A DNA stretch of 64,000 nt from Bacteroidales bacterium (GCA_017991835.1 JAGOPY010000006.1:67637-131636); one strand, 5' to 3'. Counted from the first letter of the stretch, positions 1 to 64,000 are shown. The notes: a model not told the origin generated them from the sequence alone. A program made the numbers and translations.

Positions 1-2399
1 ATATTTTCAGTATTCATCACATTCAATACCGATAGTCCGACCTCGCCCTTTAACCGCCTGTCAAGGAATTTATAGATAAACGATGCATCCAGCCGGCTGT
101 AAGTCAGGTCATCAGCCTGTTCGGCGAGGATAGCGGGAGCTGAGGGAAAACCCGATCCGAAAACATAATCGGCAGAAATGTAAAATGGATCCAGGTTTAC
201 CAGGATCGCGGCTTTCACTTCATGCCGCTGGTCCTGCGGCGCACGGCGGTATTCATCCTTTTTGAAATATTCGAACAACTCCTCCGTTTTGCCAATCGTG
301 TATGAAATCCATGCTGAATGGCCTTTGTAATCCTTCTTGATCATCAGGTCCACTCCGTACGACCGGCCAATTCCCTCATAGATCCCTTCAATGTTCAGCG
401 CCGTATTCCGGATATAGCGCGTCAGTCCTGATACATTGCGGTAATATCCTTCAATGCTGACAGTCAAATCATTATGGTTGTAGGAAGTCCCGAGAACATA
501 ATGATAAGCCTTAAGGACCGGTATGCTCTCGTTGTCGCAAACCGTCCAGATGTACCGGTAATTGCCCATATCATCCAAAACGGAACTCTTTGTTACCCAC
601 TGGTCATAAAGTCCCCAGGCACCGTTAATTTTAAAGGATTCACCCAGCCTGACCGATGCCGATAACCTGGGTTCAAAGTAAAATTTCTTCAGATTATACG
701 CACGGGTTAAACGGAAACCGGCTTTTATATCAATAATATTCAATAGCTTGATATTGTCCTGAAAGTAAAGGGTCATCCTTTTTGCCTCTTCGTCGAACCG
801 AACTCGCGGTATGTCAAAAGTGTCTTCCGCCAGTTCGATCCGGTTGGCCATATAAATCATTCCTCCTTCCAGGATATGTGACTCATGAACCGGAAACCGG
901 TTATCCACCCGCAACGAATTCTCCCGGATCGAATTAAACGCATACAAGTCAAACCTCTGCTCCGTTTTTTGCTGGATCACCTTTTCGATCTCCAGGTTAT
1001 CCGTAAATGTCGAATTTAAAACGGTATAATTCAGGCTGAAATGGGTCGAATATCCATTTTTCCAGGATTTTCCGTAAAATACCGATCCCCCCGATTGTCT
1101 GTTTTTTTCGGAGGTGTTTTTTTTGATGATGATTTGGTTGACAGGTTCATTGATGGAATACGAAAAACGGTCATTCCCGCTATAAAGACTGATATAAAAA
1201 AGATCCGTGTTTCTGATGCGGGCTGAATATTTCAGGTTCATATCCCCGAAACGGTAATCTGGAATAATGTTGACATCCACATTTTCCACCGCATTATTTC
1301 CCCTCCCTCTAGAAAAAAGGTCATTGACGTCCCCCGGGTTATACAACTCATAATAAGTATGACGAAGGGCGAATATCAGTGACCCTGTTTTAAACAAGGG
1401 TATTTCAACCATGCCGTTCATAGTCATGTTGTTGATGTCGACGGTGAATGAGGTCTTTTCGGTATTTCCGTTTTTACCGGTAATATTGACAATGCCCCCG
1501 ACGCGTTCCCCGTATCGGGCATCAAAACCTCCTTTGTAAACCTCAATGTCTTTGGCCATCAGGGGATTGAAGGTGCTGATATTGTCGTTGAAGTTCTTTA
1601 ACCCGTAAAGTGTGAATCCGTCGAAGATCACTTTGCTCTGTCCTTCATAACATCCCCAGACAATCAGTTCGTTGGTTTGTTCTCCTGAGGCGAGGATGCC
1701 GGGCTGAAGCCGGAGCAGGTTAAAAACGGAATTGTCGCCGAATCCGGGCAGGAAATTGGCAACCTGGTGATTAAGCTTCATGACCCCTGGCTCCCTTCCG
1801 ATCAGTGATGCCCTTTCAACAACCGAATTGGTGATAATGACCTCATTTAAACCGATAAAGTTGGGTGATAAACTGAACTGCACATTCCGGTTCCCCATAA
1901 CCAGCGTGTCGAGAATAAAGTAACCGAGATGGGTCGCTTTGATCTGAAAAACACTGTCGGTTGAGGAAATATAACTGAAGCTGCCTTTGATATCAGTCGC
2001 TATGCCGGTGTTGTTGATGATGACGTGCGAGTAGGGCAGGGGCTCCCGTGTCCCTTTCTCGATGACCTGCCCTGTGATACTGTAGGTCCTTTTTTTCGGA
2101 GATTTTTTTTGGGGGATGATGATGAATACATCACCCTGTTTTTCAAGTTCAAAAGGCAGGTTCTCAATTACCTTCCGTATCGCTTCTTCCGGAGAAGAGA
2201 ATTCACCGGTGATATTAACCTTGTATTGAGATAAACTCTTTTCATTGAACGATATCTGAAGACCATACCGGCCTGAAAAATCATATAATACTTCGCTGGC
2301 GGGCTTCCCCTGTACCTCCAGGCTGAGCTTCTGGCCTGAGGCCAATACCGGTATGACCAGGCAGATGAGGAAGGCAAATGCTTTGGCGGGACTTGTCAT
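1..2399 (-). CDS. TonB-dependent outer-membrane receptor with N-terminal STN domain (3' end cut by window)
   Basis: Reading from the ATG at 2399 the frame stays open to the window edge, so about 799 residues are present and the C-terminal barrel end is missing. A signal peptide (residues about 1-23, ending near VLASGQ) is followed by an STN/secretin-like domain (about 24-95), a carboxypeptidase-regulatory-like domain with TYSITGQVIEKGTREPLPYS (about 104-190), a plug domain (about 190-330, with KVIFDGFTLYG and DIEVYKGGFDARYGE) and beta-barrel strands. An STN domain is the hallmark of transducing receptors of the FecA type, and the FecR and ECF sigma genes lie directly upstream in the same direction, three bases apart, so substrate-induced signalling through FecR to the sigma factor is likely. 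The substrate cannot be read from the sequence; iron complexes or glycans are both possible. Confidence 0.9.
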   Translation of the reverse strand, partial: MTSPAKAFAFLICLVIPVLASGQKLSLEVQGKPASEVLYDFSGRYGLQISFNEKSLSQYKVNITGEFSSPEEAIRKVIENLPFELEKQGDVFIIIPQKKSPKKRTYSITGQVIEKGTREPLPYSHVIINNTGIATDIKGSFSYISSTDSVFQIKATHLGYFILDTLVMGNRNVQFSLSPNFIGLNEVIITNSVVERASLIGREPGVMKLNHQVANFLPGFGDNSVFNLLRLQPGILASGEQTNELIVWGCYEGQSKVIFDGFTLYGLKNFNDNISTFNPLMAKDIEVYKGGFDARYGERVGGIVNITGKNGNTEKTSFTVDINNMTMNGMVEIPLFKTGSLIFALRHTYYELYNPGDVNDLFSRGRGNNAVENVDVNIIPDYRFGDMNLKYSARIRNTDLFYISLYSGNDRFSYSINEPVNQIIIKKNTSEKNRQSGGSVFYGKSWKNGYSTHFSLNYTVLNSTFTDNLEIEKVIQQKTEQRFDLYAFNSIRENSLRVDNRFPVHESHILEGGMIYMANRIELAEDTFDIPRVRFDEEAKRMTLYFQDNIKLLNIIDIKAGFRLTRAYNLKKFYFEPRLSASVRLGESFKINGAWGLYDQWVTKSSVLDDMGNYRYIWTVCDNESIPVLKAYHYVLGTSYNHNDLTVSIEGYYRNVSGLTRYIRNTALNIEGIYEGIGRSYGVDLMIKKDYKGHSAWISYTIGKTEELFEYFKKDEYRRAPQDQRHEVKAAILVNLDPFYISADYVFGSGFPSAPAILAEQADDLTYSRLDASFIYKFLDRRLKGEVGLSVLNVMNTEN

Positions 2400-2402
2400 C
2401 CG

Positions 2403-3269
2403 TCAATTCTGAGAAATTATATACTCGTTTTCAGCAATCCTCGCAAAAGTAAATCCAAATGGTTTACAAACCACCCCGAGCGTCTCCTCCAGCGGCCTGT
2501 TTTTGGAAAAATGTCCTGTGTAAATGATCCCCTCCGGTATATCGGCTTGTATCGATACTCCGTATTGTCTCCCAATTTCTTCCATTACCCGGGTAAACGG
2601 TACGGCTTTAAAATCGAACATATTATCCAGCCAACCGACCGGATTGGCCTCATTGGATTGGCGCGAAACCAGGATCTTTCCATCATTTTCAATAACCGCC
2701 GATTGGCTGGGACTGAGAACGACAAAGGATTCAGTGGTCGAAACGACTTTCACTTTTCCGGTCAGGCAATTGACCTTGTATTCATCGGCCCTCGCATATA
2801 TATTAAAGGTAGTGCCCAGAACCGTCGTAGTCCCTTGGGCCGAGACAACAGAGAAAGTGCGCCCGGGTTCAACTTCGAAGAATCCTTCGCCGGAAAGCTC
2901 TATAATCCTGGAAAATATCCACCGGTAAGGCTTGTAACTGATCTTACTGTCAGCATTTAATTCAACGCGTGATCCGTCGGGGAGAATATGCGAAAGATGC
3001 TGCCCCGGAGCGCTGACAATAGTTCGCGAGGTATAGAAAAGCACGGAAGCAACTCCTGCCAGCAGGATAAGAGATGCGGCGGCGGCGATGATCCAACGGG
3101 GCCTGAACCGGAGGAGCTTCGGGGATGACGGCTCGTCAATCCTCTTCTCCAGGTACTCCCATACCTCTTCCCGGGTCCTGGATACCGGAACCTCCAGGCG
3201 CTTGAAGATATCCCCGCGATCAGGCTTTTCGCTGTTTATCGGGTCAATATGATCGTAAAATTGCTTCAT
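2403..3269 (-). CDS. FecR-family anti-sigma factor
   Basis: A 288-residue inner-membrane regulator. The N-terminal cytoplasmic part (residues 1-56) would bind the sigma factor, a single hydrophobic segment lies near residues 58-78 (around AAAASLILLAGV), and the periplasmic part carries the FecR domain (about 85-180, with GSRVELNADSKISYKPY and GTTFNIYARADEYKV) followed by a DUF4974-type C-terminal domain (about 215-288, with DFKAVPFTRVMEEIGRQYGV). This is the usual Bacteroidota architecture. The gene lies 3 bases downstream of the ECF sigma gene and 3 bases upstream of the TonB receptor, giving a complete cell-surface signalling cassette. The family either inhibits or activates its sigma factor depending on the receptor state. 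Confidence 0.92.
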   Translation of the reverse strand: MKQFYDHIDPINSEKPDRGDIFKRLEVPVSRTREEVWEYLEKRIDEPSSPKLLRFRPRWIIAAAASLILLAGVASVLFYTSRTIVSAPGQHLSHILPDGSRVELNADSKISYKPYRWIFSRIIELSGEGFFEVEPGRTFSVVSAQGTTTVLGTTFNIYARADEYKVNCLTGKVKVVSTTESFVVLSPSQSAVIENDGKILVSRQSNEANPVGWLDNMFDFKAVPFTRVMEEIGRQYGVSIQADIPEGIIYTGHFSKNRPLEETLGVVCKPFGFTFARIAENEYIISQN

Positions 3270-3272
3270 TCA

Positions 3273-3752
3273 TTATTCTATTGATTTTTTCAGAAAAGCG
3301 AGGGCCAGGTTCATCCTTTTTTCGACAGCTTTCACACTTAAACCAAGCCGTTCCGCAATTTCATGGTATTTCATCCGGTCCATCCGGCTCATCAGGAAAA
3401 CGGCCCGTTGCTTTTCCGGAAGGAGAGCAAGGGCCTTCTCATATCTTGATTTCATCTCTTCAAAGATCACCTGTTCTTCCGGCGAACCGCCCGTTTGATC
3501 AGGTTTCACACTCAGCCTGAACTTCTCCATTACTTTTTCTCTCCTGTAAAGACTGATAAACCGGTCACCGGCAATTTTGTACAACAGGGATGTAATGTGT
3601 GTCAGGTCTGCCGGCTGTTTCTCCCAAATGGTAAGGAACGCTTCCTGGGCAATATCGGTCGCAGTCTCAGAGTCACCCGACCGGTAGTAGATGTAGTTCC
3701 TCACCGGGTCAAAGTGATTGTCAAAGAGCTCTTTAAACTGCGACCGTGTCAA
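3273..3752 (-). CDS. ECF-type RNA polymerase sigma factor (FecI-like)
   Basis: A short sigma factor with region 2 (FDPVRNYIYYRSGDSETATD, then AQEAFLTIWEKQ) and region 4 (LPEKQRAVFLMSRMDRMKYH with the helix-turn-helix IAERLGLSVKAVEKRMNLAL). It should direct transcription of the receptor operon when released by the neighbouring FecR. The start is uncertain: no in-frame ATG lies after the stop of the upstream lipoprotein gene, and the first candidate is TTG at 3752, giving 159 residues, the normal size for the class. In-frame ATG codons farther upstream (to 3863) would add a non-conserved basic tail and overlap the lipoprotein gene by up to 88 bases, so I prefer TTG. Confidence 0.85.
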   Translation of the reverse strand: MTRSQFKELFDNHFDPVRNYIYYRSGDSETATDIAQEAFLTIWEKQPADLTHITSLLYKIAGDRFISLYRREKVMEKFRLSVKPDQTGGSPEEQVIFEEMKSRYEKALALLPEKQRAVFLMSRMDRMKYHEIAERLGLSVKAVEKRMNLALAFLKKSIE

Positions 3753-3775
3753 AGTTGCGCGCTTCTGTATGTGTT

Positions 3776-4612
3776 TTAATCCAGGTAAATTGTGTAGGTC
3801 TGGCCGTTGACGGTCACTGTAGCAACATTGTCGCATTCGCCTGTGCCGTAATCCAATACCCAAACCGGTCTGTCCTGCGGACGGATCTCAATGGTGCCCG
3901 ACACGATGAACCGGCAGGCCAGCTCGATGCGAAGCGGACTGGTGATCTCCTGCTCCCAGGTTAGGCCGCTGGGTCTTGTGCCGCTGGCGGTACCCGTCAG
4001 CAGGTAAATATCATCCCATGGATTTCCCGTATCCGACCCTTGAATCCATTCCCGCTCTCTCGAAGAATTATAGGTAAAAGTCCCCTCATCATCCGGGCGC
4101 TGGACAATCCCGCTGATCTCAATGGTAAAATATAAATTGCCATTGTCGTTTTCTCCCATATTGGTCACCACTTTGGTGCCGACAATGCTTTTATCATTAA
4201 CAAAGTAATCCTGAAGGGTATGGGTGATGATCGTACCGGGATGGCGGTACCTTCCGTTGAAAGTGATGATGATCTGGCCCCTGCGGTATTTGCCGTCGAG
4301 GCATAAACAGTTTTCATCGCCGAAATCGATTGTCAGTTTGTAAGGAAAAACATTGGTGTCGAGCGTAACGGTAGCACAATCGCTAAGGAAAATGCGATTT
4401 CCCGGATAACTTTTGAGGTAGTGGCCCGAACCCATATCATAGGCTTCGTTGGCTATATCCCCAACATTCTCAAAAGCTTTTTCCGCATAGGCATTATCTT
4501 TTGATACGGCTTTTTCATCCAGCTCAATGTCCTTCTCTTTCTGGCATCCGCTGAATACTGCTGCGGCAAGGGCTATCGCAGCAATCCCTGAAAATAATTT
4601 TGATCTTTTCAT
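3776..4612 (-). CDS. Predicted secreted lipoprotein, hypothetical
   Basis: The 278-residue product starts with a lipoprotein signal peptide: KR at residues 2-3, a hydrophobic stretch, and the lipobox AVFSGC with the lipidated Cys near residue 22. The mature part is rich in beta-strand and turn-like sequence (for example GKYRRGQIIITFNGRYRHPG and GENDNGNLYFTIEISG) and ends in VTVNGQTYTIYLD. I recognise no catalytic motif. It is the first gene of the run leading into the ECF sigma, FecR and receptor genes, 23 bases upstream of the proposed sigma start, so it may be co-transcribed with them. It could be a surface-exposed protein of the same uptake system, but this is inference from position only. 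Confidence 0.75.
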   Translation of the reverse strand: MKRSKLFSGIAAIALAAAVFSGCQKEKDIELDEKAVSKDNAYAEKAFENVGDIANEAYDMGSGHYLKSYPGNRIFLSDCATVTLDTNVFPYKLTIDFGDENCLCLDGKYRRGQIIITFNGRYRHPGTIITHTLQDYFVNDKSIVGTKVVTNMGENDNGNLYFTIEISGIVQRPDDEGTFTYNSSREREWIQGSDTGNPWDDIYLLTGTASGTRPSGLTWEQEITSPLRIELACRFIVSGTIEIRPQDRPVWVLDYGTGECDNVATVTVNGQTYTIYLD

Positions 4613-4742
4613 TTTGTTTCGTTTTAGTTTACCCCTATACCGCTCATCCCCTGATAATCCCTACCCGAAATTGTTAAAATTATATTCCAAATGTGCTAAT
4701 TATATCGTAACTAATTCATAAACAATAATTAAGAATTAAAAA

Positions 4743-5285
4743 TTAGTCTTTATAAATTTCAATAAGTCCTTCCGGCGCTTTAATGCTGATCTGCTTTTTC
4801 CTCCGGTCGACTTTCAGAATAATTTCATCGGAGATGGGGATCAGGATCTCTTTCTGCCCTGATTTTATGGAAAGTAAAGGATTGTTGGGCAATTCAATCA
4901 CCCTTTCAACGGTTCCGAGTGGGCCATGCGTTTCATCAATCACCGTAAAACCAATGATTTCATGGTAATAAAACTTATTGCCCCTGAGTTTGGGCAAAAG
5001 TTCAACAGGCAGGTAAATATAATTCCCGACCATTTTTTCCGCCCCTTCCATATCATGCAGGTCGGTCAGTTTTAGATTGGCTTTGTTGTTTTCGAAATGG
5101 ATTTGTTCGATGGCCCAGGGGATCAGCTGCCCCTTGATATCGATAAAGATGACATCGAGTTCCCGGTATTCTTCAGGCCGGTCAACATCCAGGATCACTT
5201 TCAATCCTCCTTTGTAACCGTGTGTGCGGATGATCTTCCCTACCAGGAAGAATCCTTTATGCTCTTTGGGTGGTATCGGACTCAT
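4743..5285 (-). CDS. rimM: Ribosome maturation factor RimM
   Basis: RimM binds ribosomal protein S19 and assists maturation of the 30S head. The 180-residue product has the N-terminal RimM barrel (about 10-95, with LVGKIIRTHGYKGGLKV at its start) and the C-terminal PRC-barrel-like domain (about 100-178, with NKFYYHEIIGFTVID and EILIPISDEIILKVD). Length and order match the family. It follows rpsP in the same direction, the common rpsP-rimM pairing, but a strong hairpin with T-run separates the two, so expression may be reduced relative to rpsP. Confidence 0.95.
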   Translation of the reverse strand: MSPIPPKEHKGFFLVGKIIRTHGYKGGLKVILDVDRPEEYRELDVIFIDIKGQLIPWAIEQIHFENNKANLKLTDLHDMEGAEKMVGNYIYLPVELLPKLRGNKFYYHEIIGFTVIDETHGPLGTVERVIELPNNPLLSIKSGQKEILIPISDEIILKVDRRKKQISIKAPEGLIEIYKD

Positions 5286-5301
5286 AATGTAATATTACAA
5301 A

Positions 5302-5336
5302 AATAACCGGCAGGATTTGCTGCCGGTTATTTTTTT
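5302..5336 (-). terminator. Rho-independent terminator between rpsP and rimM
   Basis: A 12-bp perfect stem (AATAACCGGCAG at 5302-5313 with CTGCCGGTTATT at 5320-5331) encloses a 6-base loop. On the minus strand the stem is followed by TTTTTG, and on the plus strand by a run of T, so it can act in both directions. It lies downstream of rpsP and 17 bases upstream of the rimM start. Confidence 0.8.
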
Positions 5337-5398
5337 ATTAGTCAGCCTTTTAATAATTCTGGGTAAAGTAAAGAGCGACTAATTGTTGTACGAATATT

Positions 5399-6100
5399 TT
5401 ATGCTTTGGTTTCAGGACCTTCCTCAGCAGGCGGTACTTCAGCACCAGGGGCTTCTGCAACGGTTTCTTCGACAGCGGCTTCAGCAACAGTTTCTTCGAC
5501 AGCGGCTTCAGCAACGGTTTCTTCAACAGCAGCTTCAGCAACGGTTTCTTCAACAGCGGCTTCAGCAACGGTTTCTTCAACAGCAGTTTCTTCAGCAACC
5601 GGTTCCTCCGTTTCTTCAACGGCCAGCTTAGCCTTCAACTCTTTAGCCCTCTTGGCCTGGAGTTCTTTAGCCCTCTCTTCATTCACCTTCATTTCGGCCT
5701 CCAGCCTCTTCTTTTTGCTCTCCTTGCCTTTCAGTTCGGCATCTTTAAGCTTGGAAACGAACTTCTCCTGCTTTTCTTTCTGCCAGGCTTCGAATTTAGC
5801 CTCAGCCAGTTCAAGCGTCATAGCACCTTTTTTAACTCCTTTCAGAAGATGGAATTTGTAAGAAACTCCTTTAAACTTCAGAATGGATTTTACCGTATCG
5901 GTCGGTTCTGCCCCGGCCTGAAGCCAGTAAAGGGCACGGTCAAAATTGATGTCGATCTCGGCTGGTTTGCTCACAGGATTGTAAATGCCAATTCTTTCGA
6001 TGAATTTCCCGTCCCGTGGTGCACGACCATCCGCAATGACAACGTGGTAAAAAGGAAACCCCTTTTTGCCTTTTCTCTGTAATCTGATTTTCGTTGGCAT
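5399..6100 (-). CDS. rpsP: 30S ribosomal protein S16 with long repetitive C-terminal extension
   Basis: Residues 1-82 are a typical S16 (start [20 protein letters not shown], then [19 protein letters not shown] and [13 protein letters not shown]). S16 sits in the 30S body and helps 16S rRNA folding. Bacteroidota S16 proteins often carry an extension; here the total is 233 residues. It consists of a charged, probably helical Lys/Glu/Ala-rich region (about 90-165) and five near-perfect copies of a nine-residue unit based on VEETVAEAA, ending in an acidic tail. The extension is acidic, unlike the basic core. The promoter at 6147-6178 is well formed and a terminator follows at 5302-5336. Confidence 0.95.
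5457..5591. repeat. Five tandem 27-bp repeats inside the rpsP extension
   Basis: Five consecutive 27-base units (first at 5457, last ending at 5591) differ at only a few positions, such as CGACAGC/CAACAGC. Each unit encodes nine residues of the VEETVAEAA type on the minus strand, so gain or loss of a unit keeps the frame. Confidence 0.9.
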
Positions 6101-6146
6101 AATGTGTTGTTAAATAATTAGGATGAAAGAATTTTAAATTGGGGTG

Positions 6147-6178
6147 CAAAGATAGGAAGATAATTTCAAATTCCAAAT
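6147..6178 (-). promoter_or_regulatory. Bacteroidota-type promoter of rpsP
   Basis: On the minus strand TTTG (6178-6175) is followed after 19 bases by TATCTTTGC (6155-6147). This matches the Bacteroidota primary sigma consensus TTTG-N19-21-TAnnTTTG closely. Transcription would start near 6140, about 40 bases before the rpsP ATG. Confidence 0.75.
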
Positions 6179-6230
6179 CCCGAATCTCAAATTTCGGAGT
6201 AAAGCAATAATAACTAAACGGTTTCTGGAT

Positions 6231-6701
6231 TTAAGAGAAACCGATGATTATTTTTTTGCCTTTGGTTTGATTCACGAGCTTTTCCAGTGCTCCTCCAGGT
6301 GCAATGCTTGGAATGAAAACCTCGTCGGCAAGATCCATCATCATTCGGTTCCTTACAAGTGCTGTTTCATGTGTCACTCTTGTTATTTCATCACCGAATG
6401 AAGAAATGATCAATAACCGTTCTTCCTCTATTGATTTTTTAATTTTCGGGGTGATTTCACGAAGCATTCCCCTGGCCAGGACAAGTATTACAGGTTGTTT
6501 TCCCTTAATAAGGAAATGAAAGACATCTTTCTCGATCGGGCTGTGAAAGCCCGACATGACGCATTTTCCTGCTTCACGCATAGCTATCGCCCAGTCGTAC
6601 GATTTCAGCACGATCCCGGCCGGAATGCTCCGGCTGCAGATAAAGGCCGTCTTGTATTCTTCAAGCAGTCTGATATTTCCTAGATGTTTTTCGATGTTCA
6701 T
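6231..6701 (-). CDS. DprA/LOG-like Rossmann-fold protein
   Basis: A 156-residue protein resembling the core Rossmann domain of DprA/Smf, the mediator that loads RecA on incoming single-stranded DNA. Visible signs are FICSRSIPAGIVLKSYDWAI (the SR..P start of the nucleotide-binding fold), the GFHSPIEKDVFHFLIKGKQP segment matching the G.SG.a.g.d..ah.. region, VILVLARGM, and late GGALEKLVNQTKGKK. It lacks the N-terminal SAM-like and C-terminal winged-helix domains of full-length DprA, so it is a stand-alone short form and its role in DNA uptake is unproven. The 40-bp element at 6713-6752 lies 11 bases upstream of the start. Confidence 0.7.
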   Translation of the reverse strand: MNIEKHLGNIRLLEEYKTAFICSRSIPAGIVLKSYDWAIAMREAGKCVMSGFHSPIEKDVFHFLIKGKQPVILVLARGMLREITPKIKKSIEEERLLIISSFGDEITRVTHETALVRNRMMMDLADEVFIPSIAPGGALEKLVNQTKGKKIIIGFS

Positions 6702-6712
6702 AACCGGACTTT

Positions 6713-6752
6713 ATTGCTTAATCCGGTTTTTGGGGTAAAAATACCCGGTGGT
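6713..6752 (-). promoter_or_regulatory. Conserved 40-bp upstream element, copy A
   Basis: This stretch matches the segments at 25861-25900 and 49440-49479. The shared parts on the plus strand are TGCTTAATCCGGTTTTT at one end and TACCCGG at the other, with a variable middle. In all three copies it lies immediately upstream of a minus-strand gene (here 11 bases before the start). Read on the minus strand it runs from CCGGGTA through A/T runs to CCGGATTAAGCA. It may hold a promoter or a 5' leader signal. Confidence 0.6.
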
Positions 6753-6803
6753 GGGAAAATAATTTTTATTTAATTCATTAAGAAAAGTGCAACATGATGT
6801 TTT

Positions 6804-7043
6804 TCAGCATTTTGCTAATTGTTCACCTTTCCCTTTTCCATATTCCTCATATACAAGCTTTTCAAAAAATTTCCTGAAGGTTTCTTTATCAATAGGAACG
6901 TCAATTTGCAAAGGATTGCTGAACCAGACTACGTTAGTACTATAAATACTTAAGTATTGAAAATAACTTTCATTGATAATAGGATGCTTGGCATCTATCA
7001 ATTCGAAAATGCTGTGCTGATTATTGTTCATAAGACTATCCAC
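6804..7043 (-). CDS. Small hypothetical protein
   Basis: A 79-residue open frame with a sensible composition (aromatic and charged residues, for example SIFELIDAKHPIINESYFQY and DKETFRKFFEKLVYEEYG). No signal peptide or membrane segment is visible and I recognise no family. It lies between the island's Ntn-hydrolase pair and the core DprA-like gene, in the same direction as the island. It could be the last gene of the island or a remnant. Confidence 0.45.
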   Translation of the reverse strand: MDSLMNNNQHSIFELIDAKHPIINESYFQYLSIYSTNVVWFSNPLQIDVPIDKETFRKFFEKLVYEEYGKGKGEQLAKC

Positions 7044-7364
7044 TACGGTCCTAATTTATAGAGTATATATAGTTTTGAATAAACATTTATTCAGCGGTCT
7101 CAACCAGAGACCGAATGGAAGATAACTTGTATTTTGAATGCTCAAAAAGACTATTCCGGCCATCGGATAACATAAGTCCGATGGCTATTTTTTCATCTGT
7201 TTCGGGCCGTATGACGGCGTATAATATGCTATAGAATGTTTTCATATAATTGATTATGCCTTAAGTAGATATTACAAAGGTCTAGAACCTTAGAGGCAAA
7301 AATCAAGTTGAAAAAAGAGTTGTACGGAAAATATACTCAACTTTATGCGATAAATGACCAGAAG
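7044..7364. other. Intergenic stretch with two hairpins
   Basis: No protein gene is convincing in these 321 bases. It contains a hairpin CGGTCTC-aacca-GAGACCG near 7096-7114 and a strong terminator-like hairpin at 7159-7194 that reads on the plus strand, although every neighbouring gene is on the minus strand. An A/T-rich TATATATAGTTTTG lies upstream at about 7065-7078. Confidence 0.5.
7159..7194 (+). terminator. Plus-strand Rho-independent terminator inside the island
   Basis: A perfect 9-bp stem (GCCATCGGA at 7159-7167 with TCCGATGGC at 7177-7185) is followed by TATTTTTTC on the plus strand. Read on the minus strand it is not followed by a T-run. It therefore suits a plus-strand transcript, although no plus-strand gene is evident nearby. 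Confidence 0.65.
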
Positions 7365-7583
7365 TCACTTTTTCAAGCTGGCAAGATATCTTTCTTTTGA
7401 TGCTTCAAATTGTTTTCTGATGTTCTCCATAAGGCGCTTTGTGACTACTTCAGATATTTCATCAGCCGTCATATCCTCATGGATTTCATCATTATTAACC
7501 TGATCGTTTTTTAATACCGAAAAGATATCCCGCTCTTTGCATAAGCAGTTCTTTTTATCCGGATTAATTGCAAAAATGTTCAT
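7365..7583 (-). CDS. Small companion of the Ntn hydrolase, hypothetical
   Basis: A 72-residue hydrophilic protein beginning 4 bases after the stop of the Ntn-hydrolase gene, so translation of the two is probably coupled. The N-terminal part holds two Cys (NCLCKERD) and the C-terminal half is a likely amphipathic helix (EISEVVTKRLMENIRKQFEA, then SKERYLASLKK). No family is recognised. The tight spacing suggests an obligate partner, for example a substrate, adaptor or inhibitor of the hydrolase; this is inference. Confidence 0.65.
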   Translation of the reverse strand: MNIFAINPDKKNCLCKERDIFSVLKNDQVNNDEIHEDMTADEISEVVTKRLMENIRKQFEASKERYLASLKK

Positions 7584-7587
7584 AGTA

Positions 7588-8883
7588 TCAGGTATTTAGA
7601 TAATTATTCAAGAAATGTTGATTTAATTCTGGTCTGAAATAATGTTTCCTTTTGATCCATATAAATCCATCGCCTTTTGAAATCAGAGCCACATCAACCG
7701 GTCCTCCAACACTTTCTTCTGCAAAAGTAATCCTTCTTTTCAAATAAGTCAAGTAAATTAAACTCTCAGCCATTTCGGCAAGGTCTTCTTTTGACAAACT
7801 ACTGACAGCGCTCATTAGAGGGATAAGAAAATTTGTTCTTTTTATACGATTATTATTCTCCATATAAACTTGAGATAAATCTTCGATGTTCAAATCTCTA
7901 ATTTGAGTAGACAGTAAAGGATTAGCATCGCCCAAGATATTTAATATCTCTTGATTATATTGGTGAAATAAATCCTTGAAATTTTTGAAATAAGACTGTT
8001 CAAGCCTGGGGTCGACACCTTTTAATATCGTATCAATAACATCTGTCTGGGCAAATGGTCTTATGGCCCCTTCCATTTCATTTGAAATTTTCGCCTCCTT
8101 TCTTGTATCAATGAAGTATCTTAATCTGTTTTGGATTGCAAATGAAATATCGACTGGAATTAATTGAGGGTAAATTTCTTCTTCTCCAAATCCAGTAAAA
8201 ACGAGTCCGGTAAAGCCTGTTATTTCCTCCTTCATCCTAAAGTATTGATAAACTATCAATTTAATTCTATTTACAAGGTCGACATGTAAATTAAACCCGT
8301 GTTGAGTAAATTGATGCCGGATAATTGTTTGGATTGGTTCATTGGCAAAAATTTCAAATTCCTCAAATGTATATCCTTCAAGCGCTGGACAAATTTCTTT
8401 ATCATTGATCTGATTCAGAACTTCAATTGATTTTCCATCTAAAAGCCCTATTATTTCATGGATGTGATCTTGATAATTTTCTCTAAGCTGATCATTTCCA
8501 AACAATGATTCATCAAGCAAAGCTTTAATCCAAAATCCGCTAAAACCAAGAAAAAAGTGATTTGAAATTGTATCATCAGTGAAGTAATTCTTTTCACCAA
8601 GGAATCGAATAAAATCTTCAACATATAGCTGCATAGTAGGAAAGGACTGCTCTCCTAATTGCTTTCGATATACTTTAATAATTGTTTCCCAAGGAGTGGC
8701 CATAAAAGAAGCCGAATTGTATATCATTACCCCCACAGGGTGGTATTTTGATAACGTAAATATCTTATTTGCACGGTTGAAAATCTTTCGACCGTTTTCA
8801 CCATCTATGGTTACAGCACTATCGGCCGCTAAAGCTACCGCGTGTTTATTTAAAATCCCAACAACTGCAGTCATATTGAACAC
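7588..8883 (-). CDS. Proteasome beta/HslV-like Ntn hydrolase, long form
   Basis: The 431-residue product opens MFNMTAVVGILNKHAVALAA, followed by DSAVT. This is the N-terminal strand-turn-strand of proteasome-type Ntn hydrolases. Taking Thr5 as Thr1 of the mature enzyme, Asp lies at mature position 17 as in proteasome beta subunits and HslV, and the later NKIFTLSKYHPVGVMIYNSA places a Lys (mature about 36) where the family has Lys33, with a short insertion. If translation begins at the second ATG (8874), removal of Met alone would expose the Thr nucleophile. The remaining 350 or so residues are largely alpha-helical-looking and far exceed the roughly 180-residue beta subunit, so it is not HslV itself; no HslU or other unfoldase is adjacent. 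It forms a tight pair with the 72-residue gene downstream. Confidence 0.75.
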   Translation of the reverse strand: MFNMTAVVGILNKHAVALAADSAVTIDGENGRKIFNRANKIFTLSKYHPVGVMIYNSASFMATPWETIIKVYRKQLGEQSFPTMQLYVEDFIRFLGEKNYFTDDTISNHFFLGFSGFWIKALLDESLFGNDQLRENYQDHIHEIIGLLDGKSIEVLNQINDKEICPALEGYTFEEFEIFANEPIQTIIRHQFTQHGFNLHVDLVNRIKLIVYQYFRMKEEITGFTGLVFTGFGEEEIYPQLIPVDISFAIQNRLRYFIDTRKEAKISNEMEGAIRPFAQTDVIDTILKGVDPRLEQSYFKNFKDLFHQYNQEILNILGDANPLLSTQIRDLNIEDLSQVYMENNNRIKRTNFLIPLMSAVSSLSKEDLAEMAESLIYLTYLKRRITFAEESVGGPVDVALISKGDGFIWIKRKHYFRPELNQHFLNNYLNT

Positions 8884-8977
8884 ATTTTTAAATTTCCCAT
8901 ATTCAGGTTTAACTCCACAAAAATTACGCCTAATTATTAATATTCAGATAAATACACTAATTTTGCTTTTTAGCAGC

Positions 8978-8998
8978 ACCGGAGATAGCATCTCCGGT
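8978..8998. repeat. Intergenic palindrome
   Basis: ACCGGAGA (8978-8985) pairs perfectly with TCTCCGGT (8991-8998) around a 5-base loop, in the 196-base gap upstream of the Ntn hydrolase gene. No T-run follows on the minus strand, so it is probably not a terminator for the preceding gene. It may be a REP-type palindrome. Confidence 0.5.
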
Positions 8999-9079
8999 CC
9001 GACGCTACGGGAAACTGAGGCGTTTCTGTTTATTTTTCATTATTCCTCTGCCTCAATTAACAGGTTTTAAATCATTCTA

Positions 9080-9520
9080 TTAAGGATACTTTTTTTCGTT
9101 TGTTTTTGATTTATTTGATCCGGAGATCGCAGACCATACTCGTGATGAATTTACGAAATCAATGATGCTGTTTCGCACTTCCCGGATCGTCATTTTTGAA
9201 CTGATTGAAAGCTTTAGTTTCTGAGCTACTTGTGATAATTGATCTTTAGTTAGATGTTTCAATTGATTACTGGCTGATGCTGGTTTGGATATAAGGTCAT
9301 TAATAAACTTCTGATCAATATTAAGTTCTTTATTTTGAGATTTGCGATCTGTGAAAGGAGCTGTAATGGAAACTTGAATACGTCCCCCAAATTTTTGAAG
9401 CTTCTCTAAATCAGAGGTTCTAAAAGTTTCTTTAACGAATACTTCAAGATTCTTAGGAAGTTTTTCTGCTGGCTTTAAAATTATGTCATGCTTTGGCATA
9501 GTCTTTAATTCTATTTTCAA
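9080..9520 (-). CDS. Small partner of the ParA-like ATPase, SAP/HeH-like C-terminus
   Basis: A 146-residue protein whose start overlaps the end of the ParA-like gene by 35 bases, indicating translational coupling. The N-terminal half is unremarkable beta-like sequence (IILKPAEKLPKNLEVFVKET). The C-terminal part (about 85-135) reads LKHLTKDQLSQVAQKLKL, then a Lys/Thr-rich turn and REVRNSIIDFV, a helix-extended-helix pattern like SAP/HeH DNA-binding domains. It may therefore be the DNA- or partner-binding component of the ATPase, comparable in position to ParB. An alternative start at 9499 is possible. Confidence 0.65.
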   Translation of the reverse strand: MKIELKTMPKHDIILKPAEKLPKNLEVFVKETFRTSDLEKLQKFGGRIQVSITAPFTDRKSQNKELNIDQKFINDLISKPASASNQLKHLTKDQLSQVAQKLKLSISSKMTIREVRNSIIDFVNSSRVWSAISGSNKSKTNEKKYP

Positions 9521-10451
9521 TTCGATTCGTAAAATTCATCATAATATCGGCCACTGATTTTTGCTCACTACTCTGGTGACGGAAATCGAACCAGGCCATT
9601 TTATCGGCTCCCTGGCTTAGGAATCTTGAAATTACATCAAGCCTTGGGATACGCTCTATGATTGGATGTGTTTCAATTATCTTCCTTTCTACAGAGGTAA
9701 GTTCCTTTTTTATCGAATCATATAATTCTTCTGTGGCTCTTTGCTGATTTTGAGTGCCATACTCATAACCCCCTGCCCGATTAATCCCATTCAGGACACA
9801 ACCTAAAAATTTCGGCCTCGATTTTTCATCAATTTCTTTAACCCATCTGAGCAATCTTGGCATGCCGAAAATGGATATTTTATCAGGTATCGTAACAGCG
9901 AGATAATAAGAACAGGCTCTAAGCATTGCCTGGGTCAGATACATTTTATTAGGTGGGCAATCTACAAGAATATAATCAAAATCGGTGAATTCATTAAGCA
10001 TATTGGTACAATAACCGAATAGCATAGTTTCAGCACTTGGATTTTCAACTAATTCCCTGGTCACTATAATATCTAACTCATCTACATCAAACGAACCTTT
10101 GATGATTTTTAGTGTATCGGGAGCGTAGGCATCAGGAACATCATCTATGTATTGCCGGAACTTAACTTTTGTTATTGTTGACCACCTTTTTGGTTTTACC
10201 AGATGATAAATTGTGAAATCTGTTTTATTCACCACCTCTGGATCATATCCTACGGCAAGAGACAGGCTACACTGGGGATCGATATCAAAGAGTAGCACTT
10301 TGTATCCTCTATGAGCCAGATAGTAGCCCAACAGTGTAGTTACCGTTGTTTTACCAACTCCCCCTTTGTAATTTGCAATGCAAATCGATTTGGGGTGTTT
10401 CTCGATTTTGAACTGCTCAACTTTTCTTTTTACATCATCTGGTATGTCCAT
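9486..10451 (-). CDS. ParA/Soj-family ATPase
   Basis: A 321-residue deviant Walker A ATPase. The P-loop KGGVGKTT sits at residues 29-36 with the signature Lys, the switch I/Walker A' region reads YKVLLFDIDPQCSLSLAVGY, and the Walker B-like strand is FDYILVDCPPN. The family dimerises on ATP and binds DNA non-specifically. Such ATPases serve plasmid or chromosome partition, but stand-alone copies also occur in conflict systems and integrative elements. Here it follows the helicase-methylase pair by 62 bases and overlaps a small DNA-binding-like partner. No replication initiator or centromere-like repeat array is visible, so a plasmid partition role is not supported. Confidence 0.9.
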   Translation of the reverse strand: MDIPDDVKRKVEQFKIEKHPKSICIANYKGGVGKTTVTTLLGYYLAHRGYKVLLFDIDPQCSLSLAVGYDPEVVNKTDFTIYHLVKPKRWSTITKVKFRQYIDDVPDAYAPDTLKIIKGSFDVDELDIIVTRELVENPSAETMLFGYCTNMLNEFTDFDYILVDCPPNKMYLTQAMLRACSYYLAVTIPDKISIFGMPRLLRWVKEIDEKSRPKFLGCVLNGINRAGGYEYGTQNQQRATEELYDSIKKELTSVERKIIETHPIIERIPRLDVISRFLSQGADKMAWFDFRHQSSEQKSVADIMMNFTNRIENRIKDYAKA

Positions 10452-10513
10452 TTTATTTTCTTGTTTTGTTTATAATTAATGTTTTAATAATTTAATCTTC
10501 AGAACGTTATAAT

Positions 10514-13500
10514 TCATTCCTCTATTTCCTCTCCGCTCCCGATCCCCATCCGGTACTTGATGTCGTAATTGATGATGAAATCCAGCTCCTCCTCCGTGAA
10601 ACCGTAATGAACCGCTAATAACTGGTCTATCTGGTCGATGATGGGCTTGGATTTTTTTACATAATATTCTCGATAGTTGATAGTGCCAGTAGATTTATAG
10701 GAAGCAGTTTTTAAAATTGAATTAACCTCTAGATCTTCCTGATATAAATAAAAAACGTCATCTAACTTGCTGTCAGTTAGTTCATTTATTGGAAAATTAT
10801 AGATAATATGCTTTGTAAAATTATGCGCATCACTTGTTACAACATAGTACCAATAAAACAATGAAGAGGACATCGCAGATCCAATTAAGGTCCGATTTTT
10901 ACCTTGTAATATACAAAGTTCTTTTTCGCCAGTTGATTTTTGAGCATTTTCACCCTCAAAATATGTAGGGGTAATAAGAACCTTTGCCCAATATCTAAAT
11001 CCATAAGAGTAGAACAATTTAAAATTTGTCACGGAATCAGAAATAAAACTGGAAATTCTTTTTTTTACCGTGAATAACTTATTGTAAATATCCAACTCAG
11101 TACTATTTGACGTCTTTGGAATAAGATTATATGGTTGTGTAATCAGTCTAAGATCAGTATAATAAAGACTTTGGAAAAGAGAATTTCTTTGGGAAGTCAA
11201 GAATTTTATCAGTCTAGTTGATTTAAAATTACTCTTTTGCTCGGCTTTCTTTTTAAGAATGATTATAGAAAGCCTAATATCCGCTCCCTCAAACAGTTTA
11301 GCTGGCCTACACTCAAAGCTTGAAAAATAAGAATCACAACTTGACTTTAACATCTTAATCGCACTTTCCATTCTCGGTGTGCTAATTAAAGCCAAGGGCA
11401 AAATGAAACCAAGATATCCTTCAGCTTTTTTTAAGCTCAATGATCTTTCGAGACAATAAGCGTGTAGATTTCCACATTCAATTGTCTTATAATCTTTTAG
11501 TTCATAAGTCTTGTTGACTTCAGAATATTCCACATATGGCGGGTTCCCAATGATCACAGCAAAACCTTTATTTTCTTCTATTATTTCATAATATTCAGCA
11601 AACCAGTGAAATGGCTGGTAGGATTTAAGCCACTCCTCATATTTGGTCCCGGAATACTGCATATGAAGCAATTCGTTCAACTGTTTATTGAGTTCCTTTA
11701 GTCTTTTATTATGTTCTTCCTTTGCCTCTTTAAATCCCTCGTAATCATCACCCTGGTTCAACTGTATTTCTTTATACCGTTTAAAGGCTTTTGCAACTAC
11801 CTCGCACTTTTCCTCGATCTGCGGTCTGACAATAGCGCCATCAAAAGTGTAATCCAGCCCTTTTTTCAATTCATCGCCGGTTGCAAACCCCACAAGCGTA
11901 TTGCCGCACCGGATATTAAAATCAACGTCCGGCAGCGGTTCCAGGCCGAGATTGTCTTTCTTGTAATCGGGATCCACGGTTGCCATCAGCTTCAGGAAAA
12001 GACGCAGCTTGGCAATTTCCACCGCTTCATTCATAATATCCACTCCATACAGGTTATTGAGAATGATGCTTTTATAGATGAAACAATCAAGGTTTGGGTG
12101 TTCCGGGCGGTTTACCTGTTCCAGTTCTCTGACAAAGACAGAATACTTTGTTCCGCCCTCATCCTCAACAAAGCTTTCCATCCGGTCGATGCACTTCCGG
12201 TAAAGCGTTTCCAGGATATTCATAGCCGCGAACAGGAACGCGCCCGAACCGCATGTGGGATCGAGAATGGTCACTCCTTTAAGCGCTTCGTAGAAATGAT
12301 GGACCAAAGCCGGGTCAGTCGTATTTTCCAGCACATCTTGGGTAAACTGTTTGATATCCAGGTTGTAAGTGATAAAGTCATTGATCTCTTTCACTTTCCC
12401 CGTTTCGATCTTTCCCTTCACCACCTGGTATCGGTTTCTCCGTTCAATCACCTCCCGGTATATTTCTGTCGGTAAGGCAATTTTAGCAGGCGCTGGCTGG
12501 TTCCATTCTCTCCGCAATTCATAAAGATGTGGCGAAGTGGTATCCTCAACTATTTTCTTACCCAGATCTTCATTAAAACCAACTTTTACTTCCGACGGGA
12601 GGTCATCGAAAAGATCGCCATTTTTGGGAAGCCCGTGTTTTACGGCACCATAAATGTATTTATCCCCGCTTTCTTTCAGCATATTCCAGGTTTCCGCACC
12701 TTCTTTCATCGCGGCGGGATATTTCCGCTTCACTTCGTCGAAAAGGTAAGGTATGATGCAGTTTTTGGAGATGTAATCGGTAATGTCTTCCCGGGTGTAG
12801 TAAGCGCCCATCTGTGCCCGGTCATTGATATACTTTTCGAAAATATAACCAATTACGTCTGGGTTGATATCACGCCCGGTTGCCGTTGGACTGTCATCAA
12901 GGTGCCAGTTATACTCGTCAAAGAAATTGAAGATTTTCTCAAAGGCTTCGTCTTTAACCTCAATATTCGTATAGCTTTTCTCCAGTTCGTGAACATCGAA
13001 CAGTCCACCATTCAGGTAAGGAACTCGCCCAAGATCAGGTAACAAGCTGTCAGTATGAGGAGAACCCAGGCCTTTGTGAAACAGAATGAGCAGGAAACTC
13101 TTGTAAAATGAATAAAACCGGTCTTTCCCTTGCTTGTCCCGTGTTTCTTTCAGTTTGTTCCTGAGATAATTGATATCGTCGTTCAGGAATCCTTTTTTTT
13201 GGATAAAATAGCAGAACATCAGCCGGTTAAGCATCAGGGAAGCGTACCATTCTCGGTCACCCATAACTGTAATGCCTTCAATAAATCCAAGGAAACGCTT
13301 ATGTTCATTTTTGAATTTATCGTAAAACTGTTTGGTGACTTTTTCGGCGTTGGCGGTAAAATTCTGGCGCAAGCGATGCGTAACGTCAACGATCGTGAGG
13401 CCTTCTTCTTCAGAAAGGGTGAAGAATGCGCCTTTCATCCGCTGGTATAGCAATTCGGGATCCTGGTGCGATTTCCAGTTGGTTTGCCGGAACTGGTTGG

Positions 13501-13822
13501 GCTTGTTAGGCTGCCGGTCAATCATTTGCCAGGTCTGTTCTGATCTGTTCTTATCAATAAATATCAGGAGGCTCTCGTGATAGTTTTTAGAAATTTCAGT
13601 TTGAACCTTTCTTCTGATAGAATAAGAGGGGATTTTCCCGTTTTCTGAGGCCTGACAAACAATAATGCGAAATCCTTCTTTTTGTGCAATGGAATGATAA
13701 TTGAAAGTTTCCTCTTCAATTTTTATCGATCTGGCCTCATTCAGGTAATTCCAGCCCAGTTCATTGAATAATCTCGTAAAATCAAAATCCCTGATGCGCT
13801 GATTAAAAACTTGTTTTTCCAT
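10514..13822 (-). CDS. Eco57I-type (type IIG-like) adenine methylase
   Basis: A 1102-residue protein with N6-adenine methyltransferase motifs: motif I DPTCGSGAFLFAA near residue 521 for S-adenosylmethionine, YGVDIMNEAVEIAKLRLFLK (acidic ribose-binding loop) and motif IV NPPYVEY near residue 759. The C-terminal 250 residues probably hold the target recognition domain. The N-terminal 190 residues resemble the front part of Eco57I-like enzymes, but I do not see a clear PD-(D/E)xK nuclease triad there, so cleavage may depend on the partner helicase or not occur. Its start overlaps the end of the PLD-SNF2 helicase gene by 20 bases, so the two are translated as a unit. Helicase-methylase pairs of this kind occur in restriction-like defence loci related to BREX and DISARM. 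Confidence 0.9.
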   Translation of the reverse strand: MEKQVFNQRIRDFDFTRLFNELGWNYLNEARSIKIEEETFNYHSIAQKEGFRIIVCQASENGKIPSYSIRRKVQTEISKNYHESLLIFIDKNRSEQTWQMIDRQPNKPNQFRQTNWKSHQDPELLYQRMKGAFFTLSEEEGLTIVDVTHRLRQNFTANAEKVTKQFYDKFKNEHKRFLGFIEGITVMGDREWYASLMLNRLMFCYFIQKKGFLNDDINYLRNKLKETRDKQGKDRFYSFYKSFLLILFHKGLGSPHTDSLLPDLGRVPYLNGGLFDVHELEKSYTNIEVKDEAFEKIFNFFDEYNWHLDDSPTATGRDINPDVIGYIFEKYINDRAQMGAYYTREDITDYISKNCIIPYLFDEVKRKYPAAMKEGAETWNMLKESGDKYIYGAVKHGLPKNGDLFDDLPSEVKVGFNEDLGKKIVEDTTSPHLYELRREWNQPAPAKIALPTEIYREVIERRNRYQVVKGKIETGKVKEINDFITYNLDIKQFTQDVLENTTDPALVHHFYEALKGVTILDPTCGSGAFLFAAMNILETLYRKCIDRMESFVEDEGGTKYSVFVRELEQVNRPEHPNLDCFIYKSIILNNLYGVDIMNEAVEIAKLRLFLKLMATVDPDYKKDNLGLEPLPDVDFNIRCGNTLVGFATGDELKKGLDYTFDGAIVRPQIEEKCEVVAKAFKRYKEIQLNQGDDYEGFKEAKEEHNKRLKELNKQLNELLHMQYSGTKYEEWLKSYQPFHWFAEYYEIIEENKGFAVIIGNPPYVEYSEVNKTYELKDYKTIECGNLHAYCLERSLSLKKAEGYLGFILPLALISTPRMESAIKMLKSSCDSYFSSFECRPAKLFEGADIRLSIIILKKKAEQKSNFKSTRLIKFLTSQRNSLFQSLYYTDLRLITQPYNLIPKTSNSTELDIYNKLFTVKKRISSFISDSVTNFKLFYSYGFRYWAKVLITPTYFEGENAQKSTGEKELCILQGKNRTLIGSAMSSSLFYWYYVVTSDAHNFTKHIIYNFPINELTDSKLDDVFYLYQEDLEVNSILKTASYKSTGTINYREYYVKKSKPIIDQIDQLLAVHYGFTEEELDFIINYDIKYRMGIGSGEEIEE

Positions 13823-16800
13823 GTAAATCAGTTTGATTTTTTATTCCCATCGAGCAAATGATCTGAGGCGCTGAAAGTGTTTCGCCAGATTCTTCTTCTA
13901 CCAGGCAAAGTCTTCCTTCGTTCCTGAGTTCAACAACGATGGCAGCGAGCTGGTCATCCGTGACCCCGATACGTAAACGCCTGTTTAATATATCTTTAGC
14001 ACTTTCCCGTAATGGGTATTTATAAATATCGCCGATGGCTTTTTTCAATGAATCCGTGTCGAACAACGTGTTTTTAAATTCTTCAATATATCGTGTAAGA
14101 ATCATATACACTTTATAGCGCGCTCCCGATTTTTTACCTAATTGGCCTCCGGTAAGTTGTTCATCTTTAGAAGAATATTCAAGGGATAATTTAACCAGGT
14201 CATGATGCTGGTCCATCTTTTCCAGTTCAGGGGTATCATAATCGCAAGCAATAGCTTTGAGTATACGGCTTTGACTTTTAGAAATCACCCGTTGATCCAT
14301 ACCAATCCAGGTCAATATATCAACATCGGAAGCAGTTTTGTGATAAGTCACAACGCCTTCGCCTTCAACCATCTGCTTTGGTTTGGGCATCGTACTGTAA
14401 ATCACATTTGGCAAGGATGGTATGATTTTTTTCAATTCAGGCCGGGCTTTTATGGCCTGGTTCCAGATTTCAAAAGCGGTTGAGGTCAGGTCAACTTCGG
14501 TGTCTTCTTCTTCATCGAGGATACCGGCTTTTTCGTTGTACAGGTCTCTGATATTGACCGGATCGCCATCAAAGAATACTTCATCGGCGCCCACATATTC
14601 TGCATTTTCCCTGATACGCCGTGATAGACGGTCGCGCAGCCGGATGATATTATTCAGCCCGTCAGCCGGGAGAAAAGAATAGCAAAGGATTTCGGGATGA
14701 TGCTGGCCGATACGGTCAACACGGCCGGCGCGCTGGATCAATCGGATCAGTGCCCAGGGAAGATCGAAATTTACGATGACGTGGGCGTCCTGCAGATTCT
14801 GGCCTTCACTTAAGACATCCGTCGAAAGCATGATCCTGATATCATCTGTTCCGGGTGTTTTCTTGTTGCTGACCGGACTGAAGCGATGGGCAAACGAGGT
14901 GGGATTTTCAATGTTTCCGGTTACAGCTTCCAAACGGTCAATTTTTCGCTTGTTCAGTTCTTCCTTGAGGTAATCAACGGTGTCGGCAAATTGCGAGAAG
15001 ATCAGGATTTTATCTTTTGGATGTTTCGTTTTGCAAAGATGTTCCAGGGATTTTAATTTTTTATCGGCTTTAGGATCCCAATATTTGGCAATATTCAAGA
15101 CCTCAAGCAGAATCTTGCAATCATGCTGAAGACTGATTATCAGATCATGCGTGAAAAACTCAGGATCAATCCAGGTAAGCTTTTTATCATGCTTATTTCT
15201 TTCATAGGCCGTTGCAGCATCTTCCATAAATTTTCCGACATCCGTTTTGATTTGCCTGATTCCCTGATCCAGCGTGTCCGCATCATTTTCTTCGAGGAAT
15301 TCATCGATCGATTCATTCTCTTGTCTTCCGATCGGCAATTTCAGCCCGTTTTTGATAGCATGGATATAAACGTAATTCCGCATCAGGTGGCGGGAGACTG
15401 ATATAATAAATGAAAAGCCGCAGCTTTCCAGTCTTTTAAACAAATTCGTCCTGCAAAATCCCATCAATCGTTTACCTGCACGGGAAAGATTAGCTAGGAT
15501 CAGTTTATCATCATTTCCGGCTGAATCTTCCTTTGCCGGGTCGATATAATTTGCCAGCCCATAGCGGGCAAGTTGCAATGAATTGATCAGGAGAACTACA
15601 TTTTCAGAATAGAGCTTCGCGTAAATATCCACATCATCCAGAGGATCAAAGTCATACTCAATCTTTTTGGGTATTCTGTCAGGAAAATAAAAGCGGCTGC
15701 CGTCCGAGAAGGTCAGGAAATATTGATTTCTTCCGTCGTCGAAAGTCGCGTAGTTTTCTTTTATAAAAGTCCTGGTTCGCCTGACCATGTATAGTTTAAG
15801 CAAGGTTTGCCAGTCTTCAGGATAATCACTTTTCTCGAACGCCAGCAGCGTATTGGGTTGATATTGATAGGTCGAAACGAATTCTGTTGCCCCACCCTGT
15901 AGTTCATTAATAAATCGTTCAGGAGAAACTCCCAGATCCTGCTCTTCCGGAATAAATAGTCTTAATTGGTTTGAAATATCAAAATAAATCTTATTATAAG
16001 GTGTGGCTGTAAGAAGAATGACTTTGCATTCATTTCGTTCAAGATAATCTTTAATGATAGAATAACGCTTTCCATCCCGGTTTCTCAGGTTGTGGCTTTC
16101 ATCGATGATGACGACCCGGTATCTTCTTTCATTCAAAAACTTCTCATCAATCATTGAAATGCTTTTTACCTTACCCCGAATCTGGTACCGGTGAAAATAA
16201 TCCTCCCACATTTCGGTAATGTTTTTCGGACAGATCACCAGGGTTTCAAGGTAAAAAGTCTCCTCGAAGACTTTTGTTAAGGCAGTAGCAGTTAATGTTT
16301 TACCGAGGCCAACCACATCACCGATCAGCACTCCGCCGCGTTTATCAAGATGTCGTGCAGCAATTAGCACAGCGCTTTGTTGGAACGGCAGAAGATCATT
16401 GCCAAAAATTTTGGGAATGAGAAAGTTATTCAAGCCAAGCTGTGCTTCCTGGGAGAGATGCCAGGCGATTTTCAGGTAAATAAAATATGGCTTTATGAGC
16501 TTATCACCGGCCCAACTTTCATCAATGATCGCAGCGAGTTCATCAGAAATATCGATACAATACTGATCAATCCACCTGTCTTCAAACCATTTAGTCAATT
16601 TGTTGGCAGCATCCTGTTCCAGCACATCCAGGTTCAATTCCCCCTGTTTCTCAAGTCCAGCCAGGGTGAGGTTGCTGCTTCCGACATATCCTACGGCTGG
16701 GGTGATCGGATCTTCCCTGAAAATCAGGTAAAGTTTTGCATGCAAAGAATGCCTGAGAAATAGTTTGACTATGACTTTCCTTTGTTTTAATTGGAGCGAC

Positions 16801-17153
16801 AATTTTCGAAGGCTTTCTTCATCATTCTGAGTAGGTAATCCAAACATCAATTGACTGCGGAATTCCAGTGCGATTTTCTTTTTTAAGGCCAGGGCTGTAG
16901 CATTGTCCATTAATCCCGGTTCTTTGGTGGCCAGATGTTCCCGTAAAATCTCTGAAGAAGGTTTCTGCATCCCGATAAGTAATTTGCAACATTCGTTCTC
17001 TTTTCCCTGGTATTGATCAATCAAATCAGCCAGTTTATCCCATCCCCGGAGATTAAAATAACCTACACAAAAATCAGCACGAAAAGATGTTCTGATGGTT
17101 TGTTTAAGGCCTTCAATCAATATGTTCTCGATATTATCGTAGATCTTTGGCAT
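13803..17153 (-). CDS. PLD-domain SNF2-family helicase
   Basis: An 1116-residue fusion. Residues about 1-215 form a phospholipase D-like domain with one HxK motif (HAKLYLIF near residue 136) followed by GYVGSSNLTLAG, typical of PLD nucleases. Then comes an SNF2/RapA-type helicase: Walker A GDVVGLGKT near residue 278, DESH box VVIIDESHNLRNRDG near 349, LLTATPYNK near 380, and a C-terminal RecA domain with ILIFSQFADTVDYLKEEL, STDVLSEGQNLQDAH and motif VI LIQRAGRVDRIGQ near 805. It would translocate on double-stranded DNA, with PLD as a potential nuclease. It is the first gene of the island and divergent from dnaE, with 179 bases between. Confidence 0.9.
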   Translation of the reverse strand: MPKIYDNIENILIEGLKQTIRTSFRADFCVGYFNLRGWDKLADLIDQYQGKENECCKLLIGMQKPSSEILREHLATKEPGLMDNATALALKKKIALEFRSQLMFGLPTQNDEESLRKLSLQLKQRKVIVKLFLRHSLHAKLYLIFREDPITPAVGYVGSSNLTLAGLEKQGELNLDVLEQDAANKLTKWFEDRWIDQYCIDISDELAAIIDESWAGDKLIKPYFIYLKIAWHLSQEAQLGLNNFLIPKIFGNDLLPFQQSAVLIAARHLDKRGGVLIGDVVGLGKTLTATALTKVFEETFYLETLVICPKNITEMWEDYFHRYQIRGKVKSISMIDEKFLNERRYRVVIIDESHNLRNRDGKRYSIIKDYLERNECKVILLTATPYNKIYFDISNQLRLFIPEEQDLGVSPERFINELQGGATEFVSTYQYQPNTLLAFEKSDYPEDWQTLLKLYMVRRTRTFIKENYATFDDGRNQYFLTFSDGSRFYFPDRIPKKIEYDFDPLDDVDIYAKLYSENVVLLINSLQLARYGLANYIDPAKEDSAGNDDKLILANLSRAGKRLMGFCRTNLFKRLESCGFSFIISVSRHLMRNYVYIHAIKNGLKLPIGRQENESIDEFLEENDADTLDQGIRQIKTDVGKFMEDAATAYERNKHDKKLTWIDPEFFTHDLIISLQHDCKILLEVLNIAKYWDPKADKKLKSLEHLCKTKHPKDKILIFSQFADTVDYLKEELNKRKIDRLEAVTGNIENPTSFAHRFSPVSNKKTPGTDDIRIMLSTDVLSEGQNLQDAHVIVNFDLPWALIRLIQRAGRVDRIGQHHPEILCYSFLPADGLNNIIRLRDRLSRRIRENAEYVGADEVFFDGDPVNIRDLYNEKAGILDEEEDTEVDLTSTAFEIWNQAIKARPELKKIIPSLPNVIYSTMPKPKQMVEGEGVVTYHKTASDVDILTWIGMDQRVISKSQSRILKAIACDYDTPELEKMDQHHDLVKLSLEYSSKDEQLTGGQLGKKSGARYKVYMILTRYIEEFKNTLFDTDSLKKAIGDIYKYPLRESAKDILNRRLRIGVTDDQLAAIVVELRNEGRLCLVEEESGETLSAPQIICSMGIKNQTDLHGKTSF

Positions 17154-17332
17154 AAGAAATTATTAGATTGGTAAATATAGTAAAACATTTACAATGCGCT
17201 CAATAGTCTATATTGACGGCTAACCGCCTAGTGCCGGCTGCCCAACTTTTTTATCAACAATGCACCTCCCTCCGGCCAATTTATCTATTTTTAACGAACT
17301 ATCATTTAGGATATTAAACTACTGATAATCAA

Positions 17333-20300
17333 ATGTTCCTGATATTCGATACCGAAACAACGGGCTTACCCAGAAATTATGAAGCACCGGTGACCGATGT
17401 GGACAACTGGCCACGGGCCGTCCAACTGGCCTGGCAATTGCACGACACCGACGGCAGCCTGGTCGAAGCCCGCGATTTTATCATCAAACCCGATAACTTC
17501 ACCATCCCTTACAACGCCGCGAAGGTTCACGGCATTACCACCGAGTTTGCCGCTGAAAATGGCGACGACCTGAAACTTGTCCTGGAACAATTTATCGACG
17601 CGCTGAATCAGGCTACAGTCATAGTCGGCCATAATGTCGATTTCGATATGAAGATCATCGGTGCCGAATTCGTGCGAACCCGCTTTGAGAACTATTTTGA
17701 AGGAAAAATCAAGGTCGATACCGATCGCGAATCGCTTAATTACTGTGCACTTCCCGGTGGGATCGGAGGCGGTTTCAAACTGCCCAAACTGGGCGAGTTG
17801 CATCAGAAGCTTTTTGGTGATGGATTTGCCGAAGCCCATAATGCCGCCGCCGACGTCCGGGCTACAGCCCGATGTTTCCTGGAGCTCATACGCCTGGGAA
17901 TCATTACCGCCGGAAAATTAGGCGTCGATCCGGAGGTCGTCAGAAATTTCATCATCAACCACCCTGAACCGGTTCAACCGGAACAGATCACCCTGCGCGA
18001 TTTACGACAAACCGTAGTCAGCGTTCAACAACCAGAAGAAACATCACTTCCGAAATCACCTGAACCCGGAGCCCTGGAACCCGCCACGACTCCTTTCTGC
18101 CATCTCCACGTCCATTCGCAGTATTCCATCCTGCAGGCGACGGCCGATGTGAAAGATATCATAGCGAAAGCCGTTGAGATGAAGATGCCCGCTATGGCCC
18201 TGACAGATCATGGAAACCTCTACGGGGCTTTTGCATTTATTGGCGAAGCGGTTAAACATAAGATCAAACCCATCATCGGGTGCGAATATTATATCAGCCT
18301 GGAACGGACCCGCAAAAAGTTCACGAAAGACAATCCTGATGTGCGTTATCACCAGGTTCTGCTGGCGAAGAACCTTACAGGGTATCAGAACCTGTCGAGG
18401 CTATCCAGCATTGGCTTCCTGGAAGGGTTCTACGATGGCGTGCCGCGAATCGACAAACCGCTGATCGAAAAATACCGTGAAGGACTTATCGCTACCACCG
18501 GCGGGCTCAAGTCGGAAATCAATGATTTAATACTGAATATCGGCGAAACGCAGGCGGAAGAAGCCTTCTGCTACTGGCATAGGCTTTTCGGCGATGACTT
18601 CTATGTGCAGCTGAACCGCCACGGTTTGCCCGAAGAAGAACATGTCAACAAAATATTGCTTCAGCTTGCCCGGAAATACAATGTCAGATATTTTGCAGCC
18701 AACAATGCTTACTACCTGGCAAAAGACGATGCGGAAATCCATGATATGCTGCTCTGCCTTCAACTCAATGAGTACCAGGCAACTCCGGTGGGTCACGGTC
18801 GAGGGTACCGCTTTGGTTTTCCGAACAATGAGTTTTATCTGAAGAGCCGGGAAGAGATGGAGGAGTTATTCCATGACCTTCCTGAAGCTATTGCCACTGC
18901 CGGTGAAATTGCCGATAAGATAGAGACCTATCCGTTAAAAAGGAACCCGTTGATGCCCGATTACGAGATTCCATCCGGCTTTGAAGATGCCAACGCATAC
19001 CTCAGGCATGTCACCTACCAGGGAGCGGAAAAGCGCTACGGCTCCATTACACCTGAAATTGCAGAAAGGCTTGACTTTGAGCTGGAAACAATCAAACGCA
19101 TGGGCTATCCGGGTTACTTTCTGATCGTTCAGGAGATCCTGCAGCATGCCCGCGAGATGGGCGTATCGGTAGGCCCGGGACGAGGTTCAGCCGCCGGCTC
19201 GGTCGTCGCCTACTGCCTGCGGATAACCGACGTCGACCCGATCCGTTATAACCTGCTTTTCGAACGCTTTCTCAATCCCGACCGTATCTCACTCCCCGAT
19301 ATCGACATCGACTTCGACGAAGACGGCAGGGAAAAAGTATTGAAGTGGGTTGTTGAAAAATATGGCGCAGGACGTGTGGCACAGGTCATTACCTTCGGCA
19401 AAATGGCACCCAAAGGGGCGATCCGCGATATCGCCCGTGTTAAGCAATTGCCCCTGAGCGAATCCGACCGCCTGGCCAAACTGGTCAATATGCGGCCCGG
19501 AACAACCTTCACCGACGCCTACAAAGAATCGCCCGACCTGCAACGGGAACGCAAAGAAGGGGAACAACTGGTGCAGGAAACCCTCAAAGGCGCAGAAAGA
19601 ATTGAAGGCCAGATACGTAATACGGGTACTCATGCCTGCGGGATCATAATCGGTAAAAATGAACTGATCGACCTCATCCCCCTTAGCATCACCAAAGAAT
19701 CGGATATGCTGGCCACCCAGTTCGACGGTAGCCAGATCGAAAGCGTCGGGATGCTGAAAATGGATTTTCTGGGATTGAAAACTCTTTCGATCATTAAGGA
19801 TACCCTTGATAATATCCGGAAATCAAAAGGCCTGTCACTGGATATTGAAGCCATCCCGCTGACGGATACCAAAACTTTCGAGCTTTATTCAAAAGGCGAT
19901 ACCAACGGCATATTCCAGTTCGAGTCGGAAGGGATGAAAAAACACCTGCGCGACCTGAAACCGAACCGTTTTGAGGACCTGATCGCCATGAATGCGCTCT
20001 ATCGGCCCGGCCCGATGGATTATATCCCGAACTTCATCAACCGGAAACACGGCCGTGAAAAAATAGAATACCCTCTTCCCGAAATGGAAGAAATTCTCAA
20101 AGAAACATACGGCATCACCGTCTACCAGGAACAGGTCATGCTCCTTTCCCAGCGGCTGGCCGGCTTCACCAAAGGCCGCGCGGATGTCCTGCGGAAAGGG
20201 ATGGGAAAGAAAAATAAGGACCTGATCGATGAACTGAAGAAGGATTTTATCGAGGGGATCAAATCCAATGACCTGGATGAAGAAATTGCGGCTAAGATCT

Positions 20301-21589
20301 GGACCGACTGGGAAAAATTTGCTGGATACGCCTTCAATAAGTCACATTCAACTTGCTATGCCGTCGTGTCGTACCGGATGGCCTGGCTGAAAGCCCATTA
20401 CCCGGCCGAGTTTATGGCTGCTGTCCTGAGCCGGCATCTTAGCGAAATCAAAAAGATCACCTTCTTTATCGATGAATGCAAGCACCTTCATATCCCGGTG
20501 CTCGGCCCCGATGTCAATGAAAGCGAATTGCACTTTGTGGTAAATAAAAAAGGCGGTATCCGGTTCGGAATGGCTGCCATTAAAGGCGTCGGTGAATCCG
20601 CCGTCAACGCCATCATCGAGGAACGCAACGCAAACGGCCCGTTCCGCAGTATCTTCGATTTTGTGAAAAGGATCAACCTCAGGGCTGTGAATAAGCGGGC
20701 ACTGGAGGCGCTGGCCAAAGCCGGCGCCTTCGATGGCTTCCAGGGAATCCACCGTGCCCAGTATTTCCAGCAGGAAAATCCCGAAGATAACATCTTCCTG
20801 GAAAAGATTATTCGTCATGCGGCTATATACCAGGAGAAACAGCAAGCTTCCCAGCATTCCCTCTTTGGCGATGACCTGACCCTCGACCTCCAGGATCCGA
20901 AAATTCCGGATTGTCCGCAGTGGTCTAAACATCAGCAGCTTAAATATGAACGGGAAGTCACAGGGTTCTTTATCTCCGGTCATCCGCTCGATGAATACAA
21001 AGCGGAGATCGACTCATTCTGCAACGTGACTTTCCAGGATCTCAACGCCGGATTAAGCCGCTACCTGAATAAAGCGGTCTCTTTTGCCGGAATGATCAAT
21101 TCGGTAGAGATCAGGACCGCTAAGACGGGCAACCAGTATGCTAATTTCGAACTGGAAGATTTTACCGATTCTTACAGGTTGTCGTTATTCTCCGACGATT
21201 TTATGAAGTTCAAATACCTGCTGGTAGAAGATACGTATGTCCTGATATTCGGAAAAGTGGAGGTGAACAGGAAAAATAACCGCCCCGAGATTCGCATTAA
21301 AAATATGATACTGCTGGCTGAAGCGATGGAAAGATTTTGCAAATCGGTCAGTGTTACCTTTGAACTCGACCGGATCGATTCCGAACTGGTAAGAAGCGTG
21401 GTGAAAATCGTAAAGTCAAATCCCGGGGAGTGTGAGATCAAGATCAGGATTAAAGACCAGGATGGATTATACCTGGATATGTTCCCTAAAAAGTTCAGGG
21501 TTAGCCCGGCCGGATTTATTCATGCCATTTCGGATTTTGAACAGGTGAATTACTCCGTGAATGGTTTCCATGCTGTGATAGGAAATTAG
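17333..21589 (+). CDS. dnaE: DNA polymerase III alpha subunit with fused proofreading exonuclease
   Basis: The replicative polymerase, 1418 residues against about 1160 for the E. coli protein; the excess is an N-terminal DEDDh exonuclease (residues 1-190) with FDTETTGLP, VGHNVDFDMKIIG and HNAAADVRATARCFL, the epsilon-like catalytic signature. A linker leads to the PHP domain (HLHVHSQYS near 256, then TDHGNLYGAF), the polymerase palm with catalytic carboxylates in PDIDIDFDEDGREK near 655, VGPGRGSAAGS, helix-hairpin-helix and OB-fold regions, and C-terminal residues typical of DnaE1. Proofreading in cis is thus predicted, as in several Bacteroidota. The gene stands on the plus strand divergent to the accessory island. 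Confidence 0.95.
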   Translation: MFLIFDTETTGLPRNYEAPVTDVDNWPRAVQLAWQLHDTDGSLVEARDFIIKPDNFTIPYNAAKVHGITTEFAAENGDDLKLVLEQFIDALNQATVIVGHNVDFDMKIIGAEFVRTRFENYFEGKIKVDTDRESLNYCALPGGIGGGFKLPKLGELHQKLFGDGFAEAHNAAADVRATARCFLELIRLGIITAGKLGVDPEVVRNFIINHPEPVQPEQITLRDLRQTVVSVQQPEETSLPKSPEPGALEPATTPFCHLHVHSQYSILQATADVKDIIAKAVEMKMPAMALTDHGNLYGAFAFIGEAVKHKIKPIIGCEYYISLERTRKKFTKDNPDVRYHQVLLAKNLTGYQNLSRLSSIGFLEGFYDGVPRIDKPLIEKYREGLIATTGGLKSEINDLILNIGETQAEEAFCYWHRLFGDDFYVQLNRHGLPEEEHVNKILLQLARKYNVRYFAANNAYYLAKDDAEIHDMLLCLQLNEYQATPVGHGRGYRFGFPNNEFYLKSREEMEELFHDLPEAIATAGEIADKIETYPLKRNPLMPDYEIPSGFEDANAYLRHVTYQGAEKRYGSITPEIAERLDFELETIKRMGYPGYFLIVQEILQHAREMGVSVGPGRGSAAGSVVAYCLRITDVDPIRYNLLFERFLNPDRISLPDIDIDFDEDGREKVLKWVVEKYGAGRVAQVITFGKMAPKGAIRDIARVKQLPLSESDRLAKLVNMRPGTTFTDAYKESPDLQRERKEGEQLVQETLKGAERIEGQIRNTGTHACGIIIGKNELIDLIPLSITKESDMLATQFDGSQIESVGMLKMDFLGLKTLSIIKDTLDNIRKSKGLSLDIEAIPLTDTKTFELYSKGDTNGIFQFESEGMKKHLRDLKPNRFEDLIAMNALYRPGPMDYIPNFINRKHGREKIEYPLPEMEEILKETYGITVYQEQVMLLSQRLAGFTKGRADVLRKGMGKKNKDLIDELKKDFIEGIKSNDLDEEIAAKIWTDWEKFAGYAFNKSHSTCYAVVSYRMAWLKAHYPAEFMAAVLSRHLSEIKKITFFIDECKHLHIPVLGPDVNESELHFVVNKKGGIRFGMAAIKGVGESAVNAIIEERNANGPFRSIFDFVKRINLRAVNKRALEALAKAGAFDGFQGIHRAQYFQQENPEDNIFLEKIIRHAAIYQEKQQASQHSLFGDDLTLDLQDPKIPDCPQWSKHQQLKYEREVTGFFISGHPLDEYKAEIDSFCNVTFQDLNAGLSRYLNKAVSFAGMINSVEIRTAKTGNQYANFELEDFTDSYRLSLFSDDFMKFKYLLVEDTYVLIFGKVEVNRKNNRPEIRIKNMILLAEAMERFCKSVSVTFELDRIDSELVRSVVKIVKSNPGECEIKIRIKDQDGLYLDMFPKKFRVSPAGFIHAISDFEQVNYSVNGFHAVIGN

Positions 21590-21620
21590 CCGGTGAGAAA
21601 TCCTCCAACACAATTTTTAC

Positions 21621-21628
21621 TATTTTTG
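21621..21628 (+). promoter_or_regulatory. Possible -7 box of trxA
   Basis: TATTTTTG fits the TAnnTTTG consensus 27 bases upstream of the trxA ATG. A matching TTG element at the right distance is not obvious, so the call is weak. Confidence 0.35.
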
Positions 21629-21655
21629 AACGCTTAATCATTAAATAATTTACAT

Positions 21656-21973
21656 ATGGCACTTGAAATCACTGATGCTAACTTCCAGGAAACTGTCCTG
21701 AATTCTCAAAAACCTGTAATCGTCGACTTTTGGGCCGAATGGTGCGGACCTTGCAGAATGGTCGGACCGATTGTTGAAGAAATCGGAAAAGAATATGCCG
21801 ATACCGTCGTAGTAGGTAAAGTAAACGTCGATCACAACCCCGGAATCACTGCAAAATATGGCATCCGGAATATCCCGACATTGCTTTTTTTCAAAGGCGG
21901 CCAGGTAGTGGATAAGGAAGTCGGTGCTGTGCCCAAACAGAAGATTCTGGGCAAACTTCAGCCCCATCTTTAA
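21656..21973 (+). CDS. trxA: Thioredoxin
   Basis: A 105-residue cytoplasmic disulfide reductase of normal length. The active site WAEWCGPCRM lies at residues 28-37 with the two redox Cys, the cis-Pro follows in IRNIPTLLFFKGG near 76, and the N-terminal strand is LEITDANFQETVLNSQKPVI. It reduces ribonucleotide reductase, peroxiredoxins and other partners. The DUF58 gene begins 10 bases downstream and probably shares the transcript. Confidence 0.97.
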   Translation: MALEITDANFQETVLNSQKPVIVDFWAEWCGPCRMVGPIVEEIGKEYADTVVVGKVNVDHNPGITAKYGIRNIPTLLFFKGGQVVDKEVGAVPKQKILGKLQPHL

Positions 21974-21983
21974 TAGTCACTGA

Positions 21984-22919
21984 TTGACCTGGTCGATCGA
22001 TCATAACCGTCTTCAACAGTTCGGCTCACTGGAGTTCCTCGCCAAACAGGTGGTGGAAGGTTTCATCGTGGGGCTGCACAAAAGTCCGTTCCATGGTTTT
22101 TCCGTGGAATTTGCCGAACACCGGCTTTATAACCCCGGCGAATCGATTAAGAATATCGACTGGAAGTTATATGGCCGGACTGATAAGCTATTCACCAAGC
22201 GCTTTGAAGAAGAGACCAATCTGAGATGTATCCTGGTTATCGACAATTCAAGCTCGATGTATTATCCGGTGGTCGAAAATCCCAGTCTTGACAAACCCAA
22301 TAAAATCACCTTCTCGGTTTATGCCGCCGCAGCGCTGATGAACCTTATGAAACGCCAGCGCGATGCAGTAGGTTTAAGTATTTTTTCAGATAAGATCGAG
22401 TTCGGGTCCGGTTCGAAGTCCAATTCGGTTCATTTCAAGTATTTATATTCACAACTCGAAAAAATGCTTGAACCGATACCAGCCGATGCGAAAAAAGAAA
22501 CATCGGCCACTTCGGCCCTTCATCAAATCGCCGATAATATCCATAAACGCTCACTGGTTGTCATATTTTCAGATATGTTCGAAACAGCGACCGACCCCGG
22601 CGATTTGTTTGCGGCGCTCCAGCACCTCAGGCATAATAAGCACGAGGTAGTCCTCTTCCATGTCATCGATAAAAAAAGAGAAATCGATTTTAACTTTGAA
22701 AACCGGCCATATAAATTTATTGACCTCGAAAGCGGACGCCAGGTGAAAGTGAACCCGCTGGAGGTCAAAGAGGAATATACACGCTTGGTTTCCCGTTTTA
22801 CTAACGAGATGAGAATCAAATGCGGACAGTACCGGATCGATTTTGTGGAAGCCGATATAAACCAGGGCTTCGAACAAATTCTGTTGCCTTATCTTCTTAA
22901 AAGGGAAAGGCTTTATTAA
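21984..22919 (+). CDS. DUF58-family protein with von Willebrand A-like fold
   Basis: A 311-residue protein with the DUF58 core RLYNPGESIKNIDWKLYGRT near residue 50 and a vWA-like MIDAS-type strand CILVIDNSSSMYYP near 85, followed by FSVYAAAALMNLMKRQRDAV and LVVIFSDMF near 195. Family members usually partner with MoxR ATPases in envelope or metal-related chaperone systems; no MoxR gene is present here. The start must be TTG at 21984: an in-frame TGA directly precedes it and no ATG occurs before the conserved region. The stop overlaps that of the convergent gene by 4 bases. Confidence 0.88.
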   Translation: MTWSIDHNRLQQFGSLEFLAKQVVEGFIVGLHKSPFHGFSVEFAEHRLYNPGESIKNIDWKLYGRTDKLFTKRFEEETNLRCILVIDNSSSMYYPVVENPSLDKPNKITFSVYAAAALMNLMKRQRDAVGLSIFSDKIEFGSGSKSNSVHFKYLYSQLEKMLEPIPADAKKETSATSALHQIADNIHKRSLVVIFSDMFETATDPGDLFAALQHLRHNKHEVVLFHVIDKKREIDFNFENRPYKFIDLESGRQVKVNPLEVKEEYTRLVSRFTNEMRIKCGQYRIDFVEADINQGFEQILLPYLLKRERLY

Positions 22920-25015
22920 TCGGGAAACCTTATCCTGACCTGAATTTCAATCTCATTCTGCTGGTTTAACCCCGTTTCATCCCAACCGCTTCCAATGTAT
23001 TTATCCGCATAATATACAGTAGAAAACCTGACCCACAAATCAATATGTTGGAAAAGCGAAGACCTGATCATGAAAATCCCCCTGACCCCTTTGCCATAGT
23101 AGGCTATGGTCGAGAAATCATACAAGACATCATTTTCATAAGCATAAATCCGGTTATCATACCCGCGGGCATCAAATACACTGCACCTTAACCAGAACTT
23201 TAACGGCCCGGTCCAGGGCTTGATCTCTATGTCCTGCATAAGCAGCCAGCCGGTTGGCTCTTCCGGACGCAGACTGCATTCCAGCCTGGTGTTGAAACTG
23301 AAGATACTATTTGTCGTTTCCCTTGCCGATATTCTTATCCGGTATTGTTCTGATGTCGTGGTCCGGGCCAGGTTTGCTTCCGGCCACTCTGCCCTGACCG
23401 AGCCTCCGGTATAGCGGAATGATAACGCCAGCAGGGCCGAACGGTTCCATTGGTTTTCAACCAGCAATCCAACACTCCACTTTCGTCCGGGAGCATTTAG
23501 CGTGTAACTTACCCAGTCTGATTTTGAAATATCCGCCAGGGCTTCAATATTCCATCTTCCGGGCAGTTCTAACCGCAAAAAAGTCCTCAGGCCGGATTCA
23601 TTCTGATTATTGCCGGCTGATAAAATGCCTGTGCCGTGAAAATTGTTGTAATCCTTGGTAAAATGACGGTAACTGACCAGGATCGAGGCCCCGGGTACAG
23701 GAGATAGACGGCAGCCGGCCAGGTAAGCCATCCCGTATCCAATGCTTTTGGAAAATTCTCCGAAAATGTTTACAGGCTTAAGCCAGGCAGTCATAGCCAG
23801 CCCGGCAATAATATTCTCTTTTCCGCGGAAATCAAACTGCCTGTAAGGTTCCTGCTGATAGACCATTTCGGCGCTGAAACGGTTGTATCCTGCAAATATG
23901 CCCGCTTTGAACCAATCGCTGTGAAATATCCCGAACCCGCCGGCATAAGTCTCTGTAATGGCCCTGCGGTTTTCCATTTCGCTGTCGGTGCGGTGCATGC
24001 CGGACGCTGAAATGGCCGAAAATGAAAGGACCTCCCCCGAAAGAGTGTCCCGGATAATAGTGGTTCCATCAATTTTCCGGCTCGATCCGAAGATGGCAGC
24101 AGAAAATCGACCCGAAGCCAACTCAACGGCTGCCCCCCTGAAAAACCCTGCCTCACCTGTTGAGGTCTGTGGCCGTATTTTGCCCGCCATACCCGGAACA
24201 TTTGTCCTGCCCGTCGAAATGGACTGCCCGCCCGATAGGTTCAGGCCATACCCGAAATTAGCCCTGAAGTTGCCGACTATTATATTTTTAAGTAAGCCCA
24301 GATCCTTTATATGGAGAAAACCGGAAAAAAGGTCTGGCACTTTGATTTGTTGTGATAAAACAGATGTCTGCTGAAGCATGGGCTCGCCAGGATCCTTTTC
24401 CATACGGATGCCCAGCTCCAGTCTGTTTCGGTATTGCAGATCATAACGCAGCGCAATTCCCGCGGGAGATCCCCGGAAATGCGTTACCGCGGAATCGCTC
24501 TTTCCAGGATACAACTTATCATACCCCCTGGATTTGCCGGAATTCGATCTGTATTTAACGGATAGACTTTGCCGGAATGATCTCAGATCGAATTTTCCAG
24601 GAATAAAGGAGGGATTATTGCCTGATAATACGGTAACCAGCGGGAACACTTTGCGCGCTGACTGCTCATCCCATCCTTCTATAAAAGCCAGCTCATATAC
24701 TGAAAGCAGGTTGCCGTAGATGTAACGGTATTCTTTCAGCTTACTGAGCTGGTAGGGATCAATGATCCGGTATTCTGCCAGCCATTCCGTTTCATCACTA
24801 TTCAGGCAGACCGGGGTTTCAAGCCACCTCGAAACAGCCTCCTGCCACTCCCCGAGACCGGTCATATATTCATCCTCCCCTTCAAAGAAGTCACCTATAT
24901 AGTCCTCCAGGGATATGGCCTCTTTCCGGCTATCCTGTGCCCGGCATATCGAAGCGTTAAGTATGGCAAGATATGTATGGCTAAATGCAATTATCATCAT
25001 GATAAGCTTCTTCAT
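22916..25015 (-). CDS. Helix-hairpin-helix domain outer-membrane beta-barrel protein
   Basis: A 699-residue secreted protein. The start at 25015 is fixed by an ATGA overlap with the upstream gene and gives a signal peptide (MKKLIMMIIAFSHTYLAILN, cleaved after CRAQ). Residues about 70-170 contain a ComEA-like helix-hairpin-helix region (YRIIDPYQLSKLKEYRYIYG, NLLSVYELAFIEGW, SARKVFPLV). The rest consists of alternating amphipathic strands and glycine/aromatic-rich turns typical of an outer-membrane barrel, ending EIQVRIRFPD. Proteins with this pairing of helix-hairpin-helix and barrel are common in Bacteroidota but their function is not established. It is co-transcribed with the PorV-like gene. 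Confidence 0.72.
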   Translation of the reverse strand: MKKLIMMIIAFSHTYLAILNASICRAQDSRKEAISLEDYIGDFFEGEDEYMTGLGEWQEAVSRWLETPVCLNSDETEWLAEYRIIDPYQLSKLKEYRYIYGNLLSVYELAFIEGWDEQSARKVFPLVTVLSGNNPSFIPGKFDLRSFRQSLSVKYRSNSGKSRGYDKLYPGKSDSAVTHFRGSPAGIALRYDLQYRNRLELGIRMEKDPGEPMLQQTSVLSQQIKVPDLFSGFLHIKDLGLLKNIIVGNFRANFGYGLNLSGGQSISTGRTNVPGMAGKIRPQTSTGEAGFFRGAAVELASGRFSAAIFGSSRKIDGTTIIRDTLSGEVLSFSAISASGMHRTDSEMENRRAITETYAGGFGIFHSDWFKAGIFAGYNRFSAEMVYQQEPYRQFDFRGKENIIAGLAMTAWLKPVNIFGEFSKSIGYGMAYLAGCRLSPVPGASILVSYRHFTKDYNNFHGTGILSAGNNQNESGLRTFLRLELPGRWNIEALADISKSDWVSYTLNAPGRKWSVGLLVENQWNRSALLALSFRYTGGSVRAEWPEANLARTTTSEQYRIRISARETTNSIFSFNTRLECSLRPEEPTGWLLMQDIEIKPWTGPLKFWLRCSVFDARGYDNRIYAYENDVLYDFSTIAYYGKGVRGIFMIRSSLFQHIDLWVRFSTVYYADKYIGSGWDETGLNQQNEIEIQVRIRFPD

Positions 25016-25848
25016 TTCAGATTGTATTGAAAAGATATAACAGGTGAAAATCCCAGATACTGATGATAAGATGAGGAAACTTCGATAAGTAATCTCTTTT
25101 TCCTCCATGCTGTACCGAATGAATAGCCGAATGGCAGCAAGCGGATGCCGCCCCGTATAAATACGGTTTCCCCGAAATTGTATTCCATTCCCGTTTTGAC
25201 GCATAAAGGGAAATCCATCTCCTTCTCCAGCTCGATTGCAACCAGGAAAGCCGGAGCATAGCGGTAAACCATCCCCAGATTGAAAACCGACGGCAATGTT
25301 GCATACCCTGAACTTTTATAATAGAGCCGAAATGGATTGAAGGTTGAGAAAGAGAGAGATACCTTAGCCGACAGGTCCACTGCTGTACCCAAACCATAGC
25401 TGACTTTGTGCACCGGATCAAATCCTTCGCCTGCCGACTGAATATGATAGACCAGGTTGATCCCGATCTTTACCTTTTCCCCGAATGGTCTGCCGTAACC
25501 AAGGCTCATTAATGCATCGCAGTAGGATGACATGAGCAATAGTTTCCCGGTAAAGCCCAGTCCTCCACGGCCTGCCGGCAGGATTCCGGCCACCGAATTA
25601 TACTGCATCTGCCCCGTTAAGTATTTATTTTCCAGGCATATCGAGATGGCTGGAAGGCAATCCCCTGCCAGCAGTGCCGGATTATTGGCTGCAGCCCAAA
25701 TCTCCTCGCTGACTGATGTGACCCCACCCATCGCAATACATCTTCCCCCTGCCGGCCCCGTCTGTCCGAATACCCGGCTCCATGAAAAAATACCCAGACC
25801 TCCGATAATCAAAAAGGCCATCATCGTCCCGATCATTTTTATTTTCAT
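25012..25848 (-). CDS. PorV/PorQ-like outer-membrane protein
   Basis: A 278-residue protein with a signal peptide (MKIKMIGTMMAFLIIGGLGI, ending near VFGQ) and the GRCIAMGGVTSVSEEIWAAA segment followed by NNPALLAG, the N-terminal signature of the FadL-like UPF0164/PorV family, then barrel strands. PorV-type proteins act in or near the type IX secretion system, carrying cargo at the outer membrane; PorQ-type and orphan members also exist. The start at 25848 is supported by a near-perfect Shine-Dalgarno sequence (TAGGAGGTG), rare in this phylum, and by the signal peptide; a longer frame to 25977 would run through the upstream element. Its stop overlaps the next start as ATGA. Confidence 0.75.
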   Translation of the reverse strand: MKIKMIGTMMAFLIIGGLGIFSWSRVFGQTGPAGGRCIAMGGVTSVSEEIWAAANNPALLAGDCLPAISICLENKYLTGQMQYNSVAGILPAGRGGLGFTGKLLLMSSYCDALMSLGYGRPFGEKVKIGINLVYHIQSAGEGFDPVHKVSYGLGTAVDLSAKVSLSFSTFNPFRLYYKSSGYATLPSVFNLGMVYRYAPAFLVAIELEKEMDFPLCVKTGMEYNFGETVFIRGGIRLLPFGYSFGTAWRKKRLLIEVSSSYHQYLGFSPVISFQYNLK

Positions 25849-25860
25849 AACACCTCCTAT

Positions 25861-25900
25861 ATTGCTTAATCCGTTTTTTGCCCCAATTATACCCGGTCGA
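25861..25900 (-). promoter_or_regulatory. Conserved 40-bp upstream element, copy B
   Basis: Second copy of the element seen at 6713 and 49440, with TGCTTAATCCG at one end and TACCCGG toward the other. It lies 12 bases upstream of the PorV-like start. On the minus strand this copy contains TATAAT inside the variable part. Confidence 0.6.
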
Positions 25901-25933
25901 TGCAAGAAAAAAATAACTTTGTTAAAAAAAAGC

Positions 25934-26587
25934 ATGGAAAAGATTATTTTTGACTTCCTTAACGAATTGAAAACCAATAATAACCGTGAATGGTTCCAGT
26001 CGAATAAATCCCGCTATGAAAAAGCCAAAAAATCGTTCGAATCATTCATTGATGAACTTATTCCGGTTATCAGGGGTATTGATCCGAATATCGATCTCAT
26101 AACAGCGAAGGATTGTGTATTCCGGATTTATCGCGATGTGAGGTTTTCACACGACAAATCGCCCTATAAAACCAATATGGGTGCCTATATTACCAGGGGA
26201 GGAAAGAGTTCACCGATGGCCGGGTATTATGTTCATTGCGAGCCCGGCGGTTCTTTCCTGGCGGGAGGTATCTATATGCCGCAACCTGATGTGCTGAAGA
26301 AGATCAGGGATGAGGTCTTTTATAAATATGATGAATTCAGGAAAATTATTGAAGACAAGGAATTTGTAAAGACTTTCGGACAAATTGATGATGACCAGAA
26401 GATGAAAAGTCCGCCCCGGGGATATCCAAAAGAATTTCCGGGAATAGCACTGCTGAAATTCCGGAATTACGCTGTGGCGCATTTTGTATCAGACGAACTG
26501 GCCTTAAGTGAAAAGTACCCGGAATATGCCAAAAAGGTTTTTAAAACACTTTACCCGCTTAACTCATTCTTTAACAATGTTTTTTAA
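25934..26587 (+). CDS. DUF2461 family protein
   Basis: A 217-residue protein of the TIGR02453/DUF2461 family, cytoplasmic by appearance. Signature segments are FLNELKTNNNREWFQSNKSR near residue 10, FRIYRDVRFSHDKSPYKTNM near 65, GGSFLAGGIYMP near 103 and RGYPKEFPGIALLKFRNYAV near 165. The function of the family is unknown. I chose the ATG at 25934 because the conserved region begins directly after it; an upstream open extension has no homologous look and lies over the divergent gene's signal sequence. Confidence 0.9.
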   Translation: MEKIIFDFLNELKTNNNREWFQSNKSRYEKAKKSFESFIDELIPVIRGIDPNIDLITAKDCVFRIYRDVRFSHDKSPYKTNMGAYITRGGKSSPMAGYYVHCEPGGSFLAGGIYMPQPDVLKKIRDEVFYKYDEFRKIIEDKEFVKTFGQIDDDQKMKSPPRGYPKEFPGIALLKFRNYAVAHFVSDELALSEKYPEYAKKVFKTLYPLNSFFNNVF

Positions 26588-26908
26588 GAGGTTTTTTTTA
26601 ATGATGACCGGGTACGACATTACCGTTAACTTGAGAATGATTCCGAAAACTGATTTAAATCAACCGTTAACTTATTTTATTTGCATCACGTGTAGAAAAA
26701 CTTGTATTTTTATCTCGGATTAATTGGTTAATTATTTCCTACTTCGGAGGCTTTTGAAGATTTGGTTAATTGGTTTACTTTACTTCAAAAGTCCTTTCTC
26801 ACCTCAAACTAGTAAGACTTGGCAAAAGCAACCCCGACGAGCTCGGGGTTGCTCTTTTATGGCAACCGGTATTTTCAGGATGGTTATAATTTCTGGAAAC
26901 AGTCAAGA
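26588..26908. other. Convergent intergenic region with bidirectional terminator
   Basis: These 321 bases separate the convergent DUF2461 and pyrF genes. I see no gene. The only clear signal is the hairpin at 26824-26857; the remainder is AT-rich with repeated TTAATTGG-like words. Confidence 0.7.
26824..26857. terminator. Bidirectional Rho-independent terminator
   Basis: A perfect 10-bp stem (GCAACCCCGA at 26828-26837 with TCGGGGTTGC at 26843-26852) is followed by TCTTTT on the plus strand and by TTTTGCC on the minus strand. It sits between two convergent genes and probably ends both. Confidence 0.85.
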
Positions 26909-27721
26909 TTATCCCATGAGAGAAGCCATCTCTTTCTGCATCTTCAGTGCTTCGTCTGCCGCCCTTTCGGCAAAGTCCTCTTTACTGGATGCGAAAATAA
27001 TGCTTCGCGAAGCATTGACCAGCAATCCAATATCCTTGTTCTTTCCGTAACGAACCACCTCCTGCAGGCTTCCTCCCTGGGCGCCGACACCCGGCACAAG
27101 CAAGAAATGCCCCGGGACTATACCACGTATGGTTTCCAGTTGTGCGGCCTGCGTCGCGCCAACAACAAACATCATATTTTCCTCCGATCCCCATTGTGAG
27201 GAGGTCCGTAGCACCTCCTCAAAAAGATAAGAGTCGTTGTGCCGGAGATACTGGAAATCACTGGCCCCTTTGTTGGATGTCAGGGCTAACAGCACAGCCC
27301 ATTTTCCCGGGTACGTCAGAAATGGCTGCACCGAATCTGATCCCATATAGGGCGCTACCGTCACGCCATCCACATCCAGGATCTCAAAAAAGGCTTTCGC
27401 ATACTGCCGGGAAGTATTGCCGATATCGCCCCGTTTGGCATCGGCAATCAGGAACACCCGGTCCTTTTTCATGTGCAGGTACGAAATCGTCTTCTCCAGG
27501 CTGATCCACCCTTTCAAACCGGTACTTTCATAAAAGGCCAGATTGGGCTTATAGGCAACGGCATAGTCGATCGTGGCATCGATGATCTGTTTATTGAATT
27601 CAAAAACCGGGTCTTCCTCGCGTAAAAGATGAGGAGGGAGCTTCTCAATCTCCGTGTCAAGCCCGATGCAAAGAAACGATTTCTTCTTATGGATGATGCT
27701 GATAAGTTCCTTACGAGTCAT
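26909..27721 (-). CDS. pyrF: Orotidine 5'-phosphate decarboxylase
   Basis: Catalyses the last step of UMP synthesis, OMP to UMP plus CO2. The 270-residue length and sequence fit the longer PyrF type found in Bacteroidota and actinobacteria. Active-site features include [24 protein letters not shown], the catalytic [11 protein letters not shown] (Lys/Asp charged network), [10 protein letters not shown] and the phosphate-binding [12 protein letters not shown] with [10 protein letters not shown]. It is the last gene of the purM-prfA-pyrF run, and a terminator follows. Confidence 0.96.
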
Positions 27722-27736
27722 GAAGCAAGGTTTAAA

Positions 27737-27800
27737 TTTTAATTCTTAATTCTTAATTCTTAATGACTGCCGACTGCCAACTGCCTACTGCCGACTGCCT
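27737..27800. repeat. Short tandem repeats between prfA and pyrF
   Basis: Three copies of AATTCTTA are followed by several ACTGCC(G/A) hexamer-like units (ACTGCCGACTGCCAACTGCC and onward). Such simple tracts are frequent between Bacteroidota genes and no function is evident. Confidence 0.8.
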
Positions 27801-28867
27801 CACACCTCCGCTTTCAGCCTCTCTGCATTTTCGGCAAGCTGCAGCTGATCAATCAGTTCCTGGATATTGCCGTTGGTGATTTCAACAAGGTTGTACAGGG
27901 TTAACCCGATGCGGTGATCGGTGACGCGGCCCTGCGGGTAGTTGTAGGTCCTGATCTTGGCCGACCGGTCGCCCGTCGAAACCATGGTCTTCCGCTTGCT
28001 GGAGATATCATCAAGGAACTTCTTGTACTCCATTTCATAGATTCGTGTCCGCAGAACTGTCAGGGCTTTCTCGTAGTTCTTGATCTGCGACTTCTGGTCC
28101 TGGCAACTCACCACGATTCCTGTTGGAATATGTGTTAGCCTGACGGCGGAGTAGGTCGTGTTCACCGACTGCCCGCCGGGGCCGGAGGAACAAAAGGTAT
28201 CTTTGCGGATATCGTTTTCCTTGATATCCACATCGAATTCATCCGCCTCAGGAAGAATAACAACAGAGGCTGCCGATGTATGCACCCGGCCCTGCGTCTC
28301 CGTCTTCGGTACACGCTGCACACGGTGCACGCCCGATTCGTACTTCATCTGGCCATAGACGCCATCCCCAATCACATCGAATATAACCTCCTTAAAGCCG
28401 CCGACAGTCCCTTCCGTGGCGCTGACCGGCTCGACTTTCCAGCCTTTGGTCTCACAGAATTTCAGGTACATCCGGTAAAGATCGCCTGCAAAAATGCTGG
28501 CCTCGTCGCCGCCTGTCCCCGCCCTGATCTCCACTACAGCATTCTTGCGGTCCTGTGGATCGGCCGGGATCAGCATCAGCCGGATATCTTCCTCCATCCG
28601 GTCGCGCTGCGCCGTTAGCTCCACAAGCTCTTCCTTGGCGTACGCCCGCATATCCTCGTCCTTCTCTTTGTCCAGGATATCTTTGGCCGTCTCCAGCGAC
28701 GACATCACATTGCGGTAGTTTTTGTATGCGGCGATAATAGGTTGCAATTCCTTGTAATCTTTGTTGAGCTGAATGTACTTCTTCATGTCGCCCATCACAT
28801 CCGGATCATTTATCTGCCGCTCTAAATCGAGGTACTTTTTGTGGATCTCCTCCAGTTTACCCAGCAT
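27800..28867 (-). CDS. prfA: Peptide chain release factor 1
   Basis: Terminates translation at UAG and UAA. The catalytic SSGPGGQSVNTTYSAVRLTH carries the GGQ that triggers peptidyl-tRNA hydrolysis, and HTSAASVVILPEADEF is the RF1 form (RF2 has HTSFAS). No programmed frameshift is present, also as expected for RF1. I place the start at the ATG at 28867 (MLGKLEEIHKKYLDLERQI), giving 355 residues as in the family; an ATG at 28900 would add 11 unlikely residues. It lies 66 bases downstream of purM. Confidence 0.96.
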   Translation of the reverse strand: MLGKLEEIHKKYLDLERQINDPDVMGDMKKYIQLNKDYKELQPIIAAYKNYRNVMSSLETAKDILDKEKDEDMRAYAKEELVELTAQRDRMEEDIRLMLIPADPQDRKNAVVEIRAGTGGDEASIFAGDLYRMYLKFCETKGWKVEPVSATEGTVGGFKEVIFDVIGDGVYGQMKYESGVHRVQRVPKTETQGRVHTSAASVVILPEADEFDVDIKENDIRKDTFCSSGPGGQSVNTTYSAVRLTHIPTGIVVSCQDQKSQIKNYEKALTVLRTRIYEMEYKKFLDDISSKRKTMVSTGDRSAKIRTYNYPQGRVTDHRIGLTLYNLVEITNGNIQELIDQLQLAENAERLKAEV

Positions 28868-28933
28868 AACCAAATAATTATTTGAATGCAAAATTAACAA
28901 GAAATCGACAGGTGAGGATTTAGATGGGATGAA

Positions 28934-30112
28934 TCATTCCGCGCTATAATCCAATATTTGATCCTCAAAACGGATTTCAAGCGATTTCCCGGATGCCGCT
29001 TCGCAACGACCGATCACCCGTGCACCAACGCCGAACCGTTCTGAAATACGGATTACCGCTCCAGCCGACTCTTCCGGAAGATAGATTTCCATCCGGTGGC
29101 CCATGTTAAACACCCTGAACATCTCTTTCCACGATGTGCCGGAGTGCTTTTGTATCAGTCCGAACAGAGGCGGGACAGGGAATAGATTGTCTTTTATTAT
29201 CCTGATATTCTCTATAAAATGAAGGACTTTGGTCTGTCCTCCTCCACTGCAGTGCACCAGCCCGTGAATCTGATCCCGGTACGATTGCAGAATCTCTTTC
29301 ATTACCGGGGCGTATGTACGGGTGGGGGAGAGGATGAGCTTTCCGATATCCGTGCCGGGAATCTCAGAGGGATCGGTCACCTGGAAAGGCCCCGTGTATG
29401 AAAGTTCCTGTGGCATCTCCGGATCCAGGCTCTCAGGGTACTTTTGGCGATAAACCTTATTTAAAAGATCATGCCGTGCCGATGTCAATCCATTGCTCCC
29501 CATCCCTGCGTTATAACTCTCTTCATAAGAAGCTTGGCCGTAAGAAGCCAGCCCGATGATAACATCACCCGGCCGGATACGGTCGTTGCTGATCACTTCG
29601 CTCCGCTTCATCCTGGCCGTAACCGTTGAATCGACAATGATAGTCCGCACCAGGTCGCCTACATCGGCCGTTTCACCACCGGTGGAATGGATTTCGATAC
29701 CATGGCTGCGCATCCTGGCCAGGAATTCTTCTGTCCCTTCGATGATTGCTGTGATCACTTCCCCCGGAACCAGGCGTTTGTTCCGGCCGATTGTTGACGA
29801 GAGCAGGACAGGACCGGTGGCACCCACGCACAACAGATCGTCGAGGTTCATCACGATCGCATCCTGTGCAATCCCTTTCCAGACCGACAGATCGCCCGTC
29901 TCTTTCCAGTAAATGTAAGCCAATGACGATTTGGTCCCGGCCCCGTCGGCATGCATCACTGTGCAATAGGCCGGATCGTTGCCCGCCACATCGGGGATGA
30001 TCTTGCAGAAAGCCTTGGGAAACAGGCCCCTATCTACGTTCTTAATTGCAGCATGGACATCTTCTTTGGATGCCGATACGCCCCTGAGAGAGTATTTGAG
30101 ATCATCAGCCAT
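28934..30112 (-). CDS. purM: Phosphoribosylformylglycinamidine cyclo-ligase (AIR synthetase)
   Basis: Performs the ATP-dependent closure of FGAM to aminoimidazole ribonucleotide in purine synthesis. The 392-residue product shows the PurM N-terminal domain (MHADGAGTKSSLAYIYW, GIAQDAIVMNLDDLLCVGAT) and the glycine-rich ATP-site GIEIHSTGGETADVGDLVRT, then DVIIGLASYGQASYEESYN and VFNMGHRMEIYLPEES. It is somewhat longer than the 345-residue E. coli enzyme, as usual in Bacteroidota. Its ATG overlaps the stop of the PorE-like gene by one base (TAATG), so the two are coupled. Confidence 0.95.
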   Translation of the reverse strand: MADDLKYSLRGVSASKEDVHAAIKNVDRGLFPKAFCKIIPDVAGNDPAYCTVMHADGAGTKSSLAYIYWKETGDLSVWKGIAQDAIVMNLDDLLCVGATGPVLLSSTIGRNKRLVPGEVITAIIEGTEEFLARMRSHGIEIHSTGGETADVGDLVRTIIVDSTVTARMKRSEVISNDRIRPGDVIIGLASYGQASYEESYNAGMGSNGLTSARHDLLNKVYRQKYPESLDPEMPQELSYTGPFQVTDPSEIPGTDIGKLILSPTRTYAPVMKEILQSYRDQIHGLVHCSGGGQTKVLHFIENIRIIKDNLFPVPPLFGLIQKHSGTSWKEMFRVFNMGHRMEIYLPEESAGAVIRISERFGVGARVIGRCEAASGKSLEIRFEDQILDYSAE

Positions 30113-32583
30113 TACTTCTTTTTCCGGAAGATAATTTGCTGCTGGGCATTGTCGATCGTATAATCGCCGATAGCATTGAAAACCGAATTGCCCATGACAA
30201 TCGGGTAGCTCAGGTTGCTGATCACCAGGAATTCCACGTTTTTAATCGAAACGTTGGCAATGGTCAGTTCTTTGATGACCAGTTTGGAACGGTTGGCAAT
30301 AGTACCATCGGCCAGGATCTCGTCAGGATTGCCGACAAAGTCTTCTTTCCCGATCGCCTTCGATGAAAGCAGTCTCAGTGCTTCGTTGACAGATATCTGC
30401 GGGATCAGCTTCGCATCGAATGTGAATTGTGCCGTGTACCCGTTGATAATGCAGGCAGCCGTGATGTTCCCGGTTTTGGGCGCCGGGGTGTATTTTAAGA
30501 TGTTATCGTCCGGATTGATCAGGATCTCAACGGTTTTGCCCAGTTCAACATTTTTCGGTTTGGGGACAAAATCCTTGCTGATCACCCTGAACTCGGTCCG
30601 CCTGTTTAACTGGTGAGCGGCTTCTTTTTCGGGCGTCGTTGCCAGCGAATCGATGTATTTCTCCGTAAGAACGGTTCCTTCCTTGAAGGTGAATCCGTCA
30701 CGGGTGATGTCTTTCAGCAAGAGCCTCGGGACCCTTTCCCCGTAGCCTTTAGCCACCAGTCGGTCAGGGTCAATGCCTCTTTCGATCAGGTAATCGACCA
30801 CCGACTGGGCACGGCGTTGCGACAGGATGTCATTTCTTTCTTCGGTGTCGCGGGCATCGGTGTGGGAGGCCAGCTCGATCTTCAGTGTCGGATTCTCATC
30901 CAGCGTCGTGATCAGCCCCTGCAGCGAATCCTGGTATTGCGGTTTCAAATCCCACTTAGCCAGGTCATAGAGGATCTCCGGCAGCACCACCGGTTCTTCC
31001 GGAATCGGTTCCAGGACGAAATTCCGCACCAGGTCTTTGCTTTTCTCATAACCTACGGTTGTTTCCCGCCCGCTGGCATTGAAATAGTTATCTTTTGATA
31101 CGGTCATCTCATAGGTGGTATTCGGCATGATCTGCGACTTGCCAAACATATAAACTCCGGTTTCGGAGGTTCTTGCGGTCATCGACGTCCCATCCGAACC
31201 GACAATATCCACACGCGCCCCCGGAATGACCTGCAAAGTCCGGTCATCCTTGACAGTTCCCGATAAAGTGAAAGCCACTGCGGGAATAACAAAGGAGTAA
31301 ATATCTTCCCTGGATTTTCTTCCACTCCGGTTTGATGAGAAAAATCCCTGTTCGCCTTTCGGCTGAAAAATTATAGCAAAATCGTCGGAGGAAGAATTGA
31401 TCGGGATTCCGATATTGACAGGTGTTGACCACATCCTGGCGGTATCGGGGAAGGTATAGAATATATCAAGTCCTCCCAGTCCGGGGTGGCCGTCGGAGGC
31501 AAAATAAAGCAGCGTATCGTATCTCAGGTAAGGGAATAGTTCATCGCCGGGGGTATTGATGCGGGGCCCCAGGTTGTACGGACGGCCGAACGGGCCTCCC
31601 GGTGTTTCCCTTACTGCTACCCAGATGTCTTTTCCTCCCATTCCACCCGGCCGGTTCGATGAGAAGTAAAGGATCATCTCGTCGTCGCTGACCGTGGGAT
31701 GCCCGACCGCTTCCGTTGAATCAAGCCCCAGCGGAATCAGGTCCGGCGTGCTCCAGGTACGGCCGGTCCGGTTTGATGTGTAGATCTGGCATCCGTTCTT
31801 GCGGCCTTCGTCGGTGGGGCAGCGGGTAAAATAGAGCCGGGTGTAGTTCTTGTTCATCATGGGCGCTCCCTCATTGGCCTCCGTATTTATGCCGCCCTCT
31901 TCGGCATCATCCACCAGAACCGGTGTGCTCCAGGCATCCTTGACATCTTTCCTCGACTGGAACAGGCAACTGAATCCCTGGTTGGTCCACTCGTCAATGC
32001 CTTTTCCTTTGCTTCCTTCGCGGGTGGAGGTAAAGATCAGGCTGTTGAAATTGTCACTGGCATAAGTCGGCGCAAAATCTGATTCCCGGGAATTTAATCC
32101 TTTCTCTTCCGAAATCTGGTATTTCGACTCGTATTCCTGCCAGTTCGGGATCTTTTCGCAGGCCTCCAGGCCATATTTTCCCCGTGGATCATCAGGGACT
32201 TTCTCAATATATTTGGTATAATACTCTTTTGCTTCAGTCAGGTTTCCGTCAGCTTTCTGGTAATCGGCATAATGAAGCAGGATGATGGGTTCTTTGCTGT
32301 CATAGCCATTCTTTATCAACCGTTTGTATTGGATATCGGCTCTTTTGAGTTCTCCCATCATCCGGTAGCATTCCGCCATACGAAAGGAGATCCGGTCACG
32401 CTCCACCGGGTTTTTTTTAAGCTTGGTATAGGCTTTCTGGTATTTTTCTACTGCAACCGAAAACCGTTCATCTTCAAATGCCTCGTCTGCCGTGCGGATA
32501 AAGGTCTTCTTCTGTCCGGCAGCCTGACTGATGGCCAGTATGGCAAATACCAGGAGTAATGTGTATCGGATAATATTTTTCAT
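30112..32583 (-). CDS. PorE-like multidomain OmpA-family protein with degenerate retropepsin-like tail
   Basis: An 823-residue periplasm-facing protein. After the signal peptide (KNIIRYTLLLVFAILAIS, cleaved near AAGQ) come TPR repeats (about 25-150), a six-bladed PD40-type propeller (about 160-440, blades such as LYFSSNRPGGMGGKDIW), a carboxypeptidase-regulatory-like domain (about 445-540), and an OmpA C-terminal peptidoglycan-binding domain (about 548-690, with KIELASHTDARDTEERNDIL). This order matches PorE of the type IX secretion apparatus, though other OmpA proteins share it. The last 120 residues resemble a retropepsin-like aspartic protease fold (IINGYTAQFTFDAKLIPQIS; IVMGNSVFNAIGDYTIDN), but the catalytic DTG/DSG is DAK at residue 723, so the domain is probably inactive. 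Start chosen at 32583; an ATG at 32601 is the alternative. Confidence 0.82.
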   Translation of the reverse strand: MKNIIRYTLLLVFAILAISQAAGQKKTFIRTADEAFEDERFSVAVEKYQKAYTKLKKNPVERDRISFRMAECYRMMGELKRADIQYKRLIKNGYDSKEPIILLHYADYQKADGNLTEAKEYYTKYIEKVPDDPRGKYGLEACEKIPNWQEYESKYQISEEKGLNSRESDFAPTYASDNFNSLIFTSTREGSKGKGIDEWTNQGFSCLFQSRKDVKDAWSTPVLVDDAEEGGINTEANEGAPMMNKNYTRLYFTRCPTDEGRKNGCQIYTSNRTGRTWSTPDLIPLGLDSTEAVGHPTVSDDEMILYFSSNRPGGMGGKDIWVAVRETPGGPFGRPYNLGPRINTPGDELFPYLRYDTLLYFASDGHPGLGGLDIFYTFPDTARMWSTPVNIGIPINSSSDDFAIIFQPKGEQGFFSSNRSGRKSREDIYSFVIPAVAFTLSGTVKDDRTLQVIPGARVDIVGSDGTSMTARTSETGVYMFGKSQIMPNTTYEMTVSKDNYFNASGRETTVGYEKSKDLVRNFVLEPIPEEPVVLPEILYDLAKWDLKPQYQDSLQGLITTLDENPTLKIELASHTDARDTEERNDILSQRRAQSVVDYLIERGIDPDRLVAKGYGERVPRLLLKDITRDGFTFKEGTVLTEKYIDSLATTPEKEAAHQLNRRTEFRVISKDFVPKPKNVELGKTVEILINPDDNILKYTPAPKTGNITAACIINGYTAQFTFDAKLIPQISVNEALRLLSSKAIGKEDFVGNPDEILADGTIANRSKLVIKELTIANVSIKNVEFLVISNLSYPIVMGNSVFNAIGDYTIDNAQQQIIFRKKK

Positions 32584-32644
32584 GCTACAACAGCAATTCA
32601 TACATTTTTTATTTAACGGAGAAGCATCAAAATTATTTGAATGA

Positions 32645-33001
32645 TCACCTGAAGTCGCCGGAATCCCGTGAGCCTATATGATTATTTTCTTCCGGTGGTT
32701 CTTTCCCGACTTCATCTGACGGTTTTGCCGCATCCTCAAAATCCTGTCTGATCTCTTCCGCAGACTTCTTTATATCTCTGTAAAACGAACCTTCGCCGTT
32801 CACTTCGTGCTCCAGCTTCCGGCTTTCTTTATTGATCTCCCGTTTGATTTCATCCGATGCGCGCCGGATTTCATTCATCCCCCTGCCGATCTTCCGGGCG
32901 ACTTCGGGTATCTTACTGGGCCCAAAAACCAGGAAAGCTACGAACAGGATGACCATGAGTTCACCTCCGCTGATATCAAAAAACAGTAGCATCTGTGGCA
33001 T
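32645..33001 (-). CDS. tatA: Twin-arginine translocase subunit TatA/TatE
   Basis: A 118-residue membrane protein of the Tat system, which exports folded proteins. It has one hydrophobic segment (GELMVILFVAFLVFG, residues 13-27), the hinge FGPSKIPEVARKIGRGMNEI with the FG-P motif, an amphipathic helix and a charged tail. No TatC lies in this window. It stands between secDF and the PorE-like gene, each on the minus strand; the secDF terminator at 33034-33079 precedes it. Confidence 0.9.
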   Translation of the reverse strand: MPQMLLFFDISGGELMVILFVAFLVFGPSKIPEVARKIGRGMNEIRRASDEIKREINKESRKLEHEVNGEGSFYRDIKKSAEEIRQDFEDAAKPSDEVGKEPPEENNHIGSRDSGDFR

Positions 33002-33033
33002 AGGGCCGTAATTGATAAGAACACAAAAGTAAT

Positions 33034-33079
33034 AAAAAAGGCTGGTTGTCCGGAAATTTTACCTCCTTGTCAACCAGCC
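33034..33079 (-). terminator. Rho-independent terminator of secDF
   Basis: GGCTGGTTG (33040-33048) pairs with CAACCAGCC (33071-33079) around a 22-base loop. Read on the minus strand the stem is followed by TTTTTTATT. It lies directly downstream of secDF. Confidence 0.75.
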
Positions 33080-33100
33080 CGGTTTTATGTAATGATTTAT

Positions 33101-36100
33101 CTATTTGATGGCTTTTGCCTTGTCGCTTTTCTTTAATTTCTTCATCATCAGGTCGTATGCAATGGGTGTAGCGACAAATACCGAGGAATAAGTACCGAAC
33201 GCAACACCAAAGAGCAGGGCAAAGGTAAATCCGCGGATGACCTCACCGCCAAAAATAAAGATGGCGATCAGTACGATCAGGGTTGTGCCGGCTGTGTTGA
33301 CCGTACGGGCCAGTGTGCTGTTAATAGCTTCATTGACATTTGTTTTGTAGTCCCGCTTCGGATGCAGGGTGACATATTCCCTGATCCTGTCGAAGATGAT
33401 CACCGTATCGTTGATGGAATAACCGATGATCGTCAGGATGGCGGCGATCAGCGCCTGGTCTAATTCCATGCTGAACGGCATGATGGAATAAAGCAGCGAA
33501 AATATTCCCAAAGTAATCAAGGCATCATGGAACAATGAAATCAGGCCTCCGAGTCCGTATTGCCATTTCTTGAACCGCAAGGCTATATATACGAAAATGA
33601 TTATCAAAGCAATTGCAATAGCCCGGATCGAACGCCATAAAATTTCATCCGATATTGTGGGATCAACCTTTTGTGAGCTTCTGATTCCCAGTAATTTACC
33701 GGCTTCTGTTGCATCTGTGGTAAAATCTGAGTAGGCAAATGACGGGTTGGTATAAAATGTTTTGAGACCGGTAAAGAGCTTGTTCTGGATGATCGAATCG
33801 ACCTCAGGCCCTTTATTATCAATCAAATATTTAGTGGTCACTTTAACCTGTGAGGAAGGTCCAAATGTTTTAACTTCGGGTGCATTACCTTCGAACTGTC
33901 CTTCAAGGGCATTCCTGACATCGATGGTGCTGACCGGCTGATCGAAGCGAATGACATAGGTCCTGCCGCCCGCGAAATCGATGCCTTGATCAAATCCCCT
34001 GGTAAACATTGAGATAAGGCCAATAACAGAGACTGTGATTGAAAAAATGTAAGCATATTTCCGTAAACTGACAAAGTCGATTTTTGTATTTTGCAGAAAT
34101 CCCCGGGTCGTGGGTATCTCAAATGATATGGTCTTGTTTTTATCAAGAAGTGTAGTGAAGATGATCCTGGAAATGAAAATAGCTGTGAACAGGGAGCTGA
34201 GGATACCGATGATCAGTGTAGTGGCAAAACCCTGTACCGGGCCCGTACCGAATATATAGAGTACGATAGCTGTAAGCAGGGTCGTTACGTTCCCGTCGAT
34301 AATAGCGGAATAGGCGGCTTTATAACCGTCGGAGATTGCCAGCCTGATCCCTTTGCCGGCCCTCATTTCCTCCTTGATTCGTTCGTAGATAATTACGTTG
34401 GCATCCACGGCCATACCGAGGGTTAAGACGATCCCGGCAATACCGGGAAGGGTCAGTACCGCCCCCAGGGAAGCTAAAACTCCGAGGATGAAGAACATAT
34501 TGACGATCAGGGCCAGGTCGGCGATCCATCCGGCGCGGGCATAAAAGAATACCATATAAAGCAGCACCAGCAGGAATGCGATGACGAATGACCATAAACC
34601 CGCATTGATTGCTTCCTGACCCAGTGATGGGCCTACGACCGCCTCTTCGACGATGCGTGCCGAAGCGGGGAGCTTACCGGCTTTGAGGATATTGGAGAGA
34701 TCCTGTGCTTCTTCCAGGGTCATTCCGCCTCCGCTGATAGAAGACATACCGTTGGGGATTTCACCTCTTACAGTCGGGAATGAATAAACGTGGTTGTCGA
34801 GCACTATAGCGATCTGTTTATCTATGTTCTCACCGGTGAGGCGTTTCCATGTCCGGGCACCTTCAGCATTCATATTCAGGCTGACCTCAACATTGCCAAG
34901 CTGGTCGTAATCCTGGCGGGCATCTACGATAACTTCACCGCCAAGGGCCGGGGTGCCGTCGCGTGAGGTCACCTTCAGCGCTACCAGTTCGAGCACATCG
35001 GAGTTGGCATCTCTTGGCTTAACCGTCCATACCAGCTTGAGGTTCCGGGGGAAGACGTTATCGACCTTCCTGAGCATATCATTAACTTTCGCCGTATCCT
35101 TTATGGCGGCAAATCCTACTGTTGCGCTTTGTCCCGGGTAATACTGTCCGTCTTCACCCTGGAAAAAGGCCGGCATCAGGTAAGCATTCAGGGGATTGTC
35201 TTTGGCATACTCTTCAAACGACTTGTCCTGGGCAGCTTTCGATGTGTCGCTCTCTATCTTGTCAAGAAGGGATTTAGTGGTGTCGCCAGCAGCAGGGCTA
35301 CCGGTTTCTCCGGTATCCGAAGTTTCTCCTTCCGTGGTCTTGCCAGCCGTGCCATTGTCTTCCAGGTTTTGAGATCCGAGGATCGTCACAAGACGGCTGT
35401 TGGCATCTGCAAAATATCCGTATACTTCCGAGTAGTTGTAGGTCTCCCAGAATTCAAGCTTGGCTGTCCCCTGGAGAAGTTTACGAACACGGGCAGGCTC
35501 TTTAATGCCCGGGAGTTCAACCAGGATTCGTCCGGTTCCCGTCAGTTTCTGGACATTCGGCTGGGTAACGCCGAACCTGTCGATACGAGTACGGATAATA
35601 TTGTACGTCATATCAAAGGCCCCTTCGGTTTCATCTCTTAAAACCTCAAGAACTTCATCATTTGTGGAGTTATAGGTGATTTTATCCTTAAATTCTACCG
35701 TGCTGAAGATAGAAGCCATGTTGGCATTGGGATCGACTTCACGGAATGCTTCTCCGAATAAGGTTACAAAATCGCGATCGCTCGATTTTTGCTTTTCATA
35801 GGCCCGTTCCATGGCTTGCTGGAAGATCGGGTTGACAGCATTGGGTCCGGCCAGTGCCTTGACAATTTCTCCTATCGAAACTTCCAGGACGACATTCATA
35901 CCGCCTCGCAGATCCAGCCCGAGGTTGATTTCCCTTTCTTTGACTTCTTTATAAGTATATTCTTTAACGAGAATATTGTAAATGGGTTGATTCGCCATGG
36001 AATCGAGATAATACGATTCTCGCGCTTTTGCCAGCGAATCCATCACAAAGGTTTTACTCCTCTGACTGCCGCCCGCCAATTCATCGGCCAGTCTCATCGC

Positions 36101-36229
36101 CTCAGCGTTTGTGGCATATTTACGCGCTTTCCGCTCCGTAATGCCGCTGAAAAATGTAAATGATAGCTGGAAAAGACAAACTAATGCAAATGCAATCGCA
36201 AATACCTTAATAGCTCCCTTACTTTGCAT
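33101..36229 (-). CDS. secDF: Protein translocase subunit SecDF (fused SecD and SecF)
   Basis: A 1042-residue inner-membrane motor that uses the proton gradient to complete Sec export. SecD part: N-terminal membrane helix, the EINLGLDLRGGMNVVLEVS signature near residue 95, periplasmic P1 domain, and a six-helix bundle with GMAVDANVIIYERIKEEM near 610. SecF part: GFDQGIDFAGGRTYVIRFDQ near 745 and GYSINDTVIIFDRIREY near 930. The single-polypeptide form is the rule in Bacteroidota. Between the halves of P1 is a Gly/Glu/Ser/Thr-rich low-complexity insert (about 300-340). The divergent spe operon starts 318 bases upstream. Confidence 0.97.
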   Translation of the reverse strand: MQSKGAIKVFAIAFALVCLFQLSFTFFSGITERKARKYATNAEAMRLADELAGGSQRSKTFVMDSLAKARESYYLDSMANQPIYNILVKEYTYKEVKEREINLGLDLRGGMNVVLEVSIGEIVKALAGPNAVNPIFQQAMERAYEKQKSSDRDFVTLFGEAFREVDPNANMASIFSTVEFKDKITYNSTNDEVLEVLRDETEGAFDMTYNIIRTRIDRFGVTQPNVQKLTGTGRILVELPGIKEPARVRKLLQGTAKLEFWETYNYSEVYGYFADANSRLVTILGSQNLEDNGTAGKTTEGETSDTGETGSPAAGDTTKSLLDKIESDTSKAAQDKSFEEYAKDNPLNAYLMPAFFQGEDGQYYPGQSATVGFAAIKDTAKVNDMLRKVDNVFPRNLKLVWTVKPRDANSDVLELVALKVTSRDGTPALGGEVIVDARQDYDQLGNVEVSLNMNAEGARTWKRLTGENIDKQIAIVLDNHVYSFPTVRGEIPNGMSSISGGGMTLEEAQDLSNILKAGKLPASARIVEEAVVGPSLGQEAINAGLWSFVIAFLLVLLYMVFFYARAGWIADLALIVNMFFILGVLASLGAVLTLPGIAGIVLTLGMAVDANVIIYERIKEEMRAGKGIRLAISDGYKAAYSAIIDGNVTTLLTAIVLYIFGTGPVQGFATTLIIGILSSLFTAIFISRIIFTTLLDKNKTISFEIPTTRGFLQNTKIDFVSLRKYAYIFSITVSVIGLISMFTRGFDQGIDFAGGRTYVIRFDQPVSTIDVRNALEGQFEGNAPEVKTFGPSSQVKVTTKYLIDNKGPEVDSIIQNKLFTGLKTFYTNPSFAYSDFTTDATEAGKLLGIRSSQKVDPTISDEILWRSIRAIAIALIIIFVYIALRFKKWQYGLGGLISLFHDALITLGIFSLLYSIMPFSMELDQALIAAILTIIGYSINDTVIIFDRIREYVTLHPKRDYKTNVNEAINSTLARTVNTAGTTLIVLIAIFIFGGEVIRGFTFALLFGVAFGTYSSVFVATPIAYDLMMKKLKKSDKAKAIK

Positions 36230-36271
36230 GTTTACAGAATTTTATGATTTTATACCTGTTTTTTGGAGGGT

Positions 36272-36280
36272 GCAAAATTA
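36272..36280 (-). promoter_or_regulatory. Possible -7 box of secDF
   Basis: On the minus strand TAATTTTGC fits TAnnTTTGY, 42 bases upstream of the secDF ATG. The upstream TTG element is unclear. Confidence 0.4.
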
Positions 36281-36485
36281 GCATATTATTTCTAATTTCC
36301 ATTAGTACCTTCATTTTTTATTGGTAAAAGAATGTAATGAAACTGGAAATTTGAAAATTGAAAATTGGAAGGACAAATTGTATCATTTCTATTACGTATA
36401 AACATAAGAATATCAGATAAATAAAAATCCGACTAAGATGGATGGAGTAAAAATTACTGATTTAGGTGAGTTGGATTGAAGTTTC

Positions 36486-36518
36486 TTGACAGTGATATCT
36501 TTAATATATTATCTTTGC
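36486..36518 (+). promoter_or_regulatory. Bacteroidota-type promoter of the polyamine operon
   Basis: TTG (36486-36488) is followed after 21 bases by TATCTTTGC (36510-36518), a close match to the TTG-N19-21-TAnnTTTG consensus. The arginine decarboxylase ATG lies 29 bases downstream of the box. Confidence 0.75.
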
Positions 36519-36547
36519 CTGCCGTTTAACAAGTTAATTGTATTGAT

Positions 36548-37939
36548 ATGAAAGTTAAGTATCTGGATCTGATTGAACAAACCTTCGATTTCCCAACGAA
36601 TGAGTTCGAAGTGATTGATTATGAGCTGAATTTTCATGAAATTCCGCTGATGGACATTATAAAACAATATGGCACTCCGTTAAAAATCAGTTATCTGCCA
36701 AAGATAAGTGAGCAGATCCAGAAGGCTAAAAGATGGTTTAACGTGGCCATGGCCAAAGCCGATTATAACGGCAATTACATATATTGTTACTGCACGAAAA
36801 GTTCTCACTTTTCATTTATCCTGCAGGAAGCAATGAAAAACGATATTCATATCGAGACCTCTTCAGCCTTTGATATTCATATTGTGGAGCAGTTGTTTGA
36901 AGAAGGCCGGATCAATAAGGATACCCATATAATATGCAATGGATTTAAACGCCCTCAATACATTGAAAACATCATTAATCTGATAAACCGTGGCTTTGAA
37001 AATACTATTCCGGTCCTCGATAATATTTTCGAGCTGGATAAATTTTCAAAAGGCATTAGAAAAAAGGTAAAATTAGGGATCAGAATTGCTTCGGAAGAAG
37101 AACCGAAATTTGAATTTTATACCTCCAGGCTTGGTATAAGGTATAATGATATTGTTTCCTATTACCAGGAAAAAATACAGAATAACAGCAAGTTTGCCTT
37201 GAAAATGCTGCACTTCTTCATCAATACCGGTATCCGGGATACAGCCTATTACTGGAATGAGCTGTCGAAATGCGTCAATGTTTACTGTGAGCTCAAAAAA
37301 ATATGCCCCGAACTTGATTCGCTGAACATCGGCGGTGGATTTCCCGTAAAGAACTCTCTTACATTTGATTATGATTACGAGTACATGGCAGAGGAGATCA
37401 TTTCACAGATTAAAATCATTTGCAATCAGAATAATGTGCCTGAACCCGATATATTTACCGAATTTGGTTCCTTCACGGTCGGCGAAAGCGGGGCCGTGCT
37501 CTATTCCATCATTGATCAGAAAAGGCAGAACGACCGGGAGATCTGGAATATGATCGACAGCTCTTTTATGACAACACTTCCGGATACCTGGGCGCTTAAC
37601 CAAAGGTTCATCCTTTTAGCCGTCAATAACTGGGATGCTGAATATGAGCGCGTATTCCTGGGCGGACTGACCTGCGACAGCATGGATTATTATAACTCCG
37701 AGGCTCATTCCAATGCCATCTTCTTACCTAAAATGAGACCGGGAATTCCTCAGTATATCGGTTTGTTTCATACCGGCGCCTACCAGGAATCGATCGGCGG
37801 TTACGGTGGCATACAGCATTGCCTTATTCCGGCGCCGAAACATATTATCATCGACCGCGACAGCGATGGGGAATACAATACCAAGCTGTTTGCCAAGGAA
37901 CAAAGCTATAAAGCGATGATGAAGGTTCTGGGTTACTAA
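36548..37939 (+). CDS. speA: Biosynthetic arginine decarboxylase (alanine racemase fold)
   Basis: Converts arginine to agmatine, entering polyamine synthesis. The 463-residue protein is a PLP enzyme of the fold-III group: YCYCTKSSHFSFILQEAMKN carries the Schiff-base Lys near residue 80, SLNIGGGFPVKN is the glycine-rich phosphate loop near 260, EFGSFTVGESGAV near 305, and the late GLTCDSMDYYN has the Cys-Asp pair of the active site from the second subunit. It is much shorter than E. coli SpeA (about 650 residues) and matches the compact Bacteroidota type. Agmatinase and a deoxyhypusine-synthase-like gene follow, supporting the assignment over diaminopimelate decarboxylase. Confidence 0.88.
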   Translation: MKVKYLDLIEQTFDFPTNEFEVIDYELNFHEIPLMDIIKQYGTPLKISYLPKISEQIQKAKRWFNVAMAKADYNGNYIYCYCTKSSHFSFILQEAMKNDIHIETSSAFDIHIVEQLFEEGRINKDTHIICNGFKRPQYIENIINLINRGFENTIPVLDNIFELDKFSKGIRKKVKLGIRIASEEEPKFEFYTSRLGIRYNDIVSYYQEKIQNNSKFALKMLHFFINTGIRDTAYYWNELSKCVNVYCELKKICPELDSLNIGGGFPVKNSLTFDYDYEYMAEEIISQIKIICNQNNVPEPDIFTEFGSFTVGESGAVLYSIIDQKRQNDREIWNMIDSSFMTTLPDTWALNQRFILLAVNNWDAEYERVFLGGLTCDSMDYYNSEAHSNAIFLPKMRPGIPQYIGLFHTGAYQESIGGYGGIQHCLIPAPKHIIIDRDSDGEYNTKLFAKEQSYKAMMKVLGY

Positions 37940-37988
37940 TGTAATCAAAAAAGTCGTATTTTAGAGTTTTCTAATTTAAACCGTATAT

Positions 37989-38837
37989 ATGAATTTTGGT
38001 GGAATACCCGCTGAACTGTCAGGTTATGAAGTGTCTCCTATTGTTATCCTGCCGGTTCCGTTCGATGCAACCAGTACCTGGATCAAGGGGGCTGACAGGG
38101 GACCAGATGCCATCCTGGAAGCATCGGCAAATATGGAACTTTATGATATAGAGACCGATTCCGAGGTTTATCTAAAGGGAATTTTTACCGCTGAACCGGT
38201 CATCGAAGAAAATTCCCCGGAAAATCTGGCCGTTAAGGTGAAAAAATCCATCAGCCGATTTCTGGATGATGGTAAATTCGTCGTAACCCTGGGAGGGGAA
38301 CATTCGGTAACTATTGGCGCTGTGCAGGCATTTGCAGAGAGATTTCCGGGACTGCATGTATTGCAGATCGATGCCCATACAGATCTTCGCCCCGAATACG
38401 AAGGCTCCCGTTTTAATCATGCCTGTGTCATGTCGCGTGTCAGGGAACTGTGCCCGATCGTGCAGGTTGGTATCCGCAGTATGGATGTGGTGGAAAAACC
38501 TTTTGTTGATAAAGGCAGGATCTTTTATGCCAAAGATATCGCCGGGTCCGGGAATAACTGGATCGACAGGGTTATAGAATTACTTGGTGATCAAGTGTAT
38601 ATCACTATCGATCTCGATGGATTCGACCCATCAGTGTTACCTGCAACCGGCACACCGGAGCCCGGTGGGTTAAACTACTATGAGGTGTTGCACCTTGTCA
38701 GGAAACTGATAAATACCCGCAAAGTAGTTGGTTTTGATGTTGTTGAATTGTGTCCTATAGTTGATAACAAAGCCTCTGACTTTCTGGCGTCCAAACTTAT
38801 TTACCAGATGCTGAGCTATCAATTTGTAAATCAATAA
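37989..38837 (+). CDS. speB: Agmatinase (ureohydrolase family)
   Basis: Hydrolyses agmatine to putrescine and urea. The 282-residue product shows the binuclear manganese site of the arginase/agmatinase family: TLGGEHSVTIG (His ligand), LQIDAHTDLRPEYEG (Asp-His-Asp ligands) and YITIDLDGFDPSVLPATGTP (two Asp), with N-terminal VPFDATSTWIKGADRGPDAI. It begins 49 bases after the arginine decarboxylase gene, whose product is its substrate. Confidence 0.95.
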   Translation: MNFGGIPAELSGYEVSPIVILPVPFDATSTWIKGADRGPDAILEASANMELYDIETDSEVYLKGIFTAEPVIEENSPENLAVKVKKSISRFLDDGKFVVTLGGEHSVTIGAVQAFAERFPGLHVLQIDAHTDLRPEYEGSRFNHACVMSRVRELCPIVQVGIRSMDVVEKPFVDKGRIFYAKDIAGSGNNWIDRVIELLGDQVYITIDLDGFDPSVLPATGTPEPGGLNYYEVLHLVRKLINTRKVVGFDVVELCPIVDNKASDFLASKLIYQMLSYQFVNQ

Positions 38838-38930
38838 GTAATTCAGCCTGCGGAATTTTGGTTAATCCGGTTATCGCGGATGGGTTAAAATAATACTATT
38901 CATGTTGATTAAATATAAAAACTCGATACT

Positions 38931-39950
38931 ATGGAAAAGAAAGATCTTTTGAAACAGGCAATTGAACATGTCGATATCAAATCGTTTGATTCAGCCCCTG
39001 TGATCGATTCGATGCGGAAGATGTCGTTCACTTCTCGTGAAACGGCTAATGCAGCTGATATCCTGCAGCTTATGATCAATGATAAAAGCTGTTCGATCTG
39101 GCTGACCCTGGCCGGCAGCACCAGTGCCGGAGGATGTATGCAGGTATATGTAGATATGGTGAAAAACAATATGATCGATGCCATTGTGGCCACGGGGGCT
39201 TCCATAGTCGATATGGACTTCTTTGAGGCTCTGGGGTTCAGACATTACCGGGGAACGCCCAGTATCGATGACCGGATGCTGAGGAATAACTATATCGACC
39301 GCATTTACGACACTTATATTGATGAAGAGGAATTGCAGCATTGCGATATGACGGTAAAACTTATCGCAGATAAGCTGGAGCCCAGGCCCTTTTCTTCAAG
39401 GGAATTTATCCGGGAGATGGGCCGATATCTTAGCGAGAACTCTGTTAAGAAAGATTCTCTCATCCAGGCCTGTTTCGAACATGACGTGCCGATTTTCTGC
39501 CCGGCTTTTTCAGACAGCAGCGCCGGATTTGGCCTTGTGAAGCATCAATGGGAAAATCCCGGAAAACATGTCAGCATCGATTCGGTGAAGGATTTCCTGG
39601 AGCTGACGCTGGTAAAGATGGCGGCCGAATCAACCGGATTATTCATGATCGGGGGCGGGGTGCCCAAAAACTTTGCACAGGATACAGTGATCTGTGCCGA
39701 AATTCTTGGTAAGGATGTCCCGATGCATAAATACGCTGTCCAGATCACGGTAGCGGATGTCAGGGATGGGGCCTGTTCGAGTTCTACCCTTAAAGAAGCT
39801 TCCTCCTGGGGAAAGGTGGATACGGTTTACGAGCAGATGGTTTATGCTGAAGCTACTTCTGTACTGCCGCTTATTGTGAGCTATGCCTATCATCGCGGAG
39901 ACTGGAAGAGCCGGACAAAATACCGCTGGAGCAAGCTTTTCGATAAATAA
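38931..39950 (+). CDS. Deoxyhypusine synthase family protein
   Basis: A 339-residue NAD-dependent enzyme of the deoxyhypusine synthase family. Motifs include SIWLTLAGSTSAGGCMQVYV and IVATGASIVDMDFFEALG in the NAD fold, FCPAFSDSSAGFGLV, and the catalytic Lys near residue 295 in KEASSWGKVDTVYEQM, which lines up with the active Lys of the eukaryotic enzyme. Bacteria have no eIF5A to modify, so this copy more probably moves an aminobutyl group between small polyamines, making homospermidine or spermidine. The place behind arginine decarboxylase and agmatinase, which supply putrescine, agrees. Its stop abuts that of the convergent permease gene with no spacer. Confidence 0.85.
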   Translation: MEKKDLLKQAIEHVDIKSFDSAPVIDSMRKMSFTSRETANAADILQLMINDKSCSIWLTLAGSTSAGGCMQVYVDMVKNNMIDAIVATGASIVDMDFFEALGFRHYRGTPSIDDRMLRNNYIDRIYDTYIDEEELQHCDMTVKLIADKLEPRPFSSREFIREMGRYLSENSVKKDSLIQACFEHDVPIFCPAFSDSSAGFGLVKHQWENPGKHVSIDSVKDFLELTLVKMAAESTGLFMIGGGVPKNFAQDTVICAEILGKDVPMHKYAVQITVADVRDGACSSSTLKEASSWGKVDTVYEQMVYAEATSVLPLIVSYAYHRGDWKSRTKYRWSKLFDK

Positions 39951-41309
39951 TCACGGCTTGTAAGTAAGCCATTTCCACAGTTCCCTGTAGCTGACCTTTT
40001 TACCGTACATAAGGATACCGGTACGGTATATTTTGGCGGCTATCCAGGTCGTTACCAGGAATCCAACGATAAGCAGGATCATCGATGGGATCAGATCGGT
40101 GTATATGTTTATCCCGAAGGGAACACGGATCATCATGATGATCGGTGAGGTGAAAGGGATAAGGGAAAGCCAGTAGGCGACACTTCCGTCAGGGTTATTC
40201 AATACAAACGACAGCCCGATAATAATGGAAAAGATGAGCGGTATCGTTACCGGCATCATGAATTGCTGTGTATCGGCCTCATTGTCGACAGCCGACCCGA
40301 TCGCCGCAAACAGCGCGGCATACAGCAGGTATCCTCCGACAAAATAAAACAGGAAGGTGAAAATGATGATTCCGTAATTGATGGAGAAGAAAACCTCCAG
40401 GATCTGGTTGATGTTTTCGTCGGATCCCAGCGCCTCCAAACCTTGCTGCGTGTCGGGCATACCCATGGCGTCGGACTGGAAAAGTTGCCCGGGATCGGTG
40501 ACCACAGGCTGCTCGCCCATCTTAAAATCGGCTATCTGGTCGGAGTACGCGGCTGTGAATGCCGTTACAATGCCAAGGGTCAGCAGGATCCAGAGGAGGA
40601 ACTGGGTCAGCCCGACCATCGCTATGCCGACGATCTTACCGAGCATCAGCTGGATCGGTTTAACGGAGGATACGATGACCTCGATGATCCGGTTGGTTTT
40701 CTCTTCGATAACGCCCCTCATAACCTGCGCACCATACATAAAAATGAAGAAATAGATCAGCATACCGCCAATGAATCCCAGTGCCCAGCTGATCTCGGTG
40801 AACGACTTTTTGTTGGTCTCAATATCTTCTACAACGAGATTGATATTTGATTTGACCGAGGCCAGGGTTTCTTCATCAATCCCGTAAACGTCTTGTAGTT
40901 TCTTGTTCTCCAGGATTTTATTTGCCGATTCCTGCAAGTAGAGCTTCAGGCTGAGCCCGGGATTCTTATAGGAATAAAGATAAAAGGCCAATGGTGTCGA
41001 GTAAGAAGATTTGGGGATATAGAGGATTGCAAAGTTTTCGCTGGTAGCCAGTTTTTCTTTTGCTGTCTGAAGATCGTCGGTTATATATTCAAATTTGGTA
41101 TCGGAAGTTTCCTTAAATTCTTCGAAAAAAATACCGGTTTCATCAAGTACCTCAATGGTTTTTATGCCGTCGGAGCGGGAAGCCAGTAAAAGTGGCACAA
41201 TCCAGACCGATGCCATCAGGATGGGCCCGAGGAAAGTCATGACGATGAACGACTTTTTCTTTACCCGGGTCAGGTATTCGCGTTGTATGATGAGCCAGAT
41301 TTTTTTCAT
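39951..41309 (-). CDS. ABC-2 type transporter permease (NatB-like)
   Basis: A 452-residue inner-membrane permease. A first membrane helix near residues 22-42 (KSFIVMTFLGPILMASVWIV) is followed by a large extracytoplasmic loop, then at least five helices from about 180 onward (GFIGGMLIYFFIFMYGAQVM; GVIEEKTNRIIEVIVSSVKP is the typical cytoplasmic coupling motif of NatB-type exporters). The substrate is unknown; sodium, drugs or lipids occur in the class. Its ATG overlaps the ATPase stop (ATGA). Confidence 0.9.
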   Translation of the reverse strand: MKKIWLIIQREYLTRVKKKSFIVMTFLGPILMASVWIVPLLLASRSDGIKTIEVLDETGIFFEEFKETSDTKFEYITDDLQTAKEKLATSENFAILYIPKSSYSTPLAFYLYSYKNPGLSLKLYLQESANKILENKKLQDVYGIDEETLASVKSNINLVVEDIETNKKSFTEISWALGFIGGMLIYFFIFMYGAQVMRGVIEEKTNRIIEVIVSSVKPIQLMLGKIVGIAMVGLTQFLLWILLTLGIVTAFTAAYSDQIADFKMGEQPVVTDPGQLFQSDAMGMPDTQQGLEALGSDENINQILEVFFSINYGIIIFTFLFYFVGGYLLYAALFAAIGSAVDNEADTQQFMMPVTIPLIFSIIIGLSFVLNNPDGSVAYWLSLIPFTSPIIMMIRVPFGINIYTDLIPSMILLIVGFLVTTWIAAKIYRTGILMYGKKVSYRELWKWLTYKP

Positions 41310-42223
41310 TTTTCAGCAGCGTTAACGGTGGCGATAAAGATGTCGTTCATGGTCGGAAGAATTTCGCGGAATGCATGCACACTGGCCTGCGAAATGAGAC
41401 CCGATAGCAGTTCATTCGGCTTATGATCCAGAATTCCCCGTATCTGAAGAGTTTGTCTTCCCTCTTTTTCCTCTTTCTTAATGATTTCACATTGGGCAGG
41501 CAGTTCCAGGCTTCCGTTTACCAGCCCGGAGACTTCCACCTCGTAAATTTCGGTGCGGTGCTGCTGGCGGATCTCCATCATGCTGCCTTCCAGTATTTTT
41601 CTGGATTTGTTGATCAGGGCGATATTGTCGCAGAGCTCCTCAACGGAAGCCATGTTGTGGGTAGAGAAGATTATAGTAGAACCATCGGAACGCAGTTTTA
41701 GGATCTCTTCTTTCAGCAGGTTGGCATTGATCGGGTCGAACCCGCTGAAGGGTTCATCGAAGATGAGCAGTTTGGGTTTATGAAGGACTGTGATAATGAA
41801 CTGTACTTTCTGCTGCATTCCTTTCGAAAGTTCTTCCACTTTTTTATTCCACCAGGCGCTGATCTCAAATTTCTCAAACCATTCTTTGAGCTGCTTCTGG
41901 GCGTCGGTATGGCTCAATCCTTTCAGTTGCGAGAGGTAGAGCGCCTGCTCGCCGACCTTCATCTTTTTATAGAGTCCCCTCTCTTCCGGCAGGTATCCAA
42001 TGCGGGTGATATCATCCGGATGGATCTTTTTTCCGTCGAAAAGGATTTGCCCTTCATCCGGCGCGGTGATCATATTAATAATTCGGATAAGGGTTGTTTT
42101 ACCTGCTCCGTTTGGCCCGAGAAGGCCGTAGATGCTTCCTGCGGGGACATCGAGGGTGACTTTTTCCAGCGCGGTGTGTCCGGAAAAACGCTTGGTGACT
42201 TCTTCTACCTGTATTATGTTCAC
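41306..42223 (-). CDS. ABC transporter ATP-binding protein (NatA-like)
   Basis: A 305-residue ATPase partner of the downstream permease. Walker A is [20 protein letters not shown] near residue 34, the ABC signature variant is [14 protein letters not shown] near 135, Walker B is [20 protein letters not shown] near 155 and the switch His is in [10 protein letters not shown]. The C-terminal 80 residues form a small beta-rich extension. Its start overlaps the dnaJ stop by 4 bases, so the exporter is translated from the grpE-dnaJ message. Confidence 0.95.
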
Positions 42224-43374
42224 TGGAATAAATCTTTCATTCTGTCAAAAAATCCCCTGTCTTTTTTCGAAGGGTGCGGCTTAAAGTTTTCCGATTCCCT
42301 GAGCTTTTCCATTATTTGGTGTTCTTCGCGGGTCAGCTCCCTGGGAGTCCAGACGGTCAGGTTGACCAGCAGGTCGCCTCTTCCGTACCCGTTAATATCG
42401 GGCAGCCCTTTGTTTTTCAAACGCAGTATTTTTCCGCTTTGCGTTCCCGGATCTATTTTCAGCCTTGCTTTTCCGTCGAGAGTCGGGATTTCAACTGAAC
42501 CGCCGAGGGCTGCATCGGGAAGGCTGATAAAATGTTCATAGACCAGGTTGTTATTGTCGCGTGTAAAGTGCTCATGTTCATGTTCTTCTATAAGGATGAG
42601 CAGATCCCCGGGGATACCGCCACGGGCTGCCGCATTGCCTTTACCGCTCATAGAGAGTTGCATTCCGTCGGCTACGCCGGCCGGAATCCTTACAGCGATC
42701 ACCTCTTCTCCCTTGACAATTCCGTTGCCATAGCATTTGTTGCACTTGGTGCCGATGATCGTCCCTTCGCCGTCGCAGGTCGGGCAGGTAGATGATGTTT
42801 GCATCTGTCCCAAAAAGGTTGAGGTTACCCGGGTCACCCTTCCCTGGCCATGGCACGTCGGACACGTATTCATCGAGGCTCCTTTTTCGGCGCCCGTTCC
42901 GTTACAATGGTCACAGGGGATGTATTTGCTGACTTTTATCTTTTTCTCTACTCCAGACGCAATCTCTTCCAGGGTCAGTTTGACCTTCACCCTCAGGTTG
43001 GTTCCCCTGTTCACCCTTCGGGTGGTCCTGCCCCGCGTTCCGAAACCAAACTGTTCCCCAAAGGCGCTTCCGAAACCTCCCCCGAAAATATCCCCGAAAT
43101 GGGAGAATATATCGTCCATGCTCATATTGAAGCCGCCCCCGTTCATCCCCTTCACCCCGTCATGCCCGTAACGGTCGTAACGTTGTTTTTTATCAGAATC
43201 ACTGAGCACCTCATATGCTTCTGCCGCTTCCTTGAATTTAGCCTCGGCCGATGGGTCATCCGGATTTTTATCCGGATGGTATTTCAGGGCCATTTTCCGG
43301 TAGGCTTTCTTGATCTCGTCGGCAGAAGCCGAACGGGGAATATCAAGAACTTCGTAATAATCGCGTTTTGCCAT
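42220..43374 (-). CDS. dnaJ: Chaperone protein DnaJ
   Basis: The 384-residue Hsp40 co-chaperone stimulates DnaK ATPase and hands over substrates. It has the J domain with HPD ([10 protein letters not shown], residues 30-39), a Gly/Phe-rich region, four CxxCxGxG zinc repeats ([42 protein letters not shown]) and the C-terminal substrate-binding domains. It follows grpE by one base. The typical dnaK gene is not in this window. Confidence 0.98.
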
Positions 43375-43375
43375 C

Positions 43376-43975
43376 TTAATTCCCCACTACAACTTTTGAA
43401 TACCGGATCACTTTACCATTCAGTTTATACCCTTTCTCTATTTCGTCGATCACTTTACCTTTCAGCTCATCGGAAGGGGCAGGGATATTGGTCAGCGCAT
43501 CATGAAAATCAACATCGAAAGCTTCCCCGACGGAAGGGACGGGTTCAAGCCCGCGCTGAGCAAGTAATCCTTTAAATTTTTGATAGATGAGCGTAAGCCC
43601 TTCCATCATCACCACCTCTTTGCCGTCTTCTGTTTTAAAGCCGGTGGCCAGGGCCCTTTCCAGATCGTCGATGACAGGTAGGAGGGCAACAATTATCTCT
43701 TCGGAAGCGGTTTTGCTGAGTTCTACCTTTTCTTTCAGAGTCCGTTTGCGGTAATTATCAAATTCCGAATACATCCGGAGATATTTGTCATTAACCTCGT
43801 CGTATTTAGCCTGCCACTGCCGGCTCAGTTCTTCGGAATCATCATGTTTCTTTTTCTTGTCTTTTTTTGCAGGGCTTTCTTCGCTTGCCGGTCCTGTATG
43901 GGTATCACTGCCGGTTTTTACCGATTGATCTTCGGTGGTTTCCGTTTTTTTATTTTTATCTTCTTTGCTCGTCAT
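43376..43975 (-). CDS. grpE: Nucleotide exchange factor GrpE
   Basis: Releases ADP from DnaK. The 199-residue product has an acidic, low-complexity N-terminus (about 1-50), a long coiled coil (about 50-105, with [20 protein letters not shown]) and the beta domain (about 115-197, with LVQ-type contact region and [20 protein letters not shown] and [16 protein letters not shown]). It is the first gene of a grpE-dnaJ-ABC transporter operon, with a promoter-like sequence about 80 bases upstream. Confidence 0.95.
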
Positions 43976-44050
43976 GGTATTTATCTGGCTATAATAATAA
44001 ATACACCCTTTAAAGATTGATATTCAATAAATTCCTTCTTTACAAGGGTG

Positions 44051-44084
44051 CAAAAATAGTGAAACTTCGCGCTTTGCGATCAAA
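44051..44084 (-). promoter_or_regulatory. Promoter of the grpE-dnaJ operon
   Basis: On the minus strand TTTG (44084-44081) precedes TATTTTTG (44058-44051) by 22 bases, near the Bacteroidota consensus with slightly long spacing. It lies 75 bases upstream of the grpE ATG. No CIRCE-like inverted repeat is seen. Confidence 0.5.
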
Positions 44085-44157
44085 TTGTTTGCCAACCGCG
44101 ATAAAAGGACAATTTGGCAGGGCTAAGTCCCGGACAGGAAAAGACGGCATGCAGATT

Positions 44158-45462
44158 TCAGATGCGCCTGATATCGGCGCCCAGGGCGGCCAGTCGTGAA
44201 TCGATGTTCTGGTATCCCCGGTCTATCTGCTCGATATTATGGATCACACTGCGGCCTTCAGCCGAGAGCGCAGCTATCAGCAAGGCGACGCCAGCCCGTA
44301 TGTCGGGGGATACCATATCGATCCCCCTGAGCATGTGTTCTCGGTTCAGGCCGATGATCGTTGCACGGTGCGGGTCGCAGAGAATGATCTGGGCGCCCAT
44401 GTCGATCAGTTTATCGACAAAGAAAAGGCGGCTTTCGAACATTTTCTGGTGGATGAGTACACTTCCTTTAGCCTGTGTCGCCACTACCAGCACAATGCTG
44501 ATAAGGTCGGGGGTGAATCCGGGCCATGGTGCATCGGCAATGGTCATGATGGATCCATCCATAAAGGTTTCCACTTCGTAGCGGGTATGTTGCGGAATAT
44601 GAATATTCTCACCTGCCTGCTCCACCGTTATGCCCAGGCGGTTGAAGACGGTCGGGATCAATCCCAGGTCTTCCAGCCTGACGCCGGAAATGGTCAGTTC
44701 CGACTGTGTCATAGCAGCAAGACCGATGAAACTGCCCACTTCGATCATATCGGGCATCATGGTATGTATGCATCCCGCCAGATAATCGACTCCTGTAATT
44801 GTGAGCAGGTTGGAGCCTACTCCGCTGATCCGGGCACCCATGCTGTTCAGCATACGGCACAACTGGAGGATGTAAGGCTCGCATGCCGCATTGAATATTA
44901 CGGTTTTCCCTTTGGCCATTACGGCAGCCATGATGATATTGGCTGTTCCGGTGACCGAAGCTTCATCGAGCAGCATGTAGCAACCTTTGAGGTCTTCGGC
45001 TTCAACTTCGTATAGTTTTTCTTTTTCATTGAAGATAAAACGGGCGCCCAGGTTTTGTAAACCGATAAAATGGGTATCGAGCCTTCTTCGGCCTATCTTA
45101 TCGCCACCCGGATGGGGGATGTAACCTTTTCTGAACCGCGACAGCAGCGGTCCAAGGATCATGACCGAGCCGCGCAGGCTGGCCGCTTTCTGTTTGAACT
45201 GGGGTGTACGCAAGTACTCCAGGTTGATCCGGTCGGCCTGGAACTCGAAGGTTTCCGGAGCCGTTTTATTGACACTGACTCCCATATCGCGGAGCAGGTC
45301 GATCAGAAAATTCACATCGCGGATATCTGGGACATTGCTGACTGTGACCTTTTCGGGGGTCAGCAGGACGGCGCAAAGGATCTGTAATGCTTCATTCTTG
45401 GCCCCCTGCGGCCTGATGGTCCCGTTTAATCTTTTTCCGCCGTGAATTTCAAACGAACTCAT
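44158..45462 (-). CDS. murA: UDP-N-acetylglucosamine 1-carboxyvinyltransferase
   Basis: Catalyses the first committed step of peptidoglycan synthesis, transferring enolpyruvyl from PEP to UDP-GlcNAc. The 434-residue protein has LNGTIRPQGAKNEALQILCA (PEP-binding Lys-Asn) and the active-site loop PHPGGDKIGRRRLDTHFIGL. In that loop the usual Cys (Cys115 of E. coli) is Asp at residue 121. Asp enzymes remain active but are not alkylated by fosfomycin, as known from mycobacteria and chlamydia. Its start overlaps the DUF4290 stop as ATGA. Confidence 0.96.
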   Translation of the reverse strand: MSSFEIHGGKRLNGTIRPQGAKNEALQILCAVLLTPEKVTVSNVPDIRDVNFLIDLLRDMGVSVNKTAPETFEFQADRINLEYLRTPQFKQKAASLRGSVMILGPLLSRFRKGYIPHPGGDKIGRRRLDTHFIGLQNLGARFIFNEKEKLYEVEAEDLKGCYMLLDEASVTGTANIIMAAVMAKGKTVIFNAACEPYILQLCRMLNSMGARISGVGSNLLTITGVDYLAGCIHTMMPDMIEVGSFIGLAAMTQSELTISGVRLEDLGLIPTVFNRLGITVEQAGENIHIPQHTRYEVETFMDGSIMTIADAPWPGFTPDLISIVLVVATQAKGSVLIHQKMFESRLFFVDKLIDMGAQIILCDPHRATIIGLNREHMLRGIDMVSPDIRAGVALLIAALSAEGRSVIHNIEQIDRGYQNIDSRLAALGADIRRI

Positions 45463-46121
45463 CCCTGTTTCTTTTTCAGTTTATGGTATGGTTGGCCCTG
45501 GTTGCCCGGCGCCCCGAACTGGTTCCCGGTTCCTGGTTTGACGAATTTCTTCTTTTTAACAATGTTGCGTGCGAGGATTTCGTTGGTGTGGCTGAGTTTG
45601 TGCTCTTCCGACAGCTTAAGTCGGTTACCGGAGAGTTCGCCCAGATTCTTGAGAATTACTTCATCATCGACCGAATTCCTGTTCCAGTTAAGATAGGATT
45701 TCTTCAGATGATTCGCAATAGTTTTAATAAGAGCTTCTTTCTCAGGACCTTCATCATACGTCACCGCTTTATCTATGATCATTTCAATATTTTTACCGTA
45801 GTGACGGTAACGAATATTGCTTTGCTGGTATTTAATCGATTTATGAGCGAAAAGAAGTACCTCACGTGATGGGGGAGGATAAGGGGAATCGACGTCGAGT
45901 TTGAAATCGGACATTATATAAAGATGATCCCACAGTTTCTGTTTGTACTCGCCCGACTCTTTCACTTTGGGATTCATTTGCGCCATGACATTAACGATGA
46001 ATTCGGCAATGCGGGTCCGTTTTTCACGGTCTTCAATATTGGCGCAGTCCATGGCCATTTGCTGCAGATTCCGCCCGTATTCAGCAATGATCAGCTTGTT
46101 TTTCTGTGTGTTATATTCCAT
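45459..46121 (-). CDS. DUF4290 family protein
   Basis: A 220-residue, probably cytoplasmic protein of a family restricted to Bacteroidota. Characteristic parts are EYGRNLQQMAMDCANIEDRE near residue 14, VNVMAQMNPKVKESGEYKQK, LWDHLYIMSDFKLDVDSPYP near 85, and a basic Gln/Lys/Pro-rich tail. The function is unknown. It is translationally coupled to murA, an arrangement common in the phylum, suggesting a link to cell-envelope growth. Confidence 0.88.
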   Translation of the reverse strand: MEYNTQKNKLIIAEYGRNLQQMAMDCANIEDREKRTRIAEFIVNVMAQMNPKVKESGEYKQKLWDHLYIMSDFKLDVDSPYPPPSREVLLFAHKSIKYQQSNIRYRHYGKNIEMIIDKAVTYDEGPEKEALIKTIANHLKKSYLNWNRNSVDDEVILKNLGELSGNRLKLSEEHKLSHTNEILARNIVKKKKFVKPGTGNQFGAPGNQGQPYHKLKKKQG

Positions 46122-46237
46122 GTAAATTTGATTTTTGAGCTTTTCCGACTGACCGACCGGTGATAGTGCCTGATATTTCCGGAGTTTATATATGAAAGGG
46201 TATTAACCGCGCAATGTCTGAAGTCGGATTTAAAACG

Positions 46238-46246
46238 GCAAAGTTA
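46238..46246 (-). promoter_or_regulatory. -7-like box downstream of the DUF4290-murA start region
   Basis: On the minus strand TAACTTTGC fits TAnnTTTGY in the gap between the UvrD-family gene and DUF4290, about 117 bases upstream of the latter's ATG. The upstream TTG element is not at the standard distance. Confidence 0.35.
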
Positions 46247-46259
46247 CTAAATTATTTGA

Positions 46260-48578
46260 TCAAAGGATTTTAAGTTTAGCAAATTTTAACAGAAGTTGTT
46301 TCTGACCGATAAGTTGAAAGAAGATAACTGCTTTTTTATTACTGCCTTCTCCTTCCACACTTTGAACTTTTCCTTTGCCGAATTTTTCATGTTCGACCAT
46401 CATTCCGGGCTGCAGCCCGGAAAGTTCATCCTGCTTTCCGGAATCTCCGGAAGAGTAATTGGTAAAGTTTGTCAGTTTCTTCAGTTTCCTGGAGGGATCG
46501 GTTTTCCCGGGGGCAGTTTCCCGCGAGTCGGCTCCGCGTATTTTCCGGAAATCGACCGGCAGGTCATACATGGAAGTCTTCCGTGGAATTTCGATGTATT
46601 TGGGATCGATTTCATCAATAAAGCGGCTGGGATCGCAGGGTTCCAGGTTCCCCCACCGGTAACGGTTTTCGGCATAAGATACTGTTACACTATGCATTCC
46701 GCGGGTAAGGGCGACATAAAATAACCGCCGTTCCTCTTCAAGATCGGCGCGGGAATTAAGCGACTGTATGGATGGGAAAAGATTTTCTTCAAGACCCGAA
46801 ATGAAAATATGCGGAAATTCAAGCCCTTTTGCGGCATGGATTGTCATCAGGGAGACATGGTTACGGTCCGACGGATCTTTATCATCGGCGTCGGTGATCA
46901 GGGCCACATCCTGCATAAATTCATCCAGGGTGCGGAAAGCCGGGAAGTCGGGCAGGGGCATGTCATCCTCTTCCATTACCGGTTCAGGTCTGGGCGTATC
47001 GCAGAATTCCCGGATAGCGTTGAGCAATTCTTCAACATTCTCAAAACGGCTGACCCCTTCCGGCGTCTGATCTTCATAAAGATCTTTCAGAATTCCCGAT
47101 GTTGTAGCCACCGTCCGGGCAAGATCATAGGCGTCTTTGGCTTTCATCCGGGCAGAAAAACTTTTGATCATTACGACAAATTCTTCCAGTTTGTGCCGGG
47201 TGGAAGAATTGACAGCAAGCTGATAGTAATCGGGATTTTCGATGACCTGCCAGGAACTGACCTGATGCTGTCCGGCAGTGACAATGATCTTTTCCATTGT
47301 CGTTTGCCCGATCCCCCGGGCCGGGTAGTTAATGACCCGGATCAGCGCGTCTTCATCCCGGTTGTTGATTGCCAGACGGAAATAAGCCAGGAGATCTTTG
47401 ATTTCCTTGCGCTGATAGAAAGAGACACTGCCATAGATCCGGTAGGGAATATTGAGTTTCCGCAGCGATTCCTCGAACGACCTCGACTGGGCATTCGTGC
47501 GGTAAAGAACGGCAAAAGCGTCGTTTCCGAGCTGTTTGTTCATCTTTAGCTCGAAGATGGCATTGACTACGAGCGTCCCTTCTTCTGTGTCGCTTTTGGC
47601 CCTTATTAACCTGATCTTCGGCCCAGTATCATTCTGTGTCCAGATCTTTTTTTCTATTTGGTCTTTATTATTTATGATGATGCTGTTAGCTGCATTGACG
47701 ATATTCTGGGTCGACCGGTAATTCTGCTCCAGTTTGAAAATCCTGTGATCGGGATAGTCATGCCTGAAATTCAGGATATTTTGTATGCTGGCTCCCCGGA
47801 AAGCGTAGATGCTCTGAGCGTCGTCGCCAACCACGCAAATATTTTCGTTGTTAGCTGCTAGATGTTTAAGAATCAGGTATTGGCAGTAGTTGGTGTCCTG
47901 GTATTCATCCACGAGAATGTATTCGAATTTACGCTGATACTTGAGAAGGACCTCAGGGTAATGCTCCAGCAGAATATTCATATTGACCAGCAGGTCATCG
48001 AAATCCATGGCGTCAGATTTTTTGAGCCTTTCGGCATAGCTTAAGAAGATCTGCCCGATGTGCGGTTTGCCGGAGGATTGGTCAGCTGCTTTAATTTCCG
48101 GGTCGTCGAAATATTCCCTGGCCGACATCATCCGGGTTTTTGCCGAAGAGATCCTGTGAAGGATGTAGCCGGGTTGGTAAACTTTCGGATCGAGGTCCAT
48201 CTCCTTGACTATGTTGCGGATAGTACGCTTGGAGTCTTCCGTATCGTAAATGGTAAACTGTGGAGTATAGCCCAGCCGGTAACCGTCGATCCGGAGGAGC
48301 CGTGAGAAAATGGAATGGAAGGTCCCCATCCAGACGTTCCGGGCATCGGCGCCGACCAGGCTGGTGATACGTTCTTTCATCTCCCGGGCGGCTTTGTTGG
48401 TAAAGGTAAGAGCCAGGATATGAAACGGATCAATCCCTTTGTGAACCAGGTAGGCCACACGGTATGTCAGTACGCGGGTTTTCCCCGAGCCGGCACCAGC
48501 CAGGACCATGGATGGCCCTTCGTAATTGATGACAGCATTTTTTTGGGGTTCGTTCAGATCTTTCAGCAGCGATTCCAT
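46260..48578 (-). CDS. UvrD/PcrA-type DNA helicase
   Basis: A 772-residue superfamily 1A helicase, moving 3' to 5' on single-stranded DNA in excision and recombination repair. Motifs: LNEPQKNAVINYEGPSMVLA (Q motif) and GAGSGKTRVLTYRVAYLVHK (Walker A, near residue 30), FTNKAAREMKERI, EYILVDEYQDTNYCQYLILK (Walker B), VVGDDAQSIYAFRGAS, EQNYRSTQNIVNAAN and VSLMTIHAAKGLEFPHIFIS. The C-terminus has a Tudor-like RNA-polymerase-binding module (LQPGMMVEHEKFGKGKVQSV), as in PcrA. The C-terminal module and length favour PcrA/UvrD over Rep. Confidence 0.95.
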   Translation of the reverse strand: MESLLKDLNEPQKNAVINYEGPSMVLAGAGSGKTRVLTYRVAYLVHKGIDPFHILALTFTNKAAREMKERITSLVGADARNVWMGTFHSIFSRLLRIDGYRLGYTPQFTIYDTEDSKRTIRNIVKEMDLDPKVYQPGYILHRISSAKTRMMSAREYFDDPEIKAADQSSGKPHIGQIFLSYAERLKKSDAMDFDDLLVNMNILLEHYPEVLLKYQRKFEYILVDEYQDTNYCQYLILKHLAANNENICVVGDDAQSIYAFRGASIQNILNFRHDYPDHRIFKLEQNYRSTQNIVNAANSIIINNKDQIEKKIWTQNDTGPKIRLIRAKSDTEEGTLVVNAIFELKMNKQLGNDAFAVLYRTNAQSRSFEESLRKLNIPYRIYGSVSFYQRKEIKDLLAYFRLAINNRDEDALIRVINYPARGIGQTTMEKIIVTAGQHQVSSWQVIENPDYYQLAVNSSTRHKLEEFVVMIKSFSARMKAKDAYDLARTVATTSGILKDLYEDQTPEGVSRFENVEELLNAIREFCDTPRPEPVMEEDDMPLPDFPAFRTLDEFMQDVALITDADDKDPSDRNHVSLMTIHAAKGLEFPHIFISGLEENLFPSIQSLNSRADLEEERRLFYVALTRGMHSVTVSYAENRYRWGNLEPCDPSRFIDEIDPKYIEIPRKTSMYDLPVDFRKIRGADSRETAPGKTDPSRKLKKLTNFTNYSSGDSGKQDELSGLQPGMMVEHEKFGKGKVQSVEGEGSNKKAVIFFQLIGQKQLLLKFAKLKIL

Positions 48579-48687
48579 CAGTCGGAGTTAAAGCGGCAAA
48601 AATAGGCTTTCTTCTTCAAAGATGTTTGACTATTTTTAAACAGTAAATCCGGCTCCTTCCAAAGGGAGTATCCCCGGTCCGTCACAG

Positions 48688-48930
48688 CCGATAAATCGGC
48701 GGTTACTATCGGAAATCCCTTCGGGATTATCCGGTGTCCGTTCCGGACATGGCGGGTACATCCGGGTTCTGTGCCTCTCCGATAAATCGGCGGGTTATTA
48801 TCGGAAATCCCTTCGGGATTGCAGATGTCCCAGAGGGACAATTGATAATAGGATACCGATTCATCGGTTGTGAACGTATCCGTAAACCGATTCGCCGAGG
48901 CCCATGTCCCGAAGGGACATTTGAGAAACA
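48688..48930. repeat. REP-like palindromic repeats on the 3' side of the transposase gene
   Basis: Two copies of the CCGATAAATCGG unit (48688 and 48779) belong to the same family as the array at 49534-49880 and lie in the same orientation. Each unit has small inverted repeats: CCGAT-AA-ATCGG, AATCCC-TTC-GGGATT and GTCC-GTTCC-GGAC. Further palindromes TGTCCC-aga-GGGACA (near 48826) and ATGTCCC-gaa-GGGACAT (near 48903) follow. The stretch from 48579 to 48953 holds no protein gene. Confidence 0.85.
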
Positions 48931-48953
48931 TAAGAATTTTAATCCAGAAAACA

Positions 48954-49406
48954 TTACCCTAAAAGAAACCTTTCATCATATTGAATCCCACATTGGTTTA
49001 AAAAATCGACATATTCATCCCTGAAAGATTTCTTCCTGTGATGATCTTCCTGGTTCAGGATATAAGCAATGGTTCTTTGCAGCCCCCTCTGGCTGACACT
49101 AAATGCGCCGTATCCCTCCTGCCATTTAAATCCTCCGGGTACAATAAATTCATCGTTAACCCATTTTGATGATCCGCCTTTGATCAGTTTAATTGCCTCG
49201 GCAATATTAATCGTTGCCGGGATTGAGAGCAGCACATGAACGTGATTCTCTGTTCCGCCTACTGCATATGCAACCATTTTATTTTTCCTTGCAATTCCTC
49301 CCATAAACTGCCATAACCGGGGCTTGATCTCCTTCGAGATCAGATTCTTTCTTCCTTTTGTGGAGAACACGTAGTGAATGTTCACTGAGATATACGTTGA
49401 TGCCAT
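48954..49406 (-). CDS. REP-associated tyrosine transposase (IS200/Y1 family)
   Basis: A 150-residue single-strand endonuclease of the HUH Y1 group. The start STYISVNIHYVFSTKGRKNL is typical of IS200-like TnpA. The HUH metal site is GGTENHVHVLLSIP near residue 50 and the catalytic Tyr lies in RTIAYILNQEDHHRKKSF near 115. The gene is complete. There are no typical IS200 ends; instead both sides hold arrays of a short palindromic repeat, the arrangement of RAYT-REP loci in which the transposase has been domesticated to act on extragenic palindromes. The 40-bp element at 49440 lies 33 bases upstream. Confidence 0.88.
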   Translation of the reverse strand: MASTYISVNIHYVFSTKGRKNLISKEIKPRLWQFMGGIARKNKMVAYAVGGTENHVHVLLSIPATINIAEAIKLIKGGSSKWVNDEFIVPGGFKWQEGYGAFSVSQRGLQRTIAYILNQEDHHRKKSFRDEYVDFLNQCGIQYDERFLLG

Positions 49407-49439
49407 AATGTATGATTTTGAGATTAAGAAATGATCTAT

Positions 49440-49479
49440 ACTGCTTAATCCGGTTTTTCATTGAAAAATACCCGGTGGT
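49440..49479 (-). promoter_or_regulatory. Conserved 40-bp upstream element, copy C
   Basis: Third copy of the element at 6713 and 25861, here with TGCTTAATCCGGTTTTT and AAAATACCCGGTGG. It lies 33 bases upstream of the transposase start. Confidence 0.6.
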
Positions 49480-49533
49480 TCAAAAAAATATTTTGGATTT
49501 GTTGACCGGATTGAAATCCGGACGGATTATCAG

Positions 49534-49880
49534 GTGTCCGTTCCGGACATGACGGGTACATCCCGGGTTCTGTGCCTCTCCGATAAATCGGCGGGTTATT
49601 ATCGGAAATCCCTTCGGGATTATCCGATGTCTATTCCGGACATGACGGGTACATCCCGGGTTCTGTGCCTCTCCGATAAATCGGCGGGTTATTATCGGAA
49701 ATCCCTTCGGGATTATCCGATGTCCGTTCCGGACATGGCGGGTACATCCCGGGTTCTGTGCCTCTCCGATAAATCGGCGGGTTATTATCGGAAATCCCTT
49801 CGGGATTATCCGATGTCCGTTCTCCGATAAATCGGCGGACTACTATCGGAAATCCCTTCGGGATTTTCAGGTGTCCCGGA
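49534..49880. repeat. Tandem 93-bp palindromic repeat array, four units
   Basis: Units begin at 49534, 49627, 49720 and 49813. The first three are 93 bp and almost identical (a few substitutions such as GTCC/GTCT and ATGACGG/ATGGCGG); the fourth has lost 35 bp from its middle. Each unit contains three small palindromes (GTCC-GTTCC-GGAC, CCGAT-AA-ATCGG, AATCCC-TTC-GGGATT). Because 93 is divisible by three an open frame runs through it, but it is not a gene. The stretch 49407-49927 is otherwise empty apart from the 40-bp element. Confidence 0.9.
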
Positions 49881-49927
49881 GGGATATCTGCAAAAAAAGG
49901 TATCGATTCCCCGGCGTTTGGATTTTT

Positions 49928-50863
49928 TTACTGATTTAATTGATACTGGTAGGCTTCTGGCATTTTTTCGCATGATTTCAAATGCGCCTGGACATATTGC
50001 CCGCAATTGCTGCCGATAAGGTTCTCTTCCATTTCGCCGATACTCACAATGGTTTCGTATCCGGCTTCCCTGATATTCTGAATTACATCAGAATAAAAAC
50101 CTTCATCCTTAAGATCCAAAGATTCTATTTGGTTTTTTCTGGCCTTGAAAGTCGGGTTTACCGGGGTGAGCTTAATTAGAAAGATATCCGGGGAAAAATG
50201 ACGGGTCAGTACATCTGGGTCAATAATACTCTCCCTGGACACGGCGAAATTGAGGGTGATTTTTTTTCCTTCTTCATCAAAAAACTTCTCGCCGTACCGG
50301 GCCATTTGTCTGAAGTCCCATTTTCTTACCGGAATCAGCTGGTCCCTTTGCTTCAGCGAAGTTGTGTGGATTGAAAACTGGAATTGAAAGGTTTTGGGGT
50401 ACAATTCTTTCTTGATCTCAAGGAGCCGTCCGAAAAATTTATCGGTACCATTCGGGCCTATCGTTGAAAGGGAAGGGATGAATTCTTTAATGGTATAAAG
50501 TTGAGGGATTTTTTCCAGTACCGTCAGAACAGCGGGATTAAATGACGGTTCACCCATGCGGGAGAACTGGATCTTGAATTTCTCCGTTCCGATCACACCA
50601 TCTGGGAATCTCAGCCGAACCGGATAATCGACCTGGAAGAGTATTTCTTCGGCCGTAAGCCTGCCGTGATAATTCCCGCCCGCATCACAAAAAGAACAAT
50701 CAACCGGGCATCCGTAAAGGGTTGATACAATCAGTACCCATTTTTCCGAAAGTGTAAGGGGGGGTTGAACAGATTCGACGAATTCTATCAGTTTTCCTGA
50801 AGAATTCTGCGCAATATAAACTGTTGCCAGTTGGCTGTTTTCTGTTTTACTGATTACTTTCAT
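49928..50863 (-). CDS. RlmN-like radical SAM protein
   Basis: A 311-residue radical SAM enzyme. The iron-sulfur cluster motif CxxxCxxC is GCPVDCSFCD (Cys52, 56, 59), the GGE-like segment is FSRMGEPSFNPAVL, and the C-terminus has NCGQYV with Cys287, which lines up with the methyl-carrying Cys355 in the ACGQL motif of RlmN. RlmN methylates A2503 of 23S rRNA and some tRNAs. However, the position of the second essential Cys of RlmN (Cys118, seven residues before the cluster) is Ile45 here, and the protein is shorter than the 350 to 380 residues of RlmN. It may therefore do a different reaction. Its start overlaps the flavoprotein gene by 17 bases. Confidence 0.85.
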   Translation of the reverse strand: MKVISKTENSQLATVYIAQNSSGKLIEFVESVQPPLTLSEKWVLIVSTLYGCPVDCSFCDAGGNYHGRLTAEEILFQVDYPVRLRFPDGVIGTEKFKIQFSRMGEPSFNPAVLTVLEKIPQLYTIKEFIPSLSTIGPNGTDKFFGRLLEIKKELYPKTFQFQFSIHTTSLKQRDQLIPVRKWDFRQMARYGEKFFDEEGKKITLNFAVSRESIIDPDVLTRHFSPDIFLIKLTPVNPTFKARKNQIESLDLKDEGFYSDVIQNIREAGYETIVSIGEMEENLIGSNCGQYVQAHLKSCEKMPEAYQYQLNQ

Positions 50864-51734
50864 GGTGGAATATTTCCATTGCCGCTCTTACTCCATCGCC
50901 AACGGCTGCTGAGACTTGACGACAAGAGCCGTTCTTCAGGTCGCCGATCAGGTAGAGCCGGTGGCTGCTTATCAGCCCGTCCAGCTTGCCTTCCAGGCTT
51001 TTTTGAAAGAAACCGTCAGCCGGTTTTCTTCCGGTCGCAAAAATAAGATAATCCAGGAAATAATTTCTAATCGCAGACGCACTGTTGCAGGTGGCATGCA
51101 AACGTTTATCAGGAAGGATTTCCAGGCTTTTTATCTCAATATTGTCAATGTAATTTATCCTATTGTTGATAAATACATTTTCCTTAAGAACTTTCAATGC
51201 CTTGACCTGATCTCCCCGGTTGAAGATCATTACGTTATTTTCTTTTTCGGCTAATGAGAGGCTGTAATCGAAGGCAGCGTCGCCGGCACCGACGATACCG
51301 ACCGACTTCCCCGAAATGTTTTTCAGCCCGGCAATATCGGTATGTATTCGTTTGTTGCGGAAAAGCTTTGCCGGTATATTCTCAGGTGTCACCGGTACCG
51401 TTCCTGTGGCCGCGACAAGTACATCGCATGTATAATTTTCTATTATACCTTTTAATATGTAGTTATCATTCCGGTGATCGACAAAGGTAATTTCATCTTT
51501 TATTACATTGATATTAAACCGTTTGGCTTGCTTGATCATACGCCGGGCCAATTTTTCACCGGTTATTCCTTCCGGGAAACCCGGATAGTTTTCGATGAGG
51601 CGGGCATTGGTGAGCATGCCTCCGGGCCGGCTTTTTTCGATGACCACGGGATGGAGTCCCAACCGGACCATCTGAATTGCACAGGCAATGCCAGATGGAC
51701 CATAACCAATGATAATGATTTTATTTTCAGTCAT
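50847..51734 (-). CDS. Thioredoxin-reductase-like flavoprotein lacking the CxxC
   Basis: A 295-residue FAD/NAD(P)H-dependent oxidoreductase. The FAD motif IIIIGYGPSGIACAIQMVRL is at the N-terminus, ENYPGFPEGITGEKLARRM follows as in thioredoxin reductase, the NAD(P) motif is VGIVGAGDAAFDYSLSLAE near residue 145, and the second FAD motif is LYLIGDLKNGSCRQVSAAVG near 262. The redox pair CxxC, which in thioredoxin reductase precedes the NAD(P) motif, is absent (the segment reads IHTDIAGLKNISGKS). It may instead pass electrons to a partner such as a ferredoxin or flavodoxin, possibly for the radical SAM enzyme encoded next. Confidence 0.85.
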   Translation of the reverse strand: MTENKIIIIGYGPSGIACAIQMVRLGLHPVVIEKSRPGGMLTNARLIENYPGFPEGITGEKLARRMIKQAKRFNINVIKDEITFVDHRNDNYILKGIIENYTCDVLVAATGTVPVTPENIPAKLFRNKRIHTDIAGLKNISGKSVGIVGAGDAAFDYSLSLAEKENNVMIFNRGDQVKALKVLKENVFINNRINYIDNIEIKSLEILPDKRLHATCNSASAIRNYFLDYLIFATGRKPADGFFQKSLEGKLDGLISSHRLYLIGDLKNGSCRQVSAAVGDGVRAAMEIFHHESNQ

Positions 51735-52393
51735 TTCATGAGAACTTCTATGACTTCCCGGGTGGTCATCAGCGGGCAGAAACCGAAGGACAGGTTTATA
51801 AAAGTGGAAATGTGAAACTCCCGGTTGTATGCGGCCGTGGCGTCTAAAGGCAATAAGGGTTGGAAACCCTTTACGAATGCACTTCGGGTAGTTGTTTCAC
51901 AGCACAGGTTGGTCATTACCCCGCAAATCACGGTAAACCGCACGTTTTGATTATGCAGTATTTCTTCAAGCCTGGTATTGTAGAAAGCATCGTATTGATG
52001 TTTTTCAAGGATGATATCACCGGAAGTTCGCAGGTTTTCATGGATTTTAGCAGATGGAGTCTCGTTTCCGATCATGTCTTTCCACCAGTACGACATGCAT
52101 GCCGCATTTTCATGGTCATTAGTATGTTTTGTAAAGATGACCGGTCTGTTACTTTTATGAAAAAAGTCGGCCAAGCTCAGGATATTAGGTATAATGGATG
52201 TTGCTGAGGGGATAAAAGCGTGGGAATCAGGATTGAGGAAATAATTCTGCATATCGGTAACAATAAGGGCAGACCGGCTGATATCGGCATTCCACTTTCG
52301 GGGATTGCTCTTCAAACGCCCGCTGGTTATTTCCAGGATCATTTCTTCAGTTTCTTTTTGTAAGCCCTGTAATGAGAAATACTGTTCTTTCAT
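51731..52393 (-). CDS. Isochorismatase-family cysteine hydrolase
   Basis: A 220-residue cysteine hydrolase of the nicotinamidase/isochorismatase fold. The triad is visible: Asp in LIVTDMQNYFLNP near residue 47, Lys in ILEKHQYDAFYNT near 130 and Cys in VICGVMTNLCCETTTRSAFV near 162. The N-terminal 40 residues precede the core. The substrate cannot be read; amides, ureides or isochorismate are known for the family. It is the first gene of a three-gene operon, its stop overlapping the next start by 4 bases. Confidence 0.9.
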   Translation of the reverse strand: MKEQYFSLQGLQKETEEMILEITSGRLKSNPRKWNADISRSALIVTDMQNYFLNPDSHAFIPSATSIIPNILSLADFFHKSNRPVIFTKHTNDHENAACMSYWWKDMIGNETPSAKIHENLRTSGDIILEKHQYDAFYNTRLEEILHNQNVRFTVICGVMTNLCCETTTRSAFVKGFQPLLPLDATAAYNREFHISTFINLSFGFCPLMTTREVIEVLMK

Positions 52394-52470
52394 GGAATAA
52401 AGATATATTTTTTAATTTCGCAACGCAGAGTTAAGCTTTCCTCCTCAAAAAAAAATATTTCCATAAACGT

Positions 52471-52501
52471 TTGTTAATTCAAAATCAATTTATACCTTTG
52501 C
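52471..52501 (+). promoter_or_regulatory. Promoter of the str-S10-spc ribosomal cluster
   Basis: TTG (52471-52473) is followed after 19 bases by TACCTTTGC (52493-52501), an excellent match to the Bacteroidota consensus. It lies about 265 bases upstream of rpsL. Confidence 0.8.
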
Positions 52502-52665
52502 AGCCCGAATTTTAAGGATAGTCGTTCTGAGCTTATCCAGAAAGACTTAGGAACCTGACAAGGTGAGACGATATAGGTTCAGGGCGTGAAAAAGAAAGCC
52601 GCTCAGTCTCCGTAAGAGCCCGCCTTGTATACTTTCCCGAAAAATCCTGAACAATGAGAGGGTCA

Positions 52666-52719
52666 AGACACAACATATTGTGTCTGTAGACAGAAGTAAA
52701 GACGCAACAAATTGCGTCT
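52666..52719. repeat. Pair of near-identical palindromes in the rpsL leader
   Basis: AGACACAA-CATA-TTGTGTCT (52666-52685) and AGACGCAA-CAAA-TTGCGTCT (52700-52719) are 8-bp hairpins that differ at one base pair in the stem (A-T against G-C) plus the loop. Both are followed by GTA. Without a T-run they are not ordinary terminators. Confidence 0.8.
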
Positions 52720-52766
52720 GTAAAAAAAGGAAGCAAAAAGCAAATTAAAATTTTAATAAAGAGCGT

Positions 52767-53141
52767 ATGCCAACAATTCAACAGCTTGTCAGAAAAGGAC
52801 GTGCTAAATTGATTGATAAGAGCAAATCTCCCGCACTGGATTCATGTCCTCAGCGGCGTGGTGTTTGTGTAAGGGTTTACACGACCACTCCCAAGAAGCC
52901 GAATTCCGCCATGCGTAAAGTGGCCAGGGTACGACTGACCAATGGAAAAGAAGTCAACTCGTACATTCCCGGAGAAGGCCATAACCTGCAGGAACACAGC
53001 ATTGTGCTGATACGTGGTGGCAGGGTGAAGGACTTGCCGGGTGTACGTTACCACATCATCCGCGGCGCTCTCGATACATCCGGTGTCGACGGCAGAAAGC
53101 AGCGCAGATCAAAGTACGGAGCAAAAAGACCTAAGAAGTAA
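52767..53141 (+). CDS. rpsL: 30S ribosomal protein S12
   Basis: A 124-residue decoding-centre protein. The conserved loops [20 protein letters not shown] and [20 protein letters not shown] carry the Lys residues that change in streptomycin-resistant mutants; both are wild type. It begins the str-S10-spc cluster behind the promoter at 52471. Confidence 0.98.
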
Positions 53142-53160
53142 TATTTATATCAAATAACTG

Positions 53161-53628
53161 ATGAGAAAAGGCAAATCAAAATCGAGAATCATCGTTCCCG
53201 ATCCAAAATTCGGCGACCTGATGGTGACCAAGTTTGTCAACAATATTATGTTGCGTGGTAAGAAAAATGCCGCTTTCGATGTTTTTTACGAGGCAATCGA
53301 GATAGTTGCCCAGCGCAGCAAGGAAGACGGTCTTGAGGTGTGGAAGAAAGCCCTGGCCAATGTTACGCCTGCCGTTGAGGTCAGAAGCCGCCGGGTTGGT
53401 GGAGCCACATTCCAGATCCCTTCGGAGATCAGGCCTGCCCGAAAGCAATCCATCGGTATGAAAAACATGATCAAGTTTGCCCGTAATCGTCATGAAAAGT
53501 CGATGCAGGAAAAACTGGCCGGTGAGATAATGGCTGCCTATAAAGAAGAAGGTTCAGCCTTTAAAAAGAAAGAAGATATGCACCGGATGGCAGAAGCCAA
53601 CAAGGCTTTCTCCCATTTCAGATTTTAA
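53161..53628 (+). CDS. rpsG: 30S ribosomal protein S7
   Basis: A 155-residue primary binding protein of the 16S rRNA 3' domain. It shows [20 protein letters not shown] at the start, [20 protein letters not shown] and the beta hairpin [20 protein letters not shown] near residue 80. It lies 19 bases after rpsL, in the conserved order before fusA. Confidence 0.98.
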
Positions 53629-53669
53629 GTTTTGAGTATTAATTTGAATCAGGTATAGAGTACAAAAAA

Positions 53670-55778
53670 ATGTCGGACAGGTTAGTACATACCCGGAACA
53701 TCGGCATCATGGCGCACATCGACGCGGGCAAGACCACGACGACGGAGCGTATATTGTACTATACCGGCATCAATTACAAGATCGGCGAAGTAGATGACGG
53801 GACGGCGACCATGGACTGGATGATCCAGGAGCAGGAGAGAGGGATTACGATTACTTCGGCCGCAACCACCGTTTTCTGGAAAGTCGACGAACAAGATTAT
53901 AAAGTCAATATCATCGATACCCCGGGACATGTGGATTTCACCGTGGAAGTGGAGCGTTCACTCCGGGTTCTTGATGGAGCCATTGCCATTTTCTGCGCAG
54001 TCGGCGGGGTTGAACCCCAGTCGGAGACTGTATGGCGCCAGGCGGATAAATACCAGGTACCCCGGTTGGCTTATGTGAACAAAATGGACCGTTCCGGTGC
54101 CGACTATTTTCGTGTGCTGCAGCAGATCAAAGCCAAGTTAAAGGCTAACCCGGTACCCATTCAACTCCCTATCGGCGTTGAAGATACTTTTACCGGTGTG
54201 GTTGATCTGATTGAAAATAAGGCCTATACATGGGAAGAGGAATCCTTTGGCCTGAACTACCACGAAACAGAAATCCCGGAAGATATGGCGGATATGGTTC
54301 GTGAATACCGCACCAGCCTGGTGGAAGGCGCGGCTGAAGAGAGCGAAGAACTTCTTGAAAAGTTCCTTGAAAAGCACGATTCCATTACGGCTGAAGATAT
54401 ACACCTCGCTTTGCGCAAAGCCACTCTTGAGGGAAGAATTGTCCCGGTACTGTGTGGATCATCTTTCCATAATAAAGGTGTCCAGAAACTGATCGATGCC
54501 ATTGTGAGATATCTACCCAGCCCTCTTGACATTCCGCCGGTGGAAGGTACCAATCCATTCACTGATAAAAAGGAAACACGCCGGGCTGACGAGAACGAGC
54601 CTTTTACAGCGCTTGCTTTCAAAATTGCAACCGATGCTTTCGTCGGCAAAATAGCTTATTTCCGGGTCTATTCAGGCCAGGTAGATGAAGGCACTGTAGT
54701 TCTTAACGCCAATACGAACAAGAGGGAGCGGCTGGCCCGGATCCTGCAGATGCATGCCAACAAACGCAACCCACTGCCGAAAATTGCGGCCGGTGATATA
54801 GGCGTTGCTGTTGGATTCAAAGAGATCCGCACAGGGGATACGCTGACCGACCTCCAACACCCTATCGTTCTGGAAAATATCGAGTTTCCCGAGCCAGTGA
54901 TCAATGTGGCCGTTGAGCCCAAGACGCAGGACGACATGGAACGGATGAACCTGGCCCTGAAGAAACTGGAAGAGGAAGACCCGACGTTTGATGTTCATTA
55001 TGATAACGAAACCGGTCAAACCATAATCCGGGGGATGGGAGAACTGCACCTGGAAATTATTACCGACCGGCTGAAACGTGAATACGGAGTGGGGATCAAT
55101 TCAGGCCGTCCGCAGGTTTCATACCGTGAAGCAATCCTATCGGAAGTTGAATACCGCGAAGTTTATAAAAAGCAGACCGGCGGAAAAGGCAAATTTGCCG
55201 ATTTGACCATTGTGATGGGACCAGCTGACGAAGGTGTGAAAGGACTTCAGTTTATCGATGAGACCAGGGGAGGAGTTCTTCCGAAAGAATACATTGCAGC
55301 CATTGAAAAGGGATTCCGGACATCGATGCAGAATGGCATCCTGGCCGGATTTTCGATGATCAGCCTCAAGGTGCGGCTTCTTGACGGAGCGACTCACCCT
55401 GTCGATTCTGATGCTCTTTCGTTTGAGATTGCTGCGGCCCAGGCATTCCGCAATGCCAGCCGACTGGCCAATTCAACACTTCTGGAGCCGATCATGAAGC
55501 TGACCATCAATACGCCGGAAGAATATGTCGGGGATGTTGCAGGAGACATAAATAAGAGGCGAGGGCAGATTGATGATGTCAGTGCAATGCTGGGATACCA
55601 GATTGTATATGCCAAAGCCCCGTTATCGGAGTTGTTCGGATATGTGACTACCCTCCGGACGATAACCAGCGGGCGAGCTTCCGGAAACATGGAATTTTCA
55701 CATTATCAACCTGTTCCGAAGGAGCTGGTTGATGAGATATTGTATAAGATCAAAGGATATTACGCATTAAATAATTAA
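53670..55778 (+). CDS. fusA: Elongation factor G
   Basis: A 702-residue translocation GTPase. G1 is [19 protein letters not shown] near residue 16, the switch I region is [16 protein letters not shown]3 is [20 protein letters not shown] and G4 is [13 protein letters not shown]. Domains II to V follow with normal length, including the domain IV tip region. No tuf gene lies between fusA and rpsJ, as is usual in Bacteroidota. Confidence 0.98.
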
Positions 55779-55790
55779 ATTCAGATAAAC

Positions 55791-56096
55791 GTGAGCCAGA
55801 AGATTCGCATAAAACTGAAGTCTTACGATCATAACCTGGTCGACAAGTCGGCAGAGAAGATCGTGAAAACTGTCAAGTCGACGGGAGCCATTGTAAGTGG
55901 TCCGATTCCACTGCCGACCGACAAGAAGATCTTTACAGTAAACCGGTCAACATTTGTAAATAAGAAATCCAGGGAGCAGTTTGAACTTTCGACCTACAAG
56001 AGGTTGATGGATATTTACAGCACGACTTCCAAGACGATTGATGCGCTGATGAAGCTGGAACTGCCCAGCGGCGTTGAAGTTGAGATCAAAGTATGA
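55791..56096 (+). CDS. rpsJ: 30S ribosomal protein S10
   Basis: A 101-residue protein beginning at a GTG codon ([20 protein letters not shown]). [20 protein letters not shown] and [20 protein letters not shown] are the conserved loop and C-terminal strands. It also pairs with NusB in antitermination. It follows fusA by 12 bases. Confidence 0.97.
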
Positions 56097-56134
56097 TGCC
56101 GGATTACGTTTTGAACAGATAAAAACTTGAGACA

Positions 56135-56764
56135 ATGTCAGGATTAATAGGAAAGAAAATAGGCATGACGAGCATCTTTGATGAGAACGGGAAGAATATC
56201 CCCTGTACCGTCATTCAGGCCGGTCCATGCGTGGTCACCCAGGTCAGGAGCAAGGAGAAGGATGGTTATGAAGCTATCCAGCTTGCTTTCGACGATGCCA
56301 AGCCCAAGCATATCAACAGGCCTATGAAAGGCCACTTTGCCAAAGCCGGAGCAGACCCCAAGCGGATTGTACGTGAGTTTACCCGTTTTGAGGCCGGTCA
56401 CCAGAAAAAGTTCGGAGACGTACTGAAAGTTGACGTATTTGAAGAAGGGGAGTATATCGATGTAGTTGGCACAAGCAAAGGTAAAGGATTCCAGGGTGTA
56501 GTGAACCGTCATAACTTCGGCGGTGTCGGTGATACGACACACGGCCAGCACAACCGGTTGAGGGCTCCCGGTTCAATCGGAGCATCCTCCTATCCGTCGC
56601 GCGTATTCAAAGGCATGAGGATGGCGGGACAGATGGGAAATCATCGCGTGAAGATGATCAACCTCCAGGTAATTAAAATTATTCCTGAGAAAGACCTTAT
56701 CATAGTAAAAGGTGCGGTTCCGGGATCAAACGGATCATATGTAATAATTGAGAGATGGAGCTAG
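56135..56764 (+). CDS. rplC: 50S ribosomal protein L3
   Basis: A 209-residue core 50S protein. The start [20 protein letters not shown] and the central loop [20 protein letters not shown], which reaches to the peptidyl transferase centre, are conserved. The end overlaps the rplD start by 10 bases. Confidence 0.98.
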
Positions 56765-57381
56765 ACGTTTATAATATTAGTGGCGGCAAAACCTCCAAGA
56801 AGGTTACGCTGAATGAAGGGATCTTCGGAATTACGCCGAATGATCATGCAATCTGGCTTGATGTGAAGTTATACCTGGCCAATCAGCGCCAGGGGACGAG
56901 CAAGGCGAAGGAGCGGTCGGAAGTATCCGGCAGTACGCGCAAGCTGAAGCGTCAGAAAGGTACAGGAACGGCCCGTTCGGGTGATATCAACTCTCCAGTA
57001 TTTCGTGGAGGCGGTCGCGCTTTTGGTCCCCGCCCGAGAGATTATGAGTTCAAGCTGAATAAAAAGCTCAGGAAACTGGCCCGGAAGTCGGCATTGACTT
57101 ATAAAGCGCAGGAAAACGGCATTGTGATCCTCGAGGATTTCAATTTTGAAGAGGCGAAAACAAAGAATTTCGTGGCCATGCTCAAGAACCTGAACCTGGA
57201 AGATAAGAAGACGTTACTGGTGATGCCCGATACCGATAAGAACCTGGTATTGTCAAGCCGTAACCTTAAGAAAGCCAAGGTAATGCGCGCTGAGATGCTG
57301 AACACATACGACATTCTCAATGCCAACAACGTGGTTATCGCGGAGAGTTCAATGCCGATTATTGAAGAAATTTTAGGATAG
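56755..57381 (+). CDS. rplD: 50S ribosomal protein L4
   Basis: A 208-residue protein with the exit-tunnel loop [20 protein letters not shown] followed by [19 protein letters not shown] near residue 70, and the conserved [19 protein letters not shown] end. In E. coli L4 represses the S10 operon; no such leader is evident here because the operon is fused behind fusA. Confidence 0.97.
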
Positions 57382-57402
57382 TAACATTATAAGCTGAAAG
57401 AG

Positions 57403-57693
57403 ATGGATATCATTCTGAAGCCGATCATATCCGAAAAGATGACCGAGGCCGGTGAAAAGGCGGTCAGGTATGGTTTTTTCGTACAAAAGAAGGCCAATAA
57501 GCTACAGATCAAGAAAGCAGTGGAGACGCTTTATGGCGTCCAGGTAAAATCGGTCAACACGATGAACTACAGCGGCGATTTCAAATCGCGCGGCACCCGT
57601 TCGGGCATCATGGTAGGTCGCACTGCAGCCTATAAAAAGGCGATCGTTACGTTAGCAGAAGGTGAAACAATTGATTTTTACAGCAATATCTAG
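57403..57693 (+). CDS. rplW: 50S ribosomal protein L23
   Basis: A 96-residue protein at the exit tunnel and a docking site for trigger factor and the signal recognition particle. IILKPIISEKMTEAGEKAVR and FFVQKKANKLQIKKAVETLY match the family. It lies 21 bases after rplD. Confidence 0.97.
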   Translation: MDIILKPIISEKMTEAGEKAVRYGFFVQKKANKLQIKKAVETLYGVQVKSVNTMNYSGDFKSRGTRSGIMVGRTAAYKKAIVTLAEGETIDFYSNI

Positions 57694-57697
57694 ATAA

Positions 57698-58522
57698 ATG
57701 GCTCTAAAAAAGTATAAACCGACAACTCCGGGTCAACGATTCAAGGTTATCAGTTCGTTTGACGACATTACAACGGGAACACCGGAAAAGTCCCTGCTGG
57801 AACCCATCAAGAGTACCGGCGGCCGGAACAATCAGGGCAGAAGGTCAATGCGTTATATCGGCGGCGGACATAAACAACGCTACCGTATAATCGACTGGAA
57901 AAGGGATAAGGAAGGCATACCTGCAACGGTGAATTCGATTGAATACGATCCGAACCGTACGGCGCGCATAGCCCTTCTTCATTATATCGATGGCGAAAAA
58001 AGGTATATCATAGCCCCACATGGATTGAAAGTCGGGCAGCAGGTACTTTCAGGCAAGGGTTCGTCACCGGAGATCGGTAACACCTTGTTCCTTAGCGAAG
58101 TGCCTTTTGGAACGATCATTCATAACATTGAGCTTCGTCCGGGTGAAGGCGCGAAAATGGCCCGCAGTGCCGGTTCATACGCACAGTTCCTATCACGCGA
58201 CGGCAAGTATGCCATCATCAAGATGCCTTCGGGAGAGACCCGTATGATATTGCAGACATGCAAAGCCACCATCGGGATGGTGTCGAACACCGACCATAAC
58301 CTGGAGAGCCATGGCAAAGCCGGTCGCAAACGCTGGCTGGGAAGGCGTCCGAGAGTTCGTGGCGTAGTCATGAACCCGGTTGACCATCCGATGGGCGGTG
58401 GCGAAGGTAAAGCTTCGGGCGGACATCCGCGTTCGAGAAAAGGCAAGTATGCGAAGGGACAGAAAACCCGCTCGCATACCAAAGCTTCGAACAAATACAT
58501 CATCGAAAGACGTAAAAAATAA
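57698..58522 (+). CDS. rplB: 50S ribosomal protein L2
   Basis: A 274-residue protein of the peptidyl transferase centre. It starts [20 protein letters not shown]; the C-terminal [20 protein letters not shown] carries the highly conserved His (His229 in E. coli), and [20 protein letters not shown] follows. Four bases separate it from rplW. Confidence 0.98.
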
Positions 58523-58549
58523 GCAATAAAATATAAAACAGGCACAGGA

Positions 58550-58828
58550 ATGGCACGATCACTGAAAAAAGGTCCTTATATCCATTATAAACTGGAGAAG
58601 AAAGTTCTCGAAGCCGTTGAAACTAAAAAGAAAACCGTCATCAAGACGTGGTCGAGGGCTTCGATGATTTCTCCGGATTTTGTTGGGCAAACCATCGCCG
58701 TTCATAACGGGAACAAGTTTATCCCGGTTTACGTGACCGAGAATATGGTAGGGCACAAGCTGGGCGAATTCGCCCCGACCCGTATATTCAGAGGACATTC
58801 AGGCAATAAAGACAAAGGCAAAAAGTAA
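58550..58828 (+). CDS. rpsS: 30S ribosomal protein S19
   Basis: A 92-residue protein of the 30S head. [40 protein letters not shown] and [20 protein letters not shown] are signature segments. It is the binding partner of RimM, encoded at 4743 in this window. Confidence 0.97.
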
Positions 58829-58840
58829 AGATACAGCAAC

Positions 58841-59251
58841 ATGGGAGCACGCAAACGCTTAAGAGCAGAAAAGACTAAAGAGGCAAAGAAAAGCCTTTTC
58901 CAGGCCAAACTGAATGATTGCCCGACATCACCCCGGAAGATGAGGCTGGTAGCCGATATGATCAGGGGAGAAAATGTCGAACTGGCGCTACACATGCTGG
59001 AGAATTCTCCACAGCAGGCTGCCGGCAAGATGAAGAAGCTTCTTCTCTCGGCCATTGCCAACTGGCAACAGAAAAACGAAGGCACCAAGCTGGAAGACAG
59101 CAACCTTTTCGTACAGACCGTCATGGTCGACGGTGGCCGGATGCTGAAAAGGGTCCAGCCGGCGCCGCAGGGCAGAGCCTACCGGGTCCGCAAGAGATCT
59201 AATCATGTGACCCTTACGTTGGGAAGTCGTATACAGGAAAAAGAAAGTTAA
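58841..59251 (+). CDS. rplV: 50S ribosomal protein L22
   Basis: A 136-residue tunnel protein. [20 protein letters not shown] near residue 26 begins the core and [20 protein letters not shown] forms the beta-hairpin that lines the exit tunnel and is altered in macrolide resistance. It lies 12 bases after rpsS. Confidence 0.97.
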
Positions 59252-59275
59252 TCAATCATTATAATATATAACTGA

Positions 59276-59977
59276 ATGGGACAAAAAACTAATCCAATCG
59301 GCCTCAGACTGGGAATTATCAGGGGATGGGATTCAAACTGGTACGGTGGCAAAGATTTCAGTGTTAAACTGGTTGAGGATCAGCAAATCCGCAATTATCT
59401 CAATGCCCGTTTGTCGAAAGCCGGTATTTCCAAGATCGTCATTGAACGGACCCTGAAACTGGTCACGGTGACCATTCACACGGCCAGGCCGGGAATCATC
59501 ATTGGGAAAGGCGGACAGGAAGTTGATAAGTTGAAAGAAGAGCTTAAGAAGCTGACCAAGAAGGAGATACAGATCAATATTTCGGAGATTAAGCGTCCGG
59601 AGCTGGATGCAGTAATTGTTGCAGGAGCTATTGCAAAGCAGATAGAAGGGAGGATATCGTTCCGGAGAGCCATCAAGACTGCCATAGCATCGACCGTCAG
59701 GATGGGTGCAGAAGGTATAAAGGTCCAGATCAGCGGTCGGTTAGCTGGTGCCGAAATGGCCCGCAACGAGCTATACAAAGAGGGTCGGACGCCGCTTCAC
59801 ACGTTAAGGGCAGATATCGATTATGCCCGCGCGGAGGCTCATACCACATATGGCCGGATCGGGATAAAGGTATGGATTTGCAAAGGTGAGGTTTACGGCA
59901 GGCCGGAGATCGTTCCGATGGCCGGAGACACCGCAAAGAAACAGGCGCCAAGAAAAGGCCCGCGCAGGAGGAGATAA
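59276..59977 (+). CDS. rpsC: 30S ribosomal protein S3
   Basis: A 233-residue protein with the KH domain [20 protein letters not shown] near residue 75 and the C-terminal [20 protein letters not shown] near 160, where basic residues act as mRNA helicase. The start [20 protein letters not shown] is canonical. Confidence 0.98.
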
Positions 59978-60017
59978 GCGAAGGCTAAAATTTCATTAAC
60001 AAGAAAATCTCAAGATC

Positions 60018-60446
60018 ATGTTACAGCCAAAGAAGACAAAATACAGGAAGCAACAGAAGATGGTCCCTCACGGGACTGCACAGCGGGGTAATCAGCTGGC
60101 TTTTGGTTCCTTCGGAATAAAATCAATGGAGACCTGCTGGATAACCGGAAGGCAAATTGAAGCCGCCCGTCAGGCGCTGACCCGTCATATGAAACGTGAA
60201 GGGCAGATCTGGATCCGTATATTCCCCGACAAACCCATTACCAAGAAGCCGGCCGAAGTCCGTATGGGTAAAGGAAAAGGTGCTCCTGAATATTTTGTGG
60301 CGCCGGTGACCCCCGGAAGGATAATGTTTGAAGCAGAAGGGGTACCGCTGGAAGTGGCGAAAGAAGCGCTACGCCTGGCTGCCCAGAAATTACCTGTTGC
60401 CACGAAATTCGTGGTGAGAAGAGATTATGTCGAAGAGTCAAATTAA
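60018..60446 (+). CDS. rplP: 50S ribosomal protein L16
   Basis: A 142-residue protein next to the A-site tRNA elbow. [20 protein letters not shown] at the start, [20 protein letters not shown] and [20 protein letters not shown] are conserved. Confidence 0.97.
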
Positions 60447-60452
60447 AGCCTG

Positions 60453-60659
60453 ATGAAACAGAAAGTTATCATAGAAATGACCAACGAGGAGCTCCGGGAG
60501 CGGCTGGAAGATGAGAAGAAACAGCTTGTCAAGATGAAGCTTGCCCACGCGGTATCGCCACTTGATAATCCTCATAAAATGAAAGAATACAAGAGAACGG
60601 TAGCACGATTGCTAACCGAGATCAGAAGAAGAGAAATTGATGCAGAGAAAAATAAGTAA
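60453..60659 (+). CDS. rpmC: 50S ribosomal protein L29
   Basis: A 68-residue two-helix protein near the exit tunnel. [20 protein letters not shown] and [20 protein letters not shown] match the family. The ATG lies 6 bases after the rplP stop. Confidence 0.94.
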
Positions 60660-60666
60660 TCTTCTT

Positions 60667-60921
60667 ATGGAAAGAAATCTGAGAAAAGAGCGTATTGGCC
60701 TGGTTGTCAGCAATAAGATGGAAAAGTCGATTGTTGTCCAGATCGAAAGAAAGGTCAAACATCCCAAATATGGGAAATTTGTCCGCAAAACCACCAAACT
60801 GGTTGCCCACGATGAGCAAAATGAATGCGGCATAGGCGACACGGTGAAGATCATGGAAACCCGGCCGATGAGTAAAAATAAATGTTGGAGATTAGTAGAA
60901 ATCATAGAAAAGGCTAAGTAA
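60667..60921 (+). CDS. rpsQ: 30S ribosomal protein S17
   Basis: An 84-residue 16S-binding protein. I place the start at 60667 ([20 protein letters not shown]) because it gives the normal N-terminus and follows the rpmC stop by 7 bases; an in-frame ATG at 60637 would overlap rpm[21 protein letters not shown] and [20 protein letters not shown] are typical. Confidence 0.95.
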
Positions 60922-60923
60922 CC

Positions 60924-61292
60924 ATGATACAGCAAGAAACCAGACTGACGGTGGCAGACAACAGCGGGGCAAAGGAAGTGCTTTGTATCCGGGTGTTGGG
61001 AGGTACAGCCAAGCGGTATGCCACTATCGGCGACAAGATCGTCGTTACCGTAAAAAACGCCCTGCCTTCCGGTACAATTAAGAAAGGAACGGTCATTAAA
61101 GCAGTCGTCGTTCGCACAAAGAAAGAGATCCGTCGGAATGATGGTTCTTATATCCGTTTCGATGATAATGCGTGTGTATTGCTCAATACTGCCGGCGAAA
61201 TGATCGGCACCCGTATTTTCGGCCCTGTGGCCAGGGAATTAAGGGATAAGCAATACATGAAAATTGTTTCACTGGCACCAGAAGTGTTATAA
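60924..61292 (+). CDS. rplN: 50S ribosomal protein L14
   Basis: A 122-residue protein at the subunit interface. [20 protein letters not shown] and the late [20 protein letters not shown] are near-universal signatures. It begins 2 bases after the rpsQ stop. Confidence 0.98.
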
Positions 61293-61303
61293 TATTTACG
61301 AAC

Positions 61304-61627
61304 ATGCGTAAGAAATTGCATATTAAAAAAGGCGACACCGTAATGGTCATTGCCGGCGATTCGAAAGGCCAGCAGGGCAGGGTGCTCGTGGTCGACAGCG
61401 AAAAGGAGAAGATCCTGGTGGAAGGGGTGAACATGGTTTCCAAACATACCCGCCCTACCAACAAAACCCCGAAGGGAGGGATCATCCAGAAAGAGGCCCC
61501 GATCCACATTTCCAATCTGAAAGTGATCGATTCAAGCGGCAAACCGACCCGCATCGGCCGTAAACTCGATGAAAAGACCAATAAAACAGTCCGTTATTCA
61601 AAAAAGACAGGGGAGGTTATCAAGTAA
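61304..61627 (+). CDS. rplX: 50S ribosomal protein L24
   Basis: A 107-residue assembly-initiator protein with the KOW motif [20 protein letters not shown] and [20 protein letters not shown]. Its last base is shared with the rplE start (TAATG). Confidence 0.97.
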
Positions 61628-62175
61628 TGGAATACACACCGAGACTCAAGACAAAGTACTACGACGAGATCGTGCCTGCGCTGATGAAAGAGTTCAGCTA
61701 CAAAAACATTATGCAGGTGCCAAAACTCCAGAAAATTGCAGTGAACCAGGGATTAGGCTCCGCAATCGTCGATAAAAAACTCATCGAAGTCGGAGTGGAG
61801 GAGATGAGCAATATTACCGGGCAGAGAGCCGTTGCAACACGGTCACGGAAAGACATCTCCAACTTTAAACTTCGCCGGGATATGCCGGTAGGGGTAAGGG
61901 TTACCTTACGCGGAGACCAGATGTACGAGTTCCTGGACCGGCTGATCTCTGTGGCAATTCCCCGTGTACGCGACTTTCGCGGGATCAGCGACAAAGGTTT
62001 TGACGGACGGGGCAACTTCACCTTCGGCGTTACCGAACAGATCATCTTCACGGAGATCGATCTCGATAAAGTGAGCAAAATCAATGGCATGGACATTACC
62101 TTCGTAACAACGGCCCGAACCGACAAGGAAGCGCACGCGCTTCTGCGGGAGTTTGGAATGCCATTCAGGAAGTAA
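61627..62175 (+). CDS. rplE: 50S ribosomal protein L5
   Basis: A 182-residue 5S-rRNA-binding protein. [40 protein letters not shown] and [20 protein letters not shown] are conserved. The start overlaps rplX by one base. Confidence 0.98.
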
Positions 62176-62195
62176 CATAAAAAAAACATCGATAT

Positions 62196-62465
62196 ATGGC
62201 AAAAGAATCAATGAAAGCCAGGGAGGTCAAACGGCAGAAGCTCGTTGACAGGTATGCCGCCAAACGTGCCGCACTGAAAGCGGCCGGTGATTATACCGCA
62301 CTGCAGAAACTTCCCAAAAATGCTTCGCCTATCCGTTTGCACAACCGTTGCAAGCTGACCGGCAGGCCAAAAGGATACATCCGCCAGTTCGGGATATCCA
62401 GGATAAATTTCCGGGAAATGGCCAACCAGGGCCTGCTACCGGGTGTTAGAAAAGCAAGTTGGTAA
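62196..62465 (+). CDS. rpsN: 30S ribosomal protein S14 (zinc-independent type)
   Basis: An 89-residue form. [20 protein letters not shown] and [18 protein letters not shown] are canonical. The CxxC pairs of the short zinc-binding type are absent, so this is the longer zinc-free form. Confidence 0.97.
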
Positions 62466-62487
62466 AATTTAAATAAGGAATACAGCA

Positions 62488-62883
62488 ATGACAGATCCGA
62501 TTGCAGATTTTTTGACCCGCGTCCGGAATGCCGTGATGGCCAACCACCGGATAGTGGAGATCCCTGCGTCCAATATCAAGAAGGATATCACCAAGATTCT
62601 CTTCGATAAAGGGTATATCCTGAATTATAAATTCGAGGATGAGCAAAAGCCCGGTGTGATCAAGATCGCACTGAAATATCACCCGGTCACCAAACAACCG
62701 GCTATCACCAATCTGACGCGTATCAGCAAACCCGGTTTGCGGCAGTATGCGGGAGCGGATGAACTGCCGAGGGTATTAAATGGTCTCGGGATTGCCATCC
62801 TGTCGACTTCCCAGGGTGTAATGACCGATAAGGAAGCCAGAAAACTAAACATTGGTGGTGAAGTTATTTGCTACGTAAGCTAA
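62488..62883 (+). CDS. rpsH: 30S ribosomal protein S8
   Basis: A 131-residue 16S-binding protein; in E. coli it also represses the spc operon. [20 protein letters not shown] starts it, and [20 protein letters not shown] with GGEVICYVS ends it. Confidence 0.98.
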
Positions 62884-62895
62884 AATCGAATCAGC

Positions 62896-63453
62896 ATGTC
62901 AAGAATAGGAAAATTACCGATAAACCTCCCTGCGGGAGTTCAGGTCAGTGTTACTGACGATAATACCGTCACCGTAAAGGGTCCGCTGGGTAGCCTCCAA
63001 CAGAAGGTCCACCCTGACATCAAGCTGGAAATGGCCGACGGCCATTTTACCATCACCCGGCCCAGCGATGAACGGCAGCACCGTTCAATGCACGGTCTTT
63101 ACCGTTCACTCCTGGCCAATATGGTCAAAGGGGTGTCGGAAGGATTTACCATAACCCAGGAACTTATCGGCGTAGGTTACAAAGCCCAGGCTACCGGCCA
63201 GCTTTTGGAGCTGACCCTCGGCTATTCCCATTACATTGTACTGGAGATGCCGCCGGAAATCAGTGTAACTACCGTTACCGAACGTGGTAAGAACCCTACC
63301 ATCATTATGAAATCCATTGATAAACAACTGATCGGCCAGGTTGCGGCCAAGATCCGTTCGTTCAGAAAACCGGAGCCGTATAAAGGCAAAGGTATTCGCT
63401 TCATGGGTGAGGAAGTCAGGAGAAAAGCCGGAAAAGCTGCTGCTGAAAAGTAA
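62896..63453 (+). CDS. rplF: 50S ribosomal protein L6
   Basis: A 185-residue protein near the factor-binding site, made of two similar domains. [20 protein letters not shown] and the conserved [20 protein letters not shown] near residue 155 identify it. Confidence 0.98.
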
Positions 63454-63482
63454 TCGTTAAATTAATTATCCGGAGGTTCATC

Positions 63483-63860
63483 ATGAATTTAAGAACAGCA
63501 AAAAGAAATAACAGGAAAGACTATCGCCGTCTGAGGATTAAACTCAGGATCAGGAAGATCGTTAATGGCACTCCCGAAAGGCCCAGGCTGAGTGTATTCA
63601 GAAGCAATAAGCAAATATACTGCCAGCTGATCAACGACCTGGCGGGTCAGACTGTGGTTGCCGCCTCTTCCAGCGAAAAAGGAATTCTGGACAAGAAAGG
63701 AACAAAAACAGAAAAGGCAAAGATGGTCGGCCAGCTCATTGCTGAAAGGGCAAAGGAGCACGGTATCGAAACTGTGGTGTTTGACCGCGGTGGTTATCTG
63801 TACCATGGAAGGATTAAAGCATTGGCAGAAGCAGCCCGTGAAGGAGGTTTAAAATTTTAA
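63483..63860 (+). CDS. rplR: 50S ribosomal protein L18
   Basis: A 125-residue 5S-rRNA-binding protein. [20 protein letters not shown] near residue 33 and [20 protein letters not shown] near the end are typical. A CCGGAGGT sequence lies 7 to 8 bases upstream of the ATG, a rare Shine-Dalgarno match in this cluster. Confidence 0.97.
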
Positions 63861-63866
63861 GGAACT

Positions 63867-64000
63867 ATGGCAAACGCAATCGTAAAAAGAGTAAAATCGA
63901 GCGAAATCGAATTTAAGGACCGCCTGGTGAGCATCCAGCGCGTGACGAAAGTGACCAAAGGCGGACGTACCTTCAGTTTCTCGGCTATTGTAGTGGTTGG
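63867..64000 (+). CDS. rpsE: 30S ribosomal protein S5 (3' end beyond window)
   Basis: The first 44 codons are present, with [20 protein letters not shown] followed by [11 protein letters not shown], the S5 double-stranded-RNA-binding-domain start. It begins 6 bases after rplR, in the expected order. Confidence 0.95.

What the first reader, a model, noticed from the sequence alone, without database searches (positions are those of the whole stretch)
6804..17153. Candidate undescribed defence island: PLD-SNF2 helicase, methylase, ParA-like ATPase with DNA-binding-like partner, and a proteasome-like hydrolase pair
Seen: seven consecutive minus-strand genes between core genes. There are overlaps of 20 bases (helicase-methylase) and 35 bases (ParA and partner) and a 4-base gap (hydrolase and 72-residue gene), and the base composition is visibly more AT-rich than the flanks. 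Known: SNF2 helicases with PLD domains and Eco57I-like methylases are components of BREX- and DISARM-related anti-phage loci. Inference: the ParA pair and the proteasome-type hydrolase pair are extra modules of the same system, giving DNA recognition, modification and perhaps a proteolytic effector. I know of no described system with this complete set. The 196-base gap before the hydrolase pair means the last module could be an independent gene pair.
Basis: partly seen in the sequence, partly recalled or inferred. Interest (0 to 1): 0.78.

Follow-up and report, generated by a model that had tools for sequence, protein, structure and literature searches.

The report
Restriction-like operon with swappable cargo slot
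The genes form a bacterial DNA-defence operon whose constant parts are a DNA-cutting motor, a DNA-marking enzyme and, just outside the marked stretch, a small DprA-like protein, while the genes between them (here a ParA-like pair and a proteasome-like pair) are interchangeable passengers that differ from genome to genome.

Summary
The gene order, overlaps and AT-rich composition are as reported. The PLD-SNF2 helicase and Eco57I/PglX-like methylase are a widespread pair: 74 of 80 helicase loci from many phyla also contain the methylase. Its family lies in the same cluster in 33 of those 80 loci (28 of 41 with at least 4 kb downstream). In 396 genomes of the window's phylum, all 10 carrying a close relative of it also carry the helicase-methylase pair or a remnant. 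Between methylase and DprA-like gene lies a variable slot, holding DarTG, YhcG, RhuM, Fic, PIN or OLD-like genes elsewhere. Here it holds the ParA pair and the hydrolase pair, found in none of the 80 loci. The hydrolase has a proteasome fold with conserved Thr1/Asp17/Lys and, with a small downstream gene, recurs independently in prophages and satellite phages. So: not one seven-gene system, but an R-M-like core plus window-specific cargo. I found no named system with this helicase-methylase-DprA core in PADLOC or the papers searched. The mechanism is inferred; nothing was tested in cells.

The parts
13803..17153 (-). Core gene 1: N-terminal PLD (HKD-type) nuclease domain fused to SNF2/SF2 translocase, 1116 aa
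   Evidence: Pfam PLDc_2, SNF2-rel_dom, Helicase_C; H138-K140, GSSN and E172, Walker A GDVVGLGKT, DESH and QRAGRVDRIGQ invariant or nearly so across 10 sequences; relatives 43-60% identical in the phylum and 80 kept loci in many phyla
10514..13822 (-). Core gene 2: N6-adenine DNA methyltransferase, Eco57I/PglX/type IIG-like, 1102 aa, overlaps gene 1 by 20 bases
   Evidence: Pfam Eco57I and MmeI_Mtase; PADLOC PDLC03628 REase_MTase_IIG, 903 bits, full length; DPTCGSGAFLF and NPPY motifs conserved; same cluster in 74 of 80 loci
9486..10451 (-). Cargo: ParA-type P-loop ATPase (KGGVGKTT), 321 aa, no N-terminal HTH
   Evidence: Pfam AAA_31 105 bits; no other match at E<=1e-20 in 396 phylum genomes, none in viral contigs, distant RepA/ParA only in plasmids and phages
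9080..9520 (-). Cargo: small partner of the ParA gene, 146 aa (139 aa from ATG 9499); DNA-binding role only weakly suggested
   Evidence: No Pfam family; weak PHROG matches to Arc-like repressor and endonuclease VII at E about 0.006-0.008; no relative in 98 related genomes, plasmids or viral contigs
7588..8874 (-). Cargo: proteasome-like Ntn hydrolase (Thr1, Asp17, Lys), 428 aa, with large helical insertions
   Evidence: phrog_5990 360 bits; M1, D18, K37 invariant and T2 replaced once, by Ser, in 22 sequences; AlphaFold mean pLDDT 84; all 50 listed Foldseek PDB hits are proteasome structures, best E 6.8e-5, TMt mostly 0.5-0.6
7365..7583 (-). Cargo: 72-aa charged protein coupled to the hydrolase gene
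   Evidence: 4-base spacing; 29 of 32 distinct hydrolase homologues have a 51-79 aa ORF starting within -35 to +40 of their end, control 87 of 224 ORFs; C-terminal match DEISEVV..RL...I.KQ with L148
6804..7043 (-). Possible cargo ORF of 79 aa, uncertain
   Evidence: GTG start, GC 0.33, no credible family match
6231..6701 (-). Core gene 3, outside the reported interval: DprA/SLOG-like Rossmann-fold protein, 156 aa
   Evidence: Pfam DNA_processg_A E 1.7e-6, PADLOC PsyrA E 1.9e-12, weak PDB profile hits to DprA and ShosA; 33 of 80 loci; all 10 phylum genomes with a close relative carry the core or a remnant

Best explanation
The locus is an R-M-like anti-invader operon with three constant genes: a PLD-nuclease/SNF2 translocase, an N6-adenine methyltransferase, and a DprA/SLOG-like regulator. 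Between the methylase and the regulator is a slot into which unrelated toxin, TA or effector-like modules are inserted. Proposed working: the methylase marks self DNA; the motor-nuclease is engaged at unmarked invader DNA, translocates, and the PLD domains cut (inferred from domain content and intact motifs). The DprA-like protein restrains or licenses the motor-nuclease or the cargo, as DprA-like antitoxins do in ShosTA, PsyrTA (syrTA) and RqlHI (inferred). The cargo acts as a backup effector when the core is evaded (inferred). In this window the cargo is two modules: an orphan ParA pair of unknown role, and a phage/satellite-type pair made of a proteasome-like hydrolase and a small coupled protein. 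Shown: the architecture, the conservation, the variability of the slot and the independence of the hydrolase pair. Not shown: any activity.
For: Methylase in the cluster in 74 of 80 helicase loci; DprA-like gene in 33 of 80, directly after the methylase with no cargo in L040, L049, L051, L061, L097, L105, L106. DprA-like gene in 28 of 41 loci with at least 4 kb downstream of the methylase. In 396 phylum genomes, 10 have a close DprA-like relative and 9 of these have the full-length helicase (Fisher p = 9e-16); the tenth, G015, has a methylase remnant ending in the DprA-like gene. Slot contents elsewhere: DarT/macro, KilA-N, RhuM, YhcG/DUF1016, AAA_21, Fic, PIN, putAbiC, DUF3800, several matching PADLOC candidates and DarG. 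Cargo GC 0.33-0.38 against 0.40-0.43 for the core genes on both sides. Hydrolase relatives in 51 viral contigs, 13 phage records and 10 plasmids. DprA homologues as antitoxins: PMC9122126.
Against: No phage challenge, methylome or enzyme data. 13 of 41 sufficiently long loci lack a detectable DprA-like gene, so it is not obligatory or is too diverged there. Loci are helicase-selected, and at least one genome was sampled by both collections (L027 and L090). In one locus (L047) the DprA-like gene precedes the helicase. The cargo role as backup effector rests on analogy.
Confidence: 0.6

Rival explanations
1. A single integrated seven-gene defence system in which the ParA pair and proteasome-like pair are dedicated subunits.
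For: Same strand, tight spacing, one island between rpsP and dnaE.
Against: Cargo genes absent from all 80 helicase loci; close ParA relative in no other of 396 genomes; the five other genomes with the hydrolase lack the helicase; composition step between core and cargo.
Confidence: 0.05
2. The helicase-methylase pair works alone as an R-M-like system; the DprA-like gene is just a frequent defence-island neighbour or another cargo item.
For: DprA-like gene not detected in 13 of 41 long loci; DprA-like proteins occur in TA and defence loci.
Against: Overlapping or adjacent methylase and DprA-like genes in seven cargo-free loci; all 10 close relatives in the phylum sample belong to genomes with the core or its remnant.
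Confidence: 0.25
3. The ParA pair, and perhaps the hydrolase pair too, are remnants of an integrated plasmid or phage (partition genes plus a moron) without a defence role in this locus.
For: ParA matches plasmid and phage partition families; the hydrolase is typical of prophages and satellites; cargo is the most AT-rich part.
Against: No other phage or plasmid gene between 6.2 and 17.2 kb among the ORFs scanned; no partition-site-like repeat array near ParA; the genes lie on the operon strand in a slot that carries effector-like cargo in relatives.
Confidence: 0.3

Closest known systems
Type IIG restriction-modification enzymes (PADLOC REase_MTase_IIG)
   Same: Methylase matches one PADLOC IIG model over its full length.
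   Different: No conserved nuclease motif or significant nuclease fold in its N-terminal 200 residues; it comes with a separate PLD-SNF2 partner, which IIG enzymes do not need (general knowledge).
DUF499-centred BREX-related (BR)/Hma systems, Type-2 BR with HKD-Snf2 helicase
   Same: HKD-Snf2 helicase plus N6-methylase acting as an R-M-like pair (PMC12839542).
   Different: No DUF499 ATPase among the window proteins; a DprA-like gene instead.
CxC ABC-ATPase/PbeABCD systems
   Same: HKD nuclease fused to SF2 helicase, often with methylases and auxiliary genes (PMC10853773).
   Different: No ABC ATPase or DndE gene among the window proteins scanned; different methylase class (cytosine methylases there).
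DISARM class 1 (DrmD, DrmMI)
   Same: SNF2-like helicase and adenine methylase give partial DrmD and DrmMI matches.
   Different: Far below the DrmD cut-offs; no DrmA, DrmB or DrmC gene in the locus.
ShosTA, PsyrTA and RqlHI
   Same: DprA-like partner gene (PADLOC PsyrA match; weak ShosA PDB match; PMC9122126).
   Different: The partner here is a PLD-SNF2/methylase pair rather than a phosphoribosyltransferase or RecQ-like helicase (general knowledge for these systems); the protein is only a 156-aa Rossmann domain.
Proteasome beta subunit/HslV
   Same: N-terminal Thr, Asp17, Lys and fold.
   Different: About twice as long, large helical insertions, small coupled gene, phage-borne; no unfoldase gene recognised next to it.

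Membership tests
Type IIG R-M | m6A methyltransferase with Eco57I/MmeI-like domain | tested here: met
Type IIG R-M | Endonuclease domain in the same polypeptide | tested here: inconclusive
   No conserved catalytic motif recognised in the N-terminal 200 residues of 26 sequences; model pLDDT 85 but no PDB fold match at E<=0.001, only weak SPARDA resemblance
DISARM | DrmA, DrmB and DrmC core | tested here: not met
   No such gene among the eight proteins 6231-17153; only partial helicase cross-matches
BREX | PglZ phosphatase and BrxC ATPase with PglX | tested here: not met
   Not among the eight proteins; PglX models match far below cut-off
DUF499 BR/Hma systems | DUF499 AAA+ ATPase | tested here: not met
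   No DUF499 among the eight proteins
DprA/SLOG superfamily | DprA-type Rossmann domain | tested here: met
   Pfam DNA_processg_A E 1.7e-6 (27.8 bits, just under the gathering score of 29.6); PADLOC PsyrA E 1.9e-12
DprA/SLOG superfamily | Ability to bind ssDNA or nucleotide | not testable with these tools
   Conserved G, C-S, GFHS..E, R and R-N positions only
Proteasome-like Ntn hydrolases | N-terminal Thr/Ser nucleophile, Asp17 and Lys33 equivalents, proteasome-type fold | tested here: met
Proteasome-like Ntn hydrolases | Ring assembly and peptidase activity | not testable with these tools
   Not modelled; needs protein work
ParA partition system | ParA ATPase with adjacent centromere-binding protein and parS repeats | tested here: inconclusive
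   ParA ATPase met; partner unassigned; no repeat array at 8800-10600
Defence system | Protection from phage | not testable with these tools
   Needs experiment

The most novel reading that the evidence does not exclude
A widespread, so far unnamed R-M-like defence family in which a DprA-like switch controls a PLD-SNF2 restriction motor and also an interchangeable effector carried in the same operon, so that loss or inhibition of the core releases the cargo; and a second, independent phage-borne defence module made of a proteasome-like hydrolase with a small cognate protein.
Probability: 0.3. Interest if true: 0.8.

Novelty: new variant of a known kind. Interest (0 to 1): 0.52.

Why it matters
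It separates a constant, multi-phylum three-gene core from its passengers and so gives a clean object for testing: does a DprA-like protein control an R-M-type motor as DprA-like antitoxins control toxins? The slot is also a natural trap for undescribed effectors, since what sits there in relatives is rich in toxin and abortive-infection families. The proteasome-like pair, carried by satellites and prophages and without a PADLOC match, is a plausible unrecognised anti-phage or phage-competition module.

Tried and rejected
Looked for the full set elsewhere with ParA, its partner and the hydrolase: only the hydrolase has close enough relatives, unlinked to the core. Tested whether the methylase carries its own nuclease by modelling the N-terminal 200 residues: no significant fold match. 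Looked for partition-type repeats or island-bounding repeats: none convincing. Tried to find the empty site in the same-genus genome G396 and in G397: rpsP and dnaE lie on different contigs or with different neighbours, so no empty site could be read. Literature searches for a DprA/SLOG + SNF2 + methylase system or a proteasome-like phage-defence pair gave none in the held library. A mid-scoring DprA-like group (G166, G388, G014) proved unlinked to the core and was set aside.

Full report
Observation. Two starts should be moved: the hydrolase to ATG 8874 and, probably, the ParA partner to ATG 9499. The 79-aa ORF is doubtful. The island is AT-rich, but in two steps: cargo genes 0.33-0.38 GC, helicase, methylase and the DprA-like gene 0.40-0.43, flanking rpsP and dnaE 0.48-0.50.

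Core. The 1116-aa protein is a PLD nuclease domain fused to an SNF2 motor; PLD H/K and GSSN motifs and the main motor motifs are conserved among ten sequences. The 1102-aa protein is an Eco57I/PglX-like adenine methylase with intact motifs I and IV, and matches one PADLOC type IIG model over its full length. A methylase of this family lies in the cluster in 74 of the 80; most of the rest are contig ends.

Third core gene. A 156-aa DprA/SLOG-like protein at 6231-6701, outside the reported interval, has homologues in the same cluster in 33 of the 80 loci and in 28 of the 41 that have at least 4 kb of sequence beyond the methylase. In seven loci it follows the methylase directly, several times with a 4-base overlap. 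In the phylum sample, ten genomes carry a close relative (E below 1e-55); nine have the full-length helicase, in two of them on another contig with the DprA-like gene near a contig end, and the tenth has a methylase remnant running into the DprA-like gene (Fisher p = 9e-16, taking 11 helicase genomes with more than 800 bits). L027 and L090 come from the same genome, so the two collections overlap slightly.

Cargo slot. Between methylase and DprA-like gene, or between helicase and methylase, relatives carry unrelated genes: DarT and macro-domain (DarG) pairs, KilA-N, RhuM, YhcG/DUF1016 nucleases, AbiEii/OLD-type ATPases, Fic, PIN, IrrE-like, putAbiC, DUF3800 (54 ORFs scanned). In the window the slot holds the ParA pair and the hydrolase pair. 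Neither occurs in any of the 80 loci. A close ParA relative was found in no other genome of 396 and its partner in none of 98 related genomes.

Hydrolase pair. The 428-aa protein belongs to phrog_5990. Met1, Asp18 and Lys37 are invariant and residue 2 is Thr, once Ser, in 22 sequences, matching the Thr1/Asp17/Lys33 set of proteasome-type Ntn hydrolases. An AlphaFold model (mean pLDDT 84) matches only proteasome structures among the 50 listed PDB hits. Homologues occur in 51 viral contigs, in streptococcal satellite phages at the end of the element, in prophages and in plasmids. 29 of 32 distinct homologues are followed by a 51-79 aa ORF starting within -35 to +40 bases, against 87 of 224 control ORFs.

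Mechanism. From domain content and intact motifs I infer an R-M-like cycle: self-marking by the methylase, translocation and cutting of unmarked DNA by the PLD-SNF2 protein. DprA homologues act as antitoxins in ShosTA, syrTA/PsyrTA and RqlHI (PMC9122126), so restraint or licensing of the motor-nuclease or cargo is the most economical role for the third gene. Cargo as backup effector follows the pattern described for BREX and its relatives (PMC12839542, abstract). None of these steps is shown here.

Known systems. The locus fails the component tests for DISARM, BREX and DUF499 (BR/Hma) systems. The IIG label is only half met, since no nuclease domain could be shown in the methylase. HKD-helicase/methylase pairs are described in other settings, so the kind is known; the combination with a DprA-like gene and a cargo slot was not found in PADLOC 2.0 or in the open-access papers searched, which does not prove that it is undescribed.

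Noticed in passing
L199, L200, L201, L202 and L148-L198: Proteasome-like hydrolase plus small charged protein as cargo of satellite phages, prophages and a plasmid with phage genes, with no PADLOC match; a candidate defence or competition module of its own.
   Followed up: partly
L204 (G015 contig 24), 17-4453: Truncated methylase (784 aa) running into an intact DprA-like gene, beside a 512-aa ORF that may be a transposase: a decaying copy of the core that kept the DprA-like gene.
   Followed up: partly
L047, 1160-4974: DprA-like gene placed 15 bases before the helicase instead of after the methylase: alternative gene order.
   Followed up: no
L215 (G109 contig 123), 5739-8693: A more distant DprA-like gene directly after a helicase that looks RecQ-like by eye, as in RqlHI/PsyrTA; fits DprA-helicase pairing in general.
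   Followed up: no
L052, L055, L065, L114, L118 after the methylase: Recurrent AAA ATPase gene beside the methylase, in L055, L065 and L114 followed by a roughly 200-aa protein (MK.G...ECG..G), often where the DprA-like gene is not detected; may be an alternative module.
   Followed up: no
L049, L051, L031 between helicase and methylase: Genes inserted between the two core genes (KilA-N domain matches in the cargo set): a second cargo position.
   Followed up: partly
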